In this document: piece after piece, positions 1-37,336 of the stretch | Layout: each line of letters starts with the position of its first letter | How positions within the stretch are numbered: position 1 is the first letter of the stretch | Assembly (NCBI GenBank): GCA_013298565.1 | Contig: JAAFIC010000027.1 | Coordinates: forward strand, 1-37,336 | Reading direction: 5' to 3' | DNA: 37,336 nt | From: Alphaproteobacteria bacterium | GTDB taxonomy: Bacteria; Pseudomonadota; Alphaproteobacteria; Elsterales; Elsteraceae | The notes under the pieces: model-generated | Told to the model about the DNA's origin: nothing | Seen by the model: only the letters and a program-made list of their open reading frames with translations | Database searches by the model: none | Translations under genes and position numbers: made by a program

Positions 1-1
1 C

Positions 2-70
2 GGCGCGGTGCGCCGCACGGAGAGCTTCGTGGTGCTGCGGACGTATTTGGAGCGGGGGATTAGTCCTTAA
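2..70 (+). CDS. 3' end of a gene entering from the left, possibly an Lrp/AsnC-type regulator
   Basis: A reading frame is open from base 2 and ends at TAA. It encodes about 22 residues, ending in RTESFVVLRTYLERGISP. The pattern (R-T-E-x-hydrophobic-V-L-R-T) resembles the last strand of Lrp/AsnC ligand-binding domains, but the fragment is too short to assign with any certainty. Its stop codon overlaps the stop of the convergent chromate transporter gene by 3 bases (TTAA). No start or domain is visible in the window. Confidence 0.4.
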   Translation, partial: GAVRRTESFVVLRTYLERGISP

Positions 71-1434
71 CCGCCGAGAAGCAGCGTCACCGCCAACCCT
101 AACGCTGCACACCCTGCCAGCACTTCCCCCGTGCCGCGTTTGAAGCGAAACAGCGCCACTATCGCCGCCACCGTCAACGCCAATGCCGCGCTGTTAAGGC
201 TGCTCAAGTCTGGCACGTCCAGATGCAGCCCGTAGCCGGACCAAGGGCGAACGCTGGCGAACAGCACGTGCAGGGCAAACCAGACCGAGAGGTTGAGGAT
301 AACGCCGACCACCGCAGCAGTAATCGCGGTCAACGCTGCCGACAGCGGCTTATGACCGCGCAAGGCTTCCACATAGGGCGCACCGAGGAAGATCCACAGG
401 AAGCAGGGCACGAACGTCACCCAGGTCGTCAACAATCCGCCCAAAGTTGCGGCCAGCAGCGGGTGCAGGCCGCCCGCATCGCGCCACGCGCCCATGAAGC
501 CGACGAACTGCGTGACCATAATCAACGGCCCTGGCGTGGTTTCGGCCATGCCGAGGCCGTCGAGCATTTCGCCGGGTTGAAGCCAGCCGTAAGTGGCGAC
601 GGCTTCCTGCGCCACATAGGCCAGCACGGCATAGGCCCCGCCAAAGGTGACGACCGCCATTTTCGAGAAGAATACGGCAATCGTGCTGAACACATTCTCC
701 GGCCCGAGCAGCAGGACCAGCGCCAGCACTGGCCCCAACCACAGCGCACCGAAAATCGTGGCGATCCGCAGCGACCAGCTTAGAGAGGGGCGGGCGTGAT
801 CGGGAACGCCGTCGCCCAAGCGGCTGTCGGCATCACTGAGGCCCGGCCCGCTGCTGCCATGCCCGGCGCTCCCATCGAAGGCGGCCCATCCCAGCTTACC
901 GCCGAAAAAGCCAATGATCCCAGCCGTCACGATAATCAGCGGAAACGGCAGGTCGAAGGCGTGAATGGCGATGAAGGACGTGCCCGCCAGCCCCCATAAT
1001 GTGCGGTTCCGCAAAGCGCGCTTCCCCACCCGCAACAAGGCTTGCAACACGACCGCCAGCACAGCGGCTTTTAGACCGAAGAACAATCCTTCTACGGCAC
1101 TTAGGTGCCCCGCTAACACATAGAGCCAGCTTAGGGCCATAATGGCGATCATACCGGGGAAGATGAACAGTAACCCTGCCACCAAGCCGCCCGCTGTGCG
1201 GTGCATCAGCCACCCGATGTAGGTGGCGAGTTGTTGGGCTTCCGGCCCTGGCAGCAACATGCAGTAGTTGAGCGCGTGGAGAAACCGCGTCTCGCCGATC
1301 CAGCGTTTTTCATCGACAAGAATCCGGTGCATCACGGCGATTTGCGCCGCAGGCCCGCCGAAGCTGAGGGAGGCGATTCGCACCCACACCCAAAAAGCCT
1401 CGCGGAAGGAGACGGGAGAAGACATGAGGCTCAC
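67..1434 (-). CDS. chrA: chromate transporter ChrA (two-domain CHR family)
   Basis: Inner-membrane protein of 455 residues, the usual length for a bidomain ChrA that expels chromate. The N-terminal half carries FGGPAAQIAVMH, the LNYCMLLPGPEAQQLATYIG signature and several hydrophobic helices. The C-terminal half repeats the plan with TFGGAYAVLAYV and GLGMAETTPGPLIMVTQFVG. A polar linker of about 30 residues lies near position 200. The start chosen is a GTG at 1432-1434 that overlaps the upstream chrB stop (GTGA), implying translational coupling; an in-frame ATG lies three codons later. Chromate specificity is inferred from family and from the chrB neighbour; sulfate is the natural competing anion. 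Confidence 0.93.
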   Translation of the reverse strand: MSLMSSPVSFREAFWVWVRIASLSFGGPAAQIAVMHRILVDEKRWIGETRFLHALNYCMLLPGPEAQQLATYIGWLMHRTAGGLVAGLLFIFPGMIAIMALSWLYVLAGHLSAVEGLFFGLKAAVLAVVLQALLRVGKRALRNRTLWGLAGTSFIAIHAFDLPFPLIIVTAGIIGFFGGKLGWAAFDGSAGHGSSGPGLSDADSRLGDGVPDHARPSLSWSLRIATIFGALWLGPVLALVLLLGPENVFSTIAVFFSKMAVVTFGGAYAVLAYVAQEAVATYGWLQPGEMLDGLGMAETTPGPLIMVTQFVGFMGAWRDAGGLHPLLAATLGGLLTTWVTFVPCFLWIFLGAPYVEALRGHKPLSAALTAITAAVVGVILNLSVWFALHVLFASVRPWSGYGLHLDVPDLSSLNSAALALTVAAIVALFRFKRGTGEVLAGCAALGLAVTLLLGG

Positions 1435-2243
1435 GCCCTTTCAGCCGGCCAGGTGTGGGTCTCGCCCACGGCATCCCGGCACCAACGGTAAAACGCATCA
1501 TAGAGGGGTAGGCTGGCGCTGAGTTGTGCCAGATCGTCCCGGTACATGCGCGAAAAGCCTAAAGAGGCGGCGAGCAACCCTGCGGCCTGCGGCGCAAGAT
1601 CCAGCGCCGCCGTATCCGCGCCGCGAATGATGGTCGCCAATCGGTCCAGCGCCGGGGAGGTTAGCCCGAACTCTTCCAGCATCGTATCGAAGGTGCAGCG
1701 CTCCGCCCGGTGGCTCCAGAACGTGCCTTCAATGTCGAAAGGCGTCGCACCAAAGCGCTCGGCCACCGCAGTGACTTGGCTTGCATCGACGAACAGAAAC
1801 ACCGCCGCGCGGTCGATAAAACGGCGAATAAGCCAAGGGCAGGCAATGCGGTCGATTTTAGGGCGGGCGCGTGTGACCCACAGCGTGCGCCCTGTGCTAT
1901 CGGCGGGCGGCAGGGGGAGTGTCTTGACTAGCAGATGCCCCCCCGCGCGCCACGCCTCGAACCCGCCTTCCAGCGTTTCCGCCGCGACGCCGAGGTGCCG
2001 AAGCCAGGCTGCTACGCCTTCCGACAGCTTCAAACCGCGCTGGCAACTGACGATCACCGATTGGCCGATAAACTCAGCCCCCCAGGTGGCAACGGAAAAC
2101 GGATCGCGCTGCACGGAGGCGGGGATTAGCCGAGGGTCGGCCTCAAAATCTTCGGGAAGGCGCACATCCAGCAGCACAGGGCAGGTGGGCAAACCCACCA
2201 ACCGCGACAGTTGCGCTGGGGTAATTTCAGTATTCGACGGCAT
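1431..2243 (-). CDS. chrB: rhodanese-ChrB fusion, chromate resistance protein
   Basis: The 270-residue protein joins two domains. Residues about 1-105 are rhodanese-like (LLDVRLPEDFEADPR, then VIVSCQRGLKLSEG with the active-site-type C-x-x-G-x-x-x-S loop). The rest is a ChrB C-terminal domain (RARPKIDRIACPWLIRRFID, FDIEGTFWSHRAERCTFDTM, IIRGADT). ChrB proteins are linked to chromate sensing and resistance; the rhodanese may handle sulfur chemistry, which is inference. I chose the ATG at 2241-2243 because AAGGTGG sits 6 bases upstream; the same frame is open further upstream to about 2630, but that part is low-complexity and crosses a terminator. It is coupled to chrA by a 4-base overlap. Confidence 0.87.
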   Translation of the reverse strand: MPSNTEITPAQLSRLVGLPTCPVLLDVRLPEDFEADPRLIPASVQRDPFSVATWGAEFIGQSVIVSCQRGLKLSEGVAAWLRHLGVAAETLEGGFEAWRAGGHLLVKTLPLPPADSTGRTLWVTRARPKIDRIACPWLIRRFIDRAAVFLFVDASQVTAVAERFGATPFDIEGTFWSHRAERCTFDTMLEEFGLTSPALDRLATIIRGADTAALDLAPQAAGLLAASLGFSRMYRDDLAQLSASLPLYDAFYRWCRDAVGETHTWPAERA

Positions 2244-2428
2244 AACGTCCACCTTACCATAAGAGCTCGGACGCGAACTTCGGCCTGCCGCCTCACGGGG
2301 CCTCGCAGAACCCCTTAAAAGCGAGGCAACCACAGCCCACGCCCCTCTGTCAATCGGCGCATCGCATCTCTGGCCCCTTTCCCGAAGCCAGCCGAAAGGG
2401 CCGAGGAGGGGCTTGAAGGGTAACGCCG
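2244..2428. other. leader region upstream of chrB
   Basis: No convincing gene. On the minus strand it holds a perfect -35-like TTGACA (complement of 2348-2353) without a clear -10. A hairpin lies further upstream, with arms 2372-2381 and 2394-2402 (GGCCCTTTC paired with GAAAGGGGCC). The chrBA promoter presumably lies here, because a strong terminator (2429-2463) separates chrB from the gene upstream. Confidence 0.4.
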
Positions 2429-2463
2429 AAAAAAAGCCCCGCCCCATAAAGGGACGGGGTTTT
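2429..2463 (-). terminator. rho-independent terminator, minus strand
   Basis: On the minus strand CCCCGTCCC, a TTTAT loop and GGGGCGGGG form a GC-rich stem followed at once by CTTTTTTT. The single non-Watson-Crick pair is a G-U wobble on the minus strand but a C-A mismatch on the plus strand. Together with the T tract this sets the orientation as minus. Confidence 0.8.
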
Positions 2464-2500
2464 AAGGGAAGGGTTCGAGGTGGTCCGAGGACGACGCTCG
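2429..2500 (-). ncRNA. candidate Fur-regulated small RNA
   Basis: A predicted minus-strand transcript of about 70 nt starts just after the promoter at 2507-2535 and ends in the terminator at 2429-2463. Its 5' half has little internal pairing and is rich in CCUC, CCACCUC and CCCUUCCC runs. Such runs are typical of trans-acting sRNAs that pair with Shine-Dalgarno sequences. The architecture (iron-box promoter, short single-stranded seed, strong terminator) matches RyhB/PrrF-type sRNAs by layout only; I see no sequence homology. It could instead be an attenuated leader for chrBA. Confidence 0.4.
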
Positions 2501-2506
2501 CTGAGG

Positions 2507-2559
2507 AAGATATTGAGAGTGAATCGCATTGGCAAGATAAATTTTGCGATTCATTCTCA
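2507..2559 (-). promoter_or_regulatory. promoter with paired Fur-like boxes
   Basis: On the minus strand TTGCCA (complement of 2530-2535) and TATCTT (complement of 2507-2512) are 17 bp apart. One Fur-like 7-1-7 box, TGCGATTCACTCTCA (complement of 2514-2528), fills the spacer. A second, TGAGAATGAATCGCA (complement of 2545-2559), lies just upstream of the -35. The boxes are inverted relative to each other with centres about 31 bp apart, roughly three helical turns. Fur assignment is by resemblance; Irr or another Fur-family regulator is possible. Confidence 0.45.
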
Positions 2560-2566
2560 GTTGCAT

Positions 2567-3235
2567 TTAGCGGTCGTACCGCTCTTCCTCCCACGGGTCG
2601 CCTTCGTTGTGGTAGCCGCGATTTTCCCAATAGCCGGGTTTATCGTCGGCACAGAACTCGATACGGGTCAGCCATTTGGCCGATTTCCAGAAGTAATATT
2701 TCGGCACGACCAGCCGCACTGGCCCACCATGTTCGGGGGTAAGCGGCTCGCCTTCCCAAGAATGGGCCAGCACGACATCTTTTGCGCCGAAATGATCGAG
2801 GCGTAGATTGGTCGTATAGCCATCGGCACTGTAGAGCATGACGTGACGGGCCTGCGGGAGCGGTTGCACAAGGTCCAGCAGATGCCGCGCCGACACGCCC
2901 TCCCAATGGTTATCGAAGCGCGACCACGCGGTAACGCAGTGAATGTCTGAGAGGAATTTTTGCTGCGGTTGAGCGGCAAAGCTCTCCCACGTCAACGTCT
3001 GCGGTGCGTTCACCAATCCGTCGATCTGAAGCTGCCAAGTGTCGGCGTTCAGGCGCGGCTTAAGCCCCAAATCGAGCACCGGCCAGTTTTTCACCTCATG
3101 CTGCCCCGGCGGCAAGCGCTGACTAAGCGGAGTGCCGCGCTGCCCGGTTAGCAGCCTGCCTTCTTTGGCCCATTCTTGTTTACGATCAATCAGCTTGGTG
3201 CGGATTGATCCCCATAGGCTATCATCTTTGCTCAT
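2567..3235 (-). CDS. sulfite oxidase-like molybdopterin oxidoreductase
   Basis: A 222-residue soluble protein consisting of a single oxidoreductase molybdopterin-binding domain of the SUOX/YuiH type. The conserved cysteine that would bind molybdenum is C100 in SDIHCVTAWSRFDNHWEGV. Other family features are YSADGYTTNL, EPLTPEHGGPVRLVVP and YFWKSAKW. There is no signal peptide, haem or dimerisation domain, so it is not a complete sulfite oxidase or MsrP. Substrate and electron acceptor are unknown. The start is firm: GGAGGG lies 7 bases upstream of the ATG. It reads away from the LysE-type exporter. A terminator about 100 bp downstream and an intervening promoter separate it from chrB. Confidence 0.85.
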   Translation of the reverse strand: MSKDDSLWGSIRTKLIDRKQEWAKEGRLLTGQRGTPLSQRLPPGQHEVKNWPVLDLGLKPRLNADTWQLQIDGLVNAPQTLTWESFAAQPQQKFLSDIHCVTAWSRFDNHWEGVSARHLLDLVQPLPQARHVMLYSADGYTTNLRLDHFGAKDVVLAHSWEGEPLTPEHGGPVRLVVPKYYFWKSAKWLTRIEFCADDKPGYWENRGYHNEGDPWEEERYDR

Positions 3236-3381
3236 TTACGCTCCCTCCGCCGGGCCGAGTAAGGCGCTATTCCAGTTTGATATAGGGCCGCGCGTGGGAT
3301 TCGGCGAGAGGCGGCATCTCTCTTAGTCTCTCGTGCTTGGCCCTCTTGCTTGGCGCGGCTGATTGTGGTTCGTCTCAGCCT

Positions 3382-3999
3382 ATGGAAATGTTGCTGGTTC
3401 TGAAGGGAATTTTGATCGGTCTCATGGTGTCGGCCCCTGTCGGGCCGGTGGCAGTGCTGTGCGTGCGCCGGACGCTGCAAGCGGGTGCCCTCTGCGGGTA
3501 CACCAGCGCGGCGGGCGCTGTTGTTGCCGATATGGTGTTCGGCGTTATCGCCTGCTTTGGTGTGGCGGCAGTGGCGACAGTGCTAACGGATTATTCGACG
3601 CCGCTGCGGTTGATCGGCGGGTTTTTGCTGCTCGGCATGGGCATCGACAGTTGGCGCAGCCGGTCGGGGGATACGACCGACGCCGCGCAAACGGCGCTGA
3701 TGAAAGCCTTCGGCTCCACCTTTGCCCTGACCATTACAAACCCGATGACGATTTTTGCCTTCACGGGCCTGCTCGCCGCCTCCGACATCATGAGCCATGC
3801 CATGAGTTTGGACGCGACGTTGACCGTGATTTTTGGGATTTTTCTTGGGGTGACGCTGTGGTGGGGCGGGCTTGTGGGGGTTGGGATTGTGCTGCGGCGC
3901 TGGCTTGGTCAGCGCGATTTCCAGTGGCTGCACCATCTGTCCGGCGCGCTGCTACTGCTGTTTGGTATAGCGACCTTGCTCTCGATCCTAATCGTCTAG
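3382..3999 (+). CDS. LysE/RhtB-family amino-acid exporter
   Basis: A 205-residue inner-membrane protein with about six hydrophobic segments and the family motif near the N terminus (GILIGLMVSAPVGPVAVLCV). It also has the mid-protein TITNPMTIFAF signature. LysE/RhtB proteins export amino acids or small metabolites using the proton gradient; the substrate cannot be told from sequence. The ATG at 3382 is the first that gives a normal N terminus, but no good ribosome site is visible, and ATG 3388 is an alternative. Its 3' end overlaps the convergent recX by 12 bases. Confidence 0.85.
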   Translation: MEMLLVLKGILIGLMVSAPVGPVAVLCVRRTLQAGALCGYTSAAGAVVADMVFGVIACFGVAAVATVLTDYSTPLRLIGGFLLLGMGIDSWRSRSGDTTDAAQTALMKAFGSTFALTITNPMTIFAFTGLLAASDIMSHAMSLDATLTVIFGIFLGVTLWWGGLVGVGIVLRRWLGQRDFQWLHHLSGALLLLFGIATLLSILIV

Positions 4000-4608
4000 C
4001 GGGTCTGAGGCCGTCACGATTTGCCGGGCCACCGCAAGGGAATGCCCCGCGCGCAACAGGCTTGCCAAATCCTTCTCAGGTTGGCGCGGATCGTCGGTCG
4101 GCCTCACGCGGTACGGCCCCAGGCGGCGGCGGCGGGCGAAAGTGCGGGCGGCGGTGAGGGCAATATCCTCTTCCGCGTCGGCAGCTGTTGCGGCCAGAAC
4201 CGCGCCCACGGCGGCAGGCGCGATACCTTTACCGCGTAAAGTTTCGGTAATCACGCGCGGGCTTTTGCCCTGGCGTAGCAGGGCCGCCACGCGGCCTTCG
4301 GTGAAGCGCGCATCATCGAGATAGCCCAAGGCGGCGGCGCGCTGAAGCACCGTTTCCCGGCGCTGTGCGGCTTCCTCTGGCGCAATCATCTCGGCGAGGA
4401 GTGCGGGCCGCAAGCGCCGATCCAACACTCGGCGCAGCATTTCGACTGAGGCGGAGAAGCGTTGCAGATAGCGCAGGCTGATTGCCCATAGCCGTTCGGT
4501 ACTAACATTGATCGGGCGCTCGCGAGTAGCGCGCTCCGGCCTTGGTGGACGCTGGCGAGGGCGGGGAGTAGGATCGACCCCGTTTCCAGTTTTCGAGTCA
4601 TGCTGCAT
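3988..4608 (-). CDS. recX: RecX family regulatory protein
   Basis: A 206-residue protein. After a basic, proline-rich, disordered N terminus of about 35 residues come the helical RecX repeats: LRYLQRFSASVEMLRRVL, LGYLDDARFTEGRVAALLRQGKSP and TLRGKGIA. Family members bind RecA filaments and limit or modulate recombination. recA is not in the window. GGGGAGGAG lies about 7 bases upstream of the ATG at 4606-4608, which fixes the start. That ATG overlaps the start codon of the divergent ABC permease gene in a CATG tetramer, so this ribosome site lies inside the neighbouring coding region. Confidence 0.85.
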   Translation of the reverse strand: MQHDSKTGNGVDPTPRPRQRPPRPERATRERPINVSTERLWAISLRYLQRFSASVEMLRRVLDRRLRPALLAEMIAPEEAAQRRETVLQRAAALGYLDDARFTEGRVAALLRQGKSPRVITETLRGKGIAPAAVGAVLAATAADAEEDIALTAARTFARRRRLGPYRVRPTDDPRQPEKDLASLLRAGHSLAVARQIVTASDPLDD

Positions 4609-5431
4609 GTCTAATCTCCTCCCCGCCCGGCCCCCCGGTTTGCCGCCCATGCCGCTCCCCCCCATCGGTGTAAACTGGTTGGGGCTTTGGACTTTGTACC
4701 TTAAGGAAGTGCGGCGTTTTCTCAACGTCTATACCCAAACGCTGATGGCCCCCGTGGTCACGAGTTTTCTGTTTTTAGCCGTCTTCACGCTTGCGCTGGG
4801 GCGGGGGGCGGAGATTGTCGATGGTGTTCCCTACAGTCAGTTCTTAGCGCCAGGGCTGGTGATGATGGCGATGACGCAGAACGCCTTTGCCAATACCTCC
4901 TCCTCCCTCGTGATTTCCAAAATGCAGGGGAATATCGTCGATCTCTTAATGCCACCCCTCTCGCCGGGGGAAGTGACGTTAGCGCTGACGGCAGCAGGGG
5001 TAACGCGCGGGCTGCTGGTTGGCGCGGTCACGGGCGTTGCGATGATCCCCTTCGTTAGGTTGGCGCCGGAGCATCTCGGTTTCATCCTGTTTCACGGGAT
5101 CGCGGCCTGCACCATGCTATCGCTGCTGGGGCTGGTTGGCGGGCTGTGGTCGGAGAAATTCGATCATATGAATGCCATTGCCAATTTCATTATTAGCCCG
5201 CTGGCGTTTCTGTCGGGGACGTTCTACACGACCACCCGCCTGCCCGAAGCGTGGCAGAATGTGGCGCACCTTAATCCATTCTTTTATATGTTAGATGGCT
5301 TCCGCTACGGTTTTATCGGCCATGCCGATGGGAATTTAACCGTTGGCTTCCTCGTGATGATTGTCATGTGCCTCGCGCTCTCTTTTACCGCTTACACACT
5401 GATTCGAACGGGGTATCGCTTAAAAAGTTGA
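4607..5431 (+). CDS. ABC-2 type transporter permease
   Basis: A 274-residue integral membrane protein of the ABC-2 (drug/polysaccharide efflux, NodJ-like) class. A proline-rich N terminus precedes VNWLGLWTLYLKEVRRFLNV, then about six transmembrane segments. Other recognisable features are FLAPGLVMMAMTQNAFANTSSS, ANFIISPLAFLSGTFY and LNPFFYMLDGFRYGFIG. No ATPase gene is adjacent, so its partner must be encoded elsewhere. The start at ATG 4607 is the best available but has only a weak ribosome site; ATG 4649 is possible. It lies divergent to recX with overlapping start codons. Confidence 0.87.
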   Translation: MSNLLPARPPGLPPMPLPPIGVNWLGLWTLYLKEVRRFLNVYTQTLMAPVVTSFLFLAVFTLALGRGAEIVDGVPYSQFLAPGLVMMAMTQNAFANTSSSLVISKMQGNIVDLLMPPLSPGEVTLALTAAGVTRGLLVGAVTGVAMIPFVRLAPEHLGFILFHGIAACTMLSLLGLVGGLWSEKFDHMNAIANFIISPLAFLSGTFYTTTRLPEAWQNVAHLNPFFYMLDGFRYGFIGHADGNLTVGFLVMIVMCLALSFTAYTLIRTGYRLKS

Positions 5432-5590
5432 GAAATACAGCATAATTGCTGGGCAGCCCTGCGGGGCGCGCGGGGGGTGCGCTTACTCCCGCGATTGACA
5501 GGATGAAACCCCCTCCTGATAATTCCCCTTTTTTCGCGCCGGGCCGGAGTGGCTGGCTCCGGGCGGATTGAGGTGTTGGAGGATTCCACC
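5432..5590 (+). promoter_or_regulatory. argD upstream region with small ORF and stem-loop
   Basis: This gap carries the argDF-hslO control signals. It contains a 22-codon ORF (5503-5571, beginning MKPPPDNSPFF, three consecutive prolines) and a stem-loop inside it, CCGGAG-loop-CTCCGG. The argD ribosome site GGAGGA (5578-5583) follows. The ORF has only two arginine codons, so a classical arginine attenuator is not supported. I see no unambiguous promoter. Confidence 0.3.
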
Positions 5591-6769
5591 GTGATTCCGA
5601 GCCTGCTCCCCGTGTTCAGCAGGATCAACCTTTCGTTCGAGAAAGGCGAAGGGGCCTATCTGTTTGGCTCGGACGGGCGACGATACCTCGATTTCGCGAG
5701 CGGCATTGCCGTGACGGGCCTGGGCCACGCCCATCCGCACCTTGTGGCAGCCTTGAAAGCGGCGGCGGAAAAGCCTTGGCATCTCTCCAATCTCTATGAG
5801 ATCCCGGAACAAGCGCGCTTGGCCGACCGGCTGGTTGCCAATAGCTTTGCCGATACGGCTTTCTTTTGTAATTCGGGTGCGGAAGCGCTGGAATGCGGCA
5901 TTAAAATGATCCGCAAGTTCCACGCTTCCCAGGGTCATCCGCAGAAATACCGAATGATTAGTATTCAGGGTGCGTTTCATGGCCGGACGCTTGCCACGAT
6001 TGCGGCGGGCGGGCAGGAAAAATACCTGGCAGGCTTCGGCCCCAAAGTTGATGGGTTCGATCAGGTTGCCTTCAGTAATCTCAACGAGTTGCGCGCGGCG
6101 ATTACGCCGGAAACCGCCGGAATCATGATTGAGCCGGTGCAGGGCGAAGGCGGGGCGCGCGCCAGCTCGCCCGACTATCTGCACGCGCTGCGGCAGGTGT
6201 GTGACGAGTTCGGCCTGCTGTTGCTGTTCGATGAAGTGCAGTGCGGCATCGGGCGCAGCGGTAAACTGTTCGCTTATGAGTGGGCCAATGTCGCCCCCGA
6301 TGTGATGGCTTTGGCGAAAGGTCTCGGCGGCGGGTTTCCGGTCGGGGCGTGCCTTGCGACCGAACGGGCGGCCTTGGGCATGACGGCGGGCGTGCATGGC
6401 ACCACCTTCGGCGGCAATCCGCTGGCAATGGCGATTGGTAATGCGGTGCTGGATGTGATTCTGGCACCAGGGTTCCTCGATCATGTCATCGCGGCGGCGG
6501 AAAAATTCCGCCACGGTCTCGCGCAGATCGTCGCCGATTATCCGGCGGTCTATGCCGAAGTGCGCGGCCAGGGTCTGCTCTCTGGGCTACGCTGTGTGGT
6601 GCCGAATGGCGAAGTGCAGACGCGCTTGCGAGAGCACGGTCTGCTTACGGTGGCGGCGGGCGATAATGTAGTGCGACTGTTGCCGCCCCTCACCATCGGC
6701 GATACCGAAATTCAAGAAGCGCTGGCGGCGATTAAAGCCGTTGCTAGCGCCTGGGGTGTGCAGGCGTAA
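5591..6769 (+). CDS. argD: acetylornithine/succinylornithine aminotransferase
   Basis: A 392-residue class III PLP-dependent aminotransferase. It converts N-acetylglutamate semialdehyde to N-acetylornithine in arginine synthesis, and ArgD enzymes often also act in the lysine pathway. Visible features are [20 protein letters not shown] near the N terminus, [45 protein letters not shown] and the Schiff-base lysine K243 in [14 protein letters not shown]. The GTG start at 5591 has GGAGGA seven bases upstream and gives the normal family N terminus. It is followed after 4 bases by argF. Confidence 0.95.
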
Positions 6770-6773
6770 TTCC

Positions 6774-7682
6774 ATGACCGTTAAGCATTTTTTGGATCTC
6801 GATCAACTTCCCGCCGCCACCCTGCGGGACATTCTCACCGATGCGGCCCGCATGAAAGCGGCGCTGAAGGCGGGTCACGGCACCGCGCCACGTTTGGCGG
6901 GTAAAACCCTCGCCATGCTGTTTGAAAAAGCCTCCACCCGCACGCGCGTGTCGTTTGAAGTGGCGATGAAGCAGCTTGGCGGCCAAACCATCATTCTGCG
7001 GCAAGAAGAGATGCAGTTGAAGCGCGGCGAGACGATGGCCGATACCGCCAAAGTGCTCTCCCGCTACGTCGATGCGATCATGATTCGCACTGGTCCCGCG
7101 CAGAAGCTGATTGATCTTGCCACGCACGGCTCCGTTCCGGTCATTAATGGATTAACGGATATGGGGCACCCCTGTCAGGTTATGGCCGATATTCTGACGT
7201 TCGAGGAGCATCGCGGCCCGATTGCTGGGAAAGCCGTGGCCTGGATTGGCGATGCGAACAACGTGTGTATCTCTTGGGTCCATGCCGCTGCCCGCTTCGG
7301 GTTCGAGCTTCGGATTGCCGCCCCCGGCGCGCTGGCCCCCAAGCCAGCCCTGCTGGCGTGGGCCAAGGCGGAAGGCGCGAGCATTCGCGTGACCACCGAT
7401 GCGCGCGCGGCAGTGTCGGCAGTTGATCTCGTGACCACCGATACTTGGGTGTCGATGGGGCAAGAGGTGGCGAATCGCAACTATCTCCTCGCGCCCTATT
7501 CGGTCGATCAGGCTCTGATGGCCTGCGCCAAGCCGGAGGCGGTGTTTCTGCACTGTCTGCCCGCCCATCGCGGCGAAGAAGTGACCGAAGACGTGATCGA
7601 CGGGCCGCAATCCCTCGTGTGGGACGAGGCCGAAAATCGGCTACACGTCCAAAAAGGTATTCTGGCATGGTGCTTGGCATGA
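6774..7682 (+). CDS. argF: ornithine carbamoyltransferase
   Basis: A 302-residue cytosolic enzyme that makes citrulline from ornithine and carbamoyl phosphate. The carbamoyl-phosphate loop is S54-T-R-T. HPCQ and the ornithine-side motif HCLP (260-263, in HCLPAHRGEEV) are intact, as is SMGQE in the ornithine-binding region. The 4-base gap from argD and the ATGA overlap with hslO show it is the middle gene of an operon seen in many alphaproteobacteria. The ATG at 6774 gives the standard N terminus; an upstream in-frame start would lie inside argD. Confidence 0.96.
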   Translation: MTVKHFLDLDQLPAATLRDILTDAARMKAALKAGHGTAPRLAGKTLAMLFEKASTRTRVSFEVAMKQLGGQTIILRQEEMQLKRGETMADTAKVLSRYVDAIMIRTGPAQKLIDLATHGSVPVINGLTDMGHPCQVMADILTFEEHRGPIAGKAVAWIGDANNVCISWVHAAARFGFELRIAAPGALAPKPALLAWAKAEGASIRVTTDARAAVSAVDLVTTDTWVSMGQEVANRNYLLAPYSVDQALMACAKPEAVFLHCLPAHRGEEVTEDVIDGPQSLVWDEAENRLHVQKGILAWCLA

Positions 7683-8656
7683 GTAACCCACTGGCCGCGA
7701 ACGATCCTGGCATTGCCGACGATCAAACGCTGCCGTTCTTCTTGCGAAACGCCACAGTGCGCGGGCGCTTAGTGCGCCTCGGGCCGAGCTTTCACGAGAT
7801 CGTTACGCGCCACGCTTACCCGGAACCCGTCGCGGCTCTGCTGGGGGAAGCGCTGGCGGTGGCAGCCGCTTTGGCGGGCGCGCTGAAGTTCGAGGGCGTC
7901 TTCACGCTGCAAGCCAAAAGCGACGGCGCGGTGCGGATGTTGGTGGCCGACGTGACCCACAGCGGCCACATGCGCGGCTATGCTCAGGTCGATGCGGATA
8001 AACTCCCCACCGGACCCGTGTTGGCGTCGGAGCGCGTGGAAGCCCTTATGGGCAAGGGCTATTTGGCCTTCACCGTCGATCAAGGCGCGGAGATGGAGCG
8101 CTATCAAGGCATCGTCGAGTTGCAATCCGGCGGGTTGGTTGAGAGCGTTCAGCATTATTTCCGTCAGTCGGAACAGATCGACACGGGGTTGAAGCTCGCG
8201 GCCCAACGCACGGCCCAAGGCTGGCGCGCGGGCGCGCTATTAGTCCAGCGCCTGCCCAGCGACGGCGGCACCGAGTTTGCCCGCACGCGGCTCGATGTGC
8301 CCGACGAAGACGGAGAAACCACGCAAGACGATGAGTCCTGGGGCCACCTGATGGCGCTAGTGGGTACGCTGTCGGACATCGAGTTGACCGACCCGCAGTT
8401 ACCGTCCGATGATCTGCTGTTCCGGCTGTTCCACGCGGAAGAAGGCGCGAGCATCGGCGATCCCCACCGCCTGATGGATCAGTGCCGCTGCTCCCGTGGC
8501 AGGGTCGCCCGCGTGCTGCTGTCCTTGCCGATGGAAGACCGCGAGCATTTGCGCGTCGATGGCGTGGTTTCGGCGGTCTGCGAGTTCTGCTCCACGCGCC
8601 ACCTGTTCGATGATGCGGATTTGGAACAGCTAGAGGCGATTGGGGAAGAGCCTTAG
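7679..8656 (+). CDS. hslO: Hsp33 redox-regulated chaperone
   Basis: A 325-residue cytosolic holdase activated by oxidation. The C-terminal zinc switch is complete: C269-x-C271 in DQCRCSRGRV and C301-x-x-C304 in VCEFCSTRH, spaced by 29 residues. The body matches Hsp33 (TLQAKSDGAVRMLVADV, MRGYAQVD, QGIVELQSGGL). Its ATG overlaps the argF stop (ATGA), so it is translationally coupled to arginine synthesis genes. The stop codon lies within the first bases of a structured repeat that also supplies a terminator-like hairpin. Confidence 0.95.
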   Translation: MSNPLAANDPGIADDQTLPFFLRNATVRGRLVRLGPSFHEIVTRHAYPEPVAALLGEALAVAAALAGALKFEGVFTLQAKSDGAVRMLVADVTHSGHMRGYAQVDADKLPTGPVLASERVEALMGKGYLAFTVDQGAEMERYQGIVELQSGGLVESVQHYFRQSEQIDTGLKLAAQRTAQGWRAGALLVQRLPSDGGTEFARTRLDVPDEDGETTQDDESWGHLMALVGTLSDIELTDPQLPSDDLLFRLFHAEEGASIGDPHRLMDQCRCSRGRVARVLLSLPMEDREHLRVDGVVSAVCEFCSTRHLFDDADLEQLEAIGEEP

Positions 8657-8700
8657 AGCATTGTGCGTCAACCATGACGCACAATGCTCTCTCTTTATTT
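8655..8700 (+). terminator. probable terminator of argD-argF-hslO
   Basis: A perfect 16-bp stem with a 4-base loop overlaps the hslO stop codon and is followed by CTCTTTATTTT. The strong stem and T-rich tail suggest intrinsic termination. The T tract is interrupted, so efficiency is uncertain. The hairpin is the left end of the repeat element. Confidence 0.6.
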
Positions 8701-8794
8701 TAGCCCTCGCCGGGCGGGCGCATCCGCGCCCTTGGCCGCCGCCGCAATGGCGGCTTGCTAGAGCTGCGTCCGATTTAACGCACGCAACTCTAGC
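8655..8794. repeat. 140-bp structured repeat, copy 1
   Basis: A composite element. Its left end is a perfect 16-bp hairpin (arms 8655-8670 and 8675-8690). The central core (about 8699-8756) is 56 of 58 bases identical to the copy at 14877-15016 and contains two smaller stem-loops. Its right end is an imperfect hairpin (8757-8794, outer arms GCTAGAG and CTCTAGC). The terminal hairpins differ in sequence between copies but both stay paired and both start with AGAGC. It looks like a REP/BIME-type or MITE-like family. No target-site duplication is obvious. Confidence 0.75.
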
Positions 8795-8848
8795 GGCTGG
8801 CTGGGGGCGGTTTCTGTGACCCGAGGTTGATTTCGATTGTCAGAGCAT

Positions 8849-8882
8849 GGCAATTCGCCTAACTATTATTAGGCATCTTGCC
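8849..8882. promoter_or_regulatory. operator dyad upstream of parS/res
   Basis: An extended inverted repeat centred at 8865.5. The inner arms are GCCTAA and TTAGGC around CTATTA, and the outer arms GGCAA and TTGCC are each separated from the inner arm by three unpaired bases. A -10-like TATTAT lies inside it. It sits 22 bp before the antitoxin start, the expected place for autorepression by a Xre-type antitoxin. Confidence 0.6.
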
Positions 8883-8903
8883 GTTGCCTGGGAGAAAATC
8901 GTC

Positions 8904-9338
8904 ATGCCCACCGTTTCTGAAGAGGTTGGTCGGAAGCTCGGCGGTCAATCGGTTCTCGGGACAATTGTTCGATCCCAGGCAGATTTGGCCAATGTTGTCA
9001 GGCAGCGGCTCCCTCTCTCCATCCTGCGACATCTTGCAGCTTCGGGCTTGAGCGATCAGGAAATTCAGCGGTTCGTCATTCCGCAAAGAACCCGCCGCCA
9101 CCGAGCTTTGAAAGAGCAGCCCCTTACGGTTGATGAATCCGATCGTGCGGTTCGCCTGCTGCGGATCCAAACAATCGCCGAACAAACCTTTGAGTCCAGC
9201 GAGAAGGCGAATCGATGGTTGCGTCGGCCCCTCACCGAACTCGGCGGAGACATGCCGCTTAACGTCGCTGAAACCGAAGCCGGGTCGCGCGTCGTTGAAA
9301 CAATTCTCGCAAAAATCGCTTGGGGTGCTGCGGCCTAA
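8904..9338 (+). CDS. ParS/Xre/MbcA-type antitoxin (DUF2384)
   Basis: A 144-residue antitoxin partner of a RES toxin. The N-terminal part (LPLSILRHLAASGLSDQEIQ and the following basic segment) is the helical Xre-like DNA-binding region. The C-terminal DUF2384 part holds SSEKANRWLRRPLTELGG and the ending ETEAGSRVVETILAKIAWG, typical of the toxin-binding domain. I chose ATG 8904 because GGGAG lies upstream; an in-frame ATG at 8847 would put the operator dyad inside the gene. The stop overlaps the toxin start (TAATG). It should neutralise the toxin and repress the operon. Confidence 0.88.
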   Translation: MPTVSEEVGRKLGGQSVLGTIVRSQADLANVVRQRLPLSILRHLAASGLSDQEIQRFVIPQRTRRHRALKEQPLTVDESDRAVRLLRIQTIAEQTFESSEKANRWLRRPLTELGGDMPLNVAETEAGSRVVETILAKIAWGAAA

Positions 9339-9799
9339 TGTTCTTATGGCGATTGTCAACACTCCGATACGCCAATGTCTTCGATGGCGGCTATGGGCTT
9401 GAGAACGATGGGCGCTGGAACAGTCAGGGCATCGCTATCACCTATACTTCGACATCGACCGCACTGTGCGTTTTAGAAAAGTTGGTCCATATCGAAGATC
9501 CCACGCTGCTCCCGGATCTGGTGATGGTTCGCTATTCGGTACCGGCGGAAGTGCCGATTGAGGGTATCGAGTTGGGGCAATTGCCGCCAGACTGGCAAGC
9601 CGATGAAGGTCACACCCAGCAGATCGGAACGAACTGGCTCAATGCCCGGACAGGCGCCTTGCTTCAAGTGCCGTCTGCCATCGTCGCCTTCGACGGTGCG
9701 CCTGATCGCAATGTCATTATCAATCACGCGCACCCACTGTCGCGTTTGATTGCTCCCGACCGTTTCGATCCGTTTATCTTTGATCGGCGCTTGGTTTGA
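9338..9799 (+). CDS. RES-domain toxin
   Basis: A 153-residue single-domain RES protein. Characteristic elements are WRLSTLRYANVFDG, ENDGRWNSQGIAITYTS, the glutamate in VLEKLVHIEDP and the C-terminal NARTGALLQVPSAIV. Studied RES toxins attack NAD+ (by degradation or phosphorolysis) or modify Prs by ADP-ribosylation; which of these applies here is unknown. It starts at an ATG overlapping the antitoxin stop, giving coupled synthesis. The pair is compact (under 1 kb), carries its own operator and lies immediately after a repeat element, consistent with horizontal acquisition. Confidence 0.9.
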   Translation: MFLWRLSTLRYANVFDGGYGLENDGRWNSQGIAITYTSTSTALCVLEKLVHIEDPTLLPDLVMVRYSVPAEVPIEGIELGQLPPDWQADEGHTQQIGTNWLNARTGALLQVPSAIVAFDGAPDRNVIINHAHPLSRLIAPDRFDPFIFDRRLV

Positions 9800-9806
9800 G
9801 GGGTGT

Positions 9807-10739
9807 CTAATATCCCCTGGCTCGATCCACGACCCCCACCATCGGCTCCCCGCGCTCGAAGGCGGCGATATTGGCGGCAATCTGGGCAATCGCCGGACCC
9901 GGCAAGGTCGCCGCCGAAGCGTGGGGGGTAAGGATCACGCGCGAATGGCTCCAGAACGGGTGATCCTGCGGCAGCGGTTCGGTGTGAAACACATCGAGCA
10001 GCGCAAAGCGTAGCGCGCCGGAATTAAGCCGGTCCAGCAGGGCGGCTTCATCCACCAAAGCGCCGCGTGCGAGATTGATGAGGCTCGCACCCTCCGGCAA
10101 CAGCGCTAAGCGTTCTGCCGAAAGCAGATTGCGCGTGTCGTCCGTCAGCGGCAGCAGCACGATCAACACGTCGCAGGTGGCGAGAAACGCTGGCAGGCTC
10201 TCCGCCCCCGCATAGGTTTGCACCCCTTCGATTGCGCGAAGGCTGCGGCTCCAGCCCGACAGCGGAAAGCCGAAGGGCCGTAGCTTTTCGATCACCCCCA
10301 GCCCAAGCGCACCCAAGCCGAGAATACCAACACGGGTTTCCGCTGGCTCGCAGATACCGGGATCAGCCCACACGCAACGCTTTTGTTGGTCGGCGAGGGT
10401 ATCGAAATGGCGGTGAACATGCAGAACCCCGTAGAGTGCATAGTCGGCCATTTGCGCCGCCATGCCGCCATCGACAATCCGCACAATCGGCACGTTTGCG
10501 GGCAGCGCCGGATGGGTTAGCAGCGCATCCACCCCCGCGCCGAGGTTGAAAATCGCTTTCAATCCCGCCAGCCCGTCAAAAAAATCTGCCGGGGGCCGCC
10601 AGACCAGCGCATAGGGGATTTGCGCCAGTGTTGCTGCGTCGGTCTGTCCCCACAGGTGAACCTTGCGCTGCGGCATATGGGTTTTCAGCGCTTTTAGCCA
10701 GGGGGCTGGGTCGCCGGGGGTTGTGAGCAGCAGGGTCAA
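9807..10739 (-). CDS. ghrA: glyoxylate/hydroxypyruvate reductase A-type 2-hydroxyacid dehydrogenase
   Basis: A 310-residue NAD(P)H-dependent D-2-hydroxyacid dehydrogenase of the GhrA subgroup. The nucleotide-binding GILGLGALGLGV (G-x-G-x-x-G), the substrate/catalytic arginine in NLARGALVDEAAL, the glutamate in DVFHTEPLP and the catalytic histidine in LTPHASA are all present. It would reduce glyoxylate or hydroxypyruvate. I prefer a TTG start (10737-10739), giving MTLLLTTPGDPAPW. That matches the family N terminus and has GGAG eight bases upstream. A longer TTG start at 10778 is less likely. It is convergent with the RES gene, 7 bases apart. Confidence 0.83.
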   Translation of the reverse strand: MTLLLTTPGDPAPWLKALKTHMPQRKVHLWGQTDAATLAQIPYALVWRPPADFFDGLAGLKAIFNLGAGVDALLTHPALPANVPIVRIVDGGMAAQMADYALYGVLHVHRHFDTLADQQKRCVWADPGICEPAETRVGILGLGALGLGVIEKLRPFGFPLSGWSRSLRAIEGVQTYAGAESLPAFLATCDVLIVLLPLTDDTRNLLSAERLALLPEGASLINLARGALVDEAALLDRLNSGALRFALLDVFHTEPLPQDHPFWSHSRVILTPHASAATLPGPAIAQIAANIAAFERGEPMVGVVDRARGY

Positions 10740-10883
10740 ATCCTTATCTCCTAGGCGCGATATAGAGGGGCTATCCAAGCGCGATAGAAGGGCATTGGCA
10801 AGCCGATGAGATTGCGCTACGTATTACGCCTGTGAATCCGAAGTCTTAGCGATTTTAGCTAAAACCTTGAAGTGAGACTGATT

Positions 10884-12008
10884 ATGGTTCCGATGCCGAC
10901 TGGAATGGATGCGCTGGCCGAGCGCCTTGTCGAGATGGCATTGCCGCCGCGTGAGGATGAGCATCGTTATTGGCGCCTTAGCCCCCGGCGTGGGTTGGGG
11001 ATTACGGTTGGGCTGGGCGTTGCGCTCGGCTTGCTGATGCCGCTCGCCCTGGGCAAGACCGCGCGGGCGGATACCACCTTAACCCTGCTGTTCACCGGCG
11101 ACGTTGCGTCCCGCATGGAGCCATCGAAGGCCGATGGCACGCCCTGCACGCTGGAAGAGCGCACGACCGATGCCTGCCTAGGCGGTCTTGCGCGTCTTGC
11201 GGGTCAGGCGAATGTGGAGCGCGCACGCGCGGGTACTGTGCTGTTGCTGGATGCGGGCGGTCAGTTCGGCGGCACCGCCTTTTGGAGTCAGCATAAGCAG
11301 GATGTGCTGGCCGAGTTGATGAACCGCGCCCGTTTCGATGCGATGGCGGTAGGCCCGGCGGAGTTTTCCGAAGGCTCGGAAGTGTTGGGTAAGTTCATCC
11401 GCACGGCGCAGTTCCCAATTTTGGGCGCGAATATCAGCACTGACCGCGACCCCTATCTGAAAGACCAAATCTACCCGATGCTCTCGACCGACCGGGGGGC
11501 GCAGCGCCTTGGGTTGCTTGGGATTGCCGATCTCAATATCCCGCAGAAATCCAAACCTTCGCCGGGGGTGTCGTTCCTGCCGATTGAAGCTAAAGCCTCG
11601 TTCTGGTTGAAGCAGTTGGGGTTCATGGGGGCGAAAACCGTGGTGGCGGTCTCCTCCGCAGGGTTTGAGAAGGATAAGGATATTGCGGCCCGCATTGCCG
11701 GGATCGACGTGATTATCGGCGTGTCCGGCAAAGGCGCGAAGGCGGGGGTGCCGCCCGTAGGCGCGCCGCAGGTAATCAATGGTCCGGCAGGCAAACCCGT
11801 ACTGGTCGCGCAAGCCGCGTCCTTCGGCCATTACCTTGGAAAACTGGCGGTGACGTTCGATCGCGACGGCCACCCGAAGGCGTGGAAAGGCGATCAAATC
11901 CGCTTGGACCGCACGATCCCGGAAGACCCCGACATTCATGCTCAGGTTGAAGCCTATGCCGCCGCCTTGGGCACGCGGCGCACGCAGTTAAGCCAGCTTC
12001 CCCAGTAG
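10884..12008 (+). CDS. UshA/5'-nucleotidase-like protein with degenerate metal site
   Basis: A 374-residue exported protein. A cytosolic N terminus of about 40 residues precedes a hydrophobic segment (ITVGLGVALGLLMPLALG) and an ARA-D cleavage-like site. The rest follows the N-terminal metallophosphoesterase domain of the UshA family; the C-terminal nucleotide-binding domain is missing. Most motifs that bind the two metals are altered: FTGDVASRMEP where D-x-H is expected, DAGGQ for DAGDQ, VGPAEF for GNHEF, VSSAGF for a histidine motif and GVSGKG for GH(S/T)H. A non-catalytic binding or scaffold role is inferred. Start uncertain: ATG 10884 has GAG 7 bases upstream; GTG 10872 is possible. Confidence 0.75.
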   Translation: MVPMPTGMDALAERLVEMALPPREDEHRYWRLSPRRGLGITVGLGVALGLLMPLALGKTARADTTLTLLFTGDVASRMEPSKADGTPCTLEERTTDACLGGLARLAGQANVERARAGTVLLLDAGGQFGGTAFWSQHKQDVLAELMNRARFDAMAVGPAEFSEGSEVLGKFIRTAQFPILGANISTDRDPYLKDQIYPMLSTDRGAQRLGLLGIADLNIPQKSKPSPGVSFLPIEAKASFWLKQLGFMGAKTVVAVSSAGFEKDKDIAARIAGIDVIIGVSGKGAKAGVPPVGAPQVINGPAGKPVLVAQAASFGHYLGKLAVTFDRDGHPKAWKGDQIRLDRTIPEDPDIHAQVEAYAAALGTRRTQLSQLPQ

Positions 12009-12024
12009 CCTCTTCCCCAAGCAA

Positions 12025-13404
12025 GTGCCGCCCTCGCCCCACTATCGCCCCAGCCGTGCCCACAGCGCGCTGGGGCCGGATTTCTACGATCCCGTTCAGG
12101 CTGCGGCATTCCCGCAGCATGTTTTGCGTTGGCGCAACCAGCGCGCGGCGGAAACGGTGGGGCTTGGTACCCTGACGGAAGCGGAGTGGATTGATCACTT
12201 TGGGCGCTTCCAGCCACTGCCGGGGAGTTTCGATACGCCGCTCGCGCTGCGCTATCACGGCCACCAATTTCGGCATTATAACCCGGACTTAGGCGATGGG
12301 CGCGGCTTTCTGTTCGCGCAGTTGTATGATGCGGCGGGCCGTTTGCTCGATCTTGGCACCAAGGGCAGCGGGCGCACGCCCTACTCCCGCGCGGGCGATG
12401 GGCGGCTAACGCTGAAAGGCGGCGTGCGCGAGATTCTAGCGACAGAACTGTTGGAAGCGCGCGGCGTCGCCACCTCTAAAAGTTTCAGCCTGATTGAAAC
12501 CGGCGAAGCGCTTCAACGGGGGGACGAGCCAAGCCCAACGCGCGCTTCCGTGCTGGTCCGCCTTAACCATTCCCACATCCGCATCGGCACATTTCAACGC
12601 TTGGCCTATTTAGGCCAGACCGAGGCGATCCAGCGTTTGATCGACTACGCGCTGGCAACCTATTGGCCCCAGGTGGCACCCGGCCCCACGCCCGCGCTAA
12701 CACTGCTGGCCGAAGTCATGGCGGCGGTTGCCCAAATGGGCGCGCAGTGGATGGCGGCGGGCTTCGTTCATGGCGTGCTCAATACCGATAATATCACCAT
12801 CACCGGCGAGAGTTTCGATTACGGCCCGTGGCGGTTTCTGAAAACCTACGATCCGCGCTTCACTGCCGCTTACTTCGACGAAACCGGGCTTTACGCCTAT
12901 GGGCGTCAGCCCAGCACGCTGCTGTGGAACCTGGAACGCTTCGCCGAATGCCTCATGGATTTCGCCCCGGAAGCCGATCTGGTGGCGCAGTTGGAGCGGT
13001 TTCAAGACCTGTTTCGTCCGGCCTTACGCGCCGCTTGGTTCAAACGCTTGGGCCTCGTGCCGGGCGATCTCGACGCCGATTTGGCGTTTTTATCCGGCCT
13101 CTATCAGTTTCTGTTGGAGACGCAGGCAGGGTTCGAGCAAACACGCTTCGATTGGTTTGGCGGCGATGCCACGCGCGCTGCTGCCAGCCCGCAAAGCGCT
13201 CTGTACAACCGCCCCGACTTCGCCCCAATCCGCCTTGGTCTCGAAACCCGCGCCGATTCTGCGGTACTGCCGCCGCCCGGCAACCAGCCCGCCGATCTGC
13301 CGATTGAGGACGTGGAAGCCCTCTGGTCCCCCATCGCCGCATCCGACGATTGGTCGGCGTTTGAGGCGAAGATTGCAGCGATACGGGCGAGCGTGAGGCG
13401 TTAG
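12025..13404 (+). CDS. selO: SelO/YdiU protein adenylyltransferase
   Basis: A 459-residue pseudokinase-fold enzyme that transfers AMP from ATP to serine, threonine or tyrosine of target proteins, linked in E. coli to redox stress. Family blocks are intact: LRYHGHQFRHYNPDLGDGRG, DLGTKGSGRTPYSRAGDGRL, LKGGVREILATELLEARGV, VRLNHSHIRIGTFQ and FVHGVLNTDNITITGESFDYG (catalytic N and D). It has no C-terminal selenocysteine, as is usual in bacterial forms. A GTG start at 12025 gives the normal length; the ribosome site is weak. It starts 16 bases after the nucleotidase-like gene, so the two may be co-transcribed. Its stop overlaps the convergent Lrp gene. Confidence 0.92.
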   Translation: MPPSPHYRPSRAHSALGPDFYDPVQAAAFPQHVLRWRNQRAAETVGLGTLTEAEWIDHFGRFQPLPGSFDTPLALRYHGHQFRHYNPDLGDGRGFLFAQLYDAAGRLLDLGTKGSGRTPYSRAGDGRLTLKGGVREILATELLEARGVATSKSFSLIETGEALQRGDEPSPTRASVLVRLNHSHIRIGTFQRLAYLGQTEAIQRLIDYALATYWPQVAPGPTPALTLLAEVMAAVAQMGAQWMAAGFVHGVLNTDNITITGESFDYGPWRFLKTYDPRFTAAYFDETGLYAYGRQPSTLLWNLERFAECLMDFAPEADLVAQLERFQDLFRPALRAAWFKRLGLVPGDLDADLAFLSGLYQFLLETQAGFEQTRFDWFGGDATRAAASPQSALYNRPDFAPIRLGLETRADSAVLPPPGNQPADLPIEDVEALWSPIAASDDWSAFEAKIAAIRASVRR

Positions 13405-13865
13405 CCTAACGGAGGCAAGCGCCGCGACACCGGGGAGGCTTTCACGATGGCGCTGTTGGTTTCGGCGCGCTCGCTGAAACTTTCCAAGATCACATCCAAT
13501 TCCTCGATGTCGCGCAGCACGATGCGGACGATGAAGCAATCGTCGCCCGTTACCTTATCGCATTCAATCACGGCGGGTTGGTCTTCCAGCAGGCGCTGGA
13601 CCCAGTGTAACTGCCCCGGCAACGGCTTGACCCGCACGATGGCCTGAAGGCGGTAGCCTAGGGCTTTGAGATCGAGATCGACCGTGTAGCCCGTCAGCAA
13701 ACCGCTACTCTCCAGCCGTCGCAGCCGTTCTGAGACGGACGGGGCGGAGAGGCCGACCAACTGCGCCAGCGCGCTGACGGGTTGGCGAGCGTTATCGGTG
13801 AGGGCGCGGATCAGGGCGGTATCGACCGTATCGAGTGCGCTTGAAAGAAACAAAGCCTGCTTCAT
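13401..13865 (-). CDS. Lrp/AsnC family transcriptional regulator
   Basis: A protein of about 154 residues. An N-terminal winged helix-turn-helix (DTALIRALTDNARQPVSALA, then GLSAPSVSERLRRLESSGLLTGY) is followed by a RAM ligand-binding domain (AIVRVKPLPGQ, ECDKVTGDDCFIVRIVLRDIEELD). Lrp proteins sense amino acids and control transport or metabolism. Two adjacent ATGs are possible; AAGGA is 6 bases before the second (13863-13865) and 3 before the first. It is divergent from an EamA-type exporter, which it probably regulates, and the shared region contains an inverted repeat. Confidence 0.9.
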   Translation of the reverse strand: MKQALFLSSALDTVDTALIRALTDNARQPVSALAQLVGLSAPSVSERLRRLESSGLLTGYTVDLDLKALGYRLQAIVRVKPLPGQLHWVQRLLEDQPAVIECDKVTGDDCFIVRIVLRDIEELDVILESFSERAETNSAIVKASPVSRRLPPLG

Positions 13866-13882
13866 CATTTATCCTTCGATAA

Positions 13883-13909
13883 AAAGGTATAAAGCGACAT
13901 TATACTTTT
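13883..13909. promoter_or_regulatory. AT-rich inverted repeat, likely Lrp-type operator
   Basis: AAAGGTATAA and TTATACTTTT form arms matching at 9 of 10 positions around a 7-base spacer, 18 bp upstream of the Lrp-type gene. An AT-rich dyad between a regulator and a divergent transporter is the expected place for autoregulation. Confidence 0.45.
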
Positions 13910-13944
13910 CATATCCATATTATCCAGCCCCTTCCCTTGGCATT

Positions 13945-13970
13945 CTAGGAGCATCATTTGCTCTAGGAGG
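13945..13970 (+). promoter_or_regulatory. stem-loop overlapping the exporter ribosome site
   Basis: CTAGGAGCA and TGCTCTAG can pair over 8 bp with one bulged G. The 3' arm shares its last AG with AGGAGG, the Shine-Dalgarno sequence five bases before the exporter ATG. Folding could hinder ribosome access. Regulation by this means is inference. Confidence 0.35.
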
Positions 13971-13975
13971 GGATC

Positions 13976-14857
13976 ATGAAACAGGAAATCGACCGGCGCG
14001 GCGTGGCCGAAATGGTGGCAGCCATGCTGATTTCGGGCACCATCGGCTGGCTGGTGCTGGTCTCGGGGCAATATCCGGTAACGGTAGTGTTTTTTCGGTG
14101 TTTGATTGGCGCGCTGGTCCTGTCGCTGCTCGCCCGCCGTGTGCCGCCCGTGTTCTGGACCAAGCGGACGTTAGCTCTCGCCGTTCTCGGCGGGGTTGCG
14201 TTGGTTGGTAACTGGCTGCTGCTGTTCGCCTCCTTCAGCCTTGCCTCGATCTCGATGGCGACCGCCGCTTACAATGTGCAGCCGTTTATTCTGGTGGCAC
14301 TGGCGGCGCTGGTGCGGCGGGAAGCCTTGCCGCTGTGGAAGTTCCTCTGGCTGCTGGTGGCTTTCGGTGGATTGTTGTTGGTGGTGCAGGTGGAGCCGGA
14401 GGTTTTGCTGGAGCCGGGAGCCTACCTTACGGGCATTGCGTTGGCGCTCGGCGCGGCGTTTCTCTATGCGGTTTTCAGCCTGATTACCAAGCAACTCACG
14501 GGCATTGCGCCGCAGCGTCTCGCCCGACTGCAACTGGTGATCGGCACAATTGTTCTCGCGCCACTGCTGTCGTGGCACAGCTTACCCGCTGCGCCGCAGA
14601 CTTGGGGGGTGTTGATCTTACTCGGCGTCGTTCATACCGGGTTGATGTATGCCCTGCTCTATAGCGCGCTTCAGCGACTGCCGACGGGCCTAACGGCGGC
14701 GCTCTCGTTCCTCTATCCGATTGCCGCCATCCTAGTAGATTATTGGGCCTTCGGGCAAAAGCTGCACCCGAGCCAGATGATCGGCGGCGCGCTAATTCTG
14801 GCGGCGGTGGCGGGCGTGTCCTTTGGCTGGTCGTTTCGCAAAACGGCTCCCTCTTGA
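13976..14857 (+). CDS. EamA-family (DMT) metabolite exporter
   Basis: A 293-residue inner-membrane protein with ten predicted hydrophobic helices in two EamA repeats (first half ending near VVQVEPEVLLEPGAY, second starting ALALGAAFLYAVFSLITKQL). It carries typical signatures such as FRCLIGALVLSLLARR, ATAAYNVQPFILVALAAL and LSFLYPIAAILVDYWAFGQ. These transporters usually export amino acids or related metabolites; the divergent Lrp regulator supports an amino-acid substrate. ATG 13976 has AGGAGG five bases upstream. The second copy of the structured repeat begins 19 bases after its stop. Confidence 0.87.
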   Translation: MKQEIDRRGVAEMVAAMLISGTIGWLVLVSGQYPVTVVFFRCLIGALVLSLLARRVPPVFWTKRTLALAVLGGVALVGNWLLLFASFSLASISMATAAYNVQPFILVALAALVRREALPLWKFLWLLVAFGGLLLVVQVEPEVLLEPGAYLTGIALALGAAFLYAVFSLITKQLTGIAPQRLARLQLVIGTIVLAPLLSWHSLPAAPQTWGVLILLGVVHTGLMYALLYSALQRLPTGLTAALSFLYPIAAILVDYWAFGQKLHPSQMIGGALILAAVAGVSFGWSFRKTAPS

Positions 14858-14876
14858 GGCGTGAACGGGTCATGCC

Positions 14877-15016
14877 CTAGAGCGTCTTGCGTAAAGGTTG
14901 ACGCAAGACGCTCTAGTTTTATCTTAGCCCTCGCCGGGCGGGCGCATCCGCGCCCTTGGCCGCCGCCTCAATGGCTGCTTTTAGAGCCGCGCCAGAGTTA
15001 AGGCGCGCGGCTCTAA
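14877..15016. repeat. 140-bp structured repeat, copy 2
   Basis: Same architecture, length and orientation as the copy at 8655-8794. The left hairpin is perfect over 16 bp (14877-14892 with 14901-14916) and is followed by TTTTATCTT. The shared core runs from about 14924 to 14980. The right hairpin has arms 14981-14991 and 15006-15016. The hairpin sequences differ from copy 1 yet remain fully or almost fully paired. The right hairpin extends 4 bases into the stop-codon end of the aldo/keto reductase gene. The left hairpin can act as terminator for the EamA gene. Confidence 0.75.
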
Positions 15017-16056
15017 GGGCAGGGGTAGGGGTGAACCTGATGGGCCGCTTCGATCTCGGTCATAACCTTGTCACTCAGTACTACCTCGGCACTGCGGATA
15101 TTCGCGTCCAACTGCTCAAGCGTGGTGGCACCGATGATGGTGCTGGTCACGAACGGGCGGCTGTTTACATAGGCGAGGGCCATTTGCGCCGGGTCCAGCC
15201 CATGACGGTGCGCGATGTCCACATAGAGTTTCGCGGCGGGTTCGGCTTGCGGGGTGAAATAGCGGGTGAAGCGATCAAACAGGGTTAATCGCGCGTCTGC
15301 GGGCCGGGCACCATCGAAATATTTCCCCATCAACACACCCATCGCCAGCGGCGAGTAGGCGAGCAGGCCAACCTCTTCCCGAATCGCCATTTCGGCGAGA
15401 CCAACCTCGAAGGAGCGGTTGAGCAGGCTGTAGGGGTTCTGGATGGCGGCGACGCGGGATAAGCCCTGGTTTTCGGACGCGCGCAGAAAGTCCATCACCC
15501 CCCAAGGGGTTTCGTTGGACAGGCCGAGCGCGCGCACTTTGCCCGCTTTGACCAGATCGCTCAGAGCGGTGAGGGTTTCTTCAATCGGCACGGCATCGGG
15601 CGAGTCCGTATGCACATAGCCCAACTGGCCGAACATATTGGTCGCGCGATCCGGCCAGTGAATTTGATAGAGATCGACGTAATCGGTGTTCAGCCGCGCC
15701 AGGCTATCGTTGATCGCGGCCTCGATATTGGCGCGGTCGAGCTTCCGATTTTCGCCGCGCACGTGGGGCATAGCGCGCCCGCCGCCCGCGACTTTTGTCG
15801 CCAGGATGATGTTTGCGCGCAGGCTGGGGTTTTTCGCGAGCCACGTGCCGATATAGGCTTCCGTCCGCCCTTGGGTTTCGGGGCGTGGCGGCACCGGGTA
15901 CATTTCCGCCGTGTCGATGAAATTCACTCCCCGGTCGAGGGCGAAATCGAGCTGGGCGTGGGCCTCGGCTTCTTTATTTTGTTCGCCCCAGGTCATCGTG
16001 CCAAGGCAAATGACGCTCACTTGCATATCGGTGCGCCCTAAGCGTCGCAGTTCCAT
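15013..16056 (-). CDS. aldo/keto reductase, Tas-like
   Basis: A 347-residue NADPH-dependent oxidoreductase of the Tas subgroup. The catalytic tetrad is present: D48 and Y53 (FIDTAEMYPVPP), K88 (ILATKVAGG) and H133 (YQIHWPDR). The Tas-specific insert AMPHVRGENRKLDRANIEAA is also there. The substrate is unknown; members reduce aldehydes and ketones. ATG start MELRRLGRTDMQVS is the standard family N terminus. Its last codons overlap the right hairpin of the 140-bp repeat. A 27-base gap separates it from tesA upstream on the same strand, so the two may form one transcript. Confidence 0.9.
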   Translation of the reverse strand: MELRRLGRTDMQVSVICLGTMTWGEQNKEAEAHAQLDFALDRGVNFIDTAEMYPVPPRPETQGRTEAYIGTWLAKNPSLRANIILATKVAGGGRAMPHVRGENRKLDRANIEAAINDSLARLNTDYVDLYQIHWPDRATNMFGQLGYVHTDSPDAVPIEETLTALSDLVKAGKVRALGLSNETPWGVMDFLRASENQGLSRVAAIQNPYSLLNRSFEVGLAEMAIREEVGLLAYSPLAMGVLMGKYFDGARPADARLTLFDRFTRYFTPQAEPAAKLYVDIAHRHGLDPAQMALAYVNSRPFVTSTIIGATTLEQLDANIRSAEVVLSDKVMTEIEAAHQVHPYPCP

Positions 16057-16083
16057 AAAGCCCTCGTTGCTAAGTCAAAATAA

Positions 16084-16764
16084 TCAGGATTGGGCCAAAA
16101 GGCTCAAGACAGCGGGCAAAATGCGTTCGATAACAGTGTTTACCCCTGCTTCGTTCGGGTGAATCCCATCCGCCTGGTTAAGCTGAGGATTGGCCGCCAC
16201 CCCGTCAAGGAAGAACGGATAGAAAGCCACCTTATGCCGCTCTGCCAACCGCGCGAAAACATCGTTGAAAGCCTGCGTATAGGCGCTGCCGAAGTTAGGC
16301 GGCGCGCGCATCCCCGTCAGCAGCACCGTCACCCCGGCGGCTTTCAGCTTGACGATAATGCCACCAAGATTGGCTTCCATCTGCTTGGGATCGAGGCCGC
16401 GCAACCCGTCGTTCGCGCCAAGCTCCACAATCGCGTGCGTGGGTTTATCGGCCAGTATCCAGTCGAGCCGCGCAAGGCCGCCCGCGCTGGTATCGCCCGA
16501 AACCCCGCCGTTGATGACGGTCACTGCCCTGCCTTTCGCCCGCAACGCCGCTTCCAGCTTGGCGGGAAACCCGGCGCGGGCGGGTAGCCCATAGCCCGCC
16601 GTGAGGCTATCGCCCAAGGCCAGCAGGCGCACGTCACGGGTTTGCGCTTCCGCAAAGCCGCTGCTTAAAAAAGCCAAACCTACCAACAAGGTTAAGAAAC
16701 CGCGCCGGCCCTGTTGCAGAGCTTCGGTTTTGCCCCACTTGTAAGGTTTGTTACTGGTTTCCAC
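16084..16764 (-). CDS. tesA: periplasmic GDSL lysophospholipase/thioesterase I (TesA-like)
   Basis: An SGNH hydrolase of about 226 residues with a signal peptide (basic start, then FLTLLVGLAFLSSG and AEA). Catalytic blocks are intact: LALGDSLTAGYG (nucleophile Ser53), NGGVSGDTSAGGL (Gly), VELGANDGLRG (Asn) and ADGIHPNEAG (Asp and His). The enzyme cleaves acyl thioesters, arylesters or lysophospholipids in the periplasm. The start is uncertain: GTG 16764 has AGGG upstream, while ATG 16791 would overlap the divergent ybbA start in a CATG tetramer. The divergent tesA/ybbA-ybbP layout is common in proteobacteria. Confidence 0.88.
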   Translation of the reverse strand: METSNKPYKWGKTEALQQGRRGFLTLLVGLAFLSSGFAEAQTRDVRLLALGDSLTAGYGLPARAGFPAKLEAALRAKGRAVTVINGGVSGDTSAGGLARLDWILADKPTHAIVELGANDGLRGLDPKQMEANLGGIIVKLKAAGVTVLLTGMRAPPNFGSAYTQAFNDVFARLAERHKVAFYPFFLDGVAANPQLNQADGIHPNEAGVNTVIERILPAVLSLLAQS

Positions 16765-16789
16765 CTCTGGCCCTAGAGTGCTCGTGTCC

Positions 16790-17461
16790 ATGATCCAACT
16801 CCGCAATGTCCAGGTAAAGCTGGCGAGTGCCGCCGGTGAGGTCAATATCCTACGCGGGGTTGATCTTGCGATTGCACCAGGCGAAAGCGTCGGCATCGTC
16901 GGCCCCTCCGGCGCGGGTAAATCTACTCTGATGATGGTGGTCGGCGGATTGGAGCGCGCCAGCGGCGGCGACGTAGTGGTTGCCGGTGTGGAGCTTGGCG
17001 CTCTCAGCGAAGATGATCTCGCCCTCTGGCGGCGCGAAACGGTTGGCATCGTTTTCCAGGCTTTCCGTTTAATTCCGACGATGAACGCGCTCGAAAATGT
17101 TGCTGTGCCGCTAGAACTCGCGGGCCGCCCGAACGCCTTTGCCCGCGCCCAAGAAGCGCTGGAGCAAGTGGGCCTCGGGCATCGCCTAACCCATTACCCT
17201 GATCAGCTTTCGGGCGGGGAGCAACAGCGCGTGGCGCTGGCGCGGGCTTTCGTTATTCAGCCGAAACTGCTGATTGCCGACGAACCGACGGGCAACCTCG
17301 ATGGCACCACGGGCACCGCGATTATGGACCTGCTGTTCAGCCTGCGCGACCGTTTCGGCACCACGCTGCTACTCGTCACCCACGACCTCAGCCTAGCCGA
17401 ACGCTGCGACCGGGTCGTGCGGGTGAAAGACGGTCAGATCGAGACGGGGGGTGCAGCATGA
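16790..17461 (+). CDS. ybbA: ABC transporter ATP-binding protein (YbbA/LolD type)
   Basis: A 223-residue ATPase with Walker A GPSGAGKSTL, Q-loop IVFQAFRLIPTMNALENV, signature LSGGEQQRVALARA, Walker B LLIADEPTGNLD and the switch histidine in LLVTHDLSLAERC. It belongs to the MacB/LolD-like group that powers FtsX-type permeases. Its natural partner is the ybbP gene at 18156, but a toxin-antitoxin cassette on the other strand lies between them. The stop is in an ATGA context, typical of a coupled next gene, yet no permease starts there now. The last 28 bases overlap the antisense antitoxin gene. Confidence 0.9.
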   Translation: MIQLRNVQVKLASAAGEVNILRGVDLAIAPGESVGIVGPSGAGKSTLMMVVGGLERASGGDVVVAGVELGALSEDDLALWRRETVGIVFQAFRLIPTMNALENVAVPLELAGRPNAFARAQEALEQVGLGHRLTHYPDQLSGGEQQRVALARAFVIQPKLLIADEPTGNLDGTTGTAIMDLLFSLRDRFGTTLLLVTHDLSLAERCDRVVRVKDGQIETGGAA

Positions 17462-17781
17462 GGGGTTGCTGGTTTCGGGCGCGCCGTCAACTCCATCCCC
17501 AGGGCGCGCGTCACCCGCAGCAAAGTTGCCAGACTGGGCGCGCCTTTACCCGACAGGCTCTTATACAGCGCTTGTCGGTTGACCCCCGCCGTCTCCGCAA
17601 GGCCACTCATGCCCTGCGCGCGCGCCAGCACGCCCAGGGCGCGGGCGATATTTTTGCCGTCGCCGCCATCTTCCTCAATGGCGGCGGCGAGATATTCGGC
17701 CTGGATTTCTGGCGTCGTCAAATAACGCGCCGAATCCCAAGGGATAAGCTGTTCAATAGGCTCGTTCGCCAAGGCTGTCAT
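17434..17781 (-). CDS. HigA-type addiction module antidote
   Basis: A 115-residue antitoxin of the putative addiction-module-antidote family. The N-terminal segment (WDSARYLTTPEIQAEYLAAAIEEDG) is followed by ALGVLARAQGMSGLAETAG and a helix-turn-helix (VNRQALYKSLSGKGAPSLATLLRVTRALG). It should bind both the toxin and the operator. It lies 3 bases after the toxin gene, in the toxin-first order usual for this family. The tail PKPATPHAAPPVSI is low-complexity and is partly encoded antisense to the end of ybbA, suggesting that its original stop was lost at the insertion junction. Confidence 0.87.
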   Translation of the reverse strand: MTALANEPIEQLIPWDSARYLTTPEIQAEYLAAAIEEDGGDGKNIARALGVLARAQGMSGLAETAGVNRQALYKSLSGKGAPSLATLLRVTRALGMELTARPKPATPHAAPPVSI

Positions 17782-17784
17782 GGT

Positions 17785-18090
17785 TCAGTCCTCTCTCGGC
17801 AGGCGCTGCAAAAGCCGGAGCGCGGCAGCAATATTTCGGTTCTGGCTGTCTTTATTCCCGCCGGTCAGCAGCCAGATGATCTGACTGTCCCGGCGCGTGA
17901 AATACAACCGATACCCCGGCCCATAGTGAATCCGCAGTTCGGACAGACCGCCCCCCAGGTTTTTGACATCGCCGATATGCCCTGCGGCAACCCGGTCCAG
18001 ACGTTCAAAAATCCGGGCACGGGCGCGAAAATCGCTCAGGCCGGTCAGCCATGTTTCAAACGTGCCGGTCATTTGAACGCTAAAGCTCAT
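17785..18090 (-). CDS. RelE/ParE-superfamily (HigB-like) toxin
   Basis: A toxin of about 101 residues of the addiction-module-killer type. Features are TFETWLTGLSDFRARARIFERLDRV, AAGHIGDVKNLGGGLSELRIHYGPGYRLYFTR and IIWLLTGGNKDSQNRNIAAAL. Relatives act as ribosome-dependent mRNA interferases. I chose ATG 18088-18090 (MSFSVQMTG); the frame is open to 18117, but that would run through the operator palindrome. It is the first gene of the minus-strand cassette and faces away from ybbP. Confidence 0.88.
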   Translation of the reverse strand: MSFSVQMTGTFETWLTGLSDFRARARIFERLDRVAAGHIGDVKNLGGGLSELRIHYGPGYRLYFTRRDSQIIWLLTGGNKDSQNRNIAAALRLLQRLPRED

Positions 18091-18095
18091 CGAAC

Positions 18096-18119
18096 ATTTG
18101 TCGCACATCGGCGACAAAT
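18096..18119. promoter_or_regulatory. operator palindrome of the HigBA-type cassette
   Basis: ATTTGTCGC and GCGACAAAT are perfect 9-bp arms around a 6-base spacer. It lies 5 bp upstream of the toxin start and 36 bp upstream of the divergent ybbP ATG. The antidote would therefore be expected to control the toxin promoter and possibly whatever promoter serves ybbP. Confidence 0.7.
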
Positions 18120-18155
18120 CTGCAAGTATTTCTCCCTGCCGATCAGGAGCGCCCC

Positions 18156-20687
18156 ATGAACCCTGCCCTCACTTTTGCCCTGCGGGAGTTGCGCGGCGGC
18201 GTTGCTGGGTTTCGCATTTTTCTTGCCTGCCTCACGCTGGGCGTGGCGGTGATTGCGGCGGTTGGCAGCTTATCGGCGGCGATTGTGGCGGGGTTGGAGC
18301 GGGATGCGCGCAGTTTGCTGGGGGGTGATATTGCGCTACGCCAAGTGCATCGCCCGATTGGGGAGGAGCCGCGCGCGTGGCTAACGGCCCAGAGCGCGCA
18401 GATCAGCCAATCCATTGAAATGCGGGCGATGGCCGTGCGGCCCGATGGCGCGCGGCGCTCGCTGGCACAACTGAAGGCGGTCGATAGCGCCTACCCGCTG
18501 CTGGGGGCCGTGGAAACCGCGCCGAAAACTCCCTTGCCGGAGCTTTTGGCCGCGCAAGACGGGCGCTTCGGTGTGGTAGTGGAAGATGTTTTGCTGGCGC
18601 GTCTTGGGCTTAAAATTGGCGATATGCTGCAAGTTGGCGAAGGCCAGTTCCGTATTAGCGGCGTGTTGCTGAAGGAGCCGGATCGGTCCGCCGGGCCGCT
18701 CGATATTGGGCCGCGCGTGCTGATTGCCGAAGCGGCGATGCCGCAGACCCAGCTTTTACAGCCGGGCAGCCTTGCCGAGTTTCACACTAAGCTGCTGCTG
18801 AAACCCGGCGTTAGCGTTGCCAGTTTCCGCGCCGAACTTGCCGAAAAATTCCCCGGCGAAGGCTGGCGCGTGCGCGACCCCTCGCAAGCCTCGCCGCAGG
18901 TGGAACGGTTTGTCGAGCGTTTGGCGCTGTTCCTCACCCTGGTCGGGCTTACCTCGTTGCTGGTCGGCGGCGTTGGCGTTGGCAATGCCGTGCGCGCTTA
19001 CCTTGAAGGCAAGAGCGTCACGATTGCCACGCTCAAGGCGCTTGGGGCACCTTCCGCCTTCATTTTCCGGCTTTATGTCATGCTGATTGCGGTTATGGCG
19101 GGCGGCGGCACGCTGGTGGGGTTGATTATCGGCGCGGCGGCCCCGTGGCTGGCGGCAGAAGCGCTCGGAACTTTGCTGCCCGTACCGCTGGCCATCGGCC
19201 TTTACCCCGCGCCGCTGGCGTTGGCGGCAGTCTTCGGCCTCTTGACGGCACTGACGTTCAGCCTGTGGCCTTTGGGCCGCGCGCAGCGGGTGTCGGCGGC
19301 GAGCTTGTTTCGCGATGCCGGATCGTCGCGCGGGCAGGCCCCTGGCAAAGCCATCCTTGGGGCCATGCTGCTGTCTGCCGCGATGCTGGCGGCGCTAGCG
19401 ATTCTGACCGCGCAACAGCAGCTTTTGGCGACGTGGTTTGTCGGGGGGGCGGTGCTGAGTTTCGGCATCTTCCGGTTAGCGGCGGAAGGGTTAAAGCGTC
19501 TCGCGCGTTTCCTGGCTTCGGCCCGTTGGGCGGGGGGCCGCAACCCGAAACTCCGCCTTGCGCTCGCCAATATCGACCGGCCCGGTGCGCCAACGGGGAG
19601 CGTTGTGCTCTCGTTGGGATTGGGGCTTGCGGTGTTGGTCACAGTTGTGCTGATCGAAGGCAACCTTAATCGGCAGGTGGTCGAACGGCTGCCCGACCAA
19701 GCCCCGGCGTTTTTCTTTATCGACATTCCCTCCAGTCAAACCGCGCAGTTCGATGCGCTGGCGCTCAGTATCCCCGGCGCGTCGGAGTTACGGCGAGTGC
19801 CGTCTTTGCGCGGGCGGATTACCGCCCTTAACGGCACGCCGGTTGAGAAAGCCGTGATCGACCCCGAGGTGTCTTGGGCCGTCGATAGCGACCGGGGCCT
19901 AACCTATGCCGCAACCCCGCCCGACGGTAGCCAGATCGTCGCGGGCGATTGGTGGGCTACCGACTATCGCGGGCCGCTGCTGGTGTCGCTCGATGTCCGC
20001 TTGGCGGAGGGTTTCGGCGTCAAAATTGGCGATAGCCTTACCGTGAACGTGCTGGGCCGAAACGTGGAAGCCAAAATCGCCAACCTGCGCCGGATTCAGT
20101 GGGAGAGTTTCAATCTCAACTTCGTGCTGATTTTCTCGCCCGGTCTGCTCGATTCGGCTCCCCACACGCATCTCGCCACTATTCATGTACCACCTGGCAA
20201 CGAAGAGGCCATGCTGCGCCAAGTAGGCGATGCTTTTCCCAGCGTGTCCGCTGTGCGTGTCCGCGAGACGCTGGAAACCGTCAGCGTCATTCTCTCCGCT
20301 ATCGGGGCGGCAGCGCGCGCGGTAACAGGGCTAACGCTGGTCGTGGGAACGCTGGTACTGGCGGGGGCCGTGATCGCCGGGCACCACCGCCGCGTCTATG
20401 ATGCCATCGTGCTGAAAGTGTTGGGCGCAACCCGGCGCGACCTGCTGGCGGCCTATGCGCTCGAATATGGGTTGCTGGGGCTGGCGACGGCGTTTATCGC
20501 CATCGCCATCGGCACGCTCGCCAGTTGGGGCGTCGTTACCTTCCTCATGCGGGCGGATTGGGTGTTTCTGCCGTTGCCGGTGGGGGTGATTACGCTGCTC
20601 AGTCTTGGCATTACTCTGGTGCTGGGTTTCGCTGGAACCTGGATCGCGCTGGGGCAGAAGGCCGCGCCACTATTGCGGCAGGGGTAA
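18156..20687 (+). CDS. ybbP: FtsX-like ABC transporter permease (YbbP type)
   Basis: An 843-residue inner-membrane protein. An N-terminal helix (FRIFLACLTLGVAVIAAVGSL) is followed by a periplasmic region. A first FtsX block lies at about 255-380 (LVGGVGVGNAVRAYLEGKSV, TLKALGAPSAFIFRLYV) and further helices at about 395-500. A second periplasmic region and a C-terminal FtsX block (ARAVTGLTLVVGTLVLAG, VLKVLGATRRDLLAAYALEYG) complete it. It is the partner of YbbA; such pairs may extract or move envelope lipids or proteins. AGGAG sits 8 bases upstream of the ATG. The cassette between it and ybbA means it now needs its own promoter or read-through antisense to the toxin genes. Confidence 0.9.
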   Translation: MNPALTFALRELRGGVAGFRIFLACLTLGVAVIAAVGSLSAAIVAGLERDARSLLGGDIALRQVHRPIGEEPRAWLTAQSAQISQSIEMRAMAVRPDGARRSLAQLKAVDSAYPLLGAVETAPKTPLPELLAAQDGRFGVVVEDVLLARLGLKIGDMLQVGEGQFRISGVLLKEPDRSAGPLDIGPRVLIAEAAMPQTQLLQPGSLAEFHTKLLLKPGVSVASFRAELAEKFPGEGWRVRDPSQASPQVERFVERLALFLTLVGLTSLLVGGVGVGNAVRAYLEGKSVTIATLKALGAPSAFIFRLYVMLIAVMAGGGTLVGLIIGAAAPWLAAEALGTLLPVPLAIGLYPAPLALAAVFGLLTALTFSLWPLGRAQRVSAASLFRDAGSSRGQAPGKAILGAMLLSAAMLAALAILTAQQQLLATWFVGGAVLSFGIFRLAAEGLKRLARFLASARWAGGRNPKLRLALANIDRPGAPTGSVVLSLGLGLAVLVTVVLIEGNLNRQVVERLPDQAPAFFFIDIPSSQTAQFDALALSIPGASELRRVPSLRGRITALNGTPVEKAVIDPEVSWAVDSDRGLTYAATPPDGSQIVAGDWWATDYRGPLLVSLDVRLAEGFGVKIGDSLTVNVLGRNVEAKIANLRRIQWESFNLNFVLIFSPGLLDSAPHTHLATIHVPPGNEEAMLRQVGDAFPSVSAVRVRETLETVSVILSAIGAAARAVTGLTLVVGTLVLAGAVIAGHHRRVYDAIVLKVLGATRRDLLAAYALEYGLLGLATAFIAIAIGTLASWGVVTFLMRADWVFLPLPVGVITLLSLGITLVLGFAGTWIALGQKAAPLLRQG

Positions 20688-20713
20688 CGCCAGCGCGCTC
20701 TCTTTCTGGGCAA

Positions 20714-20743
20714 TTGACGGGTTCGGCAGGCGCGGCGCATAGT
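20714..20743 (+). promoter_or_regulatory. possible promoter for kdsD-lptCAB-rpoN
   Basis: TTGACG (20714-20719) and CATAGT (20738-20743) are spaced 18 bp apart, about 60 bp upstream of kdsD. This is the only sigma-70-like pair I noticed in the 117-base gap. Confidence 0.35.
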
Positions 20744-20804
20744 GTGGGACTAGACTAAGGCTTGCCATGCAAAAGCGCGGCCACTTTACTCAAAAGATAG
20801 AAAC

Positions 20805-21806
20805 GTGACGAAACTCTTAACGGTAGATCTTCCTCTGGTTCCCGCCGCCGCTTCCGATCAGGCGGTGGCGCGGCGCGTGTTTGCACTTGCGGTCGAAGGG
20901 TTGCAAACGCTGATCGAGGGGCTGGACGATACTTTGGGGGCGCGGTTGGCGGCAGCGGTGGATTGCCTAGAGCGCGCCTCGGGCCGTATCATCGTGACCG
21001 GCATGGGCAAGAGCGGCCATATCGGGCGCAAGATTGCCGCCACTTTGGCCTCGACCGGTGCGCCCGCCTTCTTCGTGCATCCTGGCGAAGCGAGCCACGG
21101 CGATTTGGGCATGATTACTCAGGCGGATGTTGTGCTCGCCCTCTCCAACTCTGGGGAAACCCACGAGTTGCTGGATATTATCGCCTATACGCGCCGCTTT
21201 CAGATTCCGCTGGTGGCGATCACGCGGCAAGACGCCAGCACGTTGGGCGAATCCGCCGATGTGGTGCTGCCCCTGCCGAATACTGCCGAAGCCTGCCCGA
21301 ACGGCCTTGCGCCCACCACCTCCACCACCTTGGCGCTCGCGCTGGGGGATGCGTTGGCGGTGGCGTTGCTGGAGCGGCGGAATTTTTCTGCCCATGATTT
21401 CAAAACCTTCCATCCCGGTGGCGCGCTTGGGCGAAAAGTGCAGCGCGTGGCCGACCTGATGCACAGCGGCGAAGCTGTGCCGCTCGTGGGGCCAGACACC
21501 AGCTTGCGGACGGCCATTCTCGAAATGACCTCCAAGCGCTTCGGCTGTACGGGCGTTGTCGATGCCGATGGGCGGTTGCTGGGGATCGTCACCGACGGCG
21601 ATTTGCGTCGCCATATCGACACGATTGATGCCCCCGTTGAAGCGCTGATGACGCGCAACCCCGCCACGATCCGCCCGCAAGCGCTGGCGGCGGAAGCGGT
21701 GGCCATTTTGAACAGTAAGACTATCACGAGCCTGTTCGTCGTGGAGGCCGGAAAGCCGGTTGGGCTTATTCATATTCACGATTGTTTGCGCGCGGGCGTT
21801 CACTAA
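20805..21806 (+). CDS. kdsD: arabinose-5-phosphate isomerase (KdsD/KpsF)
   Basis: A 333-residue cytosolic enzyme converting ribulose-5-phosphate to arabinose-5-phosphate, the first step of Kdo synthesis for lipopolysaccharide. An N-terminal SIS domain (IIVTGMGKSGHIGRKIAATL, FFVHPGEASHGDLGM, ALSNSGETHELL, ACPNGLAPTTSTT) is followed by the HDFKTFHPGGALGRK linker. Two CBS domains follow (VADLMHSGEAVPLV and LMTRNPATIRPQ). The GTG start at 20805 gives a usual N terminus. The stop overlaps lptC (TAATG), tying Kdo supply to lipopolysaccharide export. Confidence 0.95.
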   Translation: MTKLLTVDLPLVPAAASDQAVARRVFALAVEGLQTLIEGLDDTLGARLAAAVDCLERASGRIIVTGMGKSGHIGRKIAATLASTGAPAFFVHPGEASHGDLGMITQADVVLALSNSGETHELLDIIAYTRRFQIPLVAITRQDASTLGESADVVLPLPNTAEACPNGLAPTTSTTLALALGDALAVALLERRNFSAHDFKTFHPGGALGRKVQRVADLMHSGEAVPLVGPDTSLRTAILEMTSKRFGCTGVVDADGRLLGIVTDGDLRRHIDTIDAPVEALMTRNPATIRPQALAAEAVAILNSKTITSLFVVEAGKPVGLIHIHDCLRAGVH

Positions 21807-22444
21807 TGGCGGCCTCGGTCTCCGTGCAGCGGGTTCAGTCGCGCTCCCGTTGGGTGGCGGCAGCGCGGTTGATGCTGCCTGCCGTGGCGCTTACCCTGCT
21901 GGCCGTGCTGCTGGCATGGCCCAGCCTGTTTCCCGACGAAAAGCGCTTTCGGCTGTCAAAACTCCCCGTAACGCGAGAGGAGGAGGCGACCGTGCGGATG
22001 ATGAACCCACGCTTCGTTGGCACCGACGATCAGCAGCGACCCTATACGGTCACGGCGACCGAAGCAACGCAACTGGCGGTTCCGGGAGCAGTGACGCAAG
22101 ACTCGCAGGTTCTGCTAACTCAGCCCAAGGCTGATTTAACCGGAGATAAGGGCGATTGGGCGCAGCTTTCGGCGCATGAAGGCCGCTACGATAAAGAGCA
22201 TGGTTTGCTCACGCTCAGTGGCGCGGTCACGCTGTTTCACGATAGTGGTTATGAAATGCACACAGAGCAATCGCAAGTCGATCTCACCAGCAAGCGCATT
22301 GCCGGGATTCTACCCGTCACCGGCCAAGGGCCGCGCGGGGATATGAGCGCCGAGGAAGGATTTGAGATTCTCGAAAAGGGCCGGAAGATTTTGCTGTTCG
22401 GGCGCTCGCGCGTCGTGTTGCGTGATGCCGGGGGAGCATCATGA
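21806..22444 (+). CDS. lptC: LPS export protein LptC
   Basis: A 212-residue bitopic inner-membrane protein. One transmembrane helix (about 20-38, RLMLPAVALTLLAVLLAWPS) anchors a periplasmic beta-jellyroll: MNPRFVGTDDQQRPYTVTA, LTGDKGDWAQLSAHEGRYDKE, LLTLSGAVTLFHDSGYEM. It receives lipopolysaccharide from LptBFG and hands it to LptA. lptF/lptG are not in the window. The start overlaps the kdsD stop and the stop overlaps lptA (ATGA), so all are coupled. Confidence 0.92.
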   Translation: MAASVSVQRVQSRSRWVAAARLMLPAVALTLLAVLLAWPSLFPDEKRFRLSKLPVTREEEATVRMMNPRFVGTDDQQRPYTVTATEATQLAVPGAVTQDSQVLLTQPKADLTGDKGDWAQLSAHEGRYDKEHGLLTLSGAVTLFHDSGYEMHTEQSQVDLTSKRIAGILPVTGQGPRGDMSAEEGFEILEKGRKILLFGRSRVVLRDAGGAS

Positions 22445-23286
22445 GGCTTGCGATTCGGCTGGGGTTAATCGGTTTTCTGCTGGGGGCACCTGCACTGGCG
22501 CAACTGCCTTTGGGCGGCGACAACGCGGGCGGGCCGGTTTCTATTGATGCCGACAAGGGCATCGAGTGGCGGCGGGATGAGAAAGTCTATATCGCCTCGG
22601 GCGGGGCGCGCGTGCAGCGCGGCGGCGTGACGCTGACAGCGCAAACCCTGCGCGCCTATTACCGTGAACTGGCCGATGGGCAAACCCAGATCACGAAGGT
22701 TGAAGCCGATCAGAACGTCGTGATCGTCACCGCTACGGAGCGAGTGATGGGCGATAAGGGCACCTACGACCTTGAGCGTCAACTGATGGTGCTCACGGGC
22801 AAGGGGCTGAAGCTGACGACGCAAACCCAAACGATCACGGCGCGCGATAGTTTAGAGTATTGGGACGGGCGCAAAGTAGCGGTGGCGCGCGGCAATGCGG
22901 TGGCACTTGAGGCCGACCGGCGGGTGAGCGCCGATGTGCTCACCGCCCATCTGGCGACGGATGCCAGCGGCAAGGCTAACCGTATCTCAAAGCTTGATGG
23001 GTTCGGCAATCTGCAAATTGCGACCGCGAAGGAAGCCGCGTCGTCTGATAAAGGTGTGTATGATATGGATAAGCAGATCGCTACCCTGTTCGGGGCGGTC
23101 AAGGTAACGCAGAATAAGAATCAGCTTAATGGTGATTATGCTGAGGTAAATTTGAAAACCGGAATCAGCCGAATCCTGCGCGGTCCTGCTGCCGGGCGCG
23201 AAGGCGGGCCGGTGCGGGGTTTGCTGGTGCCGAATGCAACGGAAGCCCCCTCTAATCGCGCGGCGCCGGGAAAGGCCCCCTCATGA
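22441..23286 (+). CDS. lptA: LPS transport periplasmic protein LptA
   Basis: A 281-residue exported protein with a signal peptide (cleavage expected after GAPALA). Two OstA-like repeats follow: SIDADKGIEWRRDEKVYIASG to about 120, and TITARDSLEYWDGRKVAVARGN to about 245. The tail is low-complexity, rich in Pro, Ala and Gly. LptA forms the periplasmic bridge carrying lipopolysaccharide to LptD. It is longer than the E. coli protein (about 185), as is common in alphaproteobacteria. ATGA overlaps link it to lptC and lptB. Confidence 0.92.
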   Translation: MRLAIRLGLIGFLLGAPALAQLPLGGDNAGGPVSIDADKGIEWRRDEKVYIASGGARVQRGGVTLTAQTLRAYYRELADGQTQITKVEADQNVVIVTATERVMGDKGTYDLERQLMVLTGKGLKLTTQTQTITARDSLEYWDGRKVAVARGNAVALEADRRVSADVLTAHLATDASGKANRISKLDGFGNLQIATAKEAASSDKGVYDMDKQIATLFGAVKVTQNKNQLNGDYAEVNLKTGISRILRGPAAGREGGPVRGLLVPNATEAPSNRAAPGKAPS

Positions 23287-24116
23287 GTCAAGAGACGCAA
23301 CAGGCTTCCTGGTGGCAGCGGTTGACGGGCCAAGGCAGCACGCCCAGCGCGGCGGACGAACGCCACGCCACGCCTCGGCTTGTGCCGACGGGCGGCTCTG
23401 GGCTTGTCGCCCACAGCCTGGGCAAGCGGTATAAGAAGCGCCCTGTGGTCCGCGATGTGTCGCTCTCGGTCGCGCGCGGGGAAGCCGTGGGGCTGTTGGG
23501 GCCAAACGGCGCGGGCAAGACGACCTGTTTCTATATGATTACCGGTCTTATCCGTGCCGATTCGGGCCGCATTACGCTCGATGGCCATAATATCACCCAT
23601 CTGCCCATGTACCGCCGTGCCCGCCTGGGCGTTGGCTATCTGCCGCAAGAGGCTTCCATCTTTCGCGGCATGAGCGTGGAGCAGAATATCCGCGCGGTGC
23701 TGGAAGTGGTGGAGAAAGACCGCGATAAGCGCGAGGCGATGCTGGACGCGCTGTTGGCCGAATTTTCCATTGATCACTTGCGCCGCACCCCTGCCTTGGC
23801 TTTGTCGGGCGGGGAGCGTCGGCGCACTGAAATCGCGCGCGCTCTCGCGTCCCAGCCAGATTTTGTGCTGCTGGACGAGCCGCTGGCAGGGATTGACCCG
23901 ATTGCGGTCAGCGATATTCGCGATTTAGTGAAGCATCTTAAAGATCGCGGCATTGGCGTGCTGATTACCGATCATAACGTCCGCGAAACGCTCGATATTG
24001 TTGATCGTGCGTATATTCTGCACGATGGCGTGGTGTTGATGCACGGCACTCCGCGCGAGATTGTGAGCCATCAGGATGTGCGCCGGGTTTATCTCGGCGA
24101 CCGTTTTAGTCTGTAA
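23283..24116 (+). CDS. lptB: LPS export ABC transporter ATPase LptB
   Basis: A 277-residue cytosolic ATPase that drives LptFG. Walker A is GPNGAGKTT, the LptB Q-loop region is GYLPQEASIFRGMSVEQNI, the signature is LSGGERRRTEIARAL, Walker B is FVLLDEPLAGIDPIA and the switch histidine is in LITDHNVRETL. An N-terminal extension of about 35 residues (WWQRLTGQGSTPSAADERH) precedes the core and is not typical of enterobacterial LptB. Its start overlaps the lptA stop; rpoN follows after 17 bases. Confidence 0.95.
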   Translation: MSQETQQASWWQRLTGQGSTPSAADERHATPRLVPTGGSGLVAHSLGKRYKKRPVVRDVSLSVARGEAVGLLGPNGAGKTTCFYMITGLIRADSGRITLDGHNITHLPMYRRARLGVGYLPQEASIFRGMSVEQNIRAVLEVVEKDRDKREAMLDALLAEFSIDHLRRTPALALSGGERRRTEIARALASQPDFVLLDEPLAGIDPIAVSDIRDLVKHLKDRGIGVLITDHNVRETLDIVDRAYILHDGVVLMHGTPREIVSHQDVRRVYLGDRFSL

Positions 24117-24133
24117 GAGAGCATACCCGCTTC

Positions 24134-25651
24134 ATGGTGCTGGCCCCCCGCCTTGACTTACGACAATCGCAATCTCTGGTGATGACGCCGCAGTTGCAGC
24201 AGGCGATTAAGCTGCTGCAACTCTCGAACATGGAGCTATCGGTTTTCGTTGAGGCGGAGTTGGAGCGCAACCCGCTGCTGGAACGGGAGGAGGTGGCGTC
24301 CGAGCCGCCGCCGGTCGTGGAAACCCCCCGCGATGCCGTGGACGCCTTGCGCTCCGAACTGCCGCTACCGGACGCCGAGTCGCCGCTGGATACCGCCTGG
24401 GCCGACCCGGACAGCAGCCCAGGCCGCGTGACCGAAACCGATGGCACCGACCTTGGTATGGTCGAGGCGGGCCTTAGCATGAACGGCGGCAGCGGCACTT
24501 CAGGCAGCGGCAGCCGGGGCGATTTCGATGAAGATTTGCGCGGGCTAGAAGAAACGCTCACCGAGCGGCCCACCCTGCGCCAGCATTTGATGGATCAGGT
24601 GGGCCTGACCTTCGCGCACCCGACCGAGCGGATGATTGCGGCGGCCTTGGTTGAGGCGATTGATGATGCCGGCTATCTGTCCGAACCTTTGTTGGGTTTT
24701 GCCGATCAATTCGGTTGCACTGAGGCGCGGATCGAAACCGTGCTTAAGCAGGTCCAACGCTTCGACCCCACAGGGGTTGGGGCGCGCTCGCTGGGGGAGT
24801 GCCTTGCCTTGCAACTGGCGGAGCGCAATCGGCTCGATCCAGCCATGCAAGCCTTGCTCGATCATCTGCCATTGCTGGCCCACCGGGATGTCGCGACGCT
24901 GCAACGGATCTGCGCGGTCGATGCCGCCGATATGACCGACATGATCGGCGAAATTCGGGCACTGAACCCCAAGCCGGGGCTGGCGTTCGAGCGGAGTGAC
25001 GTGGACCCGGTAACGCCCGATATTCTCATGCACGCTTTGCCCGATGGGACGTGGATTCTAGAGCTTAACCCCGAAACCTTGCCGCGCGTGCTGGTCAACA
25101 ACCGCTATCATAGCCGCGTGCGCCGCCAGCCCCTGAGCAAGACGGATAAGGAGTATATCTCCGAGCAATTCCAAACCGCGAACTGGCTAGTGAAAGCCCT
25201 ACACCAGCGCGCCACGACCATTCTAAAAGTGGCAAGCGAGATCGTGCGGCAGCAGGATGCCTTCTTTCGCCACGGCATTACGCACCTACGCCCGCTTATT
25301 TTGCGCGATATTGCCGAAGGCGTTGGCCTGCACGAAAGCACCGTAAGCCGCGTGACGACGGCAAAATATATCGCAACGCCACGCGGCATGTTGGAGCTGA
25401 AATATTTCTTCACCTCCGCCATTCAATCGGCAGATGGGTCGGCGGCGCATTCGGCGGAAGCGGTGCGCTACCGCATTAAGGCGCTGATCGAGGCCGAAAA
25501 GCCGACCGACGTGCTTTCAGACGATAAGATTGTGGAGATTTTAAGGGTCGATGGCGTCGATATCGCCCGCCGGACAGTGGCAAAATATCGGGAAGCCATG
25601 CGAATTTCCTCTTCCGTGCAGCGACGACGCGAAAAGGCTTTCGGAATCTAA
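24134..25651 (+). CDS. rpoN: RNA polymerase sigma-54 factor
   Basis: A 505-residue sigma factor for nitrogen and other enhancer-dependent promoters. Region I is glutamine- and leucine-rich (RLDLRQSQSLVMTPQLQQAIKLL). An acidic region II at about 55-135 contains a Gly/Ser stretch (NGGSGTSGSGSRGD). The core-binding region and helix-turn-helix (DIAEGVGLHESTVSRVTTAK) follow, and the RpoN box is ARRTVAKYRE near residue 480. It lies downstream of lptB and upstream of hpf and ptsN, the classic rpoN neighbourhood. Confidence 0.96.
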   Translation: MVLAPRLDLRQSQSLVMTPQLQQAIKLLQLSNMELSVFVEAELERNPLLEREEVASEPPPVVETPRDAVDALRSELPLPDAESPLDTAWADPDSSPGRVTETDGTDLGMVEAGLSMNGGSGTSGSGSRGDFDEDLRGLEETLTERPTLRQHLMDQVGLTFAHPTERMIAAALVEAIDDAGYLSEPLLGFADQFGCTEARIETVLKQVQRFDPTGVGARSLGECLALQLAERNRLDPAMQALLDHLPLLAHRDVATLQRICAVDAADMTDMIGEIRALNPKPGLAFERSDVDPVTPDILMHALPDGTWILELNPETLPRVLVNNRYHSRVRRQPLSKTDKEYISEQFQTANWLVKALHQRATTILKVASEIVRQQDAFFRHGITHLRPLILRDIAEGVGLHESTVSRVTTAKYIATPRGMLELKYFFTSAIQSADGSAAHSAEAVRYRIKALIEAEKPTDVLSDDKIVEILRVDGVDIARRTVAKYREAMRISSSVQRRREKAFGI

Positions 25652-25762
25652 AAAACTCTGTAACGCTATTTCCAGCACAAATAGGGAGACGCGCCGACAA
25701 GAGTTGGAACCAGCAACACTGTTGCCTATATGCAATGGTTTAGAGGGTTAACTTGGTACTAG

Positions 25763-25778
25763 GCCGATTATGATCGGC
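25763..25778. repeat. small palindrome in the rpoN-hpf gap
   Basis: GCCGAT and ATCGGC flank TATG, about 93 bp upstream of hpf, just before a TTGACT. It may be an operator or part of the hpf leader. No convincing -10 was found in the 219-base gap, and no terminator for rpoN was recognised. Confidence 0.3.
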
Positions 25779-25870
25779 GTTGACTGAGCGAAAAATTAGG
25801 GGACGATTGTTCTCTTTTACCCGAACCCATTGCCTAACCTAGTCTTTCACAGAAAAATAGGTAGGTTGCC

Positions 25871-26512
25871 ATGCAGGTTACTGTTAAGGGCAAACAAATG
25901 GATGTTGGGGATGCCCTCCGCACCCACATCACAACATCCCTCACCGACGCCGTGAATAAATATTTTGCCCGCCCCTTAGACGCGACGGTGGTGTTATCGC
26001 CCGACGCGCATCTGGTTCGGGTGGATATTACGGTTCACGTCGCCCGAAACCTAACGGTTCAAGCGAAAGCCAGCGCGACCGACGCGCACCGAGCGGCGGA
26101 TGAGGCGATTGAACACGCCGAAAAGCGTATTCGTCGCTACAAGCGCCGCTTAAAGGAAGATCATCATCGCGGGGTTATGCCGCACGATATTGAATCCGCA
26201 ACCTCTTATGTGTTGGCACCAGAAGCGGAAGAAGAGACCGCGCCGCTGAGTACGCAGCCGATGATCGTGGCGGAACTCCAGGTTTCCATCGAAACCCTTG
26301 CGGTGCCCGATGCGGTGATGCGGCTTGACCTTGGCGACCTGCCCGTGCTCATGTTCCGCCACGTAACCCACGGCGGGTTGAACGTGATTTATCGCCGTGC
26401 CGACGGTCATATCGGCTGGATTGATCCGCAAGGGAATAGTCAGACGGTAAACCCGTCTGGTATCTCTGCCACGCGGGGCGAGCCAAAGGGCGTACTGTCT
26501 GCCGCGCAATGA
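25871..26512 (+). CDS. hpf: long-form ribosome hibernation promoting factor
   Basis: A 213-residue HPF. The N-terminal S30AE/YfiA domain (about 1-100: MQVTVKGKQMDVGDALRTHI, ARNLTVQAKASATDAHRAADEAIEHAEKRIRRYKRRL) binds the 30S decoding region. A linker of about 50 residues leads to the C-terminal dimerisation domain (MRLDLGDLPVLMFRHVTHGG, NVIYRRADGHIGWIDP), which pairs ribosomes into inactive 100S dimers. TAGG lies five bases before the ATG. A 219-base gap from rpoN suggests its own promoter. Confidence 0.94.
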   Translation: MQVTVKGKQMDVGDALRTHITTSLTDAVNKYFARPLDATVVLSPDAHLVRVDITVHVARNLTVQAKASATDAHRAADEAIEHAEKRIRRYKRRLKEDHHRGVMPHDIESATSYVLAPEAEEETAPLSTQPMIVAELQVSIETLAVPDAVMRLDLGDLPVLMFRHVTHGGLNVIYRRADGHIGWIDPQGNSQTVNPSGISATRGEPKGVLSAAQ

Positions 26513-26559
26513 TCGTCTTTTAAGGCGATTTCGGCGTGGGGATGCCTGCGGAAAAGTGG

Positions 26560-26586
26560 CAAGGGCGCGGGTTAAACGCGCCCTTG
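26560..26586 (+). terminator. terminator-like hairpin after hpf
   Basis: CAAGGGCGCG and CGCGCCCTTG form a perfect 10-bp stem with a 7-base loop in the hpf-ptsN gap. The T tract after it is weak (CTGGCTTTCTT), so it may attenuate rather than fully stop transcription into ptsN. Confidence 0.5.
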
Positions 26587-26639
26587 CTGGCTTTCTTAGG
26601 CCGTGACAGTGACGCTGACAATTGTCAGAGCAGGAACCG

Positions 26640-27116
26640 ATGGATATTGCAGACCTCATCTCCCCAGACGCGGTAGTCGTCAATTTGCGGGCAGCAACCA
26701 AAAAGCAGGCGTTGCAGGAACTGGCAAAGCGCGCCGCCGATCTGATGGGGCCGGATGGCACGGGCGAGCGCGATATTTTTGAAGTGCTGTTGGAACGTGA
26801 GCGGCTCGGCACGACCGGCGTGGGCGCTGGAATTGCCATTCCCCACGGCAAACTGCCGCAGCTTTCCAAACTGCGCGGCCTCTTTGCCAAGCTCGACAGG
26901 CCCGTAGATTTTGAAGCGATTGATGAACAGCCCGTCGATCTCATTTTTCTGCTGCTCGCGCCCGAAGCCGCAGGGGCCGACCATTTGAAGGCGCTGGCCC
27001 GCGTCTCTCGCCTGCTCCGCGACAAAAGCACCTGCGATAAACTGCGCGGGGCCGAAACTGCCGACGCGCTCTATCTGATTCTCACCGCGCAATCGGCCAG
27101 CAGCCACGCGGCTTAG
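26640..27116 (+). CDS. ptsN: PTS IIA-like nitrogen regulatory protein PtsN
   Basis: A 158-residue EIIA-Ntr protein, receiver of phosphate in the nitrogen phosphotransferase chain (PtsP-NPr-PtsN), which regulates potassium uptake and other targets. The phosphorylated histidine is H69 in GIAIPHGKLPQL. MDIADLISPDAVVVNL is the standard N terminus. ATG 26640 has AGGA just upstream; an in-frame TTG at 26622 is less likely. It follows rpoN-hpf as in most proteobacteria. It is convergent with the small hypothetical gene, 7 bases apart. Confidence 0.94.
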   Translation: MDIADLISPDAVVVNLRAATKKQALQELAKRAADLMGPDGTGERDIFEVLLERERLGTTGVGAGIAIPHGKLPQLSKLRGLFAKLDRPVDFEAIDEQPVDLIFLLLAPEAAGADHLKALARVSRLLRDKSTCDKLRGAETADALYLILTAQSASSHAA

Positions 27117-27123
27117 AGCGGTT

Positions 27124-27456
27124 TTACGATCTGCATAACGCGGCGGCAGTGCTGTTGAGCACGAGCCAAGCCCCCGCTTGAGAAAGCTGCGTTAGCAAGG
27201 CTGGATCGTCGCTCTGCACAATGAAGACCGAGCCTATCCCGCCAGGCGCAACGAGCCGAATGCCGGGGAGTGCTAGTGCGGTGAGTGTGTCGGTGGCGGA
27301 ATATGTCGGCGGAAAGAAGACTGCGACGGGCGCGCGGGTGCCGGGTGCCGCGTTCAGCGATGCGGCCAAAGCCACCAGAGGCAAGACCCCGCACAGCAGC
27401 AGACTAAGGCGGCCCCCCCAGAGCCGCCCCCATTCTGGTATGGTTTTGTTAGGCAC
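27124..27456 (-). CDS. hypothetical small membrane-anchored or exported protein
   Basis: A 110-residue protein I do not recognise. Residues about 13-35 ([21 protein letters not shown]) form a signal anchor or signal peptide. The remaining 75 residues are Ala/Leu/Pro-rich with [35 protein letters not shown] and [15 protein letters not shown]. It begins at a GTG overlapping the end of the chemoreceptor gene by 8 bases, so it is probably translated by coupling with it. A role linked to the receptor is inference only. Confidence 0.6.
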
Positions 27457-28918
27457 GTTTCGCCTCGGCGCGTACGTCGGTTAGAAAATACTCCACATCG
27501 CCGCGCAACTGTTTGGTTTGTTCCGATAGGGTTTTGGACACTGTTAGCAGCGTATCCGCCACTTGGCGTGCAGCGCGGGTATCGCCCGAGATGGCGCCGA
27601 TAGCGCTCGTTGCGGTTGAGATTTCCTGAGCCACAAGATCGACCCGCTCGGCGAGTTCACCGGCAACCGAATCTTGTTGATGCACCGCTACTGCGACAGA
27701 GGCCGCTAGCCCGTTGATATCGGTAATCGCCGCGCCAATTTCAGCAATTGCCGCCACAGCTTGATTGGTTTCGTTTTGAATGGCCAAAACCTGCTGCTGA
27801 ATATCCTCCGTTGCGCGGGCGGTTTGTGTTGCGAGCGCTTTAACTTCGGCGGCGACCACGGCAAAGCCTTTACCCGCATCGCCCGCACGGGCGGCCTCGA
27901 TCGTGGCGTTCAGCGCCAACAGATTGGTTTGCGCGGCAATATCTTGAATAAGCCTAATCACCTGGCCGATCCGGTCGGCAGCTTCAGCCAGATGTTGAAC
28001 GCGCTCGCCGGTCTGCGTGGCAGATCGCACGGCCTGTTCTGCCGCGCTTGCGGTTTCATCAATCTTTGCGCCGATGGCGTTGATTGATTGATGAAGCTGC
28101 TGGGTGGCAGAAGCGGCGGCCACTGCCCCGTTATTCGCTATGCGCGAGCTTTGGGTAACGTCCTGCGAGGCATCGGCGACATGGCTCACGGAATGGGCCA
28201 AGGTGGTGGCCGATGTCTGCATGGTCGTAACCGATTCGGCCAGGCGACGGGCAATCTCGCCGATGCGGCTCTCAAACTGTTCTGCCAACTGAAGGAGTTG
28301 GCCGCGCACTTTGGCGTCTTGCGCCTCTTCCCGCTGGCGAAGGCGTTCGGCCTGTTCAGCTTCGGTCTGGATTTTCTCTTCCAGTTGATTGAGGCTTGTG
28401 GAGGAGAGCAGGAGTGCTTTTCCCAACATCCAGCACAGCCAGACCAGCGCACCGGTTTCCATCACCACAAACACCGCATGTAGCACAACGCGGGCAAAAT
28501 CAGGCCCGCCCGCAAATACCGCCGCTGGAAAAATGAAGTTCAATACCAGATGATGAATGGCGGTCACGGTCGCCCCCATCAACACCACCCTTACGTCGCA
28601 GAAGGTGGCGAGCATGGCAATCGCGACGAAATAATACATGTGCATATCGGCCTGCCACGGATGGCCTGCGAGCGCATAGACCATGAGCGAGACCTGACCG
28701 ATCAACGCCGCTGCGATTGTGAGGCGGGTGGCGAGCGCTTCCTTATGGATCGCCCAAGTCGCAAGCGTGGCGGCGCTAAGCCCTAGGCTTGCCAGGGTTA
28801 GGGTCAGCATCGGCTCACCGCGCGCCCAGGCCATTACCGCCACGATAGGCACGTGAGCAGAAACGAACACCACCATAAATAGTGCCATTTTGTGACGTAT
28901 TTTAGAAAGCTCTTCCAT
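27449..28918 (-). CDS. methyl-accepting chemotaxis protein with polytopic sensor
   Basis: A 489-residue receptor. About six hydrophobic helices occupy residues 10-175 and include a histidine-rich, membrane-embedded pattern ([38 protein letters not shown]). A coiled coil at about 178-215 ([20 protein letters not shown]) leads into the signalling domain. Its hairpin tip is [40 protein letters not shown]. No periplasmic loop domain or obvious HAMP is seen, and there is no C-terminal CheR-binding pentapeptide. It likely senses an intramembrane or cytosolic cue such as redox or energy state, which is inference. No che genes are nearby. Confidence 0.9.
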
Positions 28919-29193
28919 TTTAGGCGAACCTCAAAATGCTATAGTTGCACGCTAAACGGAGTGTATATGTTTCTGGATCATTTCGCTCAATTAACTTGGG
29001 CGACAATGAGATCGACGGAAAACACACGCTTCGCAAATTACCAAAACCGCAGCTTTTTAGCCTAACGGATATATTGGTTAATACGCTTAAAAATATGCTA
29101 AAATTCAATATCAAAAATGCAGGGAACCGTTGCGGTATTGTTTATTCAGCCGCTCGCTCCCGGACGATTGGGGAAAGGTGACAGACGTGCACC
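28919..29193. promoter_or_regulatory. AT-rich divergent promoter region between chemoreceptor and sensor kinase
   Basis: This 275-base gap is strikingly AT-rich compared with its neighbours, notably 29060-29120. It presumably carries promoters for both genes; candidate AT-rich hexamers such as TAAAAT near 29097 are visible, but none is decisive. No RNA gene or convincing ORF was found. Confidence 0.4.
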
Positions 29194-30927
29194 ATGATTA
29201 GGGCCAATCCGGGAAGCAACCGCTACCACGCCGAAGTGTTGCGCCTGTTCATTCACCAGACCCCGATCAATAGCGGTGCAACGGCAGTCGCAGCCTTGGT
29301 GATTGCGGGGCAGTTGGCTTTCGTTGGTCCTGAGACGGTTCAGGAATGGGGCGTTCTGCTGCTCTGGATGGTGTTTCATCTCGCGGGCAGCCTCTGGAAC
29401 TTCCAGCGTTGGGCGCGGATGCGCGAAACCGCACGCCCCCTAACGCGCGCCCGCTTCGACCGGATCGCGCGGCGTGCCGTGTGGAGCGCCGGTATTTCTG
29501 GTTTTCTTTGGGGGGCCGCGTCGCTGCTGACCGTGAAGGCTGCGCCGCTCGATCAGTATGTTGTCGCGTTGGTTGTAGCGGCTTTCGTCTCGGGGTCGGC
29601 GACGACACTGAGTGCGCTACCGCGCGCTGCATATGCGTTCGTTTCGGCGGCCTTGCTCCCGTGGATATTATTTTTCGGCTGGTACGGCGGCAGCTATTGG
29701 ACGCTGTCGGTCTTGGCGTCGGTTTATTGGGTCGCGTTGATTTTCTCCATTCAGCGCGTCAACGGCACGTATCGGCAGGCGATTGTGGCGCGAGGCTCGC
29801 AGCTTCGGCTGTCGCGGCACTTGGCCCGTTTGCGTGCAGAATGGTTGGCGGTGGCCTCTGTCACGGATGCGGTAGCACTGTTCGACGAAGCTGGGCGCTT
29901 AGTGCTGTGGAACGCGGGAATGGAAAAACTGCTGGGCGCTCCGCCCGTACAGGGGATGACATTTCCCGTTTTTCTCGCCCTCGCCCCGTGGCAGACTGAG
30001 GCGATTGATGGCGCTGGGTCGGGCCAGTGGAGCGCCGATTATGCCTTGGGGGAAGGCCGTTATCTGCAAACCATTTTGGCGCAAAAGGGGGCGTGGCGAG
30101 TGCTATGCCACCGCGACATCAGCCAGCTTAAGGCGCGCGAGTTGAGCCTTGAGGCCGAACGCGCCCGCGCTGTGCGGGCCGACCGGGCTAAAAGCACGTT
30201 TCTTGCGACGATGAGTCACGAGCTTCGCACACCGCTGAACGCCATTATGGGTTTTTCGGAAGTGATCCGCGACCGTTATGTGATCGAGCCTACCCGCATC
30301 TCAAGCTATGCGGGCGATATTCATCAGAGCGCGTCGCACTTACTCGCGATTATCAACGATATGCTGGATATCGCCCGCATTGAGAACGCCGAAATCATTC
30401 TGCACCGCCGCCCCATTATCATGGCTGAACTCTTGCAGGAGACGACGCGGATTAGCTCGGGCCTTGGGCGGCGGCAGGGCATTTCGGTATTTCAGTGTGG
30501 GGGCGATGATTGGCCGCGCGTGATTGGCGACCGCACGCGCCTCGCGCAATCTATCTGCAATTTCCTCTCGAATGCCATTAAAGCCTCGCAAGCTGGCCAG
30601 ATCGTCGAGATGAAGGCGCGGATTAGCGCGGAACAGCGTTATCTGCTGACTATTCGCGACACGGGGCCGGGCATTCCGCCGGAGCGCTTGGGCGACCTCT
30701 TTCGCCCGTTCGCCACCTTCGATGACCGCGATGCCTACCGCTCGGTGGGGGAGCGCGGCACGGGCCTTGGCCTCGCCATTACCAAAGAGCTGCTGGGGGC
30801 GCACGGTATCACGATTACGATTGAGACCCAGGTGGGCACCGGCACGGCAATTATCTTAGATTTTACGTCCTGTATCGAGCTTCTGCCGGATCAAGGCGAC
30901 GAGACTCATTCCGGCGACGGCCTCTGA
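29194..30927 (+). CDS. sensor histidine kinase, orphan
   Basis: A 577-residue membrane kinase. Six or so hydrophobic helices (about 28-180) are followed by a PAS-like segment (VTDAVALFDEAGRLVLWNAG to about 310) and a short coiled coil. HisKA has the phosphoacceptor H342 in ATMSHELRTPLN. HATPase has the N box (FLSNAIKAS), G1 (DTGPGIPPE) and G2 (GTGLGLAI). There is no receiver domain and no response regulator gene nearby. The ATG at 29194 lacks a well-placed ribosome site, and GTG 29188 (behind GGTG) is an alternative. Its last 22 bases overlap the convergent pseudouridine synthase gene. Confidence 0.9.
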   Translation: MIRANPGSNRYHAEVLRLFIHQTPINSGATAVAALVIAGQLAFVGPETVQEWGVLLLWMVFHLAGSLWNFQRWARMRETARPLTRARFDRIARRAVWSAGISGFLWGAASLLTVKAAPLDQYVVALVVAAFVSGSATTLSALPRAAYAFVSAALLPWILFFGWYGGSYWTLSVLASVYWVALIFSIQRVNGTYRQAIVARGSQLRLSRHLARLRAEWLAVASVTDAVALFDEAGRLVLWNAGMEKLLGAPPVQGMTFPVFLALAPWQTEAIDGAGSGQWSADYALGEGRYLQTILAQKGAWRVLCHRDISQLKARELSLEAERARAVRADRAKSTFLATMSHELRTPLNAIMGFSEVIRDRYVIEPTRISSYAGDIHQSASHLLAIINDMLDIARIENAEIILHRRPIIMAELLQETTRISSGLGRRQGISVFQCGGDDWPRVIGDRTRLAQSICNFLSNAIKASQAGQIVEMKARISAEQRYLLTIRDTGPGIPPERLGDLFRPFATFDDRDAYRSVGERGTGLGLAITKELLGAHGITITIETQVGTGTAIILDFTSCIELLPDQGDETHSGDGL

Positions 30928-31658
30928 GGAAATTTGCTCAGAACCTCCGCTAGCCCCTCGGGCACTGGTGCGTTTACGGTTAAGGGCGGCTTATTGCCGC
31001 GCGGAGAAAACGTCACGCTACGGGCGTGTAAGTGGAGGCCGGCTGCCTCGTGCCGCCCATAGAGCCGGTCGCCAACAATCGGGTACCCTAAGACCGAAGC
31101 CGCGTGAACGCGCAATTGGTGACTGCGGCCCGTTTGCGGGCGGAACTCGATCCAGGTGCGGCGGTCGTGAACACCCAAGACGCGCCAGTCCGTCACCGCC
31201 GCTAAGGCATCGGTATCCTCCAACCGGGCGAGGCGCACTGTAACGCCGCCGGGGCGTTTGAGATCGACTAAGGGAGCGTCAATCGTACCGCTTTCGGTCT
31301 CTGGCACACCGTCCAGCACGGCCCAATAGACTTTTTCGACCTGCCGGGATGCAAACAGATCGGTCATACGGATCATGGCCTGCCGATGGCGCGCGAGAAT
31401 AAGGCAGCCCGAGGTGTCGCGGTCAAGCCGATGGGCCAGCATGGGCGGCTGCTTCAATCCATATTGCCACGCGAACAGCAGTTGGCTGAGGTCCGCGCTT
31501 TTGCCGCCGGCGACCGAATGCACAGGCAATCCCGCTGGTTTATTGACCACGAGGACCAACCCATCCCGGTGCAAAACCCAGTCCTGCACCAGATCATTCA
31601 GTGTATCGGGTTCATAGCGGAGCATATCCGCAATTTCTGTCATCGTGAGCTGGTTCAT
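30906..31658 (-). CDS. RluA-family pseudouridine synthase
   Basis: A 250-residue RNA-modifying enzyme. The catalytic aspartate is D79 in LAHRLDRDTSGCLILA; further family motifs are LVLVVNKPAGLPVHS, RTWIEFRPQTGRSHQLRVHA and YPIVGDRLYG. There is no S4 domain. It would isomerise uridine in rRNA or tRNA; the exact target is not clear. It is convergent with the sensor kinase (22-base overlap) and divergent from the polysaccharide locus. Confidence 0.9.
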   Translation of the reverse strand: MNQLTMTEIADMLRYEPDTLNDLVQDWVLHRDGLVLVVNKPAGLPVHSVAGGKSADLSQLLFAWQYGLKQPPMLAHRLDRDTSGCLILARHRQAMIRMTDLFASRQVEKVYWAVLDGVPETESGTIDAPLVDLKRPGGVTVRLARLEDTDALAAVTDWRVLGVHDRRTWIEFRPQTGRSHQLRVHAASVLGYPIVGDRLYGRHEAAGLHLHARSVTFSPRGNKPPLTVNAPVPEGLAEVLSKFPQRPSPE

Positions 31659-31709
31659 AACAGTGTTTATCGCGCCTCAACTCTTAACTGTCGATTACGA
31701 AATTATGAC

Positions 31710-31857
31710 GCCGGAAAGGTTTCCGGCTCGCCACGCGAGGGGATGCTGTTTTTTTGCTACATCACTGATGTATGAAACATCGGTATTTTCCAGACAATTC
31801 ATTTCCTTATTAAGGGAAATTTTATACTTATCGGCCTATGTTCGGCCCAATAAGTAT
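31710..31857. promoter_or_regulatory. palindrome-rich leader of the polysaccharide locus
   Basis: Three perfect inverted repeats lie in the gap before the WecA-like gene. They are GCCGGAAA/TTTCCGGC (31710-31727), TACATC-ACT-GATGTA (31758-31772) and ATACTTAT/ATAAGTAT (31824-31857), the last with inner GGCC/GGCC pairs. An imperfect one (ATTTCCTT/AAGGGAAAT) lies at 31801-31820. The region is AT-richer than its surroundings. The last stem-loop ends 30 bases before the ATG. These could be operators for polysaccharide regulators or leader RNA structure. Confidence 0.45.
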
Positions 31858-31887
31858 GACGTTAAAAACCGGGAACAGGAGCGGCTT

Positions 31888-32892
31888 ATGACGGCGGTGA
31901 TTATCCAATCGGCGGTAGCTGTCGGGCTTACTCTTTTGATTTTGTGGCTATCTCACCCGCTTGGTTTGCGCCTTGGCGTGCTGGATATACCAAATAAAAC
32001 CCGCAAGTTTCACGCACGCCCCACCCCTAAAATGGGCGGAACGGCGCTCGCAGTGGCTGGCTTGGCCTGCGTTTGTTTGCATTTCTTCGATGTGGGAATG
32101 CCGATGCCCGTTAAGGTTGGTGTAATGCTGGTGGCTTGCCATTACATTATTGGTCTTGTTGATGATCGCTCGGATATTGATGCGCGCCTGCGCCTTGTTC
32201 TGTCTGCGGTTGTAACGTCGGCGGCATTTTGGCTCGATCCAACGCTGATACCGGCGGGACTTAATTTTTCTTGGGACATGAGCATTGGCATGGTTCCGGC
32301 CTTTGCTTTCGCGGCAGGCGTGCTTGTGCTGGTTTCCTTCGTCTTTGCCGTCAACCTTATCGACGGGCGTAATGGTATTTTGGCGGGCTATGCGATGCTG
32401 TGGCTCACGCTGTTGCAGGTGACGGCGGAATCGCTTCCCCTCAATCTCTACATCGTCGCCATGCTGTGTTGCGGGGCCTTCCTGGTCGCCAATCTGCGCG
32501 GAATGGTATTTGCGGGCGATAGTGGGGCCTATCTGGTTGCCTGCACGATCGGTATTTTGGGGCTTCATGCCCACAACGACGGCGCTGTATCAATAGATCA
32601 ACTACTGTTGTGGTTCATTGTGCCGGTGTTCGATGCGGGCCGCGTGCTGGCCGTGCGCTTGCGCCGGGGGCAGAGTCCGTTCCGGGGCGGGCGCGATCAC
32701 CTGCACCATGTCTTGTGGGATCACCTACCCCCGCGCTTGGCAGGCGCGCTCTACGCCAGCGCAACCTTGGTTCCTGCTGTGCTGAGTGTCTTCGCGCCGG
32801 GCCTTACGCTGCTGTGGCTTATTATGGCCGCAACATGGCTGCTGATATTGTCTGCTAAGCCGGTTTTTTTCGGTAAACTGCGCGCTGTGTAA
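31888..32892 (+). CDS. WecA/MraY-family undecaprenyl-phosphate sugar-1-phosphate transferase
   Basis: A 334-residue polytopic inner-membrane enzyme that starts polysaccharide repeat units by linking a sugar-1-phosphate to undecaprenyl phosphate. Motifs in order are DIPNKTRKFHARPTPKMGG, the metal-binding LVDDRSDID, FAVNLIDGRNGILAG, GDSGAYL and the C-terminal loop RGGRDHLHHVL. About ten membrane helices are predicted. The sugar is probably an N-acetylhexosamine, by family. ATG 31888 has AGGAG 8 bases upstream; the longer frame from 31645 crosses the palindromes and is rejected. Confidence 0.9.
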   Translation: MTAVIIQSAVAVGLTLLILWLSHPLGLRLGVLDIPNKTRKFHARPTPKMGGTALAVAGLACVCLHFFDVGMPMPVKVGVMLVACHYIIGLVDDRSDIDARLRLVLSAVVTSAAFWLDPTLIPAGLNFSWDMSIGMVPAFAFAAGVLVLVSFVFAVNLIDGRNGILAGYAMLWLTLLQVTAESLPLNLYIVAMLCCGAFLVANLRGMVFAGDSGAYLVACTIGILGLHAHNDGAVSIDQLLLWFIVPVFDAGRVLAVRLRRGQSPFRGGRDHLHHVLWDHLPPRLAGALYASATLVPAVLSVFAPGLTLLWLIMAATWLLILSAKPVFFGKLRAV

Positions 32893-32906
32893 AGGGGCAC
32901 CCTTAG

Positions 32907-33428
32907 TTGGGATTTTTTCTGCGCGGGCTTTCGTTCGCATTGCTGTATAGCGGCCCAATGCGCGCGCTCACTTGGTTTGTTTTGCGGCTATCGGGATGCC
33001 TGGGGCGCGTGGCCAGTCGGGCGCGCTTTGCGGCCTTAGCCCCGACCGCACCGAAAGACTGCGTGGTGCATTGGAGCGCCGAAGTTAAATATCCCGACCG
33101 TATTTCCTGGGGGCAGCGCGTGATCGTTGGACCCGAGTGCACGTTAGGGGCGGCGGGGCAGATCACTCTGGGCGACCATGTGCGTCTCTCGAAAGGCGCG
33201 GTTATAGAAACAGCCGGTCTCGATTTCAGCCAACCCCCGCCCTATCGCCACACGATTAAGCCGATCACTTTGGAAGACGGTGTGTGGGTTGGCGCGCGGG
33301 CCATGATCCTGGGCGGGGTTACTGTGGGGCGGCAAGCGGTGATTGGCGCGGGTGCTGTCGTAACGCGAGATGTGCCGCCCTATACCATCGTGACCGGACA
33401 GCCCGTGCGCTATAAGACCAGGACGTAA
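32907..33428 (+). CDS. left-handed beta-helix acetyltransferase (WcaF/maltose O-acetyltransferase-like)
   Basis: A 173-residue hexapeptide-repeat transferase. Repeats run from about residue 60 (ISWGQRVIVGPECTLG, ITLGDHVRLSKGAVIETAG), and a histidine loop YRHTIKPITLEDGVWVGARA leads to AVIGAGAVVTRDVPPYTIVTGQPVR. The ending is typical of acetyl-CoA-dependent O-acetyltransferases. It probably acetylates the polysaccharide or a precursor. The start is a TTG at 32907 behind AAGGGG; ATG 32958 is an alternative. It lies 14 bases after the WecA-like gene and 7 before the dioxygenase, so it is one operon. Confidence 0.85.
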   Translation: MGFFLRGLSFALLYSGPMRALTWFVLRLSGCLGRVASRARFAALAPTAPKDCVVHWSAEVKYPDRISWGQRVIVGPECTLGAAGQITLGDHVRLSKGAVIETAGLDFSQPPPYRHTIKPITLEDGVWVGARAMILGGVTVGRQAVIGAGAVVTRDVPPYTIVTGQPVRYKTRT

Positions 33429-33435
33429 GAAGGCT

Positions 33436-34344
33436 ATGCGGTCTCTCCTCGAAAAAATCCTACGTCGCAGCCGTTTGATGGCCTCGCCCTATTACTGGGG
33501 GTTCGAGGTCCAGCGGCACGTTTTAGCGCCGCAGCGCCGTGCGGCAGTCGCCCGTTGGATTGCGCGCCGCCGCCGTCAACCCGTCGGCACCGCAGAAACG
33601 CTGGAAACTCAAGCGCTGGTTCAGGATATGCGCCGCCAGGGCTATCATATGCTGACGGGATTGGTGACGCCGGAGCAGGTGGCGGAGATGCACGCCTATT
33701 TCTCTGCACACGAAGCCCATGATCCGTATCGTCCGACGTTGGGGCGCTTTATGCCGCTGACCGAGGCGAAGCCTGAAACCCATGTAGCTTATTTTGAGGC
33801 CGCGACCGTGATTGCGGCACCCCATGCGGTCGCCCTGGCCAACCATCCAAGGTTGTTGGCGGGACTTGAAGCCTTATTCGGCTGTAAACCGAGTATCGGT
33901 TATCTTGCCGCTTGGTGGTCCTTGCCAGGCGATGGCACGCCCGAGCACGCCGAGCAGTTTCACCGCGATGTGGACGATTGGGCTTTCTATAAATTCTTCC
34001 TCTATCTCACCGATGTGGATGAGCGCAGTGGCCCGCATGTTTATGTTCCAGGCTCCCACGATAGCACTACCCATCTTGCCATTCGCCGTTATACGGATCG
34101 TGAAGCCGCAGAACTGGGGGCTGAAATCTACTTTATCGGCCCGGCGGGAAACTGCTTTCTCGAAAATACCTACGGCTTTCACCGAGGGCTGCCGCCGCGT
34201 GACCGGCCTCGACTGATCTTCCAAGTCACCTACTGCCTGATGGGCCTACCCTACGCCCCCGCCAAGCCCGTGGCCGCGCTGCCGCCGGGGTTTGATCCGT
34301 TCGTAAATCGCTTTTATTTGAAAAGCGAGAGCATCGTGCGTTAA
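33436..34344 (+). CDS. phytanoyl-CoA dioxygenase (PhyH)-like Fe(II)/2-oxoglutarate oxygenase
   Basis: A 302-residue protein. The iron-binding triad is recognisable as H176-x-D178 (EQFHRDVDDW) and distal H249 (TYGFHRG). The 2-oxoglutarate-binding arginine is likely R257 or R259 (DRPRLIFQVTY). The core LTDVDERSGPHVYVPGSH is typical of PhyH proteins. A basic N-terminal stretch (RRAAVARWIARRRRQ) precedes the domain. PhyH-type enzymes hydroxylate lipids and small molecules; the setting suggests action on the polysaccharide, its lipid carrier or a substituent, but the substrate is unknown. It is the last gene of the plus-strand operon. Confidence 0.85.
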   Translation: MRSLLEKILRRSRLMASPYYWGFEVQRHVLAPQRRAAVARWIARRRRQPVGTAETLETQALVQDMRRQGYHMLTGLVTPEQVAEMHAYFSAHEAHDPYRPTLGRFMPLTEAKPETHVAYFEAATVIAAPHAVALANHPRLLAGLEALFGCKPSIGYLAAWWSLPGDGTPEHAEQFHRDVDDWAFYKFFLYLTDVDERSGPHVYVPGSHDSTTHLAIRRYTDREAAELGAEIYFIGPAGNCFLENTYGFHRGLPPRDRPRLIFQVTYCLMGLPYAPAKPVAALPPGFDPFVNRFYLKSESIVR

Positions 34345-34352
34345 ATCGCACG
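34335..34352. repeat. short hairpin at the end of the dioxygenase gene
   Basis: CGTGCG and CGCACG are perfect 6-bp arms around TTAAAT, spanning the stop codon. It is preceded by AGAGC, as in the hairpins of the 140-bp repeat, and could be a degraded solo hairpin of that family or a weak bidirectional terminator between the convergent operons. Confidence 0.35.
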
Positions 34353-34383
34353 CGGCTCCAGCGAACGGGAAACCCTATAACTC

Positions 34384-35142
34384 TCAGGCTTTATCTGGGC
34401 GAGATGGGCCTTTCCATCGCACCTGCTCCCGCTCTTCGGGCGGGGAGATGATGGGGAGTCGCGTAACCCGCTCTTCCGGCATAAGCGCGATGTGGCGCAG
34501 TTTTTGGCTCACCCACAAGCCCGGCTCCAGCAGGTCTGTTGCGACGCTGGAGAGCGAGCCAACGCTAACCCGGCTTGCAATCGTAATCCCCGGCCCTACC
34601 ACAGACCCCGCGCCGATATAAACATTATCACCAATCGTAACCCGCCCATCGACCCGCGAGCGCCCTGGCCCCGTGCTGAGGTGAATATACCCGTGCGTCC
34701 AAACCTGCGAGCCTTTGCCCGCCAGCGTGGACCATTCTCCAAAGCGAATGCTGCGCGTGAGGTCAATATGATGCCCAGCGGTGATCTTGGAGCCTTCTCC
34801 AAGCCACAGCACGGCCCCCAAAGCAAGGCTCTGTGCGCGGCTGCGGATCACGACATTGCGGTTGCCGACGGCCCCCATCGGCGCAAAGCCCAGGCATAGC
34901 GGCCCTAGAATTACATTGCCGTAACCAATATAGGCGCGCTCGCGCAGCACGATCCGCCGCGCAAGAATAACATTGCCGGGGCCGATGCGCGCAGATTTTC
35001 CCAAAGCCAACCGGTTCACCAGAATGAGGGACGGCGCAATACGAGCGAAAGCGGCGACCCGATGCCCCAGCAGCCGCAGCAGCGGTGGTTTTAAGCGGGC
35101 GGGCAGTAGCAGGCAAATCAGCGCAGTGAGTAGGCGGCGCAT
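34384..35142 (-). CDS. left-handed beta-helix acyltransferase
   Basis: A 252-residue protein with an N-terminal hydrophobic segment (LLTALICLLLPARL), then many hexapeptide-like turns from about residue 45 to 215. Examples are LALGKSARIGPGNVIL, IVLRERAYIGYGNVILGPL, VTIGDNVYIGAGSVVGPG and ASRVSVGSLSSVATDLLEPG. It ends in a charged tail. The fold is that of WcaF/LacA-type acyltransferases. It lies 20 bases downstream of the flippase gene on the same strand and likely modifies the same polysaccharide. Confidence 0.82.
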   Translation of the reverse strand: MRRLLTALICLLLPARLKPPLLRLLGHRVAAFARIAPSLILVNRLALGKSARIGPGNVILARRIVLRERAYIGYGNVILGPLCLGFAPMGAVGNRNVVIRSRAQSLALGAVLWLGEGSKITAGHHIDLTRSIRFGEWSTLAGKGSQVWTHGYIHLSTGPGRSRVDGRVTIGDNVYIGAGSVVGPGITIASRVSVGSLSSVATDLLEPGLWVSQKLRHIALMPEERVTRLPIISPPEEREQVRWKGPSRPDKA

Positions 35143-35162
35143 GGGTCCTCACGTCCTTCGTG

Positions 35163-36416
35163 TTAAAGCGGCACCAACGCCACCAGGGGCGGCAAACCCA
35201 CCAGCACCAAGGCCAGCCCGGCGCGGGGCAGCACAAGACCGGACTGGCGCAGCAGCAGCCATTGAGTGCCGACGCCTAATCCCAACAGGCCACAGCTTCC
35301 CAACGCGATCAAGAGCGGCGAGGCGGGGAGCACGAGCAGCCCGGCTTCGATAGCACCCCAACTTAGACCTCCAACGAGCGCCAGAATCGGTGCGGCCCGC
35401 GCCCCTAACCCCTGACGGCCCAGCATTGCTTCAAACAGCGCCAGCCCAATCCACAGAATCGTCTGCGTCGCGACCAGCCCGACGACGAGGCGGGGGAGGT
35501 GTGGGTAATCTGGGGCCAGCAACGGGGCGACCGTCGGCCACGCCAACATGATCGCGGTGCCTAAGACCGCAAGACCACTGAGCAACCCCGCGAAAACCTT
35601 ATCGCAGCGGGCAGCGGGCCAAGTGTAGAGATTGCGGAAATGCCACGTCATTAACAATTGATGCACGACCAGCAGCAGCAGGCAGAGGCGGCCCGCGAAG
35701 GCGAGAGCACCGACATCGGCCAGAGGTAAAAATCGCCCAGCCAATAGGCGCGGCGCGGCTGCAAAGGCGGCGAGCACAAGCCCGGTCGCCAGCAACGGCA
35801 GCCCTTCCTTCAGGGCACCCCGCCACAGAGTGAACAATCCTTTGGGGCGAAGAGCCGCAAGTACGCCAACTCCCAGCACACCGAGCGGGACGGCCAGCGC
35901 CCAAGCACTGCCAATCAGGTCGCGCGCGGTTGGCGTTACTGCCGCAAGGGTCAGCAGACCGGCACCCACCCCTAGCAGCAGCAGCGTGCCATTATCAACC
36001 CAAGTGGAGAGAAACTTCCGCCCCTCCACGCGCGCCCAAAAGCTCAACCCATATTGGCCACCGTAGAGAACGGCGAGACCCAGCGTCAGCGTCAGCACCC
36101 AAGATAGCCCCGCCCACGCGGTCATCCAACTCGCTATCAGCAGCGGCAGCGCCGAGAGGAGGAAGGCGAAGGCCAGCACATCGGCAATCCGGGCCTGCCC
36201 CAAGATCAGCTTCAAACGCGGGGTCGCTTGCGGCACGCCGAGACCAACCGCACTGCCGATCAAGGCGGCGAGCGATAAGGCGAGTTCTAGCCCGCCATAA
36301 GTTTCGGCAGTCAACAGGCGTGCGAGCAGCAGTGGCCCCAGAAAGGCCAAACCACGCGCGATGCCGTAGGAGGCCAAGAAGGAGAGCGCCGTTCCGATAC
36401 GGCCACCGCGCGACAT
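35163..36416 (-). CDS. Wzx-like polysaccharide flippase (MOP superfamily)
   Basis: A 417-residue membrane protein with about twelve hydrophobic helices. It begins ALSFLASYGIARGLAFLGP and LLARLLTAETYGGLELALS, the usual opening of O-antigen/exopolysaccharide flippases. It would move the lipid-linked repeat unit to the periplasmic side. ATG 36414-36416 (MSRGGRIG) lies 4 bases after the stop of the upstream kinase gene; a longer frame would start inside that gene. Confidence 0.85.
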   Translation of the reverse strand: MSRGGRIGTALSFLASYGIARGLAFLGPLLLARLLTAETYGGLELALSLAALIGSAVGLGVPQATPRLKLILGQARIADVLAFAFLLSALPLLIASWMTAWAGLSWVLTLTLGLAVLYGGQYGLSFWARVEGRKFLSTWVDNGTLLLLGVGAGLLTLAAVTPTARDLIGSAWALAVPLGVLGVGVLAALRPKGLFTLWRGALKEGLPLLATGLVLAAFAAAPRLLAGRFLPLADVGALAFAGRLCLLLLVVHQLLMTWHFRNLYTWPAARCDKVFAGLLSGLAVLGTAIMLAWPTVAPLLAPDYPHLPRLVVGLVATQTILWIGLALFEAMLGRQGLGARAAPILALVGGLSWGAIEAGLLVLPASPLLIALGSCGLLGLGVGTQWLLLRQSGLVLPRAGLALVLVGLPPLVALVPL

Positions 36417-36420
36417 CGGG

Positions 36421-37335
36421 TTAATCGAGCGACAGGCGGCGACCGCGCGTATAGCGATCGAACAGCCCCGGATCAATCCGGTTCAAAACGAGGGCAACCG
36501 CGCGGCTTTGGCCTTGGGCAAGACGGCGTACCGAGCGGTTCAGCATATGGGTTGGTGTTTTACGCCACTGGGCAACTACCAAGGTGGCATCGGCCTGTTG
36601 GGCAATCAGCAGCGTATCCGACACAGTGGCGACGGGCGGACAGTCCAGAATGATGAGATCGTAATGGCGGCGCACTTCTTTCAACAATCCCGCAAACAGC
36701 CGCCCGCCCAGCAACTCTTGTGCTTTGTGGGGTGCCGCTTCGGTGGGGATGAAATGCAGGCCGCTGGCATCATCGGTTCGGATCGGCGAGCCAGCAGAAT
36801 TGCCGTGAATTAAGAGGTGGTCCAACCCATTCGTCGCCGGAACTTTCAGCGCGCGGGCGACGGTGGGATTGCGAAAGTCGCAGTCGATCAGCAGCACACG
36901 GCTGCCGTCCAGCGCCGCCGAACGGGCAAGACTGAGGGCGATCAAGCTTTTGCCCTCTCCCGCAACCGCCGAGGTCAGCAAGATCACCTTGGGCGGCGCA
37001 CCGACCGAAGAGACCTTAAGCGCAGCGCGGACGGAGCGAATGGCCTCGGCAAACAGGCCAGCCCGTTGGCTCAGCACCATATCGGCGCGATTACTCAGCC
37101 GCCCCGTGCGCGGCACTAAGCCAAGGCAAGACACGCCAATTTCCCGTTCCAACTGTTCGGTGGACCGGGCGGTACGGTCGAACGCATCAATCAGCACGGC
37201 CAGAATGAAGGCCAGCCCGGCACCGACGATAGCGGCGATAATCAGAATCAATCCGGTCCGTGGTTGATCGGCAGATTTGGGCATTTGTGCCGGAGAGACG
37301 ACACGCGCGAAGGGGTTGACGAAATTTTCTTGGGT
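36421..37335 (-). CDS. Wzc/ExoP-type polysaccharide co-polymerase tyrosine kinase, C-terminal part
   Basis: Partial: the frame stays open to the window edge, and the upstream residues (ENFVNPFARVVSPAQMPKS) are the end of the Wzz/GNVR periplasmic region, so the ATG at 37284 is internal. Then come a membrane helix (GLILIIAAIVGAGLAFILAV) and a BY-kinase domain. Its motifs are Walker A TSAVAGEGKSLIALSLA, Walker A' VLLIDCDFRNP and Walker B LIILDCPPV. The short tail (RYTRGRRLSLD) has one tyrosine instead of the usual tyrosine cluster. Such proteins control chain length and export of exopolysaccharide. Confidence 0.88.
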   Translation of the reverse strand, partial: TQENFVNPFARVVSPAQMPKSADQPRTGLILIIAAIVGAGLAFILAVLIDAFDRTARSTEQLEREIGVSCLGLVPRTGRLSNRADMVLSQRAGLFAEAIRSVRAALKVSSVGAPPKVILLTSAVAGEGKSLIALSLARSAALDGSRVLLIDCDFRNPTVARALKVPATNGLDHLLIHGNSAGSPIRTDDASGLHFIPTEAAPHKAQELLGGRLFAGLLKEVRRHYDLIILDCPPVATVSDTLLIAQQADATLVVAQWRKTPTHMLNRSVRRLAQGQSRAVALVLNRIDPGLFDRYTRGRRLSLD

Positions 37336-37336
37336 T

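Follow-up and report, generated by a model that had tools for sequence, protein, structure and literature searches.

A candidate Fur-repressed, iron-sparing small RNA gene in the alphaproteobacterial genus Elstera

A 37,336-nt stretch of DNA (the window), which makes up contig 47 of a 3.02-Mb genome of the genus Elstera, a freshwater bacterium, contains a compact minus-strand unit that is probably best explained as a stand-alone gene for a Fur-repressed, iron-sparing small RNA (sRNA) of about 73 nt (Table 1). In the proposed mechanism, Fur would block RNA polymerase when iron is present by sitting on both boxes, of which one lies within the promoter spacer. When iron is scarce, Fur would depart and the RNA would be made up to its own terminator. 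Probably together with Hfq, the single-stranded C-rich segment of the RNA would then pair with purine-rich Shine-Dalgarno regions, and CCCUUCCC is the segment proposed to pair directly with lutA and coxS. The presumed targets are mRNAs of dispensable iron-sulfur enzymes, namely the lutABC lactate oxidation system and a coxS-type molybdenum hydroxylase, and blocking their translation would spare iron. Such iron sparing through pairing with Fe-S mRNAs is judged reasonably likely. Fur-repressed iron-sparing sRNAs are known from gamma- and betaproteobacteria and Firmicutes, and the Elstera sRNA is best read as new by sequence and known by functional kind.

Table 1. Features of the candidate sRNA unit and its surroundings (window coordinates)
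Feature	Position	Strand	Remarks
MsrP/sulfite-oxidase-like gene (molybdoenzyme)	2567-3235	-	One flank of the sRNA unit
Distal Fur-type box TGCGATTCATTCTCA, 15 bp, 7-1-7	2545-2559		Upstream of -35
-35 element TTGCCA	2530-2535	-	TTGCCA also in G001, TTGCTA in E. litoralis
Proximal Fur-type box TGAGAGTGAATCGCA, 15 bp	2514-2528		Fills the promoter spacer; kept in G001 and E. litoralis
-10 element TATCTT	2507-2512	-	TATGGT in G001, TATCTT in E. litoralis
Predicted sRNA, about 73 nt	2429-2501	-	Start inferred from the -10 element, end from the T tract
5' hairpin CGAG...GUC-CUCG-GAC...CUCG	2476-2500	-	Predicted by folding in both species (window and G001)
C-rich seed CUCGAACCCUUCCCUU	2464-2479	-	Mostly single-stranded; 16/16 identical in G001
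Intrinsic terminator	2429-2459	-	9-bp stem (2459-2437) and 7 T (2435-2429)
chrB-a RNA (Rfam RF03078)	2241-2319	-	46.9 bits, above gathering score
Rhodanese(ChrE)-ChrB-like fusion ORF	1431-2243	-	Other flank of the sRNA unit
Chromate transporter gene	67-1434	-	After the ChrE-ChrB-like ORF

The sequence-only reading had described a minus-strand TTGCCA-N17-TATCTT promoter with one Fur-like 7-1-7 box in its spacer and a second, inverted, just upstream, and every one of these elements is present. The promoter elements are 17 bp apart, and a scan of 1.4 kb yields this promoter-like site alone, where 0.3 would be expected. The two boxes face opposite ways with a centre-to-centre distance of 31 bp. 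Comparisons used the window's own genome (G000), a second Elstera species (G001) and E. litoralis (G002); the distal box has the counterpart TGCGAGTCATTCGCA in G001 and a degenerate one, TGCGAGCGATTCGCA, in E. litoralis. A degenerate pattern written from these boxes and their relatives, TGMGANTNANTCKCA, matches the 3.02-Mb genome at these two boxes only, and the reversed control gives 0. By our own arithmetic, chance alone would give about 0.7 matches in a genome of this size, so two matches 31 bp apart are not a chance occurrence. The predicted overlap of a Fur box with the promoter is the arrangement that the class of Fur-repressed iron-sparing sRNAs requires.

Downstream of the promoter, the strong intrinsic terminator with a 7-T tract that had been claimed is found, and its G001 counterpart has a 10-bp stem and 7 T. 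About 1.5 terminator-like sites are expected by chance in such a stretch, so the site alone is unremarkable; its meaning comes from its position and conservation. The predicted sRNA has a fold z-score of -4.5, and no ATG occurs in the predicted transcript ahead of the terminator loop. At the sequence level, the unit is short, non-coding and closed by an intrinsic terminator of its own, as is usual for the class. The stretch between promoter and terminator had been called unstructured, which applies only to the 3' part AACCCUUCCCUU, because folding predicts a 5' hairpin in both species and the 5' half is this conserved structure.

Conservation sets the unit apart from its neighbours. G001 has it whole, with boxes, promoter, hairpin, the seed CTCGAACCCTTCCCTT (16/16) and terminator, and a 140-nt block is 79% identical to the window. 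The neighbouring gene is 56% identical between the two genomes at third codon positions and 54% at fourfold sites. In E. litoralis the boxes and promoter are kept as far as the contig end, which cuts off the sRNA body, so that the body is known in two Elstera species; the closest named match of the window's molybdoenzyme is from E. litoralis Dia-1 (89% identity, on a 7,215-bp contig). The sequence-only reading had named a lack of conservation in relatives as one ground for giving it up; within the genus, both boxes and terminator are in fact kept. Outside Elstera, a BLASTn search of 60 relatives found nothing beyond short chance matches. Likewise, profile R1 found no sRNA body outside Elstera among 385 alphaproteobacteria, most of its matches at E 0.003-0.05 looking like chance, and the body model R2, run on 26 loci mostly around related molybdoenzyme genes, returned only its two training sequences.

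The surroundings of the unit in G001 bear directly on two competing interpretations. On one of them, the unit is an iron-regulated, attenuated leader of the chr operon, whose promoter drives chrB and whose terminator acts as the switch. In the window the unit does lie directly upstream of the chr genes on the same strand, yet in G001 the entire unit adjoins no chr gene and an MFS gene converges on its terminator. Moreover, chrB already has a known leader, the chrB-a RNA, which lies directly 5' of the rhodanese(ChrE)-ChrB-like ORF and the chromate transporter gene. In the Rfam scan of the window, chrB-a alone passes its gathering score, at a position outside the sRNA unit, and the motif is absent at the unit itself. 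A chr leader is therefore highly improbable, in line with the original view that this is not a chrBA leader. On the other interpretation, the promoter is a chance resemblance and the terminator is that of the molybdoenzyme gene. The chance frequency of terminator-like sites speaks for it, but the 140-nt block is far more similar than the fourfold sites of the neighbouring gene, the molybdoenzyme gene of G001 ends more than 400 bp away from the unit, and the genome has no second such box pair; this explanation is hardly credible. Because the unit is kept beside different neighbours in G001 and chrB-a is a separate element, it is neither a chr leader nor a molybdoenzyme tail. A discrete sRNA gene, with a predicted transcript, is judged very likely.

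Evidence for the regulator comes from the places where the same box occurs elsewhere. Across eight genomes of the family, TGMGANTNANTCKCA has 16 matches in five (5, 5, 2, 2 and 2), against 0 for the reversed control. In G001 the pattern stands ahead of a TonB receptor gene and of mntH, in G007 ahead of a cupredoxin/FTR1 iron-permease operon, and in G002 ahead of a gene for a piuC-like Fe(II)/2OG oxygenase; the window's own genome has a site with one mismatch to the pattern upstream of the same piuC-like gene. A full match is absent from both TonB-receptor loci of that genome. The pattern is an imperfect marker of iron genes: the sites in G006 and G008, and some of those in G002 and G007, are inside genes or before genes without an obvious iron link. 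The search of 385 alphaproteobacteria with a promoter-plus-body profile also brought up an ABC solute-binding gene in G312 with the box in its promoter spacer (E 8e-5), probably of the iron type by our own reading, Pfam giving solute-binding only, and boxes before bfd in G217.

Two further box contexts were observed. A Cro/YdaS-like ORF that adjoins an apparent formate dehydrogenase operon in G006 and G008 has a Fur-type box (L117, L123, 1501-1515) about 10 bp ahead of its start. Two Elstera species other than that of the window have a Fur-type box (L126, L120, 1501-1515) ahead of a gene for a 4Fe-4S protein resembling the glutamate synthase small subunit. The Bacillus sRNA FsrA represses gltAB (PMC11257911), and direct Fur control of glutamate synthase in Elstera may merit attention in this light.

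The Fur protein of Elstera (L029) has its best match in MgFur of M. gryphiswaldense (4RAZ, 186 bits). The footprinted operator of MgFur is TTAATCGCAACTCATTCGCAATTGC (PMC4506495), which has the half-site CATTCGCA in common with the distal box of G001. With the same box before iron-uptake genes in relatives and a Fur protein closest to MgFur, the promoter is judged highly likely to be Fur-controlled, and binding of Fur at the two boxes would be the expected consequence. It is improbable that the same sRNA answers to manganese, through a Mur-type Fur protein, instead of or besides iron. Such a response would fit the box before mntH in G001, the close match of Elstera Fur to a further alphaproteobacterial Fur-family structure (5FD5), and the fact that rhizobial Fur homologues respond to manganese. 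Against it, the best match of Elstera Fur is MgFur, and most of the recognisable box-linked genes (TonB receptor, FTR1, piuC-like and bfd) are related to iron.

An hfq gene is present in each of the three Elstera genomes, and the sRNA may depend on its product. G000 and G001 were scanned for complements of the seed, and genome-wide counts are slightly above control (152 vs 131 and 165 vs 132); for the wobble-tolerant seed pattern, genome-wide noise is too high for counting. Of the G000 sites that fit the wobble pattern with no more than one mismatch, two stand just before a clear start codon, and both belong to Fe-S operons. One precedes lutA, which encodes an Fe-S oxidoreductase and is the first gene of lutABC, and the other a coxS-type gene for a 2x[2Fe-2S] subunit, followed by the gene for the molybdenum large subunit. 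At coxS, G000 and G001 share an identical 16-nt site. The lutA ribosome site pairs with the seed in G001 and G002 as well, with differing bases (GGGAAGGGGGG, GGGGAAGGGAA), but such pairing is absent from G003, which belongs to another genus and in which the search found no sRNA. lutA in G000 and coxS were selected by the scan itself, and lutA in the other genomes was looked up afterwards.

Duplex energies were compared with those of 409 sampled genes in G000 and 298 in G001, G002 being ranked against the G001 genes. On this measure lutA ranks 0/409 in G000, 9/298 in G001 and 8/298 in G002, and coxS 1/409 in G000 and 0/298 in G001. When both partners may fold, the ranks are 0/409, 48/298 and 3/298 for lutA in the same order, and 18/409 and 4/298 for coxS. 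Among 3000 shuffled seeds matched in composition, 10 reached the combined energy. The search of the C-rich segment against ribosome sites, which the sequence-only reading had recommended, gives lutA in three species and coxS in two, above most of the background but in part chosen by the scan, beside counts near control and a sodB score at background. As evidence for targets, the complementarity of the seed to the lutA and coxS ribosome sites is suggestive, and repression of these mRNAs would be the predicted outcome.

Two other candidates were rejected. sodB scores no better than background, and its complementarity, like that of ETF-QO, sits in an arm of a short inverted repeat of the 5' UTR in G001. 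These short repeats, TTCCCTT...AAGGGAA, are found in the G001 5' UTRs of ETF-QO (4Fe-4S) and of an Fe-type superoxide dismutase (L165, 1483-1512; L184, 1466-1512), and the seed is complementary to one of their two arms. As a separate observation in G001, the seed pairs over about 15 nt with a livM-like ABC permease gene at its ribosome site and start codon (L200, G001:C29:240926-240941); this permease is not an iron protein.

These data also bear on whether a Fur-controlled sRNA could have another job, with different targets or as an RNA sponge or protein-binding RNA. The complementarity to lutA and coxS would in that case merely follow from the purine-rich nature of Shine-Dalgarno sites. Seed-complement counts near control, a set of best G001 duplexes that includes livM and a lipoprotein gene, neither for an iron protein, and pairing energies that weaken once both partners may fold are all in keeping with such a role. 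It is nevertheless unlikely, given that the two G000 sites before clear start codons both fall in Fe-S operons, that lutA pairing persists in three species despite changed bases and is missing from G003, and that shuffled seeds of matched composition rarely equal the real one. An iron-sparing role through Fe-S mRNAs remains the preferred reading.

Compared with known systems, the candidate would work like the RyhB/PrrF/FsrA/IsrR class. FsrA of Bacillus subtilis negatively regulates lutABC among other iron enzymes (PMC11257911) and is likewise a Fur-repressed iron-sparing sRNA, so that it shares the best-supported target found here. However, it comes from an unrelated bacterium, no sequence homology was seen in the Rfam scan, and it acts with small Fbp proteins (PMC3751524). 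IsrR of Staphylococcus uses C-rich regions that pair with ribosome sites of iron-protein mRNAs (PMC11257911); it is iron-repressed and works as proposed for the Elstera sRNA, but it belongs to a different phylum and has three C-rich regions, whereas the Elstera sRNA has one single-stranded C-rich segment and a CUCG loop. RyhB, PrrF and NrrF are alike in having a Fur box over the promoter, a short RNA, an intrinsic terminator and presumed Hfq use, while the Elstera sRNA is without an Rfam match, and sodB, the classic RyhB target, is unsupported for it. RusT of Caulobacter crescentus is also an iron-starvation sRNA of an alphaproteobacterium, Hfq-bound, but is 118 nt long and controlled by NtrYX rather than Fur (PMC11005374).

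In Rfam, no curated family reaches its gathering score at the sRNA unit. The suhB/mmgR family (RF00519) has a similar layout, a 77-nt model with a small 5' hairpin, a CUCCCU-type single strand and a terminator, and aligns full-length in both the window and G001. With scores of 18.5 bits in the window and 16.1 in G001, far short of the gathering score of 41, the unit is not a member by this test. Anti-hemB (RF02837) reaches 20.7 and 18.8 bits against 49.5, mainly through the terminator. The near-matches to anti-hemB, suhB/mmgR and a betaproteobacterial toxic sRNA were set aside, their scores coming mainly from the terminator.

Searches of the literature brought up no demonstrated Fur-controlled sRNA of an alphaproteobacterium; priority is uncertain because the literature covered is open-access only. 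A paper of 2024 on Caulobacter finds it 'intriguing' that the Fur regulon there has no known sRNA and suggests that the dual role of Fur may make such an sRNA unnecessary in that organism (PMC11005374). In an earlier study of Caulobacter, Fur-repressed sRNA candidates were no more than a speculation. The Elstera sRNA could be the first directly Fur-repressed sRNA of an alphaproteobacterium, independent of RyhB, PrrF and FsrA and converging with FsrA on lutABC, a possibility put forward here only tentatively. If transcription and the response to iron follow the predicted course, the Fur-box sRNA of Elstera would show that this circuit exists in Alphaproteobacteria, and if its targets are FsrA-like, it would provide a clear case of convergence with Bacillus FsrA.
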